A DNA stretch of 64,000 nt, taken from the NCBI GenBank assembly GCA_030426085.1, contig JAUHYW010000001.1, forward strand, positions 124,001 to 188,000. The letters run 5' to 3'. The stretch's first letter is position 1. The number at the start of each line of letters is the position of its first letter. The notes below the pieces were generated by a model that saw nothing but the letters and a program-made list of their open reading frames with translations, searched no databases and had not been told where the DNA came from. Position numbers and translations under genes: made by a program. Shown here in pieces: positions 1-64,000 of this stretch. The stretch comes from a bacterium. Its GTDB lineage: Bacteria > Myxococcota_A > Bradymonadia > UBA7976 > UBA1532.

Positions 1-1716
1 CCGCAGCAGCTCGGCGTGGGCCGCCACCTGCCGCCGCTGCACCACCCGGGTCATGAACGGCCCATAGGCCGCCCGGTCCGACAGCGCCAGCATGATCACT
101 TCCCGCCAGAAAGGCTCACCCACCCGGTCGGCCAGATCGCCGACCCGGTTCTCGTCGATGGCGTGCCGCGCCGCCAGATACTCCTGGAATGACAGGTGGA
201 GGAACTCGTAGCGCTCTTCGTCGACCCCGCTGAACAAGCCACAGTCATCCCGGATGCGGGCCAGGAAGTCATCCAACGACAGGTCCAGCTCGGTCACCTG
301 CCGATAGGGCGCGGCGATGATCTGTTTCAACTCGTCCCGGTGCACCGCCAGCGGCCGGGTCTCGTCGCCGGTCGCCGCCTCGGCCTGCCGCTCGTGCAGG
401 GCCCAGGCGAGCGGCTTGAGGACCTCCCGGGCCGGCTTGTCGGGCACGCCCTGCCGCCCGCCCTGGGCGGCCCAGGTCTCGAGCAGGAACCCGATGCACT
501 CGTCGTACAGATCGGCCCGCCGCTCGGGCAGGCGGTTGCCGGCGTAGTGCACGAGGCACAGCGTCGCCAGCATCAGCGGGTTCTGGATCATCTGCCGCAG
601 GCGATAGCGGCGCTGCTTCTCGGGGTCGAGCAGCGTCCTGGCCAGCGCCTCGGCGCGGGCCTCGGCCTCTTCGGGCGAGGCGTGGTCCTGGCCGACGACG
701 ACCGCGAAGTACCACCGCCGCACGTAGGCCCGCACCCGCGCCAGCGAGAGCCACGCGATGTGGGCCTCGACGAAGCTGCGCCCCGAGAGGCGGGCGCCGT
801 CGCGCCACGCGGTGAAGCGGCAGGTGATTACGAACCGGCACCGGGGCCACTGGCCGATCTCGTCTTCGAGCCACGCGCTCACCGCCCGGCGGGTGTCCCG
901 ATCGGGGACCTCGTCGAGCCCGTCGAGCAGGACCAGCAGCGGTAAATCACCGCTGGCGAGCGCCGTGGCCGCCGCGGACGATCCCTCGCGCATCACGGTC
1001 CGCCGGATGACATCGGCCAGCCCGCCCGGCGCCCGGTCGCCCTTCTCGACGGCCGCGCAGCGCAGCAGCACCGGCACCAGCCCCGGGGGCAGGCCGACCG
1101 CCTGCGATCCCTCGGCCCGCACCCGGCAGAAGAGGTGCTTGAGCAGGGTGGTCTTGCCCGCGCCCGGCTCGCCGACGAGCGCCAGCCCCCGCGCGCCGCG
1201 GCGCTCCATGTAGGCCAGCGCCCCGGGCAGGTCGAGCGGCTCGTCGACGCCATGGGCCGCCTCGGCCTCGGGGTCGTAGCGCATGGGGCGCAGCATGGGA
1301 TCGCGGCGCACGACGTGGGTCCGCAGGCTGACGAAGACCTCGTCCAGCGTCAGCCGCACCCGATCCTTGCGGCGATAGCCCAGCAGCCGCACCTGACGCA
1401 GCGCGCGCCACCGGGCCGACAGCCAGCGCTCGAGGGCCGCGTCGGCCTGCGGCGGGGGCGGCGCGAGCGATGGCGGGAAGGCGTCCGGGTAGTCTTTGCC
1501 GGCCCGGGTCCGCAGCCGGTGCAGGCCCACCGGCGACTTGCCCGCCTCGTCGCACACCCGCCACCAGACCACCGCCATCGGGCCGCTGAAGTCGATCCGG
1601 GCGACGGGCAGCCCCGCCTCGTCGGCCACCATCCGGGCGTCGTCGGGGCGCGTGTAGCAGTGGGTCAGCCGCTCGCGCAGCGTCAGCTCGGTGATGGGGA
1701 TGTCGCCGACCTTCAT
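1..1716 (-). CDS. NACHT NTPase with N-terminal effector-associated domain, C-terminus outside window
   Basis: Predicted STAND-class (NLR-like) signalling NTPase. The frame opens at an ATG at 1716 and stays open through base 1, so at least 572 residues are present and the C-terminus is cut by the window edge. Residues about 1-90 resemble a bacterial effector-associated domain (EAD), with DARMVADEAGLP and VVWWRVCDEAG. A junction containing LDEVFVSL leads into NACHT: Walker A GEPGAGKTT near residue 181, Walker B LLVLLDGLDE near residue 258, and the late helical motif FLHLSFQEYLAARHA near residue 500. EADs are known to recruit effectors carrying a matching EAD, and bacterial NACHT proteins often act in phage defence or programmed death; neither role is shown here. 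The sensor region that would identify the trigger is missing. A PIN toxin-antitoxin pair lies just upstream on the same strand. Confidence 0.88.
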   Translation of the reverse strand, partial: MKVGDIPITELTLRERLTHCYTRPDDARMVADEAGLPVARIDFSGPMAVVWWRVCDEAGKSPVGLHRLRTRAGKDYPDAFPPSLAPPPPQADAALERWLSARWRALRQVRLLGYRRKDRVRLTLDEVFVSLRTHVVRRDPMLRPMRYDPEAEAAHGVDEPLDLPGALAYMERRGARGLALVGEPGAGKTTLLKHLFCRVRAEGSQAVGLPPGLVPVLLRCAAVEKGDRAPGGLADVIRRTVMREGSSAAATALASGDLPLLVLLDGLDEVPDRDTRRAVSAWLEDEIGQWPRCRFVITCRFTAWRDGARLSGRSFVEAHIAWLSLARVRAYVRRWYFAVVVGQDHASPEEAEARAEALARTLLDPEKQRRYRLRQMIQNPLMLATLCLVHYAGNRLPERRADLYDECIGFLLETWAAQGGRQGVPDKPAREVLKPLAWALHERQAEAATGDETRPLAVHRDELKQIIAAPYRQVTELDLSLDDFLARIRDDCGLFSGVDEERYEFLHLSFQEYLAARHAIDENRVGDLADRVGEPFWREVIMLALSDRAAYGPFMTRVVQRRQVAAHAELLR

Positions 1717-1762
1717 CGGCGGGAGGATAGCCGACGGACGGATGGCTGCCCAGGCCCTGGTG

Positions 1763-2332
1763 TCACAGTCGGCGGCCGAGCAGGCGCATGACTTCGGCCA
1801 CGGTCTGGACGAGCCCGCAGCGCTCCAACGCATCGAGCAGCTCGCCCAACGTACGGGGCGGGTTGCGCAGCGCCGCAGCCTGCTCGTTGAGCGTCTGAAG
1901 CACGGCGCCCGGCGCGAGGTCGACGAGGTCGACGATGAAGTGATCCGGATGCAACGCCTCGATGCCCAGCGGCGCCACGACCCGGCTGGGGAAGTCCCGC
2001 AGGTTCGCGGTGATGATCGCCTGCGCGCCGCTGCGGATGGCGGCCGCGAGGACGTGTTGGTCGTCGGGATCGGGCAGCTTGATGCCATCGATCAAGCCGT
2101 CGTATCCGGTGACCCGGGCGTCCCGGACGGCCGCGTTCATCAGCTCTCGCGTGCGGGCGAGGCGCTCACTGGTCAGATCGGGGCGGTGGGCGATGATGGC
2201 GCGGAAGCACTCGTCGAGGATGCGGTCGCTCCAGCGCGCGTGAAAGACATCGGTCATCGCGAGGCGGATCAGCAGATCTCGCTGGGCTGCGGGGAACAGG
2301 ACGCAGGCGTCGTAGATGACCGTGAACGCCAC
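1763..2332 (-). CDS. PIN-domain ribonuclease toxin (VapC-like)
   Basis: Predicted PIN-fold endoribonuclease of 189 residues, the toxin half of a type II toxin-antitoxin pair. Acidic residues expected for metal binding are visible: D8 in VIYDACVLFP, E41 in ILDECF, D90/D91 in LPDPDDQHV and D113 in TANLRDFP. It is longer than a minimal VapC (about 130 residues); the last 50 or so residues form an extra helical tail. The start is a GTG at 2332, six bases after the antitoxin stop. The antitoxin stop is part of a TGAGG Shine-Dalgarno-like sequence, so translation is probably coupled. The substrate cannot be predicted. Confidence 0.85.
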   Translation of the reverse strand: MAFTVIYDACVLFPAAQRDLLIRLAMTDVFHARWSDRILDECFRAIIAHRPDLTSERLARTRELMNAAVRDARVTGYDGLIDGIKLPDPDDQHVLAAAIRSGAQAIITANLRDFPSRVVAPLGIEALHPDHFIVDLVDLAPGAVLQTLNEQAAALRNPPRTLGELLDALERCGLVQTVAEVMRLLGRRL

Positions 2333-2338
2333 GCGGCC

Positions 2339-2791
2339 TCAGTAGCCCAGCCCCAGGGCTTCGGCCTCGGCGGTGAGCGCGTCGGCGGCTCGGCGGCGCG
2401 CGGCGTCGTCCCGCCGCTTGTAGGCCATGAGGTCGACGGCCCGGACGCGCCGGTGGGTGCCCACCTTGTGATGGGGGATGGTGCCTTCGTCGAGCAGCTT
2501 CACCAGGAACGGCCGGGAGACGCCGAGCAGGTCGGCAGCCTGCTGGGTCGTCAACTCGGCCTCGACGGGCATGATCGTCACCGCGTGCCCGCTGGCCATG
2601 TGGGTCAGGATCCGCATGAGCAGGTGCAGTGTCTCACGGGGCAGAGTGACCTCGACTTCCGAAGCCGGGTCATCGATCGCCAGCCTCACCCGGGAGGCGT
2701 GGCTGGAGGTCACCCGACGCAGGATGTCGACGGCGGCCTGGGCTTCGGAGACTTGTTGTTCGTCGGGCAGGTCGAACGCGAGCGCGCTCAT
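2339..2791 (-). CDS. Antitoxin with excisionase-type HTH DNA-binding domain
   Basis: Predicted antitoxin and transcriptional repressor of 150 residues. Residues about 80-135 form a MerR/excisionase-like winged helix (LTTQQAADLLGVSRPFLVKL, then HHKVGTHRRV and a 'DLMAYKRRDD' tail). The N-terminal part is likely dimerisation or toxin-neutralising. The start chosen is the ATG at 2791, preceded by GAGG at good spacing; a GTG two codons upstream (2797) is possible. It is the first gene of a two-gene operon with the PIN toxin at 1763-2332, an arrangement known for PIN/excisionase-HTH toxin-antitoxin pairs. It probably represses its own promoter through repeats in 2800-2850 (inference). Confidence 0.82.
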   Translation of the reverse strand: MSALAFDLPDEQQVSEAQAAVDILRRVTSSHASRVRLAIDDPASEVEVTLPRETLHLLMRILTHMASGHAVTIMPVEAELTTQQAADLLGVSRPFLVKLLDEGTIPHHKVGTHRRVRAVDLMAYKRRDDAARRRAADALTAEAEALGLGY

Positions 2792-2811
2792 GAGCACCTC
2801 ACTGGTGGCGT

Positions 2812-2837
2812 CTACAAACGCAATAAACGAAAACGGC
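2812..2837 (-). promoter_or_regulatory. Candidate operator: three AAACG-like repeats upstream of the toxin-antitoxin operon
   Basis: The plus strand reads CAAACG, TAAACG and AAAACG in close succession, in an AT-richer patch 20-45 bases upstream of the antitoxin start. Direct repeats at this place are typical of autorepressor binding sites for toxin-antitoxin operons. This is inference; no -35/-10 pair was assigned with confidence. Confidence 0.3.
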
Positions 2838-2898
2838 CGGTCGGCGCCACATCGCTGCCCGGTCGCATCGCCCCCCCGATCTGCTATCGTCGCCCCCG

Positions 2899-3552
2899 AT
2901 GCGCCACCCCGACCCCGACGCCCCCCGCCCGGTCGAGCTGCTCGCCGGCGCCCGGGCGCTGCTCTTCGACCTCGACGGCACGCTGCTCGACAGCGGCCCG
3001 AGCATGGCCCCGGCGGTGAACGCGGTGCGGGCCCACCTCGGCCTGGGGCCGCTGCCCACCGCCGCCGTCGTCGCGGCGCTCGGCGGCGGGCTGGGCGACA
3101 TGCTGCGGGGCACGCTGCCGGTCGAGCACCACCCGGGCATCGACGGCCTCCGGCCCATCTTCCATGAGGTGCACCGGCGGCATCTGCTCGACGCCCGGCC
3201 GTTCCCCGGGGTCGACCCGCTGGTCCGCCGCCTGGGGCCGCACATCGGGCTGGTCACCAACGCGCCCCGGCGGTACGTGGGGCCGCTGCTCGCGCACTTC
3301 GGGTGGTCGTTTGCGGTCATCTGCGACGGCGACGGGCCGCGCAAGCCCGATCCGACGCCGCTGCGCATCGCGGCCGCGCGGCTGGGCATCCCGCCGTCGG
3401 CGGCGCTCTTCGTCGGCGACAGCGCCTACGACCGCGACGCCGCGGCCGCGGCCGGCATGCCCTTCGCGACGGTGCCCTGGAGCCGCCTCGACGGCCCGCG
3501 CATCGGCTTCGAGGCCCTGGCCCGGTGGGAGCCCCCGTGCACGGCGGCGTGA
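2899..3552 (+). CDS. HAD-superfamily phosphatase (phosphoglycolate phosphatase-like)
   Basis: Predicted cytosolic HAD hydrolase of 217 residues. Motif I is LLFDLDGTLLDS (nucleophile D24, general acid D26), motif II is LVTNAP, motif III lysine lies in GPRKPDPTP and motif IV is FVGDSAYDRDAA. A C1-type cap occupies residues about 35-100. Length and cap fit the phosphoglycolate phosphatase/Gph group, but HAD substrate specificity cannot be read from motifs. The ATG at 2899 has no Shine-Dalgarno; a TATCGT -10-like hexamer at 2885-2890 ends eight bases before it, suggesting a leaderless transcript. The 3' end overlaps the fluoride channel gene. Confidence 0.88.
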   Translation: MRHPDPDAPRPVELLAGARALLFDLDGTLLDSGPSMAPAVNAVRAHLGLGPLPTAAVVAALGGGLGDMLRGTLPVEHHPGIDGLRPIFHEVHRRHLLDARPFPGVDPLVRRLGPHIGLVTNAPRRYVGPLLAHFGWSFAVICDGDGPRKPDPTPLRIAAARLGIPPSAALFVGDSAYDRDAAAAAGMPFATVPWSRLDGPRIGFEALARWEPPCTAA

Positions 3553-3923
3553 TCGCGGCGGTCTTCGTCGGCGGCGGGCTCGGCGCGGTGGGGCGCTACG
3601 GGTTGAGCCTGTGGGCCCGGCGGCTGGCGCCCGAGGCGTGGATGCCGTGGGGCACGCTGGCGGCCAACCTGCTCGGCTGCGCGCTCATCGGGCTGCTGGC
3701 CGGGCTCTTCGCCCACGCCGAGGTGTCGCCGGCGGTCCGGATCGGCCTGACGACCGGGGTGCTCGGTGGGCTCACGACCTTCAGCACGTTCAGCTTCGAG
3801 ACGGTGCAGCTCGCCCAGACCGGCCGCTGGGGGCTGGCCGGGGTCAACCTGCTGGCGAACCTGATCGCCGGGCTGGCCCTGGCCGCGCTCGGGGCGTGGC
3901 TCGGGCACCGGCTGGCCGGCTGA
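3537..3923 (+). CDS. crcB: Fluoride ion channel CrcB/Fluc
   Basis: Predicted dual-topology fluoride channel of the inner membrane, exporting F- passively. About 128 residues with four hydrophobic segments; diagnostic Fluc motifs are VFVGGGLGAVGRY near the N-terminus, the asparagine in GTLAANLLGC, and GGLTTFSTFSFE (the pore phenylalanine box). The GTG at 3537 is favoured because GGGAG lies five bases upstream; the GTG at 3549, overlapping the preceding stop as GTGA, is a shorter alternative. The overlap suggests translational coupling to the phosphatase. No fluoride riboswitch was recognised upstream. Confidence 0.92.
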   Translation: MHGGVIAAVFVGGGLGAVGRYGLSLWARRLAPEAWMPWGTLAANLLGCALIGLLAGLFAHAEVSPAVRIGLTTGVLGGLTTFSTFSFETVQLAQTGRWGLAGVNLLANLIAGLALAALGAWLGHRLAG

Positions 3924-3949
3924 GCGGGCCCGTCCGACGAGGGGATCTC

Positions 3950-4690
3950 ATGGCGCCGACGCACGACCTGTCGATCGATCTCTGGGCCCACCGGGGCAGC
4001 CACGGGCCGGGCGGCCCGCTGGAGAATACGCTGCCGGCGTTCGAGCGGGCGCTGAGCGAGGGCGCGGTGGGCGTCGAGCTGGACGTGCACCTCAGCGCCG
4101 ACGGGGTGCCGGTGGTCTTCCACGACGAGACGTTGGCTCGGCTGACCTACACCGCCGATCCCCGGCGCATCGACGGGCTCACCGCCGCCGAGCTGGGGAC
4201 CGTGCCGCTGCTGGGCGACGCCCGCATCCCGACGCTGGCCGACGTGCTCGATCTGGCGCTGGGGCGCACCCGGCTCAACATCGAGCTGAAGGATCCGGCC
4301 GGGGTGCAGGCCACGGCGAAGCTGCTCGACGGGCGCCCGACGGCGGGGGTGCTCATCTCGAGCTTCGCCGAGTCGGCGGTGGCGGCCGCCGCCGAGCGCC
4401 TGCCCGAGCGGCCCCGGGCCCTCATCGTCGAGCCGGGCGACGGCGGGGCGATCGATCCGCTGGGGGCCATCGAGCGGACCCGGGCGACGCATTATCACCC
4501 GTTCCACGGCCTGGTGAACCGGCGCCTCGTCGCCGCGCTGGCCGAGCGGGGGGTGCCGATCAACGTGTGGACGGTGAACGACCCGGCGCTGGCCCGCCGC
4601 CTGGATCGCCTGGGGGTGGCCGGGCTGATGAGCGACCGCCCCGGCTGGCTGGGCCGGGCGCTGGCCCGGGGCGTCGAGCGGATCGTCTGA
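3950..4690 (+). CDS. Glycerophosphodiester phosphodiesterase
   Basis: Predicted GDPD-family TIM-barrel enzyme of 246 residues hydrolysing glycerophosphodiesters to glycerol-3-phosphate and an alcohol. Signature residues are WAHRGS, ENTLPAFERAL, VELDVHLSADGVPVVFHDE (metal-binding E/D and catalytic H), NIELK and, near the end, NVWTVNDPALARRL and GLMSDRP. There is no signal peptide, so it is probably cytosolic (UgpQ-like). The ATG at 3950 follows GAGGGGATCTC, a good Shine-Dalgarno. It lies 26 bases after crcB and may share its transcript. Confidence 0.92.
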   Translation: MAPTHDLSIDLWAHRGSHGPGGPLENTLPAFERALSEGAVGVELDVHLSADGVPVVFHDETLARLTYTADPRRIDGLTAAELGTVPLLGDARIPTLADVLDLALGRTRLNIELKDPAGVQATAKLLDGRPTAGVLISSFAESAVAAAAERLPERPRALIVEPGDGGAIDPLGAIERTRATHYHPFHGLVNRRLVAALAERGVPINVWTVNDPALARRLDRLGVAGLMSDRPGWLGRALARGVERIV

Positions 4691-4698
4691 TCCCGCCG

Positions 4699-4727
4699 TT
4701 GCCGGCGGACGGGCGATGTGCTACCGC
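4699..4727 (+). promoter_or_regulatory. Promoter, leaderless, for the prolyl oligopeptidase lipoprotein
   Basis: TTGCCG at 4699-4704, a 17-base spacer and TACCGC at 4722-4727 form a -35/-10 pair whose predicted start point coincides with the ATG at 4734. No Shine-Dalgarno precedes that ATG, consistent with a leaderless mRNA. It lies just after the GDPD stop codon. Confidence 0.5.
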
Positions 4728-4733
4728 CGAGCG

Positions 4734-6929
4734 ATGCGACACATCTGCATGACGACGATCACCGCCGCCGTCGCCGCCGGGCTCATCGCCTGCGGCGGTC
4801 GGCCCGAGACGGCCCCCGACCCCGAACCCGAGGCTAAGGCCCCGATGACCGAAAAGCTCGCCCCGCCGGTCGCCAAGCGCGTGGAGCACACCCACATCGC
4901 CCACGAGCACGGCCGCCCCGATCCGTACCACTGGCTGCGCGACGACGATCGCGACGACCCCGAGGTGCTGGCGTACCTCGAGGCGGAGAACGCCTACACC
5001 GAGGCGGCCCTGGCCCCGAGCGCCGCGGCGGCGAAGACGCTGCTCGAAGAGCTCGAGGGCCGCATCGAGAAGGACGACCGCTCGGTGCCGGTCGAGCGCC
5101 GCGACTTCTGGTACGTGCGGCGCTACGAGGGCGAGAGCGAGTACCCGATCTACGCCCGCCACGCCGGCAGCCTCGACGCGCCCGAGCAGATCATGCTCGA
5201 CGTCAACGCGCTGGCCGAGCCGCACGATTATTATGCCATCGGCGGCATGGCGGTCAGCGAGGGGCAGCACCTGCTGGCCTACAGCGAAGACCCGGTGAGC
5301 CGGCGCAAGTACACGGTGCGGGTCAAGAACCTGAAGACCGGCGAGACGCTGCCCGACCAGATCCCCGAGACGTCGGGCGCGGTGGCCTGGGCCGCCGACG
5401 ACCAGACGCTGTTCTACGTCAAGAAGGACCCCGAGACGCTGCGCCCGTATCAGGTGTGGCGCCATACGCTGGGCACCCCGGTCGAGCAGGACGTGATGGT
5501 CTTCGAGGACGCCGACGAGGCGTTCTACGTGAGCCTGAGCCGCAGTCGCTCGCGGGCCTATGTGACGGTCTACAGCCAGAGCACCGAGGTCACCGAGACG
5601 CTGTTCCTGAAGGCCGACGATCCCGCCGGTGCGTTCCGCCCGGTCGTCCCCCGGCGGGACAAGCACGAGTATCAGGTGTGGCACAAGGGCGACGCGGTCT
5701 ACATCCGCACCAACGACGACGCCACCGACTTCCGGCTGGTGCGGGCCCCGGTCGACAAGGCCGCCGATCGCAGCGCGTGGGAGACGGTGATCCCCCACCG
5801 GGAAGGCATCTGGCTGGGATCGGTGCTGCTCTTCGATGACTGGTATGTCTACGAGGAGCGGGTGGATGGCATCAAGCGCCTGCGCGCGGCGAAGTACGGC
5901 GAGCCGCTCGCGAGCCACCGCACGCTGCCGGCCGACGAGCAGGTGTATGTCATGGGGCTGCCCGGGGGGCAGAACCCGAGCTTCGACACGGCCAAGGTGC
6001 GCTATGTCTACAGCTCGCCGGTGACCCCCGACTCGGTCTACGAGTACGATCTGGCGACCGGCGCGCGCACGCTGCTCAAGCAGGACAAGGTGCTGGGGGG
6101 CTACGATCCGGCGAACTACCGCACCGCCCGGATCGATGTCATGGCCCGCGACGGGGCGCAGGTGCCGGTGAGCATCGTGCATCGGGCCGACACCGCCATC
6201 GACGGCAGCGCGCCGCTGTATGTCTATGGCTATGGCAGCTATGGCTACACCATCGACCCCGACTTCACGTCGAGCTGGGTGTCGCTGCTCGACCGGGGCT
6301 TCGTCATCGCCGTCGCCCACGTCCGCGGCAGCCAGGCCCGGGGGCGGCGGTGGTACGACGACGGCCGGCTGATGCGCAAGATGAACACCTTCACCGACTT
6401 CATCGACGTCACCGAGAAGCTGGTGGCCGATGGCTGGGGCGCGAAGGACGAGGTCGTCGCCGGGGGCGGCAGCGCCGGCGGGCTGTTGATGGGCGCGGTC
6501 ATCAACATGCGGCCCGAGCTGTACCGGGCGATCTACGCCGCGGTGCCCTTCGTGGACGTCGTCTCGACGATGCTCGACGAGAGCATCCCGCTGACCACCG
6601 GCGAGTTCTCCGAGTGGGGCAACCCCAAAGAGAAGCCGGCCTATGACTACATGCTGGGCTACAGCCCCTACGACAACGTCAGCGCCAAGGCCTACCCGGC
6701 GATGATCGTGACCACCGGGCTGCACGACTCGCAGGTGCAGTATTGGGAGCCGGCCAAGTGGGTCGCCCGGCTGCGGGCCAACAAGACCGACGACAACCTG
6801 CTGGTGCTCGACACCGAGATGGAGACCGGGCACGGCGGGGCCTCGGGGCGCTTCAAGCGGCTCGAGCGCACCGCCCGGGTGTACGCCTTCTTCTTGCAGG
6901 TGCTCGGCATGCTGCCCGCCGAGGGCTGA
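4734..6929 (+). CDS. Prolyl oligopeptidase-family (S9A) lipoprotein
   Basis: Predicted serine peptidase of about 731 residues, close in length and layout to oligopeptidase B/prolyl oligopeptidase, cutting short peptides after basic or proline residues. An N-terminal lipobox LIAC (lipid cysteine C20) is followed by an Asp/Pro/Glu linker, so it is a lipoprotein facing the periplasm or surface. A beta-propeller occupies residues about 45-450. The alpha/beta-hydrolase domain carries the triad: S580 in AGGGSAGG, D665 in TGLHDSQV and H700 in ETGHGGAS. The start ATG at 4734 gives an n-region with R and H; the ATG at 4749 is also possible. Specificity between PtrB-like and Pop-like cannot be settled. 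Confidence 0.93.
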   Translation: MRHICMTTITAAVAAGLIACGGRPETAPDPEPEAKAPMTEKLAPPVAKRVEHTHIAHEHGRPDPYHWLRDDDRDDPEVLAYLEAENAYTEAALAPSAAAAKTLLEELEGRIEKDDRSVPVERRDFWYVRRYEGESEYPIYARHAGSLDAPEQIMLDVNALAEPHDYYAIGGMAVSEGQHLLAYSEDPVSRRKYTVRVKNLKTGETLPDQIPETSGAVAWAADDQTLFYVKKDPETLRPYQVWRHTLGTPVEQDVMVFEDADEAFYVSLSRSRSRAYVTVYSQSTEVTETLFLKADDPAGAFRPVVPRRDKHEYQVWHKGDAVYIRTNDDATDFRLVRAPVDKAADRSAWETVIPHREGIWLGSVLLFDDWYVYEERVDGIKRLRAAKYGEPLASHRTLPADEQVYVMGLPGGQNPSFDTAKVRYVYSSPVTPDSVYEYDLATGARTLLKQDKVLGGYDPANYRTARIDVMARDGAQVPVSIVHRADTAIDGSAPLYVYGYGSYGYTIDPDFTSSWVSLLDRGFVIAVAHVRGSQARGRRWYDDGRLMRKMNTFTDFIDVTEKLVADGWGAKDEVVAGGGSAGGLLMGAVINMRPELYRAIYAAVPFVDVVSTMLDESIPLTTGEFSEWGNPKEKPAYDYMLGYSPYDNVSAKAYPAMIVTTGLHDSQVQYWEPAKWVARLRANKTDDNLLVLDTEMETGHGGASGRFKRLERTARVYAFFLQVLGMLPAEG

Positions 6930-7019
6930 TCCGGGCCAACCCGGGCCGAGGCGCGCGGCGCACACTGGCGCCGATCCCACCCGTACCGGGCGGCAGTCCC
7001 ATCGACGCCGAGGCCGCCC

Positions 7020-9317
7020 GTGTCACACTCCACCGTTCGGATCTGCCATCCCCTGCACCTGATGCCATGCCTTCTGATGGCATGCGCCGCGCTCGCCGCC
7101 TGCGACGACGGCTCGCCCCGGGGGCGGGTCGTGCCCGTGGGTGATCGGGGGCTGCCCGATGGGGCCCTGTTCGACATGGCCGGGGCCGACGCCGCGGCAG
7201 ATGAGGGGCCCCCCGACGCGGCGCCCGACATGGCCGGGGAGGGGCCGCTCGCCGATCGATGCAGCCGGGTCGCGCCCGCGGTGGACGACGGGCGCCCGCG
7301 GCCCGTGCAGTGGTCGGCGGCGCACGCGCTGGCCCGGTTCTTCGGGGCTCACGACGGCAGCGCCGCCGTCGACGGGGCCCTGGTGGACGCCTTCGAAGGC
7401 GACCCGCGGGGCGACGTCCCGGGCTACGCCGAGGCCCTGCCGTTCGTCTGTGAGGTCGATGTCACCCCGACCGGCCTGGGCCCGGCCACGGTCGAGCTGC
7501 GCGACGGGGTGGCCTGGGTCCGCCCGGGGATCGGCCCGGTCGAGGTGCCCCCCGCGGCCGAGGTGATCGTGCTCGATCTGGTCGATCTGCCGGCCGATCC
7601 GGCGCTGCCCGCGGCGCTGGCCGCCGCCTCGGCCGCGGTGATGCCCGAAGCCACCGCGCAGTGGGCCGACGTCCGGCGGCTCGAAGGGCTGCCCGACGAG
7701 GTCTACACCCCCGACAGCCTCTACTACAGTGAGCTTCTCGCCCTGCGCACCTACTGGCCCGGCGAGGCCGAGCGGGCGCGGCCCGTCGCGATCCGCGTGG
7801 GCCGGAGGGTGGCGCCGGCGGCGGCGCGGCTGGCGGGCACGCTGCGCCTCGACGACACGGCGTGGCTGATCGGCGAGGCGCTGTACGCCGAGGTCGCCGA
7901 GACCGACGTGCTGCCGGTCGGCGACCGGGGGCTCGTGGTCCGGTGGGGCACGATCGCCGATCCGTACGGCGAGCCGTGGCCCGACCGCGTGCCGCCCGAC
8001 GCGGCGTCGGTCGAGCGATGGCTGGCCGAGCGCGTCACCGACACGCCGCCGCCCTTCGTGCGCCCCGAGCGGCTGATCGAGCGGAGCCCACTCGAGGCCT
8101 TCGACCCCTACGCGCAGACGCCGCCCGCCACGCCCGGGCCGGCCGCGCGCCGGGCCATGCTGATCGTGGCCCACGGGGCGCTGCGGCGGTTCTTCCCCTA
8201 CTTCGACGTGGTGGGCGACGACATCGACGACCGGCTGGTCGAGGCCTGGGCCACGCTGGACGACGACGGCCCCTGGGCCCGGCAGGACACCGTGAACCTC
8301 TTGCGGCGCTTCGCTGAAGCCATCCGGGACGGGCACGCCTTCGTCTTCGACAGCGCGCAGTCGGGCGGGGTGGCGCCGATCGCCGTCGACCACCTCGAAG
8401 ACGAGACGCCGGTGGTGCGGGCCAGCCGCGACTTCGGGGTCCGCCCGGGGCATGTCATCACCCACATCGACGGGCGCCCCGCGGCCGAGTGGTACGCCGA
8501 GGAGCTGACCCGGACCTCGGCGGCGACCCGGGGCTACGCGCTCGATCTGGCGTCCCGGCGCTACTTGCAGGGCCGCGATCCGCTGCGGCTGGGGTTGATG
8601 GACCTCGAAGGCGACACCTGGGACGTCGCGCTGGATCGGGTGGCCTTCGGCGGGGCCCCGTCCAGCACGCCCTGGCACCACCCGACCGGCTGGCTCGACG
8701 CCTTCGACGCGCCGGGGGTGTACTACGTGAACCTGGCGAACGACGTCGAGCAGGACGAGCCCGATCTGGTGGCCCGGATCCAGGCCGCGCTGCCCGACGC
8801 CGAGGGGCTGATCCTCGACATGCGGGGCTACCCCGGCGTGCCCACCCGGCGCGTCGCCGTCCTGACCATCGGCGGCGAGGCGTACCGCTCGGCGATCTTC
8901 GAGGTGCCCCGCTGGGACGGGCCGGCCGTCACGCAGATGACGCACAGCCAGTACGACGCGCGGATCGTGGGCGGGGCCTCGGCGCTCGCGGTGCCGCCCT
9001 TCGCCGGCCCGGTGGCGCTGCTCGTCGGGCCGACGAGCGTATCGGCCGCCGAGGACTTCGCCATGACGCTCTCCCAGTCGGCCGCGGTCACCGTGGTCGG
9101 CCGGCGCAGCGCGGGCACCAACGGCAACATCACCGGGGTCAAGCTGCCCGGCGGCTTCGGGCTGACGTTCACCGGCATGCGGGTGCTCTTCCCCGACGGC
9201 GCGCGCTTCCACGGGGTGGGTGTCGCGCCCGACGTCGAGGTCTGGCCGACCGCCGCCGCGCTCGCCGAGGGGCGTGACGCGGCGCTCGACGCGGCCATCG
9301 AGGTCACGACACGCTGA
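7020..9317 (+). CDS. S41-family peptidase lipoprotein
   Basis: Predicted secreted C-terminal-processing-type (S41) serine protease of 765 residues. An N-terminal signal ends in lipobox LAAC, followed by an acidic, Ala/Pro-rich linker. The GTG at 7020 supplies a charged n-region; the ATG at 7062 is an alternative. Residues about 380-760 hold the catalytic core: a PDZ-like segment (GVRPGHVITHIDGRP), the strand LILDMRGYPG, and the nucleophile region TSVSAAEDFA with S675, then the GRRSAGTNGNI loop and the GVGVAPDVEV ending typical of the family. Residues 60-350 are unlike known S41 N-termini and may bind substrate. It probably acts on extracytoplasmic proteins. Confidence 0.87.
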   Translation: MSHSTVRICHPLHLMPCLLMACAALAACDDGSPRGRVVPVGDRGLPDGALFDMAGADAAADEGPPDAAPDMAGEGPLADRCSRVAPAVDDGRPRPVQWSAAHALARFFGAHDGSAAVDGALVDAFEGDPRGDVPGYAEALPFVCEVDVTPTGLGPATVELRDGVAWVRPGIGPVEVPPAAEVIVLDLVDLPADPALPAALAAASAAVMPEATAQWADVRRLEGLPDEVYTPDSLYYSELLALRTYWPGEAERARPVAIRVGRRVAPAAARLAGTLRLDDTAWLIGEALYAEVAETDVLPVGDRGLVVRWGTIADPYGEPWPDRVPPDAASVERWLAERVTDTPPPFVRPERLIERSPLEAFDPYAQTPPATPGPAARRAMLIVAHGALRRFFPYFDVVGDDIDDRLVEAWATLDDDGPWARQDTVNLLRRFAEAIRDGHAFVFDSAQSGGVAPIAVDHLEDETPVVRASRDFGVRPGHVITHIDGRPAAEWYAEELTRTSAATRGYALDLASRRYLQGRDPLRLGLMDLEGDTWDVALDRVAFGGAPSSTPWHHPTGWLDAFDAPGVYYVNLANDVEQDEPDLVARIQAALPDAEGLILDMRGYPGVPTRRVAVLTIGGEAYRSAIFEVPRWDGPAVTQMTHSQYDARIVGGASALAVPPFAGPVALLVGPTSVSAAEDFAMTLSQSAAVTVVGRRSAGTNGNITGVKLPGGFGLTFTGMRVLFPDGARFHGVGVAPDVEVWPTAAALAEGRDAALDAAIEVTTR

Positions 9318-9404
9318 CCGACGCGCGGTGGGGGGTTGGCGTGAATACGGTGTAACGCGTAGAGTGGACAACCGTAACCGATCCGAGCCGCCCGGAGGCC
9401 GCCC

Positions 9405-9821
9405 ATGCCCGCGAACGCCGCCCCGTCCCGCCGTGCTCGCCTGCTGCGCTGGCTGCGCCGTCCGCCCACCGGCCCGCTGACCCCCGACGCCATCGACTGG
9501 CACGAGCGCTTCGCCGTGGCCCTCGACGCCGACGATCTGCGCCGGGCGACCGCCATCTGCCGGGCGGCGCTGACCCGCCACGAGACCGCCGGGTGGTGGC
9601 TGCGGCTGGCCCGGTGTCAGGCCGAGCGGGGGTTCTATGTCGACGCGCTCGACGCGATCGAGCGGGCCGCCGAGCGGGAGGGGGCCACCGCCGAGATCCG
9701 GGGCGAGCTGGCCCGCATCTCGGCCGAGGCGCGCCGCGTCGCCGGGCGGGCGCCGGAGAGCGCCGCCGCCCGGCTCGAGCGGGCCGCCGGGCGCCTCGAG
9801 CACCGCTGGACCGCCGCCTGA
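9405..9821 (+). CDS. Small helical protein of unknown function (TPR-like)
   Basis: 138 residues, function not recognised. The N-terminus is very Arg-rich (SRRARLLRWLRRPP); the rest is predicted helical with repeated A/L/R spacing (WLRLARCQAERGFYVDALDA) resembling one or two tetratricopeptide repeats. GGAGG lies six bases before the ATG, supporting the start. Third-position GC bias matches neighbours, so it is probably a real gene. It has no signal peptide and stands alone between two secreted-protein genes. Confidence 0.65.
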   Translation: MPANAAPSRRARLLRWLRRPPTGPLTPDAIDWHERFAVALDADDLRRATAICRAALTRHETAGWWLRLARCQAERGFYVDALDAIERAAEREGATAEIRGELARISAEARRVAGRAPESAAARLERAAGRLEHRWTAA

Positions 9822-9855
9822 AGCCGCCCCGAACCCTCGGCGGGCACGGCCGGGC

Positions 9856-9885
9856 TTGATTGCTGTCATATCGGATCTCTACACT
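9856..9885 (+). promoter_or_regulatory. Promoter for the collagen/fibrinogen-like surface protein
   Basis: TTGATT at 9856-9861, an 18-base spacer and TACACT at 9880-9885 form a sigma70-like pair in a locally AT-richer stretch. A short leader with a GAGGGGGGATCC Shine-Dalgarno precedes the ATG at 9914. Confidence 0.45.
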
Positions 9886-9913
9886 TCGGCTGCATACGGC
9901 CGAGGGGGGATCC

Positions 9914-13141
<3,228 letters not shown>

Positions 13142-13181
13142 CCGAGCACACCGATCACATCGGACAGAGAGCGAGGGCGAT

Positions 13182-16100
13182 ATGAGATATGGCATGCCGC
13201 GGCGCGCGGCGGTGATCGGCGCGGCGCTCTGCGCGGCGGTCGTGGGGCTCTGGGGCTGCGACGACGGGGACGAGGCGGTCGTCGACGGCGCCGCCCCCGA
13301 CGCGGCGGTCGACATGGCGCCCGACCCCGAGCCGGAGGCCGACGGCGCGCCGCCGGACATGGCGCCCCTGCCCGACCTGGGGCCGGCCCCCGACGGGGGC
13401 GATCCCTGCGGCTGCCCCGGGCGCCAGATGTGCGTCGACGGCGACTGCGTCGAGCCCGAGGGGTGCATGGGGCACGAGGACTGCCTCGCGCCCCGGGCCT
13501 GCGTCGACGGCGTCTGTGAGGATCGCTGCCGGGAAGACACCGACTGCCCGGGGGCGCTGCGCTGCGACCTCGAGACCCAGGCGTGCGCCGAAGTCAGCCC
13601 GTGCGACGGCGACTCGGGCTGCTTCGAGGGGCGGCGGTGCATCGATGGCATGTGCGTCGACCCCTGCGCGGGGGATGACGACTGCCCCGGGTCCCAGACC
13701 TGCGACATGGCATCGGGGCGGTGCGTGGCGCCCGCGGTGTGCGTGGGCGACGATGACTGCCCGGGGGGCGGGGTGTGCACCGCCGGGGCCTGCGTGCCCC
13801 CGTGCATCGAGGCGGCGGACTGCCCCGGGGCGCAGCGCTGCGTCGACGACCGCTGCGCCGAGCCCGATCAGTGCACCGGGCCCGCCGACTGCCAGGGCGA
13901 TCGGCTGTGCGTCGAGGGGGCCTGCGTCGATCCCTGCGGCCGGGTCGGGTGCGAGGGGGCCCTGGCGTGCGATGTGGCATCCGGCCGATGCGAGGAGGCC
14001 GCGCCGTGCTTCGGCGACGACGGCTGCCGGGCCCCCCGGCGGTGCGTGGAACAGGCCTGCGTCGACCCCTGCGTCGAGGCGGCGGACTGCCCCGGGGCCC
14101 AGGCGTGCGTCGAGGGGCGGTGCGCGGAGCCGGGCGAGTGCTTCGGTGACACCGACTGCAGCGGCGATCGCATCTGTGACGCCGGGGCCTGCGCCGAGCC
14201 CTGCGGCCGCGGCGGCTGCCCGGGCGCGCTGGCCTGCAACGACGCCACCGGGCGCTGCGACGAGGTCGATCCCTGCCGAGACGACGCGCAGTGCCGCGGC
14301 GAGCGGGCCTGCGTCGACGGGGCGTGCACCGACCCCTGCCGGGAGGACGCCGACTGCCCGGGCAACCTCGCCTGCGGGGCCGACGGCCGCTGCGGCGAGC
14401 CGGCCCGCTGCCTGGCCGACGGGGACTGCTTCGGCGAACGGGTGTGCGTCGACCTGTCGTGCGTCGACCCCTGCGGGCCGGGTATGCCCTGCCGTGGGAC
14501 CCAGGTGTGCGACGCCGGGCGCTGCGCCGAAGGGCCGGACTGCGCCGACGATCGAGACTGCCTCGGCGATCGGCGGTGCCACCCCGAGGGGCAGGTGTGC
14601 GTCGACCCGTGCCTGGAAGACATCGACTGCTTCGGCGGGCAGCGGTGCGCCGACGGCCTGTGCGGCGAGCGGGCGGTGTGCGACGGCGACGGCAACTGCC
14701 TCGGCGAGCGCCAGTGTCGGCTGGGGCAGTGCCGCACGGTGCGCTGCGAGGACGGCGGCGAGTGCCCCGACGGCGAGGTGTGCGTCGACTGGCAGTGCCG
14801 GCGCACGGCGCCGGGCACCTGCGTGTGCGTCGACGGCTGGGACTGCCCCGAGCGGATCTGCGTGGCCCCCGGGCCCTGCGGCGACGACGGGGACTGCCCC
14901 GGCGCCTGCCGCGACGACGGGCGCTGCGGCGAGTGCGCCGAGGACGCCGACTGCCCCGGGGCCGCCGGCTGCCGGGGCAACACCTGCGTCGAGCCGGCGG
15001 TCTGCCTGGGGCCGGGGGCCTGCCTGCCGGGGCGCGTCTGCGGGCCGGGGGACGCCTGCGTCGGTGATCCGGACTGCGTCGACGATCCGCTCGAAGGCAA
15101 TGACATCCCCGACGCGGCGGCGGTGCTGCCGGCGATGGCGGTGACCGGGCTGGTGGCCTGCGACGGGGTCGACGACTGGTACCGGGTCGCCACCGAAGAC
15201 ACCCTGCGGGTCGTGGCCCGCTTCGCGTCCGAGGTGCCGCCGCTGACGCTGACGCTGTATCCCGTCTTCGACGCGTTCGATCCCATCGACGAGGATCGGG
15301 GCGCTCCCGGGCAGTCGTGGGTCTCGGCGGGCCAGGCCGGGGAGTATCTGCTGCGGGTGCGCCGGCCGCCGGGCGGGGCCGAGGTCTACGATCTGGAGGT
15401 GGTGGTGGGCGCCGCGTGCGTCGACGATGGCTTCGAGCGGCCGTGGCGCAATGACATCGAAGCCAACGCCGCGCCCATCGCCGCCACCGTCGACGGCGCC
15501 CTGTGCCCCGGCCCGGACGGGGCCGACGTGGACTGGTATCGCTACGTGGGCCAGGGGCCGGCGGCGGTCGACGCGGGCGGGGTCGAGGTCACGGTGGGCG
15601 GGCAGCCGGCCGACGTCGTGCAGCCGGGGCAGGCGCTGCGGGTGGCCGGCGCGCCGGGGCCCTATACGCTGCGCCTGGAGCCGGTCCGCGATCCCGTCGG
15701 GCGCTGCGCCGAGGCCGAGGCGCTGCCGCTCGGCGTGCCCCGGCGGGTCTTCGTGCAGGACGGGCCCGACGACTTCGCCCCGGGCTGCTTCCCCGCGGGG
15801 GTGGCCGACGCGGTCTACCGGGTCGAGCTGCCGACGCCGGGCGGGCTGCGGGCGACGTTCGACGGCTTCCCGCCGATGGCCGCGATGGCGCTGTACGATG
15901 ACTGCGGCGCCGGGCCGCTGCAATGCACCGCGGGCGTCGGCGCGCTGGAGGTCGACGCGCTCGAGGCGGGGGCCTACTTCCTGGCGATCGACGGGCCGGC
16001 GGACGGCGATCTGGTGGTCGAGGCGGTGGCCGACTTCGTCTGCGCCGACGCGCCGCCCATCGCGCCGGGGGTGCCCGAGATGGTCCAGCTCACGCCCACC

Positions 16101-16763
16101 CCGGGGCGCATCGCCGGGGGCTGCCTCGGCGAAGGGCCGGTCGCGCTCCGGCGCCTGGCGCTGGACGCGCCGGCGGCGGTGACGGTGGCGGCCGCGGGCG
16201 ACGCTCAGCTCGCGCTCACGGTGCGCAGCGACTGCGAGCGGGCGGACACCGAGGCCGGCTGCGCCCGGGGCTTCGGGCCCGAGCTGAACGCCGGGATCCT
16301 GCCGGCGGGTGATCACTTCGTCATCGTCGAGGGGGATGGCATGGCATCACTCACCGTGACGGCCGCGCCGGCCGGTGAGGTGTTGACCATCGCCGATGAC
16401 TGCGCGGGCCCGGTGGGGCTGCTGTCGCCGGGCGCCGTCATCCGGCTCGACGGCAACACCGCCGGGGCCGGCGACGCGGTGGACGCCCGCGCCTGCGGGG
16501 TGCCGCCGGGGGGCAGCGAGCAGGTGCTGCGGTTCCGGCTGGACGCGCCGGCCGCGGTCCGGGCCGAGCTGGTGACCGTCGATCACACGGGCTACCTGAT
16601 GCTGCTCGACGGGGCCTGCGGGGGGGCGCCGGTGTGTGGCATGCAGCTCAACCCGGCGGTCGACGCCGAGTTGCAGCCGGGCGACTACGCGCTGATCATC
16701 GACGGGCAGGGCGTGGACGACGTGGGCCAGTTCGAGGTGCGGCTGTCGGCCGTGGCGCGATAG
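13182..16763 (+). CDS. Cysteine-rich repeat lipoprotein with C-terminal beta modules
   Basis: 1193 residues. A signal sequence ends in VVGLWGC, so the protein is probably lipidated; an Asp/Ala/Pro/Met linker (residues about 28-65) follows. Residues about 65-630 are more than twenty short units of the type CxxDxDCPGxxxCxxGxCxxPC, a cysteine-rich disulfide array common in myxobacterial surface proteins. Residues about 640-1193 contain beta-sandwich-like modules with DDWYRVA, VDWYRYVG and DHFVIVEGDG, resembling bacterial pre-peptidase C-terminal (PPC-like) domains. GAGGGCGAT precedes the ATG. It probably follows the fibrinogen-like gene (40-base gap) in one operon. Function unknown; a structural or adhesive surface role is inferred. 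Confidence 0.85.
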   Translation: MRYGMPRRAAVIGAALCAAVVGLWGCDDGDEAVVDGAAPDAAVDMAPDPEPEADGAPPDMAPLPDLGPAPDGGDPCGCPGRQMCVDGDCVEPEGCMGHEDCLAPRACVDGVCEDRCREDTDCPGALRCDLETQACAEVSPCDGDSGCFEGRRCIDGMCVDPCAGDDDCPGSQTCDMASGRCVAPAVCVGDDDCPGGGVCTAGACVPPCIEAADCPGAQRCVDDRCAEPDQCTGPADCQGDRLCVEGACVDPCGRVGCEGALACDVASGRCEEAAPCFGDDGCRAPRRCVEQACVDPCVEAADCPGAQACVEGRCAEPGECFGDTDCSGDRICDAGACAEPCGRGGCPGALACNDATGRCDEVDPCRDDAQCRGERACVDGACTDPCREDADCPGNLACGADGRCGEPARCLADGDCFGERVCVDLSCVDPCGPGMPCRGTQVCDAGRCAEGPDCADDRDCLGDRRCHPEGQVCVDPCLEDIDCFGGQRCADGLCGERAVCDGDGNCLGERQCRLGQCRTVRCEDGGECPDGEVCVDWQCRRTAPGTCVCVDGWDCPERICVAPGPCGDDGDCPGACRDDGRCGECAEDADCPGAAGCRGNTCVEPAVCLGPGACLPGRVCGPGDACVGDPDCVDDPLEGNDIPDAAAVLPAMAVTGLVACDGVDDWYRVATEDTLRVVARFASEVPPLTLTLYPVFDAFDPIDEDRGAPGQSWVSAGQAGEYLLRVRRPPGGAEVYDLEVVVGAACVDDGFERPWRNDIEANAAPIAATVDGALCPGPDGADVDWYRYVGQGPAAVDAGGVEVTVGGQPADVVQPGQALRVAGAPGPYTLRLEPVRDPVGRCAEAEALPLGVPRRVFVQDGPDDFAPGCFPAGVADAVYRVELPTPGGLRATFDGFPPMAAMALYDDCGAGPLQCTAGVGALEVDALEAGAYFLAIDGPADGDLVVEAVADFVCADAPPIAPGVPEMVQLTPTPGRIAGGCLGEGPVALRRLALDAPAAVTVAAAGDAQLALTVRSDCERADTEAGCARGFGPELNAGILPAGDHFVIVEGDGMASLTVTAAPAGEVLTIADDCAGPVGLLSPGAVIRLDGNTAGAGDAVDARACGVPPGGSEQVLRFRLDAPAAVRAELVTVDHTGYLMLLDGACGGAPVCGMQLNPAVDAELQPGDYALIIDGQGVDDVGQFEVRLSAVAR

Positions 16764-16769
16764 AGAGGC

Positions 16770-18416
16770 TCACAGGCAGCTCCCCCGGCCGCAGATGCCG
16801 CCCTGGCAGTCGAGCCCGTCTTCGCACGGCGAGCCGGGCGCGCCCGTCGAGCAGCGCCCGTCGCGGGTGCAGATGTTGCCCCGCTCGCAGTCGTCGGACG
16901 TCCAGCAGCTCTGGCGGCCGCTGCGGGGCGTCTCGCCGAGCAGGCAGAAGGGCACCGCGGCGAAGCCCCGGCAGAAGAGGCCGGCCTCGGTGCACGCGTC
17001 GGTCGTCGCCCGATCGCGGCAGGGGACGCCGTGCGCGTCGGGGATCGGGCGACAGGCCGCGCCGTCGCAGTACTGCTCCCGAGTGCAGCGGACCAGGATC
17101 TCCTCCTGGCGGGCGTCGCAGCCCCGCACGTTGCGATCGGCGCACATGATGCCGCAGGTGCTGCGCACGCAGGCGCCGTCATGGCACAGCATCCCCGCCC
17201 CGCACGACCGGCGATCCACCTCGCCCGGCACGCACTGCGCCTCGTCGCCGCCGCCGTCGACGCAGCGGCCGGCGGCGGTCTCGACGATGTCGTTGACCTC
17301 GCAGCGGGCCTCCCGGGCCCCGACCGCGCAGTTGGTGCTGGTCTGCTCCGGCTGGCAGTAGACCCCCTGCACGTCGTCGACGCAGCGGGACGCCTCGGTC
17401 CGAAGCAGGATGTCCCCGGCGCACTGCGGGGCGTCGGGCTCGCATGGGCTGCGCTGCTCGTCGTAGTCGCACACCGGGACCCCGTCCTCGACCCGGCAGG
17501 CCGGCGGCGCGCTCTCGACGACCGCGTTGTCGTCGCAGCGCAGCGGCGGGCGGTCGAGGCACGGGCTGGGATCGCAGGGGTCCTCGGCGTCGACGCAGTC
17601 CCCCTGGCGGCAGGTCTGGCCCTCCTCGCCGCAGTCGTCCCCCGGCTCGAGCGGGTAGTCGCACCGGACCGGCCCTTGAAGGAACGGCGGCCGGACGAAC
17701 CACACCCGGTCGATGCCGCCGACGCAGCCGGCGAGCGCCTCGGGGCAGGCGTCGAGCTGGCACGCGGCGCCCTGGGGGCCGTCGGGGCAGTCGGCGTCGT
17801 TGAGGCAGGTGTTCAGGGCTTCGAAGCGCGCCAGCGCCCCGGCGTCGTCCCCGAGGTGGGCCTCGGCGCAGACCTCGTCACAGCCCTGGCGGTCGCCGGC
17901 GACGAGGCACCATAGCAGGCAGCCGACGGTCGCCCGGCAGGCGAGCAGCTCGGGGTCGCAGTCGGGCTCGGCGGCGGAGCAGGCGGCGGGCACGCAGTCG
18001 GGCGGGCCGAGCCGGACGGCGCGGTCGTCGAAGCAGGCGCCTTCGATCGGGGCGTCGGGGCAGGTGTCCGCCTCGCAGGCCGGCGGGGGCAGCGCGTCGG
18101 GCGCCACGCCGTCGTCGATGGGGCCGGCCTCGGGGGTCGGCGGGGAGCCGTCGCCCGGCGCGCCGTCGGTCACCCGGCCGTCCACCGCGAGGTCGGGGAT
18201 GGCGAGCGCGCTGTCGGGCGCGGCGTCGCCCGGCGCCCCATCGGGATCCACGCCGCCGTCGATCCCGCCCGCGTCGGGGCAGCCGGTGGCCTCCGGGGCC
18301 TCGGCGCAGTCGAGCGCCTCGGGGTCCGAGAGGCAGCCGGCGGTCGCCAGGGCCATCGCCAGGGCCACCGCCAGGGGCCCGGCCGGACGTCGTCGCGCTC
18401 CGATCGTGATCTGCAT
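16770..18416 (-). CDS. Cysteine-rich lipoprotein of unknown function
   Basis: 548 residues, with basic n-region and lipobox ATAGC (lipid cysteine C28), then about 90 residues of Asp/Gly/Pro/Ala linker. The remainder holds many paired cysteines, including LCRDRDGRC-like units (NICTRDGRCSTG, GLDCQGGICGRGSCL at the end), the same DxxC...CxxGxC style as the convergent neighbour. The ATG at 18416 is preceded by GAAGGAGA, a strong Shine-Dalgarno. The 3' end lies only six bases from the convergent stop at 16763. No enzymatic motif was recognised; it is probably surface exposed. Confidence 0.8.
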   Translation of the reverse strand: MQITIGARRRPAGPLAVALAMALATAGCLSDPEALDCAEAPEATGCPDAGGIDGGVDPDGAPGDAAPDSALAIPDLAVDGRVTDGAPGDGSPPTPEAGPIDDGVAPDALPPPACEADTCPDAPIEGACFDDRAVRLGPPDCVPAACSAAEPDCDPELLACRATVGCLLWCLVAGDRQGCDEVCAEAHLGDDAGALARFEALNTCLNDADCPDGPQGAACQLDACPEALAGCVGGIDRVWFVRPPFLQGPVRCDYPLEPGDDCGEEGQTCRQGDCVDAEDPCDPSPCLDRPPLRCDDNAVVESAPPACRVEDGVPVCDYDEQRSPCEPDAPQCAGDILLRTEASRCVDDVQGVYCQPEQTSTNCAVGAREARCEVNDIVETAAGRCVDGGGDEAQCVPGEVDRRSCGAGMLCHDGACVRSTCGIMCADRNVRGCDARQEEILVRCTREQYCDGAACRPIPDAHGVPCRDRATTDACTEAGLFCRGFAAVPFCLLGETPRSGRQSCWTSDDCERGNICTRDGRCSTGAPGSPCEDGLDCQGGICGRGSCL

Positions 18417-18479
18417 CGGGTCTCCTTCGTCGAGCGGTCTCGGTTGCGCCGATGCGGGCGCGCCACCAAGATAGCCCGC

Positions 18480-19364
18480 ATGGCTCGCCGAAACCGCACC
18501 CGATCCGCCCGCGCCCGCCGCCCGCTGACCCCCGACGCCGTGCGCGACACGCTGCTCGATGGTATGTCCACCGAGCTCCTGCGCGCCCTGGGGCTGCTCA
18601 CCGAGCGAGGCGGCGCCAGCCCCGACGCCCACCGCAAGATCAAGCAGATCACCCACTTCCTGCGCCAGATCGAGCCCGCGCTGGACGACGTCTACGCCCG
18701 CCACGACGAGCCGGTCCTGCTCGAGTTGGCGGCGGGCAAGTCGTACCTCGGGCTGGCGATCTACGCGTGGTTCGTGCAGCGCCACGGCCGGGGCCGGCTG
18801 ATCGCCGTCGAGGCCCGGCCGCCGCTGGCCGAGCGGGTGGCGGGCATCGCCGAGCGGCTGGGCTTCGACCGCTTCGAGATGCGGGTGGGGCGCATCATCG
18901 AGGCCCCCATCCCCGAGCGGGTGCACTTCGCGCTGGCCCTGCACGCCTGCGACACCGCCACCGACGAGGCCATCGTGCGCGCGGTCGGCGCCCGGGCTGA
19001 TCACGTCGCGCTGGTGCCCTGCTGTCAGGCCGAGGTCGCCCGGCTGCTCAAGGGCGTCGGCGAGGGCCCCCGCGAGCTGTGGCGCCACGCGTGGCATCGG
19101 CGGGAGTTCGGGGCCCACCTGACCAACGTGCTGCGGGCGCTGGCGCTGCAAGCCCGGGGCTATCAGGTCACCGTCACCGAGCTGGCCGGCTGGGAGCACA
19201 GCCTCAAGAACGAGCTCATCCTGGGGCGGCGGGTCGGGCGCTATCACCGGGGCGCGCAGGCGCGGCTGAGCGCGCTGCTGGGCGAGATCCCGGTCGAGCC
19301 GTGGTTGATCCAGGGGCTGGCGGCGCTCGACGAGGAGGCCGGCCCCGAGGCGGCCGATGACTGA
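18480..19364 (+). CDS. SAM-dependent methyltransferase, Methyltransf_32-like
   Basis: Predicted class I methyltransferase of 294 residues. The SAM-binding loop is VLLELAAGKSYLGLAIY; downstream are FALALHACDTATDEAI and the signature VPCCQAE, which together recall the Methyltransf_32 family (relatives of METTL25/TRM13-type enzymes). A basic N-terminus (ARRNRTRSARARR) suggests nucleic acid or ribosome contact (inference). The ATG at 18480 is chosen; a TTG at 18444 would add 12 residues. The final eight bases overlap the following kinase gene, implying coupled translation. Confidence 0.82.
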   Translation: MARRNRTRSARARRPLTPDAVRDTLLDGMSTELLRALGLLTERGGASPDAHRKIKQITHFLRQIEPALDDVYARHDEPVLLELAAGKSYLGLAIYAWFVQRHGRGRLIAVEARPPLAERVAGIAERLGFDRFEMRVGRIIEAPIPERVHFALALHACDTATDEAIVRAVGARADHVALVPCCQAEVARLLKGVGEGPRELWRHAWHRREFGAHLTNVLRALALQARGYQVTVTELAGWEHSLKNELILGRRVGRYHRGAQARLSALLGEIPVEPWLIQGLAALDEEAGPEAADD

Positions 19365-21894
19365 TCGGGTCGGGCCCGAGGGCGACACCGTCGATGTGAC
19401 GCCCTCGGAGGACGGCTCGACCGACCGCGCCCTGCGCTCGACCACCGCGCCCACCACGCTCAGCGCGCTGAGCGACGGCTTCGAAGGCACCTCGACGACG
19501 CTCTCGCCCGACGGCGGGGCCGACCCCGACCGCCGCGCGGGCGGCGGCTTCGAACTGCCCGAGCGCTACCTCGATCTGGGCCCCATCGGCCGCGGCGGCA
19601 TGGGCGACGTGCGCCGGGTGCGCGACCGGCGGCTCGATCAGGTGCTGGCGATGAAGCTCATCCGCTGGACGCTGATGGACAGCGCCCGGGCCCGGCAGCG
19701 CTTCATCCGCGAGGCCCGGGTGACCGCCCGCCTGCAACACCCGGGCATCGTATCGGTGCACGACGTGGGCGAGCTGCCCGACGGGCGGCTGTGGTTCACG
19801 ATGCGCGAGGTGCGGGGGCGCACCCTGGCCCGGGTCATCCGGGCGGTGCACCGGGTCAGCCGGCCCGACGCCTGGGGCTGGACCGACGACGGGTGGCACA
19901 TCCAGCGGCTGCTGGGGGCCTTCGAGCAGGCGTGCCAGGCGGTGGCCTTCGCCCACAGCGAGGGGGTGGTGCACCGCGACCTCAAGCCGGACAACATCAT
20001 GGTCGGCGCCTTCGGCGAGGTCCTGGTGATGGACTGGGGCATCGCCCGCATGGCCGCCGATCTGATGCAGCCGACGCTGGTGGCCGGCTCCCGGGAGGCG
20101 GCGCTGGCCGCCGACGACGACGACCCGGTGTTCGACCTGGGCCTGTCGGCGGCGGCCACCCGGGTCGGCGCGGTGCTCGGCTCGCCGGCCTACATGGCGC
20201 CCGAGCAGGCGCTGGGCGAGGTGCATCGCCACGGGCCGTCGACCGACGTGTGGGCCCTGGGCGCCATCCTCTCGGCCATCCTGACCGGGCGGGCCCCGGG
20301 GCGGGATCCGGCCGAGGGCGAGCCGCCGCCGCCCGCGCCGCCCGAGCTCGAGGCGCTGGTGCGGTGGTCGATGGCCGACGACCCCGGCGAGCGCCCGGCC
20401 GACGCCGGCCGCTTCGCCGGCGAGCTGCGGGCGTGGCTCGACGGCACCCGCCGACGCACGATGGACGACGTGCGGCGCGAGGCTCGGGCCGAGGCGCTGG
20501 TGGCCGAGGCCGACCGGCGCATGCCCGAGGTCGAGCGCCTGCGGGCCGCCGCCGCCTCGCTGCGCGCGCGGGCCGATCGCATCCTCCAGCCGCTGCCGCC
20601 CGACGCCCCCGCCGACCAGAAGCGCCCCGGCTGGCGGCTCGAGGACGACGCCGAGCTGCTCGAGCGGCAGGCCGAGCAGAAGGCGATGGGGGCCGAGCAG
20701 GCGCTGATGTCGGCCCTGGCGATGCTGGATCTGCCCGCGGCCCACGCCCGCCTCGCCGCCCGGGGGCGGGCGCTGCTCGAAGACGCCGAGCGGCGGGGCG
20801 ACGACCGGGGCGCGGTGCGGGCCGAGGCGCTCTTGCGGGCGCACGGGGCGCCGGCCGACCTCGAGTGGCTCGACGGCCCCGGCGCGCTGACGCTGCTCAC
20901 CGATCCGCCCGGCGTCCGGGTGACCGCCCGCCCGCTCGTGCCCCGCGACCGGCGGCTCGTCGAGGGCGGCCCCATCGACCTGGGCCCGACCCCGCTGGTC
21001 GACGCGCCCCTGGAGCGCGGGCGGTGGATGCTGCACCTCGAGCACCCCGAGCGCGCGTCGGCCCGCTACCCGGTGCGCATCGACCGGGGCACCCGGTGGC
21101 ATGGGATCCCGCCGGGCGGCGAGGCGGCGCTGCCGGTGCGGCTGCTGCGGCCCGACGCGCTCGAACCCGACGACCGCTACGTGCCGGCCGGGTGGTTCCA
21201 CGCGGGCGGCGACCCCGAGGCGCTCGACGGGCGGCGGCTGTGGATCGACGCCTTCGTCATCAAGCGCGACCCGGTCACCGTCGGCGCCTACCGGGCCTTC
21301 CTCGACGCCCTCGTCGCCGCCGGCCGGGCGGCCGACGCCGAGCGCCACCAGCCCGTCGAGCGCAGCGGGGGCAGCGCCGCGGGGCGGCCCGTCTTCACCC
21401 GGTTGGACGACGGGCGCTACGGCGAGGCGATCGACGGGAACGGCGCCCGCTGGAGCGATGACTGCCCGATGCCGCTGGTGGACCTGGCCGGGGCCCGGGC
21501 CTACGCCGCCTGGTGGGCCGCCGAGACCGGGCGGCCCTGGCGCCTGCCCGGCGATCTGATGTGGGAGAAGGCGGCCCGGGGCGCCGACGGCCGGCGCTTC
21601 CCGTGGGGCGACTTCTTCGAGCCGACCTGGGCCTGCGCCGCGGTGGGGCAGGGGGGTCGACCGGCCCCGGTCGGCGCCCACCCGATCGACGAGAGCCCCT
21701 ACGGCGTACGCGGCCTCGCCGGGGGCGTGCGCGAGTGGTGCGACACCCCCGACCGCCGGGCCGCGCCGCCCGACCGGAGCCGGGCCGACGCGCCGGTCGA
21801 ATGCGGCGGCCCGCGCGTGATGCTGCGCGGCGGCTCGTGGCCCGGCACGCCCGCCGCCTTCCGGCTGGCGCGCCCGCTGGTGGACGCTGATTGA
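19357..21894 (+). CDS. Ser/Thr protein kinase fused to a formylglycine-generating-enzyme-like domain
   Basis: 845 residues. After an acidic, Ser/Thr-rich N-terminus (1-65), residues about 68-360 form a Hanks-type kinase: P-loop GRGGMGDV, catalytic lysine in LAMKLI, HRDLKPDN with D208, and DWG (D226) in place of DFG, a variant known in bacterial Pkn-type kinases. A coiled, Glu/Arg/Ala-rich segment (about 365-490) follows, then a beta-rich region and an FGE-sulfatase/SUMF1-like domain (608-845) with VIKRDPVTVGAYRAF, RLPGDLMWEKAARG and MLRGGSW. No transmembrane segment is evident, so it is probably cytosolic. FGE-like domains in such fusions are generally binding rather than catalytic modules. 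The start ATG overlaps the methyltransferase stop. Confidence 0.88.
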   Translation: MTDRVGPEGDTVDVTPSEDGSTDRALRSTTAPTTLSALSDGFEGTSTTLSPDGGADPDRRAGGGFELPERYLDLGPIGRGGMGDVRRVRDRRLDQVLAMKLIRWTLMDSARARQRFIREARVTARLQHPGIVSVHDVGELPDGRLWFTMREVRGRTLARVIRAVHRVSRPDAWGWTDDGWHIQRLLGAFEQACQAVAFAHSEGVVHRDLKPDNIMVGAFGEVLVMDWGIARMAADLMQPTLVAGSREAALAADDDDPVFDLGLSAAATRVGAVLGSPAYMAPEQALGEVHRHGPSTDVWALGAILSAILTGRAPGRDPAEGEPPPPAPPELEALVRWSMADDPGERPADAGRFAGELRAWLDGTRRRTMDDVRREARAEALVAEADRRMPEVERLRAAAASLRARADRILQPLPPDAPADQKRPGWRLEDDAELLERQAEQKAMGAEQALMSALAMLDLPAAHARLAARGRALLEDAERRGDDRGAVRAEALLRAHGAPADLEWLDGPGALTLLTDPPGVRVTARPLVPRDRRLVEGGPIDLGPTPLVDAPLERGRWMLHLEHPERASARYPVRIDRGTRWHGIPPGGEAALPVRLLRPDALEPDDRYVPAGWFHAGGDPEALDGRRLWIDAFVIKRDPVTVGAYRAFLDALVAAGRAADAERHQPVERSGGSAAGRPVFTRLDDGRYGEAIDGNGARWSDDCPMPLVDLAGARAYAAWWAAETGRPWRLPGDLMWEKAARGADGRRFPWGDFFEPTWACAAVGQGGRPAPVGAHPIDESPYGVRGLAGGVREWCDTPDRRAAPPDRSRADAPVECGGPRVMLRGGSWPGTPAAFRLARPLVDAD

Positions 21895-21919
21895 CACCCG
21901 CCGACCCCGGTGCTACCCC
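21891..21919 (+). promoter_or_regulatory. Promoter with consensus -35, leaderless ATG micro-ORF
   Basis: TTGACA (21891-21896), a 17-base spacer and TACCCC (21914-21919). The predicted start point falls on the ATG at 21926, which opens a 16-codon frame ending at the TGA overlapping the GTG start at 21973. The -35 overlaps the kinase-FGE stop codon. Confidence 0.45.
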
Positions 21920-21972
21920 AGCCGCATGCGACATGTGACCCCCCGCCGCGCAGCCCGCGCGACCGGATCGCC

Positions 21973-22461
21973 GTGATCGGCGCGCTGCTCGACGCGCTCG
22001 GTCTGCGGGCGCCGGCCGCGGTGCGCCACCCCGCCGATCTGCGCCCGGGCAAGGCGGTCGTCTTCGGCACACTGCACACCGACGACCCCGTGCAGTCACC
22101 GGTGCGGGGCAAGCCGTGCGCCGCGTTCTACTACCGGGCGTCCTTTCGCCGGGCGAGCCGGGTCAAGGGCTTCGCCCAGGCCCTGCTGCGCGACGCGCTG
22201 GTCTACGCCGATGGCTTGAGCGTCACCGTCGACGGCGTCTCCATCCCGCTGACCCCCCGCAACGGGGTCGACTTCGGGCGGGCCGATCACCAGGCGCTCG
22301 TCAAGCAGAAGATCGACGGCTTCAAGGCGCTCGAGAAGCGGGTGCCGGTCGGGGCGCAGGTGGCGGTGCACGGCGCGCTGCGCCGAACGAGCGATGGCTG
22401 GACCATGACCTTCGATCAGATCGACCACCAGGGCAGCGAAGGCAAGCGCGGTAAGCGCTGA
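21973..22461 (+). CDS. Conserved-looking hypothetical protein
   Basis: 162 residues from a GTG at 21973; an upstream GTG at 21910 would extend it but would place the -10 element inside the gene. Visible features are GKAVVFGTLHTDD, PVRGKPCAAFYYRASF, and a C-terminal KKxxG-rich tail. The 'G...QSPVRGKPCxxFYYR' arrangement faintly recalls GIDE/MULAN-type beta domains, but this is a weak resemblance. No signal peptide or membrane helix. The gene ends convergently, 24 bases from the class II aldolase gene. Function unknown. Confidence 0.6.
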   Translation: MIGALLDALGLRAPAAVRHPADLRPGKAVVFGTLHTDDPVQSPVRGKPCAAFYYRASFRRASRVKGFAQALLRDALVYADGLSVTVDGVSIPLTPRNGVDFGRADHQALVKQKIDGFKALEKRVPVGAQVAVHGALRRTSDGWTMTFDQIDHQGSEGKRGKR

Positions 22462-22485
22462 TCCCATCCGAGCCACCCGAGCCAC

Positions 22486-23166
22486 TCAGCGACAGACCCG
22501 CCCCCGCTCCTCGAACACCATCGCCTCGGCCCGGGCCAGCGTCGCCATCAGGATCGCGCCCGCCTCGTCCCCGCTGCGCCCGAACGCGACGACGCCGTCC
22601 TCGTGCCCGCTCATCGCCAGCAGCGGCGCGTCGAGCAGGGCCGTGCCGCGGGCCAGCCGGTCGATCTCCGATGCCATCTCGGGGGTGCCATAGTCGACGC
22701 CATCGGCGGTGCACGGCAGGCGCAGCGCCTTCCGCCGACGCCAGATCACCGGGCAGTGCGCGTGCAATACACAGCGGATGTGACCCCCGAGGTCGTAGAC
22801 CGCGCCGTGGGTCATCGACTCGCTCGACGGCCGGATGGCGCCCCGGCTCACCACCCGGTTGCCGGCGATGTCATAGCGCTCGACCAGCGCGAAGTCGGCC
22901 AGCTCGGCGCAGGGCCAGCCGCCGGTCTGGGTGCCGCTGATCAAGAACGGCCGCGCGCCCCGGGGCCCGGGGAAGGGGCCCACCCGGGCCGAGACGTTGC
23001 CATAGCCCGCGCCGCCGTAGCGCTTCGGATCCTGCCCCACCAGCCCCAGCCCGGCCAGCACCGTGCGCCAGCCGGCGAGCCCGGCCGCCACCGCGCCGAA
23101 GCGCCGCGCCGACAGCGGGCCGTCGGCGTGCGCGGCGGCGAAGCGGGTGACGCCTTCCTCCACCAC
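22486..23166 (-). CDS. Class II aldolase/adducin-family protein
   Basis: 226 residues. Family signatures are GYGNVSAR near residue 55, SSESMTHGAVYD, and the zinc-ligand pair HAH in RCVLHAHCPV, with a further histidine in MSGHEDGVV. Members include fuculose- and ribulose-phosphate aldolases and methylthioribulose-phosphate dehydratases; the substrate cannot be named. The GTG at 23166 follows the DUF1801 stop by three bases and is preceded by GAAGG, so the two genes form a tight operon. A second GTG immediately follows. Confidence 0.82.
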   Translation of the reverse strand: MVEEGVTRFAAAHADGPLSARRFGAVAAGLAGWRTVLAGLGLVGQDPKRYGGAGYGNVSARVGPFPGPRGARPFLISGTQTGGWPCAELADFALVERYDIAGNRVVSRGAIRPSSESMTHGAVYDLGGHIRCVLHAHCPVIWRRRKALRLPCTADGVDYGTPEMASEIDRLARGTALLDAPLLAMSGHEDGVVAFGRSGDEAGAILMATLARAEAMVFEERGRVCR

Positions 23167-23169
23167 GGC

Positions 23170-23595
23170 TCAGTCGCCTTCGGGGTACGTCTCGCGCATA
23201 TACCCCAGCGCCCGGTCGACGAGCTGCCGCAGCACAGCGCGATCGACGTCCGCCAGCCGCTTGATGTAGAGGCACGACTTGCCCGTCTTGTGCTTGCCGA
23301 GCTGCGCCATGAGGTCGTCCGACGCCTCGAAGCCGGGCATGATGTACAGCGTCAGGTCGCGCTTGCGGGGCGCGAAGCCGATGCGCATCCAGGTGCCGCT
23401 GCGCCCGCTGGCGTAGCGATAGTCATAGTGCCCGAACCCGACGATGCTCTCGCCCCACATCTTCGGCTCGACCCCCGCCGCCTCGCGCATCATCGCGCAG
23501 ATGGCCTCGCAGTCCGCCCGCCGCTGATCGTCCTCGATGGCCGCGAGGAAGGCCCCCACGTCGGCGTCGGTCTCTCGCGTCTTCAGCTCGGCCAC
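23170..23595 (-). CDS. DUF1801-domain protein
   Basis: 141 residues, full-length single DUF1801 (YdhG-like) domain. Typical segments are CEAICAMMREAAG, PKMWGESIVGFGHY, WMRIGFAPRKRDLTLYIM and GKSCLYIKRLADV. The biochemical function of the family is not established. GTG start at 23595 with GGGAGC upstream. Operon with the class II aldolase gene. Confidence 0.85.
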   Translation of the reverse strand: MAELKTRETDADVGAFLAAIEDDQRRADCEAICAMMREAAGVEPKMWGESIVGFGHYDYRYASGRSGTWMRIGFAPRKRDLTLYIMPGFEASDDLMAQLGKHKTGKSCLYIKRLADVDRAVLRQLVDRALGYMRETYPEGD

Positions 23596-23666
23596 GGCGC
23601 GCTCCCGGTCGTCGATGTGCGCGCAGCCTACGCCCGGGGCCCCGGCCCGGCAAGGCCGGCCGCCCG

Positions 23667-26600
23667 TCAGCCCCGCACCACGATGCGCTCCCGGGCGTGT
23701 TCCCGGATGCGGGCGAGGCCGTCCTGCAACGCCGCGTAGCCATCGGCCCCCGAGCCGTCGCGCACCGCGGTGACGGTCAGGGCGAGGGTGGTCACCTCTG
23801 CCCCCCGGCCGATGATCATCGAGCGCACCCGGCCGAACGCCCGGTCGATCTCCTCGGCCAGCGTGGCGCAGTGCTCGGGGCCGGCGAGGAAGACGAAGCC
23901 ATGGGCCGTGTGATGCCCCAGAAACGCCCGGTCGTCGGCGTACTCCCGCAGCACCTGATGCACCAGCTCGGCGGTCTGGGCCATCACCTGGTGACCCCAC
24001 AAGAGCCCCAGCCGCTCCATGCCCGCCGTCAGGCCCTCCATGTCGATGACCCCGCAGGCGAACGGCTGCTGGTCGCGCATGCGGGCCTGGATCTCGCGCT
24101 GCACCTCGCGGGCGCCGGGCAGCACCGACAGGCTGTCGATGCCCGGCCGGCGGTTGGCGGCGAGGCGGGCCCGGACCTCGAACAGCGTCGTCTGGCGGTC
24201 GGCGTCCCGGGCGAGCAGATCGTCGCCCGGGGGGCCGTCGGCGTGGGTCGGCAGCACCGCGACCGGGGCGTCGGTCCGGGCGGCCAGCTCGGCCTCGAGC
24301 GCGGCGGCCCCCGGCAGCGCCCGGTCGAGCACCAGCAGGTCGGGCAGCAGCCGGTCGATCCGGGCCCGGGCGGCGTCGACGGTCTCGGCGAGGTAGGTCA
24401 GGTAGTCCCCCGCGTCGAGGCGCCCGGCGAGCTTGCTGGCCCAGTTGCGGTCGCTGTCGGCCACCAGCACCCGCTGCCGGCGCCGCTCGCGCTGGCGGGC
24501 GACGACCATGTTGAGCGCGCTGCCGAGCAGGGCGGTGTCGTGGGGGATCTCGAGCAGCAGATCGACCGCCGGCGGGGGCGGGGAGCCCATCGGCAGCATC
24601 GCGATGACCGTCAGCCCCTGGCGGGTGGCCAGATCGGCGAGCACCTCCCGGCCGATGGTGCCGTCGACGTCGACGCACAGCGCCGCGATGGGGTCGCACT
24701 TCTCGAACGCCGCCCGCACCGCCTCGGCCTCGCCCGGCACGACCCGCGAGCGGAAGCCGAGGCCGAGCAGCAGGGCCTTGACCGCGTAGCCCTCCATCTC
24801 GTCGCCGGTGATCACCAGCACCGGGCGGTCGCCCAGCGCGGCCACCGGGCGGGCCTCGTCGGCCTTGCGCCCGCTCTCGGGGGTCACCGCCGGCAGGCTG
24901 AACAAGAAGGTCGTGCCCCGCCCGGCGGCGCTCTCGACCCAGATCTCGCCGTGGTGCCCCTGAATGATGGTGCGGCAGATCGACAGCCCCAGCCCGGTGC
25001 CCAGCGGCCGCCCGCCGACCGTGGCGCTGCCCTGGCCCTGCTCGAACGGCTTGAAGATGAGCTCGAGCGAGCCCTCGGGGATCTCGGCCCCCGAGTTGTG
25101 CACCGCGACCACGTACAGGTCGGGCACGGCGAAGGCGGCGAAGATCGAGACCTTGATCGTGCCTTCGCGGGGGGTGAACTTGAACGCGTTGGTGAGCAGG
25201 TTGCTGAGCACCTGCCCCAGCCGGTCGCGGTCGGCCTGACACCACAGGCCGCCCAGCGGGCACTCGAAGGTCAGCTCGACGCCCTTCTCGATGGCCAGCG
25301 GCTGAAAGCTGCGCACCGCGGCCTCGACCACCGGGTCGAGGTGCACCGGCTGCATGCGCATGGGCAGCTTGCCGACCTCCATCTTGGCCAGGTCGAGCAT
25401 GTCGTCGACCAGCCCGTTGAGCTTGATGCACGAGCTCTTGGCCATCGCCAGGTAGTCCTGCTGCCGCGGTTGCAGAGGCCCGACGACGCCCTTGGCCAGC
25501 AGGTCGACCACCCCGCCGATGCTCGTCAGCGGGCTGCGCAGCTCGTGGGTGATGATGCGCACGAAGTCCTCGCGGCCCCGCTCGGCGCGCTTGAGCACCG
25601 TCACGTCGCGCACCACCGTCAGCACGCCCACCTGCCGCCCGCCGTGATCCCGCACCTGGGCGAAGAGCACCTCGAGGTCGCGGTCGCCCCGGCGGAACTC
25701 GCGCCACGTCGGGCCCTCGCCCCGGCCGATCTGGCGCAGCACGTCCAGGCTCTGCAAGCCCAGCGCCGAGACGATGTGGGAGAACTCGGGCAGCGTGCCC
25801 TCGCCCAGCCCCAGCAGCTCGCGGGCCATCGAGTTGACCAGCGTCACCGCGCCGCTCTCGTCGGTGAGCACGACCCCCTCGGTCATCGCCTCGACCATCA
25901 GCTCGATGCGCCGCAGCTCGTCCAGCCGCCGGGTGTAGAGCCGGGTCAGCGTATCCTGGAGCTGATCGCGCCAGACCTCGAACAGCTCCTGCTCGTCGGG
26001 CTCGAGCGGCTGGCCCTCGGCCCGCACCAGCACCAGCAGGCCGCGCAGCTCGCGGTCGACGAAGACCGGCATCGTGGGGGCGTCGTCCCGCGGGGCGTGG
26101 GCGGTGCTGCCGTCGATGGTCTCGGGCTCGACGGTGAAGTCGAAGTCGTCGGGCAGCGAGCGGGCGGCGATGCGCTCGTAGGCCTCGTAGATCCAGTAGT
26201 TCCAGCCGGCCCACTCGGTGGTCGTCATCGGCTGGTCGGGCTCGAGCACCCCGTGGCCCAGCGCCTTGCCCTCGGGGCGCAGGTCGAGCACCGCCAGGGC
26301 CGCCCGGCAGCGCAGGCGGCGGCGCAGGCTCTCGAGCACCAGCCGCAGCGCGTCGGCCGGATCCTTGCAGTCGACGAGCGAGCGCAGCAGCCGATACTGC
26401 CCGCTCACCGCGTCCACCTGGGCCTTGAGGCGGGCGGTCAGCCGGGCCCGATCGGCCTCGAGCCGGCTGGCCTGCACCGCGTTGCGCACCGCCAGGATCA
26501 GCTCGGTGCGGCCGTCCTCGGTCAACAGCGTCTTGTGCTTCTCGAAGTAGTGGAAGACCCGCCCCCCGGCCAGGATCTCGACGAGCTGCTCGTCGCTGGT

Positions 26601-26861
26601 GCGGCCCGAGAGCAGGATGCAGCGCAGGCCGGCGGTCTCGGGGTTGCGCTTGACCTCGGCGATGAGCGCGTCCCCCGACATGCGGGGCATCTTCTGGTCG
26701 GTGATGAGCGCGTCGAAGCGGCTGCGCTCGAGCCGGGCGAGGGCCTCGCTGCCGGTGAACGCGGCGGTGATCTCGAACTCCCGCCGCAGCACCCGTCGGA
26801 GCTGGAGCTGGTCGTCCTCGCTGTCGTCGACGATCAGGACCCGTCCGCTGCGTTCGCTCAT
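23667..26861 (-). CDS. Hybrid sensor histidine kinase: REC-GAF-PAS-HisKA-HATPase-REC-like-degenerate GGDEF
   Basis: 1064 residues, soluble, starting at the ATG at 26861. An N-terminal receiver (1-125) has the acidic pair D12/D13 and phospho-acceptor D55 in LITDQKMPRMSG. A GAF-like domain (about 150-300) and a PAS domain (about 310-420, AMTEGVVLTDESGAVTLVNS) follow. HisKA carries the phospho-histidine in VRIITHELRSPLTS (about 435); HATPase_c ends with GTGLGLSICRTI and GRGTTFLF. After residue 660 come two receiver-like segments (RPVLVITGDEMEG; RVLVADSDRNWASKL) and a C-terminal GGDEF-like fold in which the signature is replaced by GHHTAHGF, so cyclase activity is unlikely. Having a receiver first suggests it is controlled by another kinase. 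Confidence 0.87.
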   Translation of the reverse strand: MSERSGRVLIVDDSEDDQLQLRRVLRREFEITAAFTGSEALARLERSRFDALITDQKMPRMSGDALIAEVKRNPETAGLRCILLSGRTSDEQLVEILAGGRVFHYFEKHKTLLTEDGRTELILAVRNAVQASRLEADRARLTARLKAQVDAVSGQYRLLRSLVDCKDPADALRLVLESLRRRLRCRAALAVLDLRPEGKALGHGVLEPDQPMTTTEWAGWNYWIYEAYERIAARSLPDDFDFTVEPETIDGSTAHAPRDDAPTMPVFVDRELRGLLVLVRAEGQPLEPDEQELFEVWRDQLQDTLTRLYTRRLDELRRIELMVEAMTEGVVLTDESGAVTLVNSMARELLGLGEGTLPEFSHIVSALGLQSLDVLRQIGRGEGPTWREFRRGDRDLEVLFAQVRDHGGRQVGVLTVVRDVTVLKRAERGREDFVRIITHELRSPLTSIGGVVDLLAKGVVGPLQPRQQDYLAMAKSSCIKLNGLVDDMLDLAKMEVGKLPMRMQPVHLDPVVEAAVRSFQPLAIEKGVELTFECPLGGLWCQADRDRLGQVLSNLLTNAFKFTPREGTIKVSIFAAFAVPDLYVVAVHNSGAEIPEGSLELIFKPFEQGQGSATVGGRPLGTGLGLSICRTIIQGHHGEIWVESAAGRGTTFLFSLPAVTPESGRKADEARPVAALGDRPVLVITGDEMEGYAVKALLLGLGFRSRVVPGEAEAVRAAFEKCDPIAALCVDVDGTIGREVLADLATRQGLTVIAMLPMGSPPPPAVDLLLEIPHDTALLGSALNMVVARQRERRRQRVLVADSDRNWASKLAGRLDAGDYLTYLAETVDAARARIDRLLPDLLVLDRALPGAAALEAELAARTDAPVAVLPTHADGPPGDDLLARDADRQTTLFEVRARLAANRRPGIDSLSVLPGAREVQREIQARMRDQQPFACGVIDMEGLTAGMERLGLLWGHQVMAQTAELVHQVLREYADDRAFLGHHTAHGFVFLAGPEHCATLAEEIDRAFGRVRSMIIGRGAEVTTLALTVTAVRDGSGADGYAALQDGLARIREHARERIVVRG

Positions 26862-26951
26862 GATCTGCCGCTCATCCCTCGGTCCGTCCGGCCGTCCTCG
26901 CAGCCTATCTGGCACGGCCGACGCTGCGCCTGTCAATGGGCCCGCCGCCCG

Positions 26952-27902
26952 CTACTCGACCTCGAGCCCCACCCGCCCCGGGCGCAGCCCCTCGTCGTCC
27001 ACCGACACCCAGATATAACGCGGCCGGCCCTGCACCGCCCGCAGCGGCACCCGGCCGAAGAGCCGCCGGGCCAGCGCCTCGTCGCGGTTGTCGCCGAGCA
27101 CGAAGATCTCGTCCGGGGCGAGGCTGGCCGGCGCCGGATCGGGCCCCGCCCGGCGGGCGGCGCGGTCGTAGGTCACCACGTAGGCCCCCCGGCCCCGGCG
27201 CTCGACGAAGCCCTTGAGCGCGTCGAGCCGGGCCTGCTGATCGGCGCCGAAGCGCTCGACCCGCAGCCCCTCGACCGGCTCGTGGGCCGGCTCGACCCCG
27301 TCGATGACCGGGCGGGCGTCGCGCAGGTGCACCGTCTCGCCGCCGGCCGCCACCACCCGGGCCACCCGAGGGGGGTCGGTCGAGCGGGCCACGACCACCA
27401 GCTCGCCGGGCTGAGGGGGGTGCTCGGTGAAGGCGTCCCGCTCGAAGAGGACCCGGTCGCCGGGCAGCAGGCCGGGGAACATCGCCTCGTCGTCGACGAC
27501 CACCGAGCTGACCATGAACCGCTCGACCACCACCGCCAGCACCGTCAGCGGCAGCACGCCCAGGCCGAGCCAGATCGCGAGGTAGGAGAGCCCGTGGTTG
27601 ACCGGCCGCAGTTGGTACTGTTCGCCGTGTCGCTCGATGAAGATCGCCAGGTCGGACCACAGCACGACCTGCAAGGCGACCCACGCCCCGGCGGCCACGA
27701 TCAGGGGCCCCACCGGCACGAAGAGCCACCGGGCCCAGGCCAGCCCGCCGCCGATGATCACCAGCAGCAGCCCGGCCCACACGGCCAGCCCCCGGCGCAC
27801 CCGCCCGCAGTAGATGTGCCCCAGGCCGGGCATCGACACCGTCAGCAGGCCGGCCAGCCACATGCGCCGAGGCCAGCGATCGATCGGCGAGAGGGGGCTC
27901 AT
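26952..27902 (-). CDS. Signal peptidase I-like membrane protein lacking the catalytic Ser and Lys
   Basis: 316 residues. Several hydrophobic segments lie in residues 14-130 (starting with a PGLGHIYCGRVRRGLA motif), followed by the LepB-type periplasmic fold: box B reads VVVDDEAMFPGLLPGDRVLF, where the usual SGSMxPT serine is Ala; the box D region reads RVARVVAAGGETV, where the expected KRVVGLPGD lysine is Ala; box E is intact as VLGDNRDEA. Without Ser and Lys the Ser/Lys dyad cannot form, so ordinary preprotein cleavage is not expected. It may bind signal peptides or assist a true peptidase (inference). The ATG at 27902 lies seven bases after a TACGGT -10, so its mRNA is probably leaderless. 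It diverges from the HEAT lipoprotein gene. Confidence 0.78.
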   Translation of the reverse strand: MSPLSPIDRWPRRMWLAGLLTVSMPGLGHIYCGRVRRGLAVWAGLLLVIIGGGLAWARWLFVPVGPLIVAAGAWVALQVVLWSDLAIFIERHGEQYQLRPVNHGLSYLAIWLGLGVLPLTVLAVVVERFMVSSVVVDDEAMFPGLLPGDRVLFERDAFTEHPPQPGELVVVARSTDPPRVARVVAAGGETVHLRDARPVIDGVEPAHEPVEGLRVERFGADQQARLDALKGFVERRGRGAYVVTYDRAARRAGPDPAPASLAPDEIFVLGDNRDEALARRLFGRVPLRAVQGRPRYIWVSVDDEGLRPGRVGLEVE

Positions 27903-27909
27903 CGGGCGT

Positions 27910-27939
27910 ACCGTACCCGCCTTGACCCTCGGGATGCAA
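27910..27939 (-). promoter_or_regulatory. Leaderless promoter for the signal peptidase-like gene
   Basis: On the minus strand TTGCAT (27939-27934), an 18-base spacer and TACGGT (27915-27910), ending seven bases before the ATG at 27902. It overlaps the divergent promoter at 27922-27950. Confidence 0.45.
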
Positions 27940-27950
27940 CGGTGTATCGT
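27922..27950 (+). promoter_or_regulatory. Promoter for the HEAT lipoprotein cluster
   Basis: TTGACC (27922-27927), a 17-base spacer and TATCGT (27945-27950). Expected start near 27957, giving a leader of about 65 bases with GAAGGAAGGATCC before the ATG at 28022. It overlaps a promoter on the other strand, so the two may compete for polymerase. Confidence 0.5.
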
Positions 27951-28021
27951 CGGGCGCCAACTCGAACAAATGCCTTGAATTCAGGGTGTTTACGGCCTCA
28001 ATCGAAGGAAGGATCCCGCCC

Positions 28022-29764
28022 ATGGAGCGCACCGCTCGCCTCTTCGGCCCCCTCGCCTTCGGACTGCTCGTGACCCTCCTGGCGTTGCCCGGGTGCGAGC
28101 AGGCCGATCCCAACTCCGTCGAGTACCAGATCCAGCAGCTCAAGGAGAAGAAGACCAAGGCTTCGATCATGAAGCTGGGGGACATGAAGGCCAAGGAGGC
28201 CGTCGAGCCGCTGATGGCGGCCTACGACGAGGGGCGCTTCCGGGGTGACATCATCGCCGCGCTGGCCCAGATCGGCGACACCAAGGCGACCCCGACGATG
28301 ATCGCCGCCATCGGCGACAAGTCGGAGAAGGAGGCCGCCCGCCTCGCCGGCACCACCCTGCTCGAGTGGGGCACCGGCGAGGGCAACACCGACGCGCTGC
28401 TGGCGGTGCTCCAGGATCCGTCGGCGCCCAACGAGAACAAGTACAGCGCCCTCCAGGTGCTCGCCGAGTACCCCGACCCCAAGGCCGCCCCCGCGCTGCT
28501 GCGCACGCTCAAGGCCGACCCCGACATCCAGCCCATCGCCATGGCCGGCCTCGCCGCCGATGCCCTGGGCAAGCTCAAGGTCGAGAAGGCGGTCGGCCAG
28601 CTCGTGCGCTGCCTGTGGCTCGACGACGCCCTCGGGCGCAACGCCGTCGCCGAGTGCCGCCGGGCCCTGGCCCGCATCGGCCCCGCGGCGGTGCCCACGC
28701 TCATCAAGACCATCGAGCGCAAGAACCGGGTGGTCGAGAAGCGGGCCATCAAGCTCAAGTTCGACAAGGGCGGCATCGTCGAGGCCAAGGCGGCCGAGGT
28801 GCTCTTCGACCAGCCGAGCCCCGACGCGGTCGACGCCCTGATCACGTCGATGACCACCATCGAAGAGATGCCGCCCTCGGTGGCCAACAACCCCCAGAAG
28901 GCCCAGGCGTTCGTGATGGGCGGGGTGCAGCGGGTCATCTCGAGCGCCAAGGCGCTGGCCGCCGTCGGCGACGCCCGGGCGGTCAAGCCGATGCTCGAGG
29001 TCGCCGGGGACAAGGAGCGCCCGCTCGAGCACAAGCTCGCCGCGGTGCAGCAGCTCGCCTTCCTCGGCAGCCCCGAGGCGGTCGGCGGGCTGCTCGACAT
29101 CCTCGACGCCGACGTCAACCAGTACGACCCGGTGAGCCAGGGCTTCCGGCTCCAGGCCGCGCTGGCCGCCGCCAACCTCGTGCCGGCCAGCGACAAGCGG
29201 GCGGTCGCGAAGCTCGAGAAGCAGATCGCCGACATCGAGAAGCAGACCAAGGCCTGGATCGAGGACAACGAGGAGAAGATCGGCAAGGTCGAGAACCCCA
29301 AGCTCAAGGAGGGGTTGCAGGCCGACATCAAGGGCTGGAACGCGCAGCTCGAGAACTTCGCCGAGGTCGGGGCCAAGCTGGCTGTCATCAAGGAATGCGA
29401 CGATCAGATCGCGTGCTACGCGGGCAAGGTCTCCGACCCGTCGGTGGCGGTGCAGCTCCTCGCCGCCTACCGGCTGTCGAACGCGAAGGAGGGCGATCGG
29501 GCGGCGGCTCGCGAGGCGCAGATCAAGGGCATCGACGCCATCATCGCCAAGGAGAAGCTGACCATCGACGATCCGGTGGTGCTCAACGTGCTGATGTTCG
29601 GCCTCGCCCGCACCGCCGACGGGGCGACGGCGCCGAAGGTGGCCGAGCTGCAGAAGAAGGCCAAGGCCCGGGGCGAGAGCGAGAAGAACAAGGTCTTCCA
29701 GGGCGCGATGAAGGGGGCGGCCTACACCCTCGACCTGATCGCCGGCAGCGCCGCCCACCGCTGA
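28022..29764 (+). CDS. HEAT-repeat lipoprotein
   Basis: 580 residues. Signal sequence with lipobox LPGC (ERTARLFGPLAFGLL... LALPGC), then alpha-helical HEAT/PBS-lyase-like repeats (AVEPLMAAYDEGRFRGDIIA, and several 'D..A...L' units) across residues about 30-400, and a Lys/Glu-rich coiled region (about 395-470, KLEKQIADIEKQTKAW) before a helical end. HEAT repeats scaffold protein interactions; here they would sit in the periplasm or on the surface. It heads a plus-strand cluster with an FHA-sigma54 activator, a second HEAT protein and a deoxynucleoside kinase. Compared with neighbours it is notably Lys-rich. Confidence 0.85.
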   Translation: MERTARLFGPLAFGLLVTLLALPGCEQADPNSVEYQIQQLKEKKTKASIMKLGDMKAKEAVEPLMAAYDEGRFRGDIIAALAQIGDTKATPTMIAAIGDKSEKEAARLAGTTLLEWGTGEGNTDALLAVLQDPSAPNENKYSALQVLAEYPDPKAAPALLRTLKADPDIQPIAMAGLAADALGKLKVEKAVGQLVRCLWLDDALGRNAVAECRRALARIGPAAVPTLIKTIERKNRVVEKRAIKLKFDKGGIVEAKAAEVLFDQPSPDAVDALITSMTTIEEMPPSVANNPQKAQAFVMGGVQRVISSAKALAAVGDARAVKPMLEVAGDKERPLEHKLAAVQQLAFLGSPEAVGGLLDILDADVNQYDPVSQGFRLQAALAAANLVPASDKRAVAKLEKQIADIEKQTKAWIEDNEEKIGKVENPKLKEGLQADIKGWNAQLENFAEVGAKLAVIKECDDQIACYAGKVSDPSVAVQLLAAYRLSNAKEGDRAAAREAQIKGIDAIIAKEKLTIDDPVVLNVLMFGLARTADGATAPKVAELQKKAKARGESEKNKVFQGAMKGAAYTLDLIAGSAAHR

Positions 29765-29816
29765 GGCCGCGCCGCCGACGCCGCGCCGCGGGGGCCCCGA
29801 CGCCCGCCGAGGAGCC

Positions 29817-31727
<1,911 letters not shown>

Positions 31728-31765
31728 CGGATGCCGCGCCCGCCTCGCGACTCGTGGAGGTGCCC

Positions 31766-33076
31766 ATGAGCATCGACGACCTGCTCGGGACCCTGGTGCA
31801 CGGCGACGCCGTGGCCAAGATCGACGCCGCCATCAGCTTCGGCGAGATGGGGGAGCGCAAGGCCGTCGGCCGCCTCATCCAGTGCCTGCGCGACGAGGAC
31901 GCCGAGCTGCGGGCGGTCGTCTGCGAGGCCCTGGGCCGCATCGGCGATCCCCGGGCGGTGCCCCCGCTGGTGAGCATGCTGCGGGCCCCCGAAGAGGAGG
32001 TGCGGGGCGAGGCGTTCTCGGCGCTGTTCGCCATCGGCGAGGCCCGGTCGAGCAAGCTGCCCGAAGAGGTGCACGCCGACGACGACCCGGCCAACCCCAG
32101 CCTCGCGATGACCCAGATCGTGTGGCCCGCCGATCTCGAGGCGGTCAAGATGCTGGTCGACGCGCTGGCCGATCAGGATCCGGAGGTGCGCATCGGCGCG
32201 GCCTACACCCTCGGCCGGCTGGGCATCATGGGCGTCTTCCCCCAGCTCGCGCAGATGCTGCACGGCGACCCCGACGGCGACGTGCGGGCCGCGGCGGCGT
32301 TTGCCCTCGGCGACCTGGGGCAGAGCGGCGACGTGCGGGCCGGGCCCGAGCTGATCAAGGGCTGGTACACCGTCGGCGCCGACGACGAGCTGGCGGTGCT
32401 GGTCGTGCGCTCGCTGGCCGATCTGGCGGTGCCCGAGGCGCTGCCGGTCTTCGAAGGCGCCCTGCGCCACCGGGATTATCGGGTGCGCCAGCTCGCCGCC
32501 ATCGGCCTGGGGCGCGTCGGGCAGCCGCGGGCGGTCGAGGCCCTGATCCACGCGCTGCGCGACGCCGACACCGGCGTGCGCCGCATCGCCGCGGGGGCCC
32601 TGGCCCGGACGGGCAGCACCCGGGCGATCGCCCCGCTCATCCACGCCGTCGTCGGCGAGTCGGCCGAGGTCCGGGCGGCGGTGGGCGAGGCGCTGCACCG
32701 CCTCGACCGGGCCGCGGTGCACCACGCGCTGGCCGAGGCGCTCGGTGATCCGGACGCCGGGCTGCGCAAGGCGGCCGCCTACATCATGGGCCGCATCGGC
32801 GACGCCGAGGGCCTGAGCCGGGCGCTGGGCGATCCCGACGTGCAGGTGCGCAAGGCCGCCGCCATCGCGATGGGCAACATCGGCCGCCCCGACTTCCGCC
32901 CGCTGCTCGAGCGGGGGCTCGCCGATGGGGCGCCCATCGTGCGGGTCGCCTGCGCCGAGGGCCTGCGCCGCCTGGGTGATCGGGCCGCGGTGCCGGCCTT
33001 GCAGCGGGCCGCCGGTGATCCCAACCCCAACGTGCGCAACGCCATCACCAACGCCATCCGGGGGCTCGGTCAGTGA
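31766..33076 (+). CDS. Cytosolic HEAT-repeat protein
   Basis: 436 residues, almost wholly HEAT repeats of the PBS-lyase type ('VRxxAAxALGxIGDxxAVxPLxxxL'), for example AVVCEALGRIGDPRAVPPLV, then similar units about every 30 residues to the C-terminus. No signal peptide, so it differs from the lipoprotein at 28022 in location. Start ATG 31766 follows GTGGAGGTGCCC. The stop overlaps the start of the kinase gene by four bases (GTGA). Likely an adaptor or scaffold; no specific partner can be named. Confidence 0.85.
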   Translation: MSIDDLLGTLVHGDAVAKIDAAISFGEMGERKAVGRLIQCLRDEDAELRAVVCEALGRIGDPRAVPPLVSMLRAPEEEVRGEAFSALFAIGEARSSKLPEEVHADDDPANPSLAMTQIVWPADLEAVKMLVDALADQDPEVRIGAAYTLGRLGIMGVFPQLAQMLHGDPDGDVRAAAAFALGDLGQSGDVRAGPELIKGWYTVGADDELAVLVVRSLADLAVPEALPVFEGALRHRDYRVRQLAAIGLGRVGQPRAVEALIHALRDADTGVRRIAAGALARTGSTRAIAPLIHAVVGESAEVRAAVGEALHRLDRAAVHHALAEALGDPDAGLRKAAAYIMGRIGDAEGLSRALGDPDVQVRKAAAIAMGNIGRPDFRPLLERGLADGAPIVRVACAEGLRRLGDRAAVPALQRAAGDPNPNVRNAITNAIRGLGQ

Positions 33077-33690
33077 CCCGACCGCTGTACGTGGCTGTCG
33101 AGGGTCCCATCGGCGTCGGCAAGAGCACCCTCGTCGCCAAGCTCGCCCAGCGCCTCAACGCCCGCCTCGTGATGGAGGTGGTCGAAGAGAACCCCTTCCT
33201 GGCGTCGTTCTACAAAGACCCCCGGGCGTATGCCTTCCAGACCCAGATCTTCTTCCTGATGAGCCGCTTCAGCCAGCAGCAGGAGCTGTTGCAGGAGGAT
33301 CTCTTCACCCCGGGCATCCTGGCCGACTATCACCTGCTCAAAGATCGCATCTTCGCCCAGCTCACCCTCCAGGATCATGAGCTGGCGCTGTACGAGAAGG
33401 TGTATCAGGCGCTCGAGACCAGCATCCTCCAGCCGGATGTCATCGTGTACCTGCACGCCCGCCTGGATGTCATCATGGAGCGCATCGCCCGCCGCGACCG
33501 CCCCTTCGAGCGGGACATGGACCCCGATTACATCGCCCGCCTCGGCGAAGCCTATCAGCATTACTTCGCCCACCACCGCGGCCCGTCGGCGGTGCTCGAG
33601 CTGGATACGACCGACATCGACTACGTCAGCAGCGACGAGCCCATCGACCGGGTCTACGACGCGATCATGCGGCTGTCGAAGCGGGGGTAG
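33073..33690 (+). CDS. Deoxynucleoside kinase
   Basis: 205 residues, full length for the dNK family (deoxyadenosine/deoxyguanosine kinase type), phosphorylating deoxynucleosides for salvage. P-loop GPIGVGKST near the N-terminus; EVVEENPFLASFY (family Glu for the base and sugar); YAFQTQIFFLMSRF; the ERS-like DYHLLKDRIFA region; and the LID arginines in ERIARRDRPFERDMD. Start is GTG at 33073, overlapping the preceding stop as GTGA, so translation is coupled. It ends 15 bases from the convergent esterase gene. Confidence 0.92.
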   Translation: MTRPLYVAVEGPIGVGKSTLVAKLAQRLNARLVMEVVEENPFLASFYKDPRAYAFQTQIFFLMSRFSQQQELLQEDLFTPGILADYHLLKDRIFAQLTLQDHELALYEKVYQALETSILQPDVIVYLHARLDVIMERIARRDRPFERDMDPDYIARLGEAYQHYFAHHRGPSAVLELDTTDIDYVSSDEPIDRVYDAIMRLSKRG

Positions 33691-33705
33691 GCCGAGACGG
33701 GGGCA

Positions 33706-35010
33706 TCACTCCGGCATGGGATCCATCGGCGGCTCGTCGGCCGGGCGGTAGCGATCGGGCCAGCCTTCGCAGAAGCGGCACCAGGGGGCCATCTCTGCGG
33801 CGCAGGCGTCGCACACCGGGTCGTCGAAGCAGCCTTCGCCGGCGCAGGCCACCGACGGCGGGGCCTCGGCGCCGGTGACGAGCTGATCGAGCCAGTCGAT
33901 CTGGGCGATGCCATCGACGGTGCGATCGAAGAGGTAGGGGTAGGGCGTCGCGCAGTGGGCCGAGCCGGGGGTGACATAGCTGCGGAAGTTCGGCGCCCGC
34001 TCTTCGATGTAGCCCAGGCTCTCGTTCAGGCGGGCGGGCCACTCGGCGGGGTCGCCGCCCATGGCTTCGAAGAAGAAGGTCTGATCGGCGTCGTACTGCG
34101 CCGTGATCTGGGCGAAGCGGCGATCGGGGAAGTGCTCCGAGATGGCGACGTAGACCTCGGGCAGGCTCAGGTCGACGATGGGCGCTTGCAGGGCGTCGAT
34201 GAACGGGGGCAGCTTGGACTGGGCGTTCCAGCCGGGCAGGCTGTCTTCGAGGAAGCTCTCGGTGATGATGCCCGCGCCGCTGTCGGCGACGACGGTCAGC
34301 CGGGCCTCGGGCAGCTCGTGGGCCAGGTAGGCCCCGTGGAAGATCGCGCCGTAGGCCCCGGCGCTGCATCCGCTGACCAGCAGATCGGTCGGGGCGTAGC
34401 GCGCCTTCATCCAGTCGATGGCCGCCCGGGCGTTGGCGTAGCCCCGGTGCTCGATGGTGGTGCTGTCGCTGTACTCGACCCGGGCGTCGCCCCAGTGGAT
34501 GTCGCCGGTGCAGTACTGGACGTGGATCAGGGTCCAGTCGGCGAAGGGGTTGTGTGATCCGGGGTCGAAGAGACCCGACAGGCGGCCCTCGTCGATGGCG
34601 TCGGTGTAGGCCGACAGCGGGCTGGCTTCTTCCTTGAAGAGCGCGCCGGCGAACGAGCAGGTCAGCGCGTTCCAGCAGGCGCCGCCGCCCTGGAAGTCGA
34701 CGATGACCTTGTTCGGGTCGCCGCCCCGCACGAAGAAGCGATACGGCGTGCCTCGGGAGCAGACGGTGTCGCCGCCGGGGGCGACCTCGATCCACTCGCC
34801 GGCGGTGGGGGCGTCGGGCAGGCCCATGTCGGGTGCCATGTCGGAGGGGGTCATGTCGGAGGGGGCCATGTCGGAGGGGGTCATATCGGCCGGCATGCCA
34901 TCGGGGAGGCCCGCGTCGGCGGTGGCGTCGTCCGCCCCCTCGTCACAGCCATATGCCAGCAGGCATGCCATCGCGGATGCCATCAGGCGGGCGCGGGTGG
35001 GGCGGACCAT
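33706..35010 (-). CDS. Pectinacetylesterase-like lipoprotein
   Basis: 434 residues. Signal peptide with lipobox AYGC (C22), then a linker of near-repeated DMTPSDMAP units encoded by 15-bp DNA repeats. Catalytic domain of the pectinacetylesterase/Notum family: VIVDFQGGGACWN (oxyanion region), SGCSAGAYGAIF with the nucleophile serine, an Asp in TAQYDADQTF, and SYVTPGSAHCATPYP with the catalytic histidine. A cysteine-rich tail (CAGEGCFDDPVCDACAAE) ends the protein. Likely a carbohydrate or lipid ester hydrolase on the cell surface; substrate unknown. ATG preceded by GGAGG. Probably follows the ferritin-like lipoprotein in one transcript. Confidence 0.87.
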   Translation of the reverse strand: MVRPTRARLMASAMACLLAYGCDEGADDATADAGLPDGMPADMTPSDMAPSDMTPSDMAPDMGLPDAPTAGEWIEVAPGGDTVCSRGTPYRFFVRGGDPNKVIVDFQGGGACWNALTCSFAGALFKEEASPLSAYTDAIDEGRLSGLFDPGSHNPFADWTLIHVQYCTGDIHWGDARVEYSDSTTIEHRGYANARAAIDWMKARYAPTDLLVSGCSAGAYGAIFHGAYLAHELPEARLTVVADSGAGIITESFLEDSLPGWNAQSKLPPFIDALQAPIVDLSLPEVYVAISEHFPDRRFAQITAQYDADQTFFFEAMGGDPAEWPARLNESLGYIEERAPNFRSYVTPGSAHCATPYPYLFDRTVDGIAQIDWLDQLVTGAEAPPSVACAGEGCFDDPVCDACAAEMAPWCRFCEGWPDRYRPADEPPMDPMPE

Positions 35011-35038
35011 GGGGCCTCCGGGGCGACGGGCGCGGGGG

Positions 35039-36574
35039 TCAGGCGGGGGCGCGCAGGCCCAGGGCCTCGGCGCAGGGGCGGACGACGTCGGCGAAGGCGG
35101 CCCGGTGCAGCGCCCGGCGGGCGTCGGGGCCGGGCAGGCCGTGGGCCGGCAGGTGCGGGCCGTCGCCGTAGTCCGCCTCGTCGAGCCGATCGGCGGCCCG
35201 GGCCAGGGCGGCCTCGGCCACCGGGATCAGCGCCTCGTCGGCCAGCAGCCACTTCAGCGTGCGCCACGCCAGCCCGGCGTGCCGGCTCTCGTCGACGACG
35301 AGCCCCCGACCGACCTCGGCGACGGTCGGATCGGCCGCCTCGGCGATGAACCCGGCCTCGGCGGCGCCCAGCGTCTCGCCCACGCAGCCCTCGTCGACCA
35401 GCGCGGTCACGATGGCCGCCTTCTCCAGCTCGAGCCCCACGTCGTGCAGGTCGAGCGGCGCCGGGCCCAGCGGGCGGCCGGCGTAGGCCGAGGCCAGCCC
35501 GTAGGCCAGCCGGGCGTGGCGCACCTCGTCGGCGGCGGCGGCCTGGGTGTCGGCGAGCAGATCGGCCGGCGCGCCCAGCGCGAGGAGCTGCATCGTCGTG
35601 CGGGCGAAGCTGGCGACCGAGGCGTGCTCCAGCCCGCCGATCTGGGACCACCACCGGGTCAGCGCCCGCCGCTCGGCGGCGCTCAGCGCCTCCAGCGCGG
35701 GGCGGGCCGGGGTGCGCCAGTCCCCGCGGGGGGTGGCGGCGGCGGTGCGGGCGGCGCCATCGACCGTCAGCGGGCGACCGCACACCGGCTGGAACTGGCA
35801 GCCCCAGCCGTTGGTGTACTCGCAGGTGTCGCCGGTGGCCATCTCGCGGCACTCGTCGTCGGTGCGGCAGAGGTCGTCCGGCGCCCGGCAGGCGGTGCGC
35901 ACGCTGTAATCGCAGCCGTCGTAGGCCGAGCTGATGCCGCACTCGCCGCTGTCGCAGTCGGCCCCGGTGTCGCACCCGGCGGGCACGCACCGGCTGCTGC
36001 CGTCGACCACCCCGGCGCAGATGCACACCTCGTCCTCGCCGCAGTCGCTGTCCGTCGCGCAGCCGTAGCGGCACGCGCAGAAGGCGATGCCCCCGCCCAG
36101 CGGCGGCTGCACGCAGCGCCCGTGGGGGCCGTCGGTGCAGTCGGCGTCCTCGGCGCAGCCCCCCTCGTTGCCCTCGGCGTCGGCCGGGCAGGCGGGCAGG
36201 TCGACCCGCGGCTCGCAGACCTCGGCGGCCACCCGATCGATCGCGCCGTCGGGGCAGCGCACCGCGCCGCTCGGCGTGCCCTCGGGGGTCATGATGGGCG
36301 CCGCGCCCTCGCACGGCGCGGGGGGCGGCGCGCCGTCGGGCAGCGCCATGTCGGGCGGGGGCAGGATCATGTCCGGCGGGGCGACGTCGGGGCCGACGTC
36401 GACCGCCAGGTCGGGGGCGACGTCGACGCTGCCGTCGAGCTGCTCGGCGTCGGGCAGGGCGGCGTCGGCCGGGTCCTGGTCCTCGACGCAGCCTCCGGCG
36501 CCGATCGCGGCGAGCAGGGACAGGCGCAGGGCCGATGAGGCGGGCGAGGGGCGGCGTGCGGGGCGTCTCTTCAT
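35039..36574 (-). CDS. Cysteine-rich lipoprotein with ferritin-like dimetal domain
   Basis: 511 residues. Lipobox GAGGC, a long Asp/Ala/Pro/Met linker (to about 95), then cysteine-rich EGF-like or DxDC units (about 100-270). Residues about 290-470 form a ferritin-like four-helix bundle: GLEHASVASFAR (first Glu), ADEVRHARLAYG (ExxH), LVDEGCVGET (Glu), VVDESRHAGLAW (second ExxH), a full ligand set for a di-iron or di-manganese site. Placing such a site on a lipoprotein suggests extracytoplasmic metal-dependent oxidation or peroxide scavenging (inference). The ATG at 36574 lies six bases after a TACGGT -10, so the mRNA is probably leaderless. Confidence 0.83.
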   Translation of the reverse strand: MKRRPARRPSPASSALRLSLLAAIGAGGCVEDQDPADAALPDAEQLDGSVDVAPDLAVDVGPDVAPPDMILPPPDMALPDGAPPPAPCEGAAPIMTPEGTPSGAVRCPDGAIDRVAAEVCEPRVDLPACPADAEGNEGGCAEDADCTDGPHGRCVQPPLGGGIAFCACRYGCATDSDCGEDEVCICAGVVDGSSRCVPAGCDTGADCDSGECGISSAYDGCDYSVRTACRAPDDLCRTDDECREMATGDTCEYTNGWGCQFQPVCGRPLTVDGAARTAAATPRGDWRTPARPALEALSAAERRALTRWWSQIGGLEHASVASFARTTMQLLALGAPADLLADTQAAAADEVRHARLAYGLASAYAGRPLGPAPLDLHDVGLELEKAAIVTALVDEGCVGETLGAAEAGFIAEAADPTVAEVGRGLVVDESRHAGLAWRTLKWLLADEALIPVAEAALARAADRLDEADYGDGPHLPAHGLPGPDARRALHRAAFADVVRPCAEALGLRAPA

Positions 36575-36580
36575 GCGGTC

Positions 36581-36610
36581 ACCGTATCCGGTCGGCGTCC
36601 GCCTGCTCAA
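36581..36610 (-). promoter_or_regulatory. Leaderless promoter for the ferritin-like lipoprotein
   Basis: Minus strand TTGAGC (36610-36605), an 18-base spacer and TACGGT (36586-36581), six bases before the ATG at 36574. It is divergent from the promoter at 36643-36670. Confidence 0.45.
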
Positions 36611-36642
36611 GGGCGGCGCGGCGGTCTTCGAGCGCGCGGCGC

Positions 36643-36670
36643 TTGCCATGCGGGGCCGGCCGGGTTAATC
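36643..36670 (+). promoter_or_regulatory. Leaderless promoter for the AGPS/GlcD-like operon
   Basis: TTGCCA (36643-36648), a 16-base spacer and TTAATC (36665-36670), eight bases before the ATG at 36679. No Shine-Dalgarno is present. Confidence 0.45.
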
Positions 36671-36678
36671 CGGTCGGG

Positions 36679-38229
36679 ATGGCCACCCCCACTCCCACGG
36701 CGATACGCGACGGGCTGCGGTCCATCGTCGGCGACCGGATGAGCACCACCCCGCCCGATCGCACCGCCTACGCCCGTGATCTCTGGCCCCGCACCCAGCT
36801 CGACCGCCTCGTCGGCGACCCGCCCGAGCGCCCGCTGGCCGTGGTCTGGCCCACCTCGCCCGAAGAGGTCGCCGCCATCGTGCGGCTGTGCGCCGCGCAG
36901 CGGGTCCCCATCGTGCCGTTCGGCGCCGGCAGCGGGGTCTGCGGCGGGGCCCGGGCGGTGCCGGGGGGGATCGTCGTCGACCTCAAACGGCTCAAGCGCA
37001 TCCGGCGCATCGACCGGGCCGCGATGGTGGTCGAGGTGGAGGCGGGCTTCGTCGGCGAGCGCTTCGAACGCACCCTCGAGCGGCACGGGCTGACGCTGGG
37101 GCACTTCCCGTCGAGCATCCTGTGCTCGACCGTCGGCGGCTGGGTCGCCGCCCGCTCGGCCGGCCAGTGTTCGAGCCGCTACGGCAAGATCGAGGACATG
37201 GTCGTCGACCTCGAGGTGGTCACCGGCGATGGCCGCATCCGCCGGACCGCGCGGGCCGGCGGGCTCGACTGGAATCCGATCTTCACCGGCAGCGAGGGCA
37301 CCCTGGGGCTCATCACCGCGGCGACGCTGCGGGTGCACGCCCAGCCGGCGGCGCGGGCGTTCCGCGGGTGGCGCATGCCGAGCGTGGCGGCCGGGCTCGA
37401 GGTGATGCGCCGCACGATGCAGGCCGGGCTGCGGCCGGCGGTCATGCGGATGTACGATTCGCTCGATACGTTGCTGGTGGGCAGCAAGGACGACGCGAAG
37501 GGGGGGCAGCTCGGCCGGCTCAAGGCGATCTTCGCCGGCACCGGGCAGGTCGACGCGCTCAAGCAGCGGGCGACCCGGGCCGCGCTGGCCTCGCCCCGGC
37601 TGCTCAACTTCGCCGTCGATCGGTTGCCCGACACCGCGCTGCTGGTCACCGTGACCGAGGGGTCCGAGGCCGAGGCCCGGCGGACCGACGAGGCCATCGC
37701 CGACTACGCGCTGGCGGTCGGGGCCCTCGACCTGGGCGAGCAGCCCGGCCGGGCGTGGATGGCCCACCGCTACGACGTCAGCTACAAGCAGTCGAAGCTG
37801 TACCGGGCGGGGGCCTTCGTCGACACCTTCGAGGTCGCGACCACCTGGGACGGCATCCAGCCGCTGTACCATGCGGTGCGCCGGGCGGTGTCGGCCGAGG
37901 TGCTGGTGATGGCCCACTTCAGCCACGTCTACCCCGGGGGCTGCTCGATCTACTTCACCTTCGCCGGGACCGGGCGCGATCCGGCGGACATGCGGCGGCG
38001 CTACGCGCGGGTGTGGCAGCAGGCGCTGGACGCCACGGTCGCCCGGGGCGCGGCCATCGCCCACCACCACGGGGCGGGGCTCTCCCGGCGCAGCCACATG
38101 CCGGCGACCCATGGCGAGGCGGCCCGGTGGTTCGCGGCGCTCAAGGCGGCGTGTGATCCGGCGGGCATCCTCAACCCGGGCAAGCTCTTCGCGCCGGACG
38201 ACATCCCCCGCGCCGAGGGCGGCCGATGA
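36679..38229 (+). CDS. FAD-linked oxidase, alkyl-DHAP synthase/GlcD-like
   Basis: 516 residues. FAD_binding_4 domain (about 45-240): VVWPTSPEEVAAIVRLC, VPFGAGSGVCGG, GLTLGHFPSSIL, STVGGWVAARSAGQ and GSEGTLGLITAATL. The FAD-oxidase C-terminal domain has SHVYPGGCSIYFTFAG and AHHHGAGLSRRSHM, which resemble alkyldihydroxyacetone-phosphate synthase (AGPS) more than glycolate oxidase GlcD. AGPS forms the ether bond of ether lipids; GlcD oxidises 2-hydroxy acids. Downstream GlcE- and GlcF-like genes favour a GlcDEF-type complex, while the following lipid kinase favours lipid work; the role is unresolved. First gene of an overlapping five-gene run. Confidence 0.8.
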   Translation: MATPTPTAIRDGLRSIVGDRMSTTPPDRTAYARDLWPRTQLDRLVGDPPERPLAVVWPTSPEEVAAIVRLCAAQRVPIVPFGAGSGVCGGARAVPGGIVVDLKRLKRIRRIDRAAMVVEVEAGFVGERFERTLERHGLTLGHFPSSILCSTVGGWVAARSAGQCSSRYGKIEDMVVDLEVVTGDGRIRRTARAGGLDWNPIFTGSEGTLGLITAATLRVHAQPAARAFRGWRMPSVAAGLEVMRRTMQAGLRPAVMRMYDSLDTLLVGSKDDAKGGQLGRLKAIFAGTGQVDALKQRATRAALASPRLLNFAVDRLPDTALLVTVTEGSEAEARRTDEAIADYALAVGALDLGEQPGRAWMAHRYDVSYKQSKLYRAGAFVDTFEVATTWDGIQPLYHAVRRAVSAEVLVMAHFSHVYPGGCSIYFTFAGTGRDPADMRRRYARVWQQALDATVARGAAIAHHHGAGLSRRSHMPATHGEAARWFAALKAACDPAGILNPGKLFAPDDIPRAEGGR

Positions 38230-39284
38230 GCGCGTGGCGCTTCGAGCGGCACCCCCGCCTGGGGTCGGGGCGGACCGACGGCCGGCGGTGGTGGGTGCGC
38301 CCCGGGCGGCCGGATGCGCTGCCGGGGCTGCTGACGGCGGCCGGCCGCTGGCGCCCGGTCTATGGCCCGCCGGATGAGATCGACGGGGCGGTGATCGCCG
38401 ACGCCGAGACCCTGATCGACATCAGCGCGCTGGACGCGGTGCGCTCCGTCGCGCCCGAGAGCGGGGTGGTGCACGTCGAGGCCGGCTGCACCTGGGAGGC
38501 CCTGGAGACGACGTTGGGGCGCCGGGGGTTGACCCTGGGCCCGGTGCCCCGGTGGCTGGTGGGGCGCCCGATCGCCGAGACCCTGGCCGCCGGCCCGCCC
38601 GCGCGGCCTTCGCCCCGATACGGCGACGTGACCGACGGCCTGCTCGCGCTGCGGGCGGCCTTGCCCGGGGGTCTGACCAACTGCGCCGTGTCGCCCCGGC
38701 GGGCCACCGGGCCCGACTTCGGGCGCATCCCGGTGGGCGCCGATCATCGGGCGGGCCTGATCACCGACGTGCACCTGCGGGTGTGGCCGGTCGAGCCGGG
38801 GCGGGCGTGGCGCCGGGTGCGCTTCGCCGGCTGGGCCGAGGCCCGGGCCGCCGCGCTGGCGGTGCTGGCCGACGGCATCCGCCCGGCGTGGTGGTGCCTG
38901 CGGCGGGCGCTGCGGCAGGTCTCCCTCGATATGCAGTTCGACGGCCCCCGCCTCGATCGGCAGGCCGAGCGGCTCGACGCGCTCCTGGCCGGGTTCGACG
39001 GGCAGGCCGATCCGCCCGAGGCCGCCGAGCGCTTCGCCGACACGCGCCTGTGGCGCCCCGGCGCCGGGCCGACGGTGCTCAGCGCGGTGCAGCACGTCGC
39101 GGGGCCCGATTTGGCCGGGGCCGTCGAGGGCATCCCCCGGGTCGAAGTCTGGGATCTGCGCCCCGAGGGCGCGACCGTGCATGTCGCCCGCGAGGCCGCC
39201 GCGCCGCCGCCGGATGGGGCGTGGGCCGACCTCGCCGAGCGGGTGTTCGCCGCCCTGGACGGGGCAGGGGAGGGCGGCCGGTGA
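38226..39284 (+). CDS. FAD-binding protein, GlcE-like
   Basis: 352 residues. A short FAD-binding-4-like fold: DALPGLLTAAGRW, ISALDAVRSVAPESGVVHVE and GCTWEALETTLGRRGLTLGP. Motifs are weaker than in the upstream FAD protein, as for GlcE relative to GlcD. Its ATG overlaps the upstream stop by four bases (ATGA). Likely a partner subunit of the GlcD-like and Fe-S proteins. Confidence 0.7.
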   Translation: MSAWRFERHPRLGSGRTDGRRWWVRPGRPDALPGLLTAAGRWRPVYGPPDEIDGAVIADAETLIDISALDAVRSVAPESGVVHVEAGCTWEALETTLGRRGLTLGPVPRWLVGRPIAETLAAGPPARPSPRYGDVTDGLLALRAALPGGLTNCAVSPRRATGPDFGRIPVGADHRAGLITDVHLRVWPVEPGRAWRRVRFAGWAEARAAALAVLADGIRPAWWCLRRALRQVSLDMQFDGPRLDRQAERLDALLAGFDGQADPPEAAERFADTRLWRPGAGPTVLSAVQHVAGPDLAGAVEGIPRVEVWDLRPEGATVHVAREAAAPPPDGAWADLAERVFAALDGAGEGGR

Positions 39285-40330
39285 GCCTGCCGATGTCCGA
39301 GGGCCTGCGGGCCACCGTCGAGACGTGCGTCTTCTGCCCCAAGCTGTGCCGCTGGGCGTGCCCGGTCGCCGAGGCCGAGGGGCGCGAGACCGTGACCCCC
39401 TGGGGCTTGATGACGCTGCTCGACGACGTGGGCCGGGGCCGCCCGCTCGACGCCGACGCCGCCGCGATCTGGGCCCACTGCACCCGCTGCGGGCGCTGCC
39501 AGCAGGTGTGCAAGCACGACAACGACGTGCCGGGCGCGATCCTCGACGCCCGGGCGGCGGCGGTCGAGGCCGGGGTCTCGCCGCCCGGCTGGCGGGTGTG
39601 GTCCGACGCGCCGCATCCGGTGTCGCCGAGCCTGGACGCGCTGCCCGAGGGCGGCCCGACGGTGGTGCTGGCCGGGCGGGCCGACGAGGCCCGGGTCGCC
39701 GCCGCGCTGGAGGTGCTCGCCGCCGCCGGCTGGCGTGATCCGGCCCGGCCCAAGGGCGGCGTGCGCGACGCGGGCCACCGGGCGCTGAGCGCGGGCCGGC
39801 CGGTGGCCTTCGCCGCGGCGGTCGAGGCGCTGGCGGCGGCGGTGTCCGAGGCCGAGACGGTCATCTGCCTCGACGCCGAGGACGCCGAGGCGCTGCGCTT
39901 CGACTACCCCGAGCGCGGCGTCTGGTCGGGGCCCGCGCCCCGGGTGATGCACCTGATCGAGGCGGTGCACGGGCGCCTCGAAGGCCTCGAGCCGGTCATC
40001 GCGGGCGACGTGCTGTACCTCGACGCCTGCCGCCTGGGGCGGGGGCTGGGCATCGTCGAGCCCCCGCGGGCGATGCTGAAGTCGGTCGTGGGCGGGGCGC
40101 TGCGCGAGGCGCTGACCGCGGGGGACGACGGGGGCTGCTGCGGCGCCGGGGCCGGCCTCGCCGCGGTCGATCCGGCGGCGGCGACGGCGGTGGCCCGGGA
40201 CGCGGCCGACATCGAGCCCGACGTCCCGGTGGTGATCGCCGGCGCGTGCAGCGCCCACCTGCGCGCGGCCCTGGCCCCCCGGCCGGTGCGGTCGTGGGTC
40301 GAGCTCATCGCCGACGGCCTGCCCCGATGA
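39281..40330 (+). CDS. Fe-S oxidoreductase, GlcF-like
   Basis: 349 residues. Two 4Fe-4S motifs near the N-terminus, CVFCPKLCRWACP and CTRCGRCQQVCKHD, then CCG-domain segments LDACRLGRGLGI and GGCCGAGAG. The usual DxCHxGR histidine is arginine here. GlcF homologues pass electrons from the flavin subunits to the quinone pool. Start GTG at 39281 (overlapping the preceding stop; GGAGGG upstream) or ATG at 39293. Confidence 0.8.
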   Translation: MSLPMSEGLRATVETCVFCPKLCRWACPVAEAEGRETVTPWGLMTLLDDVGRGRPLDADAAAIWAHCTRCGRCQQVCKHDNDVPGAILDARAAAVEAGVSPPGWRVWSDAPHPVSPSLDALPEGGPTVVLAGRADEARVAAALEVLAAAGWRDPARPKGGVRDAGHRALSAGRPVAFAAAVEALAAAVSEAETVICLDAEDAEALRFDYPERGVWSGPAPRVMHLIEAVHGRLEGLEPVIAGDVLYLDACRLGRGLGIVEPPRAMLKSVVGGALREALTAGDDGGCCGAGAGLAAVDPAAATAVARDAADIEPDVPVVIAGACSAHLRAALAPRPVRSWVELIADGLPR

Positions 40331-40358
40331 GGCGGCCGGCGGCGATCGGAGGAGAGCG

Positions 40359-41339
40359 ATGAGCGAGTCGACATTCGTCGTGGTCAACCCGGCGAGCGCC
40401 AACGGCAAGACCGGCAAGCGCTGGGTCGAGATGGCCGCCCGGCTGCGGGGCCGCATCGGCGACTTCGAGTCGGCGATGACCGAGGCCCCCCGCCAGGCCA
40501 CCGCGCTGGTCCGCGACGCGCTGAGCAACGGCGCCCGGCACATCGTCAGCGTCGGCGGCGACGGCACCCACAACGAGGCGGTCAACGGCTTCTTCGAGGG
40601 CGGCCGGGCCATCAGCCCCGACGCCATGCTGTCGCTCATCCCCACCGGCACCGGCGGCGACCTGCGGCGCACCCTCGACCTGCCGACCGACGCCCTCGAC
40701 GCCATCGAGCACGTCGGCGAGCGCCCGGTGCCGGTCGACGTCGGCGTGATGACCTGCGACGACGGCCGGGGCGGCGAGGCGCGCCACCACTTCGTCAACA
40801 TCTCCAGCTTCGGGCTCTCGGGGCGGGTGGTCGACACCGTCAACCACACGACCAAGATCTTCGGCGGCCGGGTGAGCTTCATGCTCGGGGCGGCCCGGGC
40901 GACGGCAAAATGGCGCAACCAGCGGGTGCGCATCGTGCTCGACCCCGACACGCCCGACGCGACGACCCTCGAGCGCCGCATCTACCTCACCGCCGTCGCC
41001 AACGCCCGCTACTTCGGCGGCGGCATGAAGATCGCGCCCGACGCCGTCATGGACGACGGGCTGTTCGACGTGGTGGTGATGGGCGACTTGTCGAAGGCGA
41101 AGGTGCTGCTGAAGTCGGGCACGATCTACGACGGGACCCACCTCGCGCTCGACGAGGTCGAGCACCACCTCGCCCGGGCGGTGCGGGCCGAGGCGCTCGA
41201 CGGCGACCCGCCGATCCTCATCGACATGGACGGCGAGCAGCCGGGCGTCCTGCCGGCGACGTGGCGCCTGCTGCCGACGGCGCTGCGGCTGTGCGTCGGC
41301 CCGAAGTTCCGGGCGGCCCACGCGGAGCCCGCCGGATGA
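40359..41339 (+). CDS. Diacylglycerol/lipid kinase family protein
   Basis: 326 residues. DAGK catalytic fold: FVVVNPASANGKTGKRW, the nucleotide-binding SVGGDGTHNEAVNG, and LIPTGTGGDLRRTLDL; C-terminal domain with NARYFGGGMKIAPDA and DGLFDVVVMG. Members phosphorylate diacylglycerol, sphingoid bases or similar lipids (YegS/BmrU/DgkB). The ATG follows GGAGGAGAG. It ends as an ATGA overlap with lnt. Confidence 0.9.
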   Translation: MSESTFVVVNPASANGKTGKRWVEMAARLRGRIGDFESAMTEAPRQATALVRDALSNGARHIVSVGGDGTHNEAVNGFFEGGRAISPDAMLSLIPTGTGGDLRRTLDLPTDALDAIEHVGERPVPVDVGVMTCDDGRGGEARHHFVNISSFGLSGRVVDTVNHTTKIFGGRVSFMLGAARATAKWRNQRVRIVLDPDTPDATTLERRIYLTAVANARYFGGGMKIAPDAVMDDGLFDVVVMGDLSKAKVLLKSGTIYDGTHLALDEVEHHLARAVRAEALDGDPPILIDMDGEQPGVLPATWRLLPTALRLCVGPKFRAAHAEPAG

Positions 41340-42997
41340 GCGAGACCCCGAGCGGCGCGCGGGGCGCGTTCCTCCGCGACCTGGGGCTGGCCACCCTGGC
41401 CGGCGTGCTGACCTTCGCCGCGTTCCCCACCGCGCTGGCGCCGGATCACACCTTCTGGCCGCTCATCTGGATCAGCCACATCCCGCTGTTGTGGGTGCTC
41501 AAGGACAAGGCGCCCAAGCAGGCCTTCCGCTGGGGCCTGTACTGCGGCACGGTCATCAACGCCGGGGGCTACTACTGGATCGCGACGATGCTGGAGACCT
41601 TCGGCGGTCTGCACATCTCGGTGGGCCTGCTGGGGCTGGCGCTGCACAGCCTGTGGCTCGGCTTCATCTGGGCGCTGTGGGCCTGGGGGGTCAACCGCAT
41701 CGGCAACACCACCCGGGTGCCCATCGAGTGGTCGGTCCCGATCGTGATGGTGGCTGCCGAGTTCGCCGTCCCCCGCATCTTCCCCGCCTACATGGGCAAC
41801 AGCCAGTACCTGTTCCCGCCCATCATGCAGATCTGCGACCTGTTCGGCATCGCCGCGGTGACCTTCCTGATCTACCGGGTCAACGCGGTGGGCTTCCTGT
41901 GGGTCCGCAGCTTCAGGGAGGGCCGCCCCCGGCCCAAGCGGGCCACCGCCGTCACCGTGGCGATGCTGGCCGGGGCGCTGATCTACGGCTTCGTGCAGAT
42001 GCACCGCGTCGACGCCCGGATGGAGGCCGCGCCCAAGCTGAAGATCGGGATGGTCGAGGGCGACGTCGGCATCTTCCAGACGGCGACCCCCGACGCCATC
42101 AAGGACCACCTGCTCATTCATCAGCGGCTGTCGGCCGAGCTGGAGGCGCAGGGCGCTGAGCTCATCGTCTGGCCCGAGAGCAGCTACCGCTACGGGCACC
42201 TGCCCAAAGACGCCCGCCAATTCCCGCCGTCGAAAGCCCCACTCGTGGCCGACTGGCGCGAAGACCAGCGCAAGCGCACCCCCCGCGCCGACCGGGCCGC
42301 GCCGATGCGGGGCTTCGAGACGCCGCTGCTCTTCGGCTCGACCAGCCTCGAGAAGAGCGAGACGCCCCGCTGGGAGGGCGACGGGCCCTACACCCCGTAC
42401 AACACCGCGTGGCTGCTCGATCGGGACGGCACCGTCGTCGGCACCTACGACAAAGTCTTCCTGCTCGTCTTCGGGGAGTACGTGCCCCTCGCGAAGTACA
42501 TCCCCCAGGTCTACGAGTGGATCCCGGCCGCCGGCAACCTCGCCCCGGGCACCCGGCTCGAGGTCATCGAGACCGACATCTTCGAGGCCGAGAGCCCGCT
42601 GCGGCTGGGCGTGCTCATCTGCTACGAGGGCCTGCTGCCCCGGTTCACCCGCCCGCTGGTGGTCGAGGGGCGGCCGCACGTCCTGATCAACATCACCAAC
42701 GACGACTGGTTCGGCAAGACGGCCGAGCGCTACCTGCACCTCGCGCTGACCGTGCCCCGGGCCATCGAGCACCGGCTGGCCTTCGTGCGCAGCACGCTGA
42801 CCGGGGTGAGCGTCTTCGTCGACGCCAACGGCCGTCAGGTCTCGATGACCCGCCCCGACGACCCCGAGACGCTGATCTGGGACACCCCGCTGATGCAGTC
42901 GGCGACGGTCTACCAGCTCATCGGCGACGCGTTCTCCTGGGCCTGCCTGCTGCTGGCGCTGGGCTTCTACGGCTTCGGCCGCTGGCGCCGCCGCTGA
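41336..42997 (+). CDS. lnt: Apolipoprotein N-acyltransferase Lnt
   Basis: 553 residues. Inner-membrane enzyme that adds the third acyl chain to the N-terminal cysteine of lipoproteins. N-terminal multi-span region (about 15-220), then a periplasmic nitrilase-like domain with the triad E281 (WPESSY), K373 (TYDKVFLLVFGEYVPL) and C429 (LICYEG), and a final membrane helix ending in basic residues. The Glu-to-Lys spacing is longer than in the E. coli enzyme. The start overlaps the lipid-kinase stop. The many lipoproteins in this window fit a need for Lnt. Confidence 0.92.
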   Translation: MSETPSGARGAFLRDLGLATLAGVLTFAAFPTALAPDHTFWPLIWISHIPLLWVLKDKAPKQAFRWGLYCGTVINAGGYYWIATMLETFGGLHISVGLLGLALHSLWLGFIWALWAWGVNRIGNTTRVPIEWSVPIVMVAAEFAVPRIFPAYMGNSQYLFPPIMQICDLFGIAAVTFLIYRVNAVGFLWVRSFREGRPRPKRATAVTVAMLAGALIYGFVQMHRVDARMEAAPKLKIGMVEGDVGIFQTATPDAIKDHLLIHQRLSAELEAQGAELIVWPESSYRYGHLPKDARQFPPSKAPLVADWREDQRKRTPRADRAAPMRGFETPLLFGSTSLEKSETPRWEGDGPYTPYNTAWLLDRDGTVVGTYDKVFLLVFGEYVPLAKYIPQVYEWIPAAGNLAPGTRLEVIETDIFEAESPLRLGVLICYEGLLPRFTRPLVVEGRPHVLINITNDDWFGKTAERYLHLALTVPRAIEHRLAFVRSTLTGVSVFVDANGRQVSMTRPDDPETLIWDTPLMQSATVYQLIGDAFSWACLLLALGFYGFGRWRRR

Positions 42998-43038
42998 GCG
43001 CCCGACGCACCGGCGCCCGACGCACGTCACCTGCCGCA

Positions 43039-43068
43039 TTGCCCACCGGCGCGCGGGTCTGGTACATC
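43039..43068 (+). promoter_or_regulatory. Leaderless promoter for the PEGA protein
   Basis: TTGCCC (43039-43044), an 18-base spacer and TACATC (43063-43068), ending eight bases before the ATG at 43077. Confidence 0.42.
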
Positions 43069-43076
43069 ACAAGGCC

Positions 43077-43805
43077 ATGCGCGCTCTCCTGATCGCCACT
43101 GTCGGTCTCCTGCCGGTCGCCGGCCGGGCCCAGCCCCCGCCACCGGCCGACGCGGCCGAGGAGGCGCCCGCCGCAGAGGTCCCCGCTGCGCCGCAGTCGA
43201 TGGGCACCCTGGTGATCGAAGCCGCCGCGGGCGTCGAGGTCCGGGTGGACGACGTCGTGATCGGTGAGACCCCGCTGCCCGGCCCGTGGACGCTCTCGCC
43301 CGGCGATCACGTCATCGAGTTGCGACCGGCGTCGGGCGAGCCCACCGTGCGCCGGGTCACGATCGCCGCCGGCCAGCAGATCGCGCTCGACCTCGGCGGC
43401 AAGAAGCCCGGCCCCGCCGCGAAGCCGGCCGCCGCGCCGGACCCCGACCCGGCCGTCGCCGAGCCCGCGCTGCCGGCCGGACCCGGCTTCCCGGTGGCCA
43501 CCGGGGGCTATATCGTCGCCGGGCTGGGGCTGCTCGGGGTCGGCGCCGGCGTCGGCCTGGGCCTGCTCGCCGATGGCTACGCCGCCGAGGCCCGCGACCT
43601 CGACCGGGCCAGCAACGACCGCGCCGACCAGCAGGCGCTGGTCGATCAGGCCGACGGCGCCGCCTTCTGGTCCAACATCTCGTACGGCGCGGGCGGGGTC
43701 ATGCTGCTCGGCGGCGCGGCGATGATCCTGCTGGCCACCGACGGCCCGCTGGGCGTCTCGGTGGCCCCCACGCCGGGCGGCGCGATGGTGGAGGGCCGTT
43801 TTTGA
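43077..43805 (+). CDS. PEGA-domain membrane protein
   Basis: 242 residues. Signal sequence (LLIATVGLLPVAGRAQ), a Pro/Ala linker, a PEGA-type beta domain (about 42-100, VEVRVDDVVIGETPLPG and SPGDHVIELRP), a second Pro/Ala linker, and two hydrophobic segments near the C-terminus (YIVAGLGLLGVGAGVGLGLL; GAGGVMLLGGAAMILLA). PEGA domains are found in surface-associated myxobacterial proteins. The stop codon abuts a 162-bp palindrome. Confidence 0.8.
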   Translation: MRALLIATVGLLPVAGRAQPPPPADAAEEAPAAEVPAAPQSMGTLVIEAAAGVEVRVDDVVIGETPLPGPWTLSPGDHVIELRPASGEPTVRRVTIAAGQQIALDLGGKKPGPAAKPAAAPDPDPAVAEPALPAGPGFPVATGGYIVAGLGLLGVGAGVGLGLLADGYAAEARDLDRASNDRADQQALVDQADGAAFWSNISYGAGGVMLLGGAAMILLATDGPLGVSVAPTPGGAMVEGRF

Positions 43806-43966
43806 GAGCTTTCCCACAAACTCCGGCGCTTCGCCCAGCACCGCCCCGAGCGCCGAGCTCGGCGTCTGTCGGCGCTCGGAATACTTCGAGTATTCCTGCG
43901 GCCTCCATCCTGGACCTCGGCGCTCGGTCCGGCACTGGGCTCGACCGTATTTCGTGGGCAAGCTCT
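43805..43966. repeat. 162-bp concentric imperfect palindrome (MITE- or REPIN-like element)
   Basis: Three inverted-repeat pairs share one centre near 43886: outer arms 43805-43820 and 43951-43966 (14 of 16 pair), middle arms 43833-43857 and 43916-43940 (21 of 25 pair), and a perfect inner hairpin GGAATACT-TCG-AGTATTCC at 43878-43896. A second smaller palindrome CGCCGAGCTCGGCG lies at 43851-43864. There is no U-run, so it is not a simple terminator. It fills the gap between the PEGA stop and the next gene. No second copy was seen here. Confidence 0.7.
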
Positions 43967-44190
43967 TGAACCGCCTGCGCCTGTCCCTGCTCGCCGGCGC
44001 CCTCGCCCTCGGCGGCGCGACCTTCGGCTGCGACCCCGACCTGCCCGGGCGGGCCTGCTCGATCGACGACGACTGCTTTCGTGACGAGCTCTGCCAGGGC
44101 ACGAGCTGCGTGCGCGGCGAGCGCGACCCCGACCCCGAACCCGACGGCGGGGCGGCCCCGGACACCGGACCCGACGCGGAGAGCGGCTGA
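43954..44190 (+). CDS. Small cysteine-containing lipoprotein
   Basis: 78 residues from the GTG at 43954, or 74 from the TTG at 43966. Signal with lipobox TFGC (C26 from GTG), then CSIDDDCFRDELCQGTSC, one unit of the DxDC...CxxGxC type, and an acidic Asp/Pro tail. The start region lies within the right arm of the palindrome, and no Shine-Dalgarno is visible, so the element may have supplied the start. It is three bases ahead of the kinase gene. Confidence 0.6.
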   Translation: MGKLLNRLRLSLLAGALALGGATFGCDPDLPGRACSIDDDCFRDELCQGTSCVRGERDPDPEPDGGAAPDTGPDAESG

Positions 44191-44193
44191 GCC

Positions 44194-46260
44194 GTGGATG
44201 CCATGGCCCCCGAACCCTTCGGCCCATACCTCCTGGCCCGCAAGATCGCCACCGGCGGCACCGCCGAGATCTTCCTCGCCCGCCGCGACGGGGCCGACGG
44301 CTTCTCCCGCCACATCGCCATCAAGCGCATCCTGCCCCAGCTCGCCGACGAGAAGGGCTTCGTGCAGCTCCTGCTCGACGAGGCCCGGCTCGCGGCCCAC
44401 CTGCACCACGGCCACATCGTGCAGATACACGACGTGGGCCAGATCGAGGGGCAGGCCTACATCGCGATGGAGTACCTGCCCGGCACCGACGTCGGGCGGC
44501 TGATGAAGCGCGCCGCCCGCCGCACCCGGCGGGTGCTGGTGGCCCACACCGACCACGAGTTCCGCAAGGCGCTGGTGCACGCGCTGCAATCGCTCGAGCG
44601 CGATCTGGAGATCGTGCCGGCCCACGACGCCGACGAGGTCGCCCGCCGCTCGGCCGACGGCCTCGTCGATCTGGCCGTCGTCGACGCCAAGCTCGCGACG
44701 CTGGTGGTCGACCGGCTGGCCTCCAACCACCCCGAGCTGCTGCGCACCGTCGTGCTGGGCAGCGCGCCCGGCCTGCGCTCGGCCTCGACGACGCTGGTCA
44801 CCTCGGACGACGACCCCCGGGTGCTCGGCGAGCTGATCGACTGCTGCCTGCGGGCGCCGATGCCGCTCGACATCGCGATGCAGATCATCCGGGCGGTGGC
44901 CGACGGCCTCGATCACGCCCACACCGCGGTGGACTACGCCGACGCGCCGCTGCACATCGTGCACCGCGACATCAACCCCAGCAACGTGCTCGTCTCGAAG
45001 AGCGGCACGGTCAAGCTGGTCGACTTCGGCATCGCCCGGGCGGCGACCACCCCCGAAGGGCGGCGCAAAGGCTTCGTCGGCACATACGACTACATGAGCC
45101 CCGAGCAGACGGCGGGCGACCCGGTCGACGCCCGCTCCGACCTGTTCTCGCTCGGCACGCTCATCCACCTGCTGATCACCGGCGAGCACCCGTACAAGGG
45201 CGATGACATGTTCGCCACCATGCGGGCCGTGCGCGAAGACCGGCCGCCGCCGCTCGACGCCCGGGTGCCGGGCACCCCGCCGCTGCTGGTCGACATCGCG
45301 ATCCGGGCCGGCGAGAAGGACCCCGCCGACCGCTACCCCTCGGCCGAAGAGATGCTCACCGACCTCGAAGAGGTCGTGCGTCGGGGGGGCATCAACCTCA
45401 GCCCCAAGCGGCTGGCGAGCTACATCCGGGCGATCTTCGGCAAAGAGGTCAAGCGCTTCGGCGTGACCACCATGAGCATGCCGGCGATCCAGATCGACGC
45501 CCAGGGCAACCCGGCCCCGGTGCACGCCCGCAAGAGCCTCGACCAGGTCGGGCGGCCGGTCGTCGACCGGGCCTCGGTCAGCGAGAAGGCTCCCATCGTG
45601 CGGGTGCCGACCAACCCCCCGCCCACCGTCGATCAGATCCGGGCGATCGGCGCCGCGCCCAGCGGCCGGCCGCCCTCGGTGCCCCCGATCCAGGCGACCG
45701 CGCCGCCCGACGCCCTCTCGTCACCGCCGAGCAGCGCGCCGCCGGTCGCTGTGGCCGACGGGCAGCCGAGCGCGCCCCGGGTCGCCGCCATCGACCCCGC
45801 CGCGGCGCGGGCCCGGATCCCGTTCACCCCGCCGGTGGGCGCCGCCTCGTCGGACGACGACGGCCCGACCCAGGTCGCCCCGCCCTCGCCCGAAATCATC
45901 GCCGCCATCGCCGCCGCGGATGGCCCGCGCAGCGCCCCGCCGCCCCGGGCCCCCGAGCCGGTCGCGATGGACGCCCCCGCCGAGCACATCGCCCGTCGGC
46001 TGGGTGCCTCGATGGGATCGGAACCCCCCCGGGCGATGCCCCCCGGGCGCCACACCGGCCCGGCCCCCATCCGGCGCACCCCGGTGGGCCAGCGGGCCTC
46101 GCTGCACTCGCTGCACTCGATCAACGCCATGGGCCCCCCGCCCAGCAGCCGCTCGGCCGCCGGTGACAGCGCGATGCGGGTCGTGCTCGGCATCGTGATC
46201 GGCGCGCTCGTCGGGCTGGCGGGCCTCTACGTGTGGTGGCGCACCGGCGCCGGCGGGTGA
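44194..46260 (+). CDS. Ser/Thr protein kinase with a receiver-like domain inserted between the lobes
   Basis: 688 residues. N-lobe: glycine loop ATGGTAEIFLARR, K44 in HIAIKRIL, E63 in the C-helix, hinge-region AMEYLPGTDVGRLMKRA (91-107). Residues about 109-221 are then inserted: RRVLVAHTDHEFRKAL, LEIVPAHDADEV, DLAVVDAKL and TVVLGSAPG, the strand order and phospho-Asp position (D164) of a response-regulator receiver, though the acidic pair is reduced. The C-lobe resumes at PLDIAMQIIRAVADGL, with HRD 257-259, NPSN and DFG (D277). A long Pro/Ala/Ser linker precedes a single C-terminal membrane helix (about 659-682), so the kinase is tail-anchored with the catalytic part in the cytosol. Start GTG 44194, or ATG 44203. 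Confidence 0.85.
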   Translation: MDAMAPEPFGPYLLARKIATGGTAEIFLARRDGADGFSRHIAIKRILPQLADEKGFVQLLLDEARLAAHLHHGHIVQIHDVGQIEGQAYIAMEYLPGTDVGRLMKRAARRTRRVLVAHTDHEFRKALVHALQSLERDLEIVPAHDADEVARRSADGLVDLAVVDAKLATLVVDRLASNHPELLRTVVLGSAPGLRSASTTLVTSDDDPRVLGELIDCCLRAPMPLDIAMQIIRAVADGLDHAHTAVDYADAPLHIVHRDINPSNVLVSKSGTVKLVDFGIARAATTPEGRRKGFVGTYDYMSPEQTAGDPVDARSDLFSLGTLIHLLITGEHPYKGDDMFATMRAVREDRPPPLDARVPGTPPLLVDIAIRAGEKDPADRYPSAEEMLTDLEEVVRRGGINLSPKRLASYIRAIFGKEVKRFGVTTMSMPAIQIDAQGNPAPVHARKSLDQVGRPVVDRASVSEKAPIVRVPTNPPPTVDQIRAIGAAPSGRPPSVPPIQATAPPDALSSPPSSAPPVAVADGQPSAPRVAAIDPAAARARIPFTPPVGAASSDDDGPTQVAPPSPEIIAAIAAADGPRSAPPPRAPEPVAMDAPAEHIARRLGASMGSEPPRAMPPGRHTGPAPIRRTPVGQRASLHSLHSINAMGPPPSSRSAAGDSAMRVVLGIVIGALVGLAGLYVWWRTGAGG

Positions 46261-46308
46261 CGTGACCGCCCCCTGACAGCGCCCATCCAAAAAACGATCG
46301 GGGTCACG
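46261..46308. repeat. Inverted repeat between the kinase stop and dnaK promoter
   Basis: CGTGACC at 46261-46267 pairs perfectly with GGTCACG at 46302-46308; extending inward, CCCC pairs with GGGG with one bulged G. The long loop includes an A-run. It could be a terminator for the kinase operon or an operator for dnaK; it is not a CIRCE element. Confidence 0.35.
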
Positions 46309-46310
46309 AG

Positions 46311-46338
46311 TTGACACGCCGGAGGCAGTGCTTACCGT
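46311..46338 (+). promoter_or_regulatory. Promoter for dnaK
   Basis: TTGACA (46311-46316), a 16-base spacer and TACCGT (46333-46338), in the -35/-10 style of other promoters in this window. The leader would be about 68 bases, ending with AAGGAG before the ATG at 46413. No clear sigma32 pattern was found. Confidence 0.45.
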
Positions 46339-46412
46339 GCTCGCCGTCATCCCGGACACACTCCGCAAACGACGAGACCACGCGCTGCGATGCGCTGGAA
46401 GGAGTCACCCAG

Positions 46413-48338
<1,926 letters not shown>

Positions 48339-48366
48339 GCGGTGATCCCGCGTCCCGAGTGAGCCA

Positions 48367-48400
48367 CGACGCGCCCCGCCCCGGGGCGCGTCGCGTTTCG
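48367..48400 (+). terminator. Rho-independent terminator-like hairpin after dnaK
   Basis: Perfect 11-bp stem CGACGCGCCCC / GGGGCGCGTCG with a five-base loop, 29 bases after the dnaK stop, followed by a short T-stretch (CGTTTCG). The U-tract is weak, as expected at this GC content. Confidence 0.7.
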
Positions 48401-48437
48401 AAGGGCGCCCGCCGGATCACCGGCCTCCAGCCACCGA

Positions 48438-48763
48438 TCACCGCGCCGGCGCGACCCGCACCCGATAGCCGAACGTCTGATTGCCGGTGTAGTGCGCGGG
48501 CACGCTGACCACGATCGGTGCGTCGGCCGCGTGGTCGAACCGGGGGTCCCACCAGATGGCATACATGTCTTCGGTGTAGACCGCCAGCGTCTCGACGCTG
48601 CCCCACGCGTGCGCAGCTCCAGATCGAGCGGCGGCGCCGCGTCGCCGAGTCGGGCGTCCATCGCACCAGCGTCCGACGGCGCCGCGTCGTCGTCGCCGCC
48701 GTTGCCGGTCGGCGTGCAGGCGATGCACGTCAGGAGACAGAGCAGGGGCAGGAAACGGCGCAT
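48438..48763 (-). pseudogene. Frameshifted small lipoprotein
   Basis: From the ATG at 48763 (GGAGG six bases upstream) the frame codes for a signal with lipobox CIAC and an Asp/Ala linker (MRRFLPLLCLLTCIACTPTG). Near 48605-48615 the sensible frame shifts: the other frame continues with WGSVETLAVYTEDMYAIWW and GNQTFGYRVRVAPAR to a stop at 48438. The two parts together are about 108 codons, with the length two bases over a multiple of three, so one indel separates them. Either a real mutation next to the accessory island or a sequencing error. Function unknown. Confidence 0.65.
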
Positions 48764-48864
48764 CGAAGACCTCCAGCGTCGCGGCATCGTCCGCCAAGCC
48801 ATCGAGACGGCGCAAGCTGCCGCCGGTCTGGATACCCGACGGCGACTCGGGCATCATCAGCGGC

Positions 48865-50265
48865 ATGAGTAGTCCCGACATCACCCGTGAACACGCGATC
48901 TCGGCCTTCAAGGCGCTCCGGAACATCTGCAAGCCGGCGCCGCTTCGAGGAGATGCGGTCGAGCGCCTCGCCGTCGAGCGCGACGATGTCGAGCCGGATT
49001 TCCAGCCCACGCGGCGCCTGATCAACGAACTTCGCATATTCGGCGACGAGAACCCCAAGCTGGTGCTATTCGGGAGTGTCGGCAGCGGCAAGAGCACCGA
49101 ACTGGCTCGGCTCGACCGGAGCCTCGGCCATCAGTATCTCATCGTCGGGCTCGACCCGGTCAACAGTGGCTATCATCGACACGGTCTGGACGCGATGACG
49201 ACCGAGGGTCTGATCCTGCTCTCGGGGCTCGCTATCGCTCACGCTGCTGATCAGGTGTGGGGGATCAAACTCAAGACGGAGTTGAAGCGGCTCGAGAGCG
49301 CGGCGCGGCAGTTGATCCCCCATGGTCGAGGCGTGACGCTGGATATCGGCCAGTTGACTCGGGGTCTCTTCCTCTTCGGGACCACGTTCCTCGACCCGAC
49401 TGGGCTGGGCTCGGCGGCGGCGGTGGGCAAGGGTGCCGTCGACCTGCTGAGCAAGACGGCTGGAGCGGTGTCGGCGCGCATCAACCTCGCCGATCTGATC
49501 GGCCCGGCGCCGGGCAAGGTGGCCGCTCAGGAGCTGGTCGACGCGGTCAATGGCATCATCGACGCCGTCAACACGCGCGGCCATCGGGCGCCGCTCCTGC
49601 TCATCGACGAGACCGACAAGATCTCGGACCCCGAGTTGAGCTTCCACCTGCTCACGCGCCAGGGGCTCATCAAGGCGCTGAAGTGTCCGGCGGTCATCGC
49701 TGGACCCAACAGCCTACAGGGACACCGTGCCCACCAGCTCGACGGTCATGGCTTCTCGACCGGCAATCAGCTCTACCATGTGCGCGTCTGGCAGACCGAA
49801 GCGCCCGACGTGCCCGACGAAGAGGGCGTCGCGAAGATGGAGGACGTGCTGCGAAAGCGCGTCGCCGCCGCCTGCGAGCAGGTCGGGCTGCCCGCTGTCG
49901 AGCTGATGGACGCCGACAGTCGACGGGCGCTGGCGATCATGAGCGGGGGGGTGATCGTCGATCTTCTCGGCCTCGTCACGGAAGCCGCGCGCGCTGCCGT
50001 GCTCGACCGCGAGTCGCCTTGCTATATCGGGATGTCACACGCCCGGGAAGCCATCGCGGTGCGCCGGCGCGAGCGTGAGGTGTTCCAGACGGCCGACCAC
50101 ATCGACGCCCTGCGCGAAATCCGGAAGCGCCAGGAGCTCACCGGCGGGCAGATCGGCTTGGATCTACTCGCTCGCAACCACGTCTTGATGTATTCCAACG
50201 ACCACCCTTGGTATTTTCCTCACTCGCTGCTGCTCAGCCTCCTGGACCATACATCCGTGTCATGA
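48865..50265 (+). CDS. P-loop ATPase of a two-gene conflict module
   Basis: 466 residues. Walker A FGSVGSGKST near residue 70, Walker B APLLLIDETDK near 248, and a C-terminal winged-helix-like segment LLARNHVLMYSNDHPWYF. The GSGKSTEL P-loop and the C-terminal region resemble AAA/STAND-like ATPases encoded beside NACHT or repeat-containing proteins in other bacteria (from memory). Codon use is less GC-biased than in neighbouring housekeeping genes, suggesting acquisition. Its stop overlaps the next gene's ATG (ATGA), so the two proteins are probably made in a fixed ratio and work together. Role inferred as regulator or energy-dependent switch; trigger unknown. Confidence 0.75.
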   Translation: MSSPDITREHAISAFKALRNICKPAPLRGDAVERLAVERDDVEPDFQPTRRLINELRIFGDENPKLVLFGSVGSGKSTELARLDRSLGHQYLIVGLDPVNSGYHRHGLDAMTTEGLILLSGLAIAHAADQVWGIKLKTELKRLESAARQLIPHGRGVTLDIGQLTRGLFLFGTTFLDPTGLGSAAAVGKGAVDLLSKTAGAVSARINLADLIGPAPGKVAAQELVDAVNGIIDAVNTRGHRAPLLLIDETDKISDPELSFHLLTRQGLIKALKCPAVIAGPNSLQGHRAHQLDGHGFSTGNQLYHVRVWQTEAPDVPDEEGVAKMEDVLRKRVAAACEQVGLPAVELMDADSRRALAIMSGGVIVDLLGLVTEAARAAVLDRESPCYIGMSHAREAIAVRRREREVFQTADHIDALREIRKRQELTGGQIGLDLLARNHVLMYSNDHPWYFPHSLLLSLLDHTSVS

Positions 50266-53200
50266 CGGACGCCCCCGGCTCTGAGGAACAATGGCTGCGG
50301 TGTCAGGCGGATCTCGCATTCTATTTCGATGCGACCGATGAGGGCATGGTCTTCATCATCACCCGGGGGCGGTGGGTCGATTCCGGTGAGACCTTCCTTG
50401 CGACGCTGCGTCGAGCCATGCCGCCCGGGCGGGAGGTCCGCATCATCGACCTCGCCCGAGAGCCCATCGAGCGGCTGGTCTCCGAGCCCGGAGACATCGT
50501 CTGGCTGGCGCTCGGGCTCACCGAGATGTCTCGAGAGGACCGAGGCGGAGTCCTCACGACGCTGAATCGCCATCGGGGATTGCTGAACCACCATCAGGTT
50601 CGTCTCGTGCTCTGGCTCGATCCATCTCTCGCCGATGAGATCAACACACACGCGGCGGATCTGCTCTCGTGGCGCACCCGGCTGCTCGACGTGCCCGTGG
50701 GGATGCCCTTGGGTATCGACTTCGGGCGTGTGCTCGACGTTGGCCTGCGCGGCGCTCGATCGTTGGACCGCGACGCGATGCTGGCGGCGCTCCCTGACCT
50801 CGGAAGTCAGGTCCTACGGCTCGTGACCCGCTCACTCACCGCGGGGCTTGCTGATCTCATCGAAGATCATCTGCACTTTCTCGACCTCACCGAGCCCCGG
50901 GCGTCGGCGTTCGTCGTCGATGTCGCACCCAACGCGGACATCCTGATCAAGCCCGAGGCGCTCACGGCGCTGCATGCACTGCGGGTACATCTCGCGGACT
51001 GGTTGCGGGATCATGGCCGGCGCGGCGACCCCCAGGGGCTGTACGAGCACCCGGTCCGCGCCCGGAGCATCGCCGACCGCCTCGGCCCGTACTACGCCGC
51101 CGCGCTCGCGCGGGAGTATCGGGCGAACGCGGCGGACTACACCGCCATCTGGGACGCCGTCCAGAGCCCGGTGACCGGCATCGAAGAGTGGGCGCAGGAC
51201 TGGCGGCGATATCGGGCGTGGCTGATGCGCCAGCCGCACGCGCCGCTGTTCGCCGACAGCTTCTCGCTGCACCAGGTCTACCAGCGGCTGCGGGCGTGGC
51301 AGTGGGAGCCGGATCCGGAGGCCGACGCCGACGAAGAGCCCGACCTGCTCGACGCGCCGCGGCATGCGGTGCATCGGCGGCGTCGCCCGCGGCGCAAGGT
51401 CGTCATCGACGCCATGGATGCCATCAACGGGTGGCTGACCGACGGCGAGCGGGCCGACGCGCTGCGGGTCATCAGCGGCGGGCCGGGGGCGGGCAAGAGC
51501 TCGCTGGCGAAGATGATCGCTGCGAACCGGGCCGATCTCGGTGAGCGGGTGCTGCTCATCGAGCTGCATCACTTCCAGCTCGCCGACGACCTCGAGACCG
51601 CCATCAACCGCTTCGGCCGCAGCCGCGGCCTGCGGCATGACGTGCTCGACCACCCCGACGCCGGCCCGCTGCTGCTCATCTTCGACGGCCTGGACGAGCT
51701 GTCCATCCGCGGCTCGGCCGGCAAAGGCGCGGTCCTCGAGCTGGTCGAGGGCGTGACGTCGCTGCTGCGGTCGCGCAATCACGATACGCCGCGGCTGCGG
51801 GCGCTGCTGCTCGGGCGGGAGGTCGTGGTGCAGGGGCTCGGCGCACGCTTCAAGCGCGCGGGCCAACTGCTCACGTTGCTGCCCTACCGTGTCTCCCAGG
51901 ACGAGCGGCGGAAGTACCACGACCCCGACGGGCGGCTGGCAACCGACCAGCGGCATGACTGGTGGGCAGCCTATGGCGCGCTGACCGGGCGCGGCTACGA
52001 CGCGTTGCCCGAGGTCCTGAACCGGGGTCGCGTCGCCGAGCTGACCGCCGAGCCGCTGCTGAACTACCTCGTCGCCATCACGCTCGACCAGCGGCGGGTC
52101 GACTTCGCTGATCCCGACACGGCGCTCACCGAGATCTACGCCGATCTCGTCCAGCAGGTGTTCGAGCGGGTCCACGCCTGCGGACCCGGCGAAGACGCGC
52201 GCGCTCTGCCCGGCCTCGAGTCCGTCGAGGCGCGACACTTCCACGACTTCCTGCAAGCCATCGCGGTCGTCGCGTGGCACGGCGAGGGCCGGACCGCTCG
52301 ACTCTCGGCGATCGAGGCGCGGGTCGGCGAGAGCCTGCTGAAGAAGATGGATCTGCTCCGGAAGGGCTCCGAGGCGGCCATCAGCCGCCTCATCGCGGCC
52401 TTCTACTTTCGGCAGCACGCCGACAGCGACGTCGGCGACCCGACCTACGAGTTCACCCATCAGAGCTTCGCCGAGTATCTCATCGCCCGCGAGATCCTGG
52501 CCTTCCTCGACGTCCTCCACGAAGAGGCCGAGGCCCACGCGCGCAACAGCCGCCGCGGCTGGCCCCCCGATCGGCAACTCACCGAGTGGGCCCGTCTCTT
52601 CGGACCTTCTGCCATCGAGCCCCACGTCTTCGATTTCGTGCACGACGGCCTCCGCCGGCTCGCACGCGACGACAAGGAGAGGGTCCAAGCCTATCAGACT
52701 CGCATCGGCGATCTCATCAGCCGGGTGCTGGCGACTGACTTCCCGACTGACGCCCTGCCCCATGGCCCTTATCTATCGACCGCCCTCGCGCACAGCCGAA
52801 ATGCCGGAGAAGCGCTCCTCGTCGTGGCGTCTGCCTGCGCCCGGGTCACAGACGCCGTCACGCCGGTGAATCATCCGACACCCGTGGCTATGGGTACATG
52901 GCTGCGTCGACTGCAGGGGCAGCGGGCGGACCCGGACAATGTCATGGCAATGAGGCATCTCTCGCGATTGGATCTCAGCGAGACTCGACTCGGATCCATT
53001 GACCTCTTCGGGGCGGACCTCCTCCGGGCGGACCTCCTCCGGGCGGACCTCCGAGGGGCGGACCTCCGAGGGGCGGACCTCCGAGGGGCGGGCCTCCGAG
53101 GGGCGCACCTCCAAGAAGCGAACCTCCAAGAAGCGAACCTCCAAGAAGCGAACCTCCAAGAAGCGAACCTCCAAGAAGCGAACCTCCAAGAAGCGAACCT

Positions 53201-53423
53201 CCAAGACGCTTGGCTTGAGGAGGCGTACCTCCTCGGGGCGCACCTCCAAGAAGCGAACCTCCTCCGGGCGGACCTCCGAGGGGCGGACCTCCGAGGGGCG
53301 GACCTCCTCCGGGCGGACCTCCGAGGGGCGCACCTCCTCGAAGCACGCTACGACAACTCTACTCAGTGGCCTCCCGGCTTCGACGCACGTCAGCATGGCG
53401 CGGGTCCTGCCGAAAAGTCGTAA
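50262..53423 (+). CDS. NACHT NTPase with N-terminal partner domain and C-terminal pentapeptide repeats
   Basis: 1053 residues. Residues about 1-195 form an alpha/beta domain (VRLVLWLDPSLADEIN, ADLLSWRTRLLDV) seen in proteins paired with the ATPase type encoded upstream. A helical region leads to NACHT: Walker A GGPGAGKSS near residue 406, Walker B LLLIFDGLDEL near 472, and the family end motif YEFTHQSFAEYLIAREIL near 735. After a helical stretch, residues about 903-1035 are pentapeptide repeats (A(D/N)LxxA type: LRADLRGADL, NLQEANLQEA), forming a right-handed quadrilateral helix likely to act as sensor or DNA-mimicking surface. Predicted NLR-like immune or signalling protein. It starts at ATG 50262, coupled to the ATPase stop. 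Confidence 0.83.
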   Translation: MTDAPGSEEQWLRCQADLAFYFDATDEGMVFIITRGRWVDSGETFLATLRRAMPPGREVRIIDLAREPIERLVSEPGDIVWLALGLTEMSREDRGGVLTTLNRHRGLLNHHQVRLVLWLDPSLADEINTHAADLLSWRTRLLDVPVGMPLGIDFGRVLDVGLRGARSLDRDAMLAALPDLGSQVLRLVTRSLTAGLADLIEDHLHFLDLTEPRASAFVVDVAPNADILIKPEALTALHALRVHLADWLRDHGRRGDPQGLYEHPVRARSIADRLGPYYAAALAREYRANAADYTAIWDAVQSPVTGIEEWAQDWRRYRAWLMRQPHAPLFADSFSLHQVYQRLRAWQWEPDPEADADEEPDLLDAPRHAVHRRRRPRRKVVIDAMDAINGWLTDGERADALRVISGGPGAGKSSLAKMIAANRADLGERVLLIELHHFQLADDLETAINRFGRSRGLRHDVLDHPDAGPLLLIFDGLDELSIRGSAGKGAVLELVEGVTSLLRSRNHDTPRLRALLLGREVVVQGLGARFKRAGQLLTLLPYRVSQDERRKYHDPDGRLATDQRHDWWAAYGALTGRGYDALPEVLNRGRVAELTAEPLLNYLVAITLDQRRVDFADPDTALTEIYADLVQQVFERVHACGPGEDARALPGLESVEARHFHDFLQAIAVVAWHGEGRTARLSAIEARVGESLLKKMDLLRKGSEAAISRLIAAFYFRQHADSDVGDPTYEFTHQSFAEYLIAREILAFLDVLHEEAEAHARNSRRGWPPDRQLTEWARLFGPSAIEPHVFDFVHDGLRRLARDDKERVQAYQTRIGDLISRVLATDFPTDALPHGPYLSTALAHSRNAGEALLVVASACARVTDAVTPVNHPTPVAMGTWLRRLQGQRADPDNVMAMRHLSRLDLSETRLGSIDLFGADLLRADLLRADLRGADLRGADLRGAGLRGAHLQEANLQEANLQEANLQEANLQEANLQEANLQDAWLEEAYLLGAHLQEANLLRADLRGADLRGADLLRADLRGAHLLEARYDNSTQWPPGFDARQHGAGPAEKS
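53005..53345 (+). repeat. 15-bp tandem repeats encoding the pentapeptide helix
   Basis: Twenty or so 15-bp units. Two sub-families alternate: GCGGACCTCCGAGGG-like and AACCTCCAAGAAGCG-like. The latter occurs five times in perfect tandem at 53121-53195, flanked by one-mismatch copies. Synonymous sites are conserved, so expansion is recent, probably by replication slippage. Confidence 0.9.
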
Positions 53424-53832
53424 TACGAATATCTCTCGCCCGAATCGCTCAGTTTCCGGTTCAGATCGACTTCGAGCCATTCCCCAGGCACATGCCACGG
53501 TCCAATGCACCTGCCCGGAGCGGTTCGCGTGCGATTGAGAGGTCCGAACGAGCGCCTGTCCTTCCAGCGCCGCGCTACCCGACCAACGCAATGGCCGTCA
53601 CGCCCGCTCGGGGAGGTGATGCCCGAACCCGCGGGGCGACCAGGCGGAGGATGGGGCGGGGAGGGACCGTCTGCGCCGTCACCGAAGCCTGTGCCATCCA
53701 GCCACCACGAGCGATGGACGGAGCGACCACGCCCCTCCCTTCGAAGCGCAGCAGGGCCCGACCCGCCCCATCCGACGCCAGCCCCGCCACCGCGTTGCCC
53801 ACGCCGACGTCATCCACGCCAGGCCCTCGCCC
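53424..53832. other. 409-bp gap without a recognised gene
   Basis: Between the NACHT-pentapeptide stop and the convergent thiamine-diphosphate enzyme stop. Open frames here lack start signals and coherent codon bias. No tRNA, terminator hairpin or insertion-sequence end was recognised. Base composition is slightly less GC-rich at its left end, like the accessory pair. Confidence 0.6.
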
Positions 53833-55587
53833 CTACATCGACAGCGACCCTTCCCGAAAGTCGCTCTTCGCCACCATCATATTGATACACACCGGCACCC
53901 CCGAAGCCGCCAACGCCTTGGCTTCGTCCAGCACCGCATCGATCCGAGCCGGATCATCCAGCACCAGCCCCTTGCCCCCGTACCCCTCGGCGACCTTGTG
54001 ATACTCGGTCCGCCGCAGCACCGTCCCGCAATCACTCCCCAGGATCGTCACCTGATCCCGCGCGATCTGCTGCCACGACGCGTCATTCCCGATGACCGCG
54101 ATCGGCGCCACCCCATGCCGCACATACGTATCGAACTCAGCCAGGCTGTACCCGCTCGACCCATCCCCCCACACCAGCCACACCTCGCTGCCGGGATGCA
54201 CCATCTTGGCACCCAAAGCGAACCCGCCGCCCACGCCCAGCGTCCCGAACACACCCGGGTCCAGCCACCGCAAGGGCCCCCGCGGACGCAGCGTATAGGC
54301 CGCCGTCGCCGCAAAATCCCCGCCGTCCACGACGATGATCCCATCGTCGGCCATCTTCTCTTCCATTCGCAGGAAGAATCGCAGCGGGTCGACCAGCCCC
54401 TCGGGCACCTCGCGGACCGCCTTGCCGATGATCTCGTCATCCCGGGCCGACTCACGCTTGCGCAGCGTATCGAACCAGGGATCCCACCGCCCGCGGTCGT
54501 GGTTGCCCATCGCCTCGGCCAGCTCGATCAGGAAGTCCCCCGGGTGCTTCTGCACCGGGAAGGTCGGCCGACGGTTCTTCTTGAGCGCCTCGGGATCCAG
54601 GTTCGCCGAGACCAGCGTCGCCTTGCGGTTGATCTTCTGCCCGTAGCCCAGCCGGAAGTCGAACGGGAAGCCGCAGACGATCGCCAGATCACACTCGCGC
54701 AACGCCTTCGTGCGCGCATGCCTGAACTGGATGTCGCTGTACCGCCCCAGCATGCCCCGGGCCATGCCACCCAGCCACACCGGGATGCCCAGGCGGCGGA
54801 TGGCATCCACCACCGGCGCCGCGTCGCTCTTGTTGACCAGCGTCTGGCTGCCGACCACCAGCGCCGGCTTCTCGGCCTTGCGCAACGCATCGGCGATGGA
54901 CCCGATGCGCCCGCCGCGACCGGGCAGCACCGCCTCCAGATCGGGCGAAGGCAGATCCACCTCCAGATGGGGCTGGTTGAACTGCCGATACAGGTGCGCC
55001 TGCAAATACAGCTTGAGCGCCCGCCCTCCGATCCCCTTGGCCTTGTCCGCGCCGCTCTCTTTCATGAACCACTCGCGGACGAGCGCCTCGTCGTAGAGCA
55101 CGTCCACCGGCACCTCGATGAACACCGGCCCCGGCACCCCCGAGCTGGCCACCTCGAACGCCTTGTCCACCACCGGCCCCAGCGACTTCACCGTCTTGAT
55201 GGTGGTGCGCCACTTGGTGATCGACTCCAGCATCGAGAGCTGATCGATGTCCTGGAGCGAGCCCCGCCCCTTGAGCACCGTCGCCGCCGCGCCGCCGAAC
55301 AGGACCAGCGGGCTCTCGGCCATCTGCGCGTTCTTCACCGCCGTCAGCGTATTGGTCACCCCGGGCCCGGCGGTGACCGCCGCCACGCCGGGGATGCCGG
55401 TCATGCGGGCGACCGCGTCGGCGGCGAAGACCGCGCTGGCCTCGTCCCGCACGTCGACGATGTTGATGCCCTGCTCCTGGGCGCCGATGAGGATGGGCGA
55501 GATGTGGCCGCCGCAGAGGGTGAACAGGTGCTGCACCCCGTGCCGGGCGAGGGCCTCGCCGATGATCGTTCCGCCGTTGTATTTCAT
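53833..55587 (-). CDS. Thiamine-diphosphate enzyme, acetolactate synthase-like (2-hydroxyacyl-CoA lyase-type)
   Basis: 584 residues. N-terminal PYR domain with the cofactor-activating glutamate E49 ([14 protein letters not shown]) and [13 protein letters not shown]; central domain; C-terminal PP domain with the ThDP/Mg motif [18 protein letters not shown] and ending in [12 protein letters not shown]. The overall pattern recalls ILVBL/HACL-type enzymes, which cleave 2-hydroxyacyl compounds to a shortened aldehyde, more than anabolic acetolactate synthase; no small regulatory subunit gene is near. It is divergent from the multidomain lipid enzyme, suggesting supply of a fatty aldehyde (inference). 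Confidence 0.85.
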
Positions 55588-55752
55588 GCGGCGAACCTTG
55601 GCAGAAATCGGCCGACGGCGCAGCCCCTTTCGGCAGCCGCGCGCGGGCGGAGGTGGGAACCGTGCTTCGCACTGCGCAGAACCCTACGCCTTGATCCCGC
55701 CGGCCCGATGGGCAACAAAGGGCCCTTCGAAATGCCGGAGAGGGGAGCGCCC

Positions 55753-58700
55753 GTGCACGCCGAGTCCGCCGAGAAGCCCGCCGACGGCGGCCCGATCGCC
55801 CAGGCCGCCGAGGACTTGCTGTCGGTCCGCGAGACCTTCGCCGGCAAGCATGTTTTCGTGACCGGAGTGACCGGATTCGTCGGCAAGGTCCTGCTGGCGA
55901 TGATCGCGACCGAGCTGCGCGCGGTGCGGCGGGTGACGGTGCTGGTGCGCACCAACCGGCAGTACAGCGACGCCCGGGAGCGGTTCGACGCCACCGTGGC
56001 CTTGTCCGAGCCGTTCCAGGAGGTCGCCCGGCGCATCGGCAACGATCCCCTCCAGGATTGGTGTGACGACGTGGTCGACGTCGTGGCCGGCGACATCACA
56101 CTCGACCGGCTGGGCATGTCCGAGGCGGACTACACCAAGGTCACCGAGACCGACCCGGTCGACATCATCCTGCACTGCGCGGGCAACGTGAACTTCAACC
56201 CGCCGCTGGACCAGGCGCTGGCGGTCAACACCCAGGGCGTGACCCACAAGGTGGAGTTCGCCCGGGCGGCCGGCGCGCCGCTGGTGCACATGTCGACCTG
56301 CTTCGTGGCCGGGGAGCGCAGCGGGCCGGTGCCCGAGGACGACGAGGTGGTGGGCTACGCCCCCAACGGCCAGCCCTTCGACCCCGAGCGGGAGCTGGCC
56401 GACGCGGTCTACCTCGCCAGCGAGGTGCGCAAGCGGGCCGACGCCCAGGCGCTCGAGTGCCGGTTCTACGACGAAGCCCGCGCGCGGCTGACCGAGAAGG
56501 GGCTGGACTACGACAACCCCCACCGGCTCGAAGACGCCTTCCGCACCTGCAAGAAGCGGTGGGTCGACGACGAGCTGGTCCGCGAGGGCATGGAGCGGGC
56601 GAAGCAGTGGGGGTGGACCAACACCTACACCTACACCAAGAGCATGGGCGAGCAGCTCACCCTCGCCCGGGCCGCCGAGATGGACGTGCCGGTGTGCATC
56701 GTGCGCCCGGCCATTGTCGAGTCGTCGCTGGACTTCCCGTTCCCCGGGTGGAACGAGGGGGTCAACACCTGCGCCCCGTTCGTCTACCTGATGTGGAAGG
56801 GGCAGCGGAACATCCCGGCCAACCCGGACAACATCCTCGACCTCGTGCCGGTGGATCACGTCGCCCGGGGCACGCTGCTCGCCGGGGCGGCGCTGTTGCA
56901 GCGGCGGGCGAAGCGGGTCTACCAGTTCTGCTCGGGGGACGTGAACCCGCTGCACATGCGGCGGGCGGTCGAGCTGACCAACCTCGCGTGGCGGGCGCGC
57001 TACGACAGCGACGAGAAGAACGTCGCCAAGCGCTTCCTGATGCGCAACCTGGACTCGGTGCTCGTCGACCGGCCGACCTTCGATCGGATCAGCGCGCCCG
57101 CGGTGGGCACCGCGGCGAAGGCGGCCCGCTCGCTGCTCAAGGCGGTGCCCCGGGCGCTGTTCGGGCCGGCCCGGCCGCTGGTCAAGCAGCTCGACGGCGG
57201 GCTGAAGGGGCTGGAGAAGGCGGCGAAGGTCAGCGATACGATCCTGACGATCTTCGGGCCGTTCGTGCTGGAGAACAACCCCGAGTTCTCGTCGCGCAAC
57301 ATCCGGGGGCTCGCCGAGCAGCTCGTCGAGGACGAGCGCGAGACCTTCGGCTACCCGATCGAGGGCCTCGACTGGCGCCGCTACTGGATCGACGCCCACA
57401 TGGCCGGGCTCTACAAGTGGGTCTTCGGCGAGCTCGACGACCGGATGCGGCCGGTGCGCAAGGTGGCCCGGGCCCAGGATCTGGTCGAGGTCTTCCGCAC
57501 GGCGACCCGGGCCTACGCCGAGCGCAAGGCGCTGTCGCTGTACACCCACGCCGGCGGGGTCGAGGTCACCTACACCTACGGCGAGTTCTGGGACGCCGCG
57601 CTGCGGGTCGCCGGCTGGCTGCGGGGCCAGGGCGTGGGCGCCGGCGACCGGGTCGTGCTGATGAGCCGCAATGAGCCGGCGTGGCCGATGATCTACCTCG
57701 GCATATTGCTGGCCGACGCGGCGGCGGTGCCGGTGGATCCCGAGATGCCGCTCGCCGAGGCCAACCGCATCGCCCGCAAGTCCGAGGCGAAGCTGGCGGT
57801 GGTGCACGAGGACGATGGCATCACCCTCGAGATCCCGACCCACCCGGTGGGAGATGTCTTCGAGGCCGATCCCATCCCCGACGTCGAGCAGCGCGATCGC
57901 AGCGATGAGGTCGCCAGCCTGCTGTTCACCAGCGGCACCACCGGTGATCCCAAGGGTGTCATGCTGACCCATGGCAACTTCACCGCCCTGCTCGCGTCGC
58001 TGCACGGCACCTTCCGGGTCTTCGAGAAGGACCGCTTCCTGAGCGTGCTGCCGCTGTTCCACACCTTCGAGTTCTCGTGCGGGCTGCTCATGCCGGCCAG
58101 CGCCGGCGCGCACATCATGTACATCGAAGAGATCGAGGGCGGGCTGCTGCGCAAGGCGCTCAAGGCGTTCCGCCCCAGCGGTCTCATCGGGGTGCCCGCG
58201 CTGTGGGATGTGTTGCACCGACGCATCGAGACCCAGGTCAAGGATCGGGGGCAGGCGGCGCAGCTCGCGTTCACCAGCATGCTGCGGCTGACCCGCTTCC
58301 TGCGCGAGAAGTACGGCGTCAACCTGGGGCCGATGCTGTTCAGCGACGTGCACAAGACGATGGGCGGCCGCATCCGGCACCTCATCTCGGGCGGGGCGGC
58401 CCTCAGCGAGCCGGTGCTGGAGGCCTTCGAGGGGCTGGGATTCGAGCTGCTCGAAGGCTACGGCTTGACCGAGGCGGCGCCGGTGCTGTCGGTGCGGCGG
58501 CCGGGCGATCGGCGGGGCGGGGGCTCGGTGGGCCCCTCGCTGCCGGGGGTCAAGATCAAGGTCATCAACGCCGACGAGGATGGGGTCGGCGAGGTGCTGG
58601 CGCAGGGCGACAACGTCATGGCCGGCTACCTGGACAACCCCGACGCGACCGCCACGACCGTGCGCGACGGCTGGCTGCACACCGGCGACCTGGGCAAGCT

Positions 58701-60393
58701 CGACAAGAACGGGCGGCTGGTGCTGGTGGGGCGGCGCAAGGAGCTGATCGTCACCAGCAGCGGCAAGAACGTCTACCCCGACGAGCTGGAGCCGATCTAC
58801 GCCGACCACGAGCTGATCGAGGAGCTGTGCATCGTCGGGATCCCCGACCCGCAGGGCGACGAGCGGGTGGCGGCCCTGATCGTGCCGGTGGAGGACGCGC
58901 CGCCCGACTATCAGGCGGTGATCAAGAACCACTTCACCAAGGTCAGCACCGGGATGGGCGACCACCAGCGCATCCGCACGATGAAGTTCTGGCGGGGCGA
59001 GCTGCCGCGCACCGCGACCCGCAAGGTCAAGCGCAGCGAGGTGCGGGAGCAGCTCATGCGCATGCTCGACGTCAGCAGGGCCAGCCGGCGGGAGTCGGGC
59101 GGGGTGCCAGCGGGGCGCGAGCCGGCGTGGGTCTACGCCGCGGTGGCCGCGATCACCGGGCAGGAGGCGGTGCTCATCTCGCCCGAGTCCGATCTGACTC
59201 AGGACCTGGGGCTGGGCAGCCTTCAGCTCGTCGAGCTGCGGCTGCTGCTCGAGGAGAAGGGGCAGGTGAGCATCGACGCCAAGGCCATGGAGCAGGCCAC
59301 GACGGTGCTCGATCTGGCCCGGCTGGTCGAGGGCGACGCGCCGGACGAGGTCGAGCCGGTGGGCGACGAGGCGGGGCTCGACATCCCCGAGCCGGTCTCG
59401 GCCCTGGGGCGGCGGCTGCTGGGTCTGGGCCAGAAGTGGCTGTACGACGCGGTGTTCGACGTCAAGGTGCGCGGGCGGGAGCACATCCCCCAGAACGAGC
59501 AGGTGCTGATCATCAGCAACCACTGCTCGCACCTCGACATGGCGCTGGTGAAGTACGCCCTCGGCGACTACGCGCCCAACCTGTCGACCCTGGCGGCGAG
59601 CGACTACTTCTTCGACACCCAGTACAAGCGGGACTTCTTCGAGCCGTTCACCAACCTCATCCCCGTCGAGCGCACCGGCTCGCTCGAGAGCAGCCTGCGC
59701 AACGCCGAGACGGCGCTGGTCGAGGGGCGCAAGGTCCTGATCTTCCCCGAGGGCACCCGCTCGATGGGGGGTGAGCTGCAGGACTTCAAGCACGGCATCG
59801 GCTACTTGCAGCGCAAGAGCGGGTTGTCGGTGCTGCCGCTCTTCCTCAAGGGCACCCACCGGGCGATGCCCAAGGGATCGGCGGTGCCCACGAGCCGCCG
59901 GCTGACGGCGATCATCGGCCCGGTGGTCACCGCCGACTTCCTCGCCGCCGAGACCGAAGGCAAGAACCGGGTGCAGGCGTATGGCATCATCGCCGGGCAC
60001 CTGCAAGCGGCGGTCGAGAGCCTGCGGGATGGCAAGCCCTACCCCTGGCTGGATGTCGGCGAGCAGAAGGCGAGCGGGCTGACGGCGCTGATGGAGAGCA
60101 TCCCCCCGCAGTTCAAGCCGGACATGCTCGAGAAGCCGCTGACCTGGTACTTCAGCATCGGGGACTCGGCCGAGGGCAAGTGGACCCTGGCGGCGAAGAG
60201 CGACGGGGCGGCCATCCGGCCCGGGCGGCCGCAGGGCGGCAAGGCCGACTGCGTGCTCAAGACCGATGAGAAGACCTTCACCCGCATCGTGCGCGAGGGC
60301 TACGTGCCCGGCTTCGCCGAGTTCGCCGACGGGCGGGTGAAGAGCAACGATCCGACGCTGCTGATGCAGTTCAAGACGGTCTTCGGGCTGTGA
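55753..60393 (+). CDS. Five-domain lipid enzyme: acyl reductase-AMP ligase-ACP-acyltransferase-SCP2
   Basis: 1546 residues. Domain order: fatty-acyl-CoA reductase-type NAD(P)-binding domain (about 30-420; [11 protein letters not shown] near 35, catalytic YxxxK in [11 protein letters not shown] near 290); AMP-binding acyl ligase (about 560-1090; [13 protein letters not shown] near 722, [23 protein letters not shown]); acyl carrier protein (about 1115-1195; phosphopantetheine serine in [11 protein letters not shown] near 1152); PlsC-type acyltransferase (about 1235-1425; NHCSHLD near 1256, FPEGTRS near 1330); SCP2 sterol-carrier domain (about 1455-1546). It could activate a fatty acid, load it on ACP, reduce it to aldehyde or alcohol or esterify it. 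The GTG at 55753 has AGGGGAG five bases upstream; ATGs at 55708 and 55732 would extend it. Confidence 0.87.
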
Positions 60394-60418
60394 CTCGGGG
60401 GCTTCGAGGGAGAGAGGG

Positions 60419-61426
60419 ATGAGCGTGGCATCGCAGAAGGCATCCGGGGAGACGGCGCTGGTCACCGGGGCGAGCGGCTTCCTCGGGCTGCACCTCGTCG
60501 ATGTGCTGATCGCGCGCGGGGTCCGGGTGCGCAGCCTGGGGCGCTCGGAGAACCGCCGGCTCGCCGAGCGGGGCGTCGACCAGCGGCTGGGATCGGTGAC
60601 CGACGCCGAGGCGTGCGCCGCGGCCCTCGACGGGGTCGACGCGGTGTATCACCTCGCCGGCAGCGTCTCCCGCAAGAAAGAGGGCGTGGGGCCGATGTAC
60701 GCGGTGCACGTCGAAGGCACCCGCAACATCTTGCAGGGCTGCCTCGACGGGGGCATCGAGCGGGTGGTCGTGGTCAGCACGTCGGGCACCGTCGGCGTCA
60801 GCGACGACCCGAACGACATGGCCACCGAAGAGAGCGGCGTGCCCTGGGCGCTGGTGCGCGAGTGGCCCTACTACGAGTCGAAGGCCTTCGCCGAGCGGGA
60901 GGTCGAGCGCTTCGTCGAGAAGGGGCTGCCGGTGCGCATCGCCCGCCCGACGCTGCTGCTGGGGCCCGGCGATCACAACGGCAGCAGCACCGGCGACGTG
61001 GTGAAGTTCCTCTGCGGCGACATCAAGGCCGGGCTGCCGGGCGGCATGAGCCTGGTCGACGCCCGGGACGTCGCGGCCGCGCTGCCGACGCTGATGGACG
61101 AGGGCGAGCCGGGGGTCGGCTACCTCATGGGCGCCATCAACTGCACCATCCGCGACTTCATGGTGGCGCTCGAAGGGGTGAGCGGGGTGCGGGCTCCGGC
61201 GTTCGATCTGCCCCGCTCGGTGGTGGATCGGGCGCCCAAGCTGTTCAAGGCGGTGTCGACGCTCAAGCCATTCGGTGGCCTCGAGCCGCAGACCTTCGAG
61301 ATGGGCTGCCACTACTGGTACATCGACAGCACCCGCGCCCGGGAGGAGCTGGGCTTCGCGCCCCGCGACTGGCTGGAGACGCTGGCCGACACCGTCGAGG
61401 ATCTGCGGGCGATCGGGAAGGTGTGA
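60419..61426 (+). CDS. Extended short-chain dehydrogenase (NAD-dependent epimerase/3beta-HSD type)
   Basis: 335 residues. Rossmann motif VTGASGFLGLHL at the N-terminus, AVYHLAGSVSRKKEG, the catalytic Y-K pair in WPYYESKAFAERE, and RIARPTLLLGPGDHN. The pattern fits extended SDRs acting on sterols, hopanoid or polyprenyl lipids. It lies 25 bases after the five-domain enzyme with a GAGGGAGAGAGG Shine-Dalgarno, so it is probably the second gene of that operon and may act on its product. Confidence 0.88.
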   Translation: MSVASQKASGETALVTGASGFLGLHLVDVLIARGVRVRSLGRSENRRLAERGVDQRLGSVTDAEACAAALDGVDAVYHLAGSVSRKKEGVGPMYAVHVEGTRNILQGCLDGGIERVVVVSTSGTVGVSDDPNDMATEESGVPWALVREWPYYESKAFAEREVERFVEKGLPVRIARPTLLLGPGDHNGSSTGDVVKFLCGDIKAGLPGGMSLVDARDVAAALPTLMDEGEPGVGYLMGAINCTIRDFMVALEGVSGVRAPAFDLPRSVVDRAPKLFKAVSTLKPFGGLEPQTFEMGCHYWYIDSTRAREELGFAPRDWLETLADTVEDLRAIGKV

Positions 61427-61435
61427 GGCGGGCGC

Positions 61436-63019
61436 TCAGCGGTGCCCGTGGCCGTTCCCGTGCCCGTGGCCCCGGCGGCGGGGCGGCCAGGGGCGGGATC
61501 GGCCGCGCTCGTCGACGATGAGGTGCCGGGTGCCTTCGGGCAGCACCTGAAGGGTCTTGATGAACTCGATGATGCTGCCCTGATCGTAGTCATCGAGCGA
61601 TTCGAAGGCGTCGGTGGTGTACTGCGCCTCGCCGGCGTGGGCCTCGATGGCTTCGCGCAGGGTGGTGAACTTGCCGTGGTGGAAGTAGGGCGGCTCGTTG
61701 GCGGCGCCCCACAGCTTCTTGGTCAGGAACCGGCTGTTGCCCCCGAAGAAGCCTGCGCTGCCCCCGGCGTGATGCATGTTCAGCCCCTCGTTGTTGGGAT
61801 CGCCGGGCCCGGCGGTGATGTCGTGCAGCTTGAGGTCGGTGTAGGCCGGGACGTGGGTCACCCCGCGGCGGTCGGTGTCCAGCCGGGGCTTGGGCAGGTC
61901 GCGGTGCCCGAGGTCGATCTCGAAGGTGGGGTACTCGCCCGGCTGGAGGTTGCCCGGCGGGCTGTAGGGGTTGGGCTCGGTGAAGGTCGCGTCGTACAGC
62001 GGCAGCTCGGGCACGTGGCAGTCGCCGCAGCCGATGGCCGAGAAGAGCTGCTCGCCGTTCCACACGGCGTCTTCGACGTCGCGGTCGCGGGGGATGACCC
62101 GGCCCGGGGCCGAGAGGGTGGCCTGCCAGACGCTGGCGGCGGTCACGTCGGCGACGGTCATCTCGTTGACGAAGCCGTCGCCGTCGGGGTCGCCGGTGCC
62201 GAAGCGCTCGACCGGCTGGATGCCGTGGTGGTGGTTCATCGCGTTGTTGGTGAACTGCCGCAGCGAGATGACCGCGCCGGCCTGGTGGAACGGGCGCACG
62301 ATGAGGTTGGGCGGGTCGTCGGATCCGGTGCTGACGATGGACGGCCAAGCGAGGCCCTCGACGCCGGAGACGTCCCAGCTCCCGTCGGGCTCGCGGGCGA
62401 GCTCGCCGAAGTCGACGCCCTTGGCCACGAGCTGGGTGGCGTCCCCCGGGTCGAGGGCGTCCCGCTGGGCCTGCAACGCGTCGGTCATCTCGATCGCGAG
62501 CCGCTCGATGTAGCCCGATCCGTTCATGCCGAGGGTGGCCCGGCTGTTGGCGATGGAGTCGAGGGTCACCGGGCGGCCGAGCTCGTCGACGGCGCCCCGC
62601 AGGGGGGTCTGGTCGGCCTGGTCGAAGGTGGCGTGGTCGAACCGCTGGCCGAGCACGAAGACGTTGGTCACGAAGTCGCCCCCGCCGCCGGCGGCGGGCA
62701 GGTTGTGGCAGCCGGCGCACGAGTTGGCGTCGGGGGCCGAGACCCGGTTGAAGTTGCGGGGGAAGAGCAGCGGTGAGCTCGGATCGGAGAGCGGCCCGCC
62801 GGTGCCTTTGGTCAGCGGGCGCCCCCCGCCTTCTTGTGGGGTCCACGCGGCGCTGAACAGCAGGCCGCCGTGCCGGTTGAGGTCTTCGATGTCGAGGTCG
62901 AACTCTTCGCCGTCGGCGAGGTGGCGGGGCACGGCGACCTCTACACCGGGCACGAAGTCGGCGAGCGCGGCGCTCGGGGCGAGCAGCGCGCAGATCGCAA
63001 CGGTGGCCATACGCTTCAT
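61436..63019 (-). CDS. Dihaem oxidoreductase-like secreted cytochrome
   Basis: 527 residues. Signal peptide (KRMATVAICALLAPSAALA) followed by two c-type haem motifs, CAGCH near residue 102 and CGDCH near residue 325, with the conserved LWGAANEPPYFHHGKF and DLKLHDI segments of dihaem oxidase/peroxidase-like proteins. Histidines in NHHHGIQP may be further ligands. The extreme C-terminus is a His/Gly/Arg run (RRRGHGHGNGHGHR), an unusual metal-binding-like tail. Start ATG at 63019 with AGGAGGAGG. Periplasmic electron transfer or peroxide reduction is likely; substrate unknown. Confidence 0.87.
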   Translation of the reverse strand: MKRMATVAICALLAPSAALADFVPGVEVAVPRHLADGEEFDLDIEDLNRHGGLLFSAAWTPQEGGGRPLTKGTGGPLSDPSSPLLFPRNFNRVSAPDANSCAGCHNLPAAGGGGDFVTNVFVLGQRFDHATFDQADQTPLRGAVDELGRPVTLDSIANSRATLGMNGSGYIERLAIEMTDALQAQRDALDPGDATQLVAKGVDFGELAREPDGSWDVSGVEGLAWPSIVSTGSDDPPNLIVRPFHQAGAVISLRQFTNNAMNHHHGIQPVERFGTGDPDGDGFVNEMTVADVTAASVWQATLSAPGRVIPRDRDVEDAVWNGEQLFSAIGCGDCHVPELPLYDATFTEPNPYSPPGNLQPGEYPTFEIDLGHRDLPKPRLDTDRRGVTHVPAYTDLKLHDITAGPGDPNNEGLNMHHAGGSAGFFGGNSRFLTKKLWGAANEPPYFHHGKFTTLREAIEAHAGEAQYTTDAFESLDDYDQGSIIEFIKTLQVLPEGTRHLIVDERGRSRPWPPRRRGHGHGNGHGHR

Positions 63020-63070
63020 GGGATCCCTCCTCCTGACAGTCACTCCATGTCCCGGGGCGGCGCGAGCGCC

Positions 63071-63230
63071 GGGCTCATGTGTATATAGTCTAAGTTAGTA
63101 ATTTTATTTGTCCAGAGGTTTTTTGACGGAGTGTATCCGGATCATTCCGGTCATGCGTCATCATTAGTGCAATAATCCTGCATTGTTGTAATGGCTTCTC
63201 GTTTTTGACCAACTGCTCGCGGATACTTGC
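63071..63230. promoter_or_regulatory. AT-rich divergent intergenic control region
   Basis: The sequence drops sharply in GC (runs such as TATATAG, TAATTTTATTTG, GGTTTTTTGACGG). It separates the divergent dihaem and DUF4215 genes and probably holds both promoters. On the minus strand TGGACA is followed by AT-rich DNA with GACTATATA, a plausible promoter for the dihaem gene. No single -10 for the plus strand was convincing. Confidence 0.45.
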
Positions 63231-63289
63231 CTCGAACCCCGCCTCCGGGTCACAAGCAAGATCGAGTTTCGAAGAAAGCGAGGTGTTCC

Positions 63290-64000
63290 ATGCGGCGCTG
63301 GGTTCTCGTGCTGACGATGGCGGCGGGGGTGTCGGCCGCCGGGTGTGATGGCGATGAGTCACCGGGAGCGAGTGACGGCGGCGCGGTCGATTCCGGGCCC
63401 GACGGGTCCGTGGGCGGCCCGGACATGGCGCCGGATCCGCGGCTGGATCTGGGGCTCGACATGGCCGCGGACGATGGCTCGACGCCGGTGTGCGGCGACG
63501 GGCGGCTCGAGGGCGACGAGCAGTGCGACGACGGGGGGCAGGTCGGCGGCGACGGGTGCGACGCCGAGTGCCGGCTGGAGCCGGAGACCTGCGGGGACGG
63601 CGCGCTCGACGAGGGCGAGTCGTGCGACGACGGCAACCGGGCGGCGGGCGATGGCTGTGATCCGGGGTGTCGGTCGGAGGTGGTCGATGTCAGCGCGGGC
63701 GGGCTCTTCGAAGGCTTCATGCTGCGGGGCGAGGTCGACCTGTACCGCTTCGATCTGGCCCTGCCGGCCCGGGTGACCCTCCAGACGAGCGACGGGGCCG
63801 AGGGGTGCCCGGGGGATACGGTGCTGACGCTGTACGCCGGGGACGACGCCGATCGCGAGCTGATCGTGCAGAACGACGACGGCCCGCCCGAGATCGGGGA
63901 GTGCTCCCGCATCTACTATCTGCTCGAGCCGGGGGTCTACTCGCTCGACGCGAGCTTCAAGCAGGAGGCGGACGGGCCGACGCCGTCGCTGAGCTATGTG
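63290..64000 (+). CDS. DUF4215 lipoprotein, C-terminus outside window
   Basis: 237 codons without a stop to the window edge. Signal with lipobox AAGC (C19), an acidic Asp/Met/Pro linker (to about 68), then two DUF4215 cysteine modules (CGDGRLEGDEQCDDGG...GDGCDAEC; CGDGALDEGESCDDGN...GDGCDPGC), and the start of a beta domain (VDLYRFDLALPARVTLQTSD) like PPC modules. GAGG precedes the ATG at 63290. A surface protein common in myxobacteria; function unknown. Confidence 0.85.
   Translation, partial: MRRWVLVLTMAAGVSAAGCDGDESPGASDGGAVDSGPDGSVGGPDMAPDPRLDLGLDMAADDGSTPVCGDGRLEGDEQCDDGGQVGGDGCDAECRLEPETCGDGALDEGESCDDGNRAAGDGCDPGCRSEVVDVSAGGLFEGFMLRGEVDLYRFDLALPARVTLQTSDGAEGCPGDTVLTLYAGDDADRELIVQNDDGPPEIGECSRIYYLLEPGVYSLDASFKQEADGPTPSLSYV

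Follow-up and report, generated by a model that had tools for sequence, protein, structure and literature searches.

Bacterial MITEs are usually regarded as scraps of one particular insertion sequence. The closest described systems are ERIC/IRU, NEMIS/Correia, RUP and YPAL, presented in parts of one review (PMC2229807) as bacterial MITEs of 100-200 bp with paired terminal repeats, stable stem-loop transcripts and target duplications, for which insertion sequence transposases have been proposed as the movers (IS630-Spn1 in the case of RUP). As treated there, each occurs in a single genus or in related groups, and most have TA termini and are A+T-rich. Part of another report (PMC3049150) describes SPRITE and BOX of the pneumococcus as interspersed structured repeats, SPRITE being terminator-like and enriched near the 3' ends of genes.

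The window analyzed here, a stretch of 64,000 nucleotides of bacterial DNA, contains a 160-bp element that resembles ERIC/IRU, NEMIS/Correia, RUP and YPAL in its size range, terminal repeats and target duplications, and that, like SPRITE and BOX, is an interspersed structured repeat. It differs from those four MITEs in being G+C-rich and phylum-wide, in having a covarying fold under differing ends, and in its family's CTAG or TTGA targets and placement at stop codons. Unlike SPRITE, it has no terminator-like site and is inserted exactly at the stop codon. The element is very probably a MITE-like DNA transposon, non-autonomous, whose structured core is strand-specific and under selection. The phylum-wide covarying core, the differing ends and the stop-codon placement set it apart from the MITEs covered in the relevant parts of PMC2229807 and PMC10969869; in the main-text portion of the latter, a 2024 review, neither "stop codon" nor "Myxococc" occurs. 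A description of the element was not found in the open-access literature on MITEs, myxobacteria and stop-codon insertion, judged by titles and the openings of abstracts.

The starting point was a sequence-only reading that singled out a 162-bp palindrome at 43805-43966, with three nested arm pairs around a common center and a perfect inner hairpin. A mechanical arm search recovered outer arms at 43805-43826/43945-43966 (22 nt, 82% complementary) and middle arms corresponding to the core stem in Table 1 (28 nt, 82% complementary), and a perfect 8-bp hairpin, GGAATACT/AGTATTCC, was read from the sequence at 43878-43885/43889-43896. The centers, at 43885.5, 43886.5 and 43887, coincide within two bases, and both the nesting and the inner hairpin are thus as described; the palindrome itself stands, with its ends corrected by one base on each side to give the element proper. 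The plus strand folds at -85.7 kcal/mol compared with -60.4 (sd 3.9) for 200 dinucleotide shuffles (z -6.55), none of which was equally good, and the minus strand of the same copy folds better still, at -107.7 kcal/mol. A known RNA family was rejected: no Rfam 15 covariance model matched window positions 43500-44300 at E<=1, and the sole match among 11 distant loci was MIR6457, at 30.1 bits against a gathering score of 140. A coding element was also rejected, since, although one frame runs open through the 162 bases, single-base indels between copies break any frame. A search for promoter-like and terminator-like sites found none.

Table 1. Features of the element and its flanks in the window.
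Feature	Position	Strand	Basis or remark
Upstream gene, 242 aa, ending in the left target copy	43077..43805	+	ORF
Left target-site copy, TTGA	43802..43805	+	TGA (43803-43805) is the stop of the upstream gene; empty site TTGA in G001, G006 and G008
Mobile element, 160 bp (GAGCTT...AAGCTC)	43806..43965	-	Minus strand gives the conserved fold
Left terminal inverted repeat GAGCTTTCCCACAAA, type A	43806..43820	+	End comparison among copies
Covarying core stem, left arm	43833..43860		Arm search and covariation
Apical hairpin GGAATACT-TCG-AGTATTCC	43878..43896		Sequence and covariation
Conserved, largely unpaired segment CGCCGAGGTCCAGGATGGAGG	43902..43922	-	Family consensus CGAGNTCAAGG
Covarying core stem, right arm	43913..43940		Arm search and covariation
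Right terminal inverted repeat, reverse complement GAGCTTGCCCACGAA	43951..43965	+	End comparison among copies
Right target-site copy, TTGA	43966..43969	+	Its TTG probably starts the downstream gene
Downstream gene, 74 aa from TTG, small, lipoprotein-like	43966..44190	+	ORF

The element is absent from the orthologous junction in three relatives, the congener G001 and genomes G006 and G008. In these empty junctions the upstream frame ends ...TTT TGA, its stop overlaps a downstream TTG start within a single TTGA, and the downstream frame can start there. The window's own genome (G000; 10.1 Mb in 178 contigs) reads TTGA-160 bp-TTGA, and therefore both the upstream stop and the downstream start are kept, the TTG of the right copy most likely being the start of the next gene. 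The reciprocal case is copy L014 of G001, which has GTGA on both sides where the G000 ortholog has a single GTGA. The empty orthologous sites therefore show that the window palindrome is a mobile element that inserted here, duplicating a 4-bp target and leaving both genes intact. Neither neighboring gene had a match in a Pfam search; the product of the downstream gene is Cys-rich with a signal-like start. Farther downstream, 44194-46260 encodes a Ser/Thr protein kinase whose Pkinase match is in two parts, of which the one at residues 223-342 is the better; the split would fit an insertion of about 120 aa between the lobes.

The dispersed copies for which the sequence-only reading had called were present: G000 has 28 segments that match the 162 bases, six of which are the reverse strands of copies themselves, the other 22 forward matches resolving into about 20 dispersed places. 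A model search listed 23 distinct places in G001. Two end types occur in these genomes, type A (GAGCTTKCCCACA, with targets TTGA, TCAA, GTGA or TGAA) and type B (GAGGCTGTAG or similar, with CTAG targets), and other genomes have other ends. Identical 4-mers flank 14/20 type A copies (4.3 with right flanks shuffled) and 7/12 type B copies (2.9 shuffled), and the corresponding counts are 6/17 in G007 (1.0), 4/29 in G012 (1.2) and 0/4 in G003 (0.2), where automatic boundary calling missed a visible CTAG/CTAG at L143. In G052 they flank 2 of 27 copies, with 1.9 expected by chance, and there most left flanks end in AG and most right flanks begin with CT; because of the low counts in G052 and G012, target duplication is not universal. 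The element behaves as a MITE would and has most of the defining features of one: short non-coding copies of 160 bp in some 20 places, terminal inverted repeats, and, except in G052, target-site duplication seen both in the flanks and at the empty sites. The earlier suggestion of a MITE- or REPIN-like mobile origin is borne out in its first half; the second does not fit, because the copies have a duplicated target site that varies.

Copies lie at stop codons far more often than the surrounding sequence would provide. One simple G+C-frame gene caller was applied to copies and background alike, the background being 464 kb of G000 (the window and 20 further stretches), in which 1275 TTGA sites comprise 1015 coding, 245 non-coding and 15 at stops. 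The duplicated site contains a stop codon in 15/20 full-length type A copies from G000 and G001 (13 at the exact position and two shifted by one), compared with 15/260 TTGA sites outside coding sequence (Fisher p 7e-13), and in 10 of the 20 an in-frame start accompanies the stop in that site; no copy falls within a called gene. The non-coding background is overstated because the gene caller misses genes, and a strong excess at stops would remain if it were halved. For type B, stops occur in 8/12 copies versus 3/16 background CTAG sites, and in a phylum sample of one locus per genome they occur in 17/23 copies, three of which are flanked by convergent genes whose stops both fall in that site. 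Orientation among stop-codon copies is 11:4 for type A, 5:3 for type B and 6:8 in the phylum sample, with three more at two stops. The excess is compatible with true targeting or with retention by selection, which these counts do not separate, and placement at this frequency offers a testable case of spread without gene breakage in a dense genome. As a separate observation, none of the 16 CTAG sites in the 464 kb falls in called coding sequence; all are non-coding or at stops.

The fold of the element covaries. In a first alignment of 38 copies, 22 of 35 pairs changed on both sides; in a broader alignment of 35 diverse copies, read on the minus strand, 56 of 62 pairs did so. The 62-pair structure, rod-like in shape, has a covariation of 0.510, compared with 0.185 for shuffled and 0.093-0.157 for slid versions, and 82.7% of its cells pair versus 62.6% when shuffled, a percentage that leans toward the structure because it was drawn from folds of the same 35 copies. 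The minus strand folds better in 79/79 copies tested, by a mean of 17 kcal/mol, and in 23/23 phylum copies, where the preference persists with DNA energy parameters (mean 9.7 kcal/mol). G-U outnumber A-C cells by 192:60 on the minus strand and by 118:68 with pairs taken from plus-strand folds, a derivation that leans the other way; since the copies are related, neither these nor the strand counts are independent. When loop letters were randomized, 16.3 of 19.7 kcal/mol of strand difference stayed, and the difference is therefore not wholly due to the loops, with the qualification that the stems in this control came from the model strand, which itself favors that strand. Unpaired bases on the minus strand are mostly A and G (675/861). 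Loop conservation above that of the stems, as expected for a protein-binding motif, was looked for and not found, the core values for unpaired and paired columns being 0.70 versus 0.69 and 0.79 versus 0.80. Compensatory pairs and strand specificity, the features expected of a functional non-coding RNA, are both present. The structured RNA also raised at the outset is thus upheld in the compensatory changes of the arms, its action as RNA being a prediction. A single copy without conserved arm pairing, the outcome named in advance as contradicting these ideas, is excluded by the copies and the covariation together.

Compensatory changes can also come from copying of one arm onto the other. A plain MITE whose interior was kept paired by mutation alone, through template switching between the arms and with no selected structure, could in this way produce the changes that we see; the element's two strands match each other at 68% identity, and its unpaired columns are no more conserved than its paired ones. 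Such arm correction would erase mismatches, yet across the phylum the internal loops hold their positions and match the stems in identity, and mutation alone predicts no strand bias, whereas every copy tested favors the one strand on which G-U exceeds A-C. We therefore regard this explanation as rather unlikely. Somewhat more room, though still a minor share, goes to a fold that acts as single-stranded DNA, the minus strand forming a hairpin during replication that is recognized as a transposition substrate. The persistence of the bias under DNA parameters, the lack of a fixed orientation to host genes and the G052 copies without target duplication would agree with it, but varying duplicated targets (GTGA/GTGA, TGAA/TGAA, TCAA/TCAA) fit a staggered double-strand cut.

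Target duplication is not known from the REPIN/REP-RAYT system. A REPIN/REP element mobilized by a RAYT (HUH) enzyme would likewise be palindromic, intergenic and dispersed with short target tetranucleotides; it was rejected on the true, varying duplications of type A copies (TTGA, TCAA, GTGA, TGAA) and is extremely improbable. The element could instead be a cis-acting mRNA element between operon genes (an attenuator, stabilizer or RNase site) kept for the benefit of the host, as ERIC and NEMIS are reported to act in the part of PMC2229807 concerned, and the location of 10/20 type A copies exactly at overlapping stop/start junctions would suit such a role. We consider it improbable, as orthologous junctions exist without the element and stop-codon copies occur in both orientations, so that either strand would be in the mRNA.

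The element family is spread over the phylum, probably Myxococcota. Model R1 matched 12/57 genomes of the class at E<=1e-3, and model R2, whose source copies came almost entirely from the class, matched 112/377 genomes at E<=1e-6 in a search that covered 377 genomes of this one phylum, the matches listed spanning model positions 1-161; against the window element its E values are 6e-38 on the minus strand and 2e-7 on the plus. A related hairpin also occurs in Sandaracinaceae contigs, which together with the lineage of that family points to Myxococcota; loci L017, L018 and L020 of MED-G138 have the apical hairpin in common and other ends, L017 being the one of the three scored with R1 (positions 37-129, E 1e-9). 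Matches in G006 and G010 and one in Lachnospiraceae were judged by eye not to be copies. The ends differ between lineages while the inner fold stays.

Distant copies frequently have ends of the form CAG[GC]..G.TGAA.AAC with CTAG on both sides, and the pattern CTAGCAGSCYGYTGAARAA is present in 34/377 genomes. In G248, G287 and G157 it brackets intervals of ~1.3-1.5 kb (L315-L317) whose transposase genes have DUF772 and DDE_Tnp_1 domains; L315 scores above the NCBIfam cut-off for IS5 (NF033581), and L316 and L317 are nearest to IS1182 (NF033551), below its cut-off. The match in ends and CTAG target between distant copies and these IS5/IS1182-type insertion sequences holds across genomes of the phylum, not within one genome, and the ends are all that is shared, the element encoding no transposase. 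For types A and B, no insertion sequence with such ends was found in G000 or G001, and the end-pattern search matched no autonomous partner. None of 17 PF01609 matches (L155-L171) carried these ends, nor did the two in G000 examined among four DUF772 matches; a DUF4096 search gave two matches.

In the MITE-like transposon that we favor, the element would depend for its movement on a transposase supplied in trans by any insertion sequence with matching ends, with IS5/IS1182-like DDE enzymes moving copies that have CAG... ends and CTAG targets. It would land on, or survive at, stop codons, where it would be harmless because the duplicated TTGA or CTAG restores the stop, as seen at two empty sites and inferred elsewhere, and in overlapping genes the duplicated site would restore the next start codon too. 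The core would be kept because one strand, more likely as RNA than as single-stranded DNA, folds in a way that helps the element itself to propagate or to be tolerated. A covarying core kept across the phylum under different ends suggests an independent parasite of insertion sequences. A bolder proposal, which we advance tentatively and think unlikely to hold in full, is a long-lived, phylum-wide mobile lineage of ~160 nt that swaps ends for successive insertion sequences, keeps its one strand-specific RNA fold and directs insertion to stops so that duplication repairs both stop and start; in such a lineage the fold may take part in choosing or tolerating sites.

Some individual copies have features of their own. 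Two type A copies of G001, L037 and L049, share the left flank GGGTTGCGGGCGTCAGCCCGCGCTAT (about 1475-1500), a second small palindromic repeat adjoining the left end of the element, and L050 and L051 (G001:C34 and C41) have a near-identical insert of ~60 bases in the apical hairpin. At L053 1317-1642 (G007:C218), two copies with different end types lie back to back in opposite orientation, separated by no more than a short target-like stretch, an arrangement that would result if one had inserted at the border of the other. At L323 2065-2247 (G297:C4) lies a further palindrome, bordered by CTAG and with arms of 47 nt, perhaps a mobile repeat of another kind in that genome.
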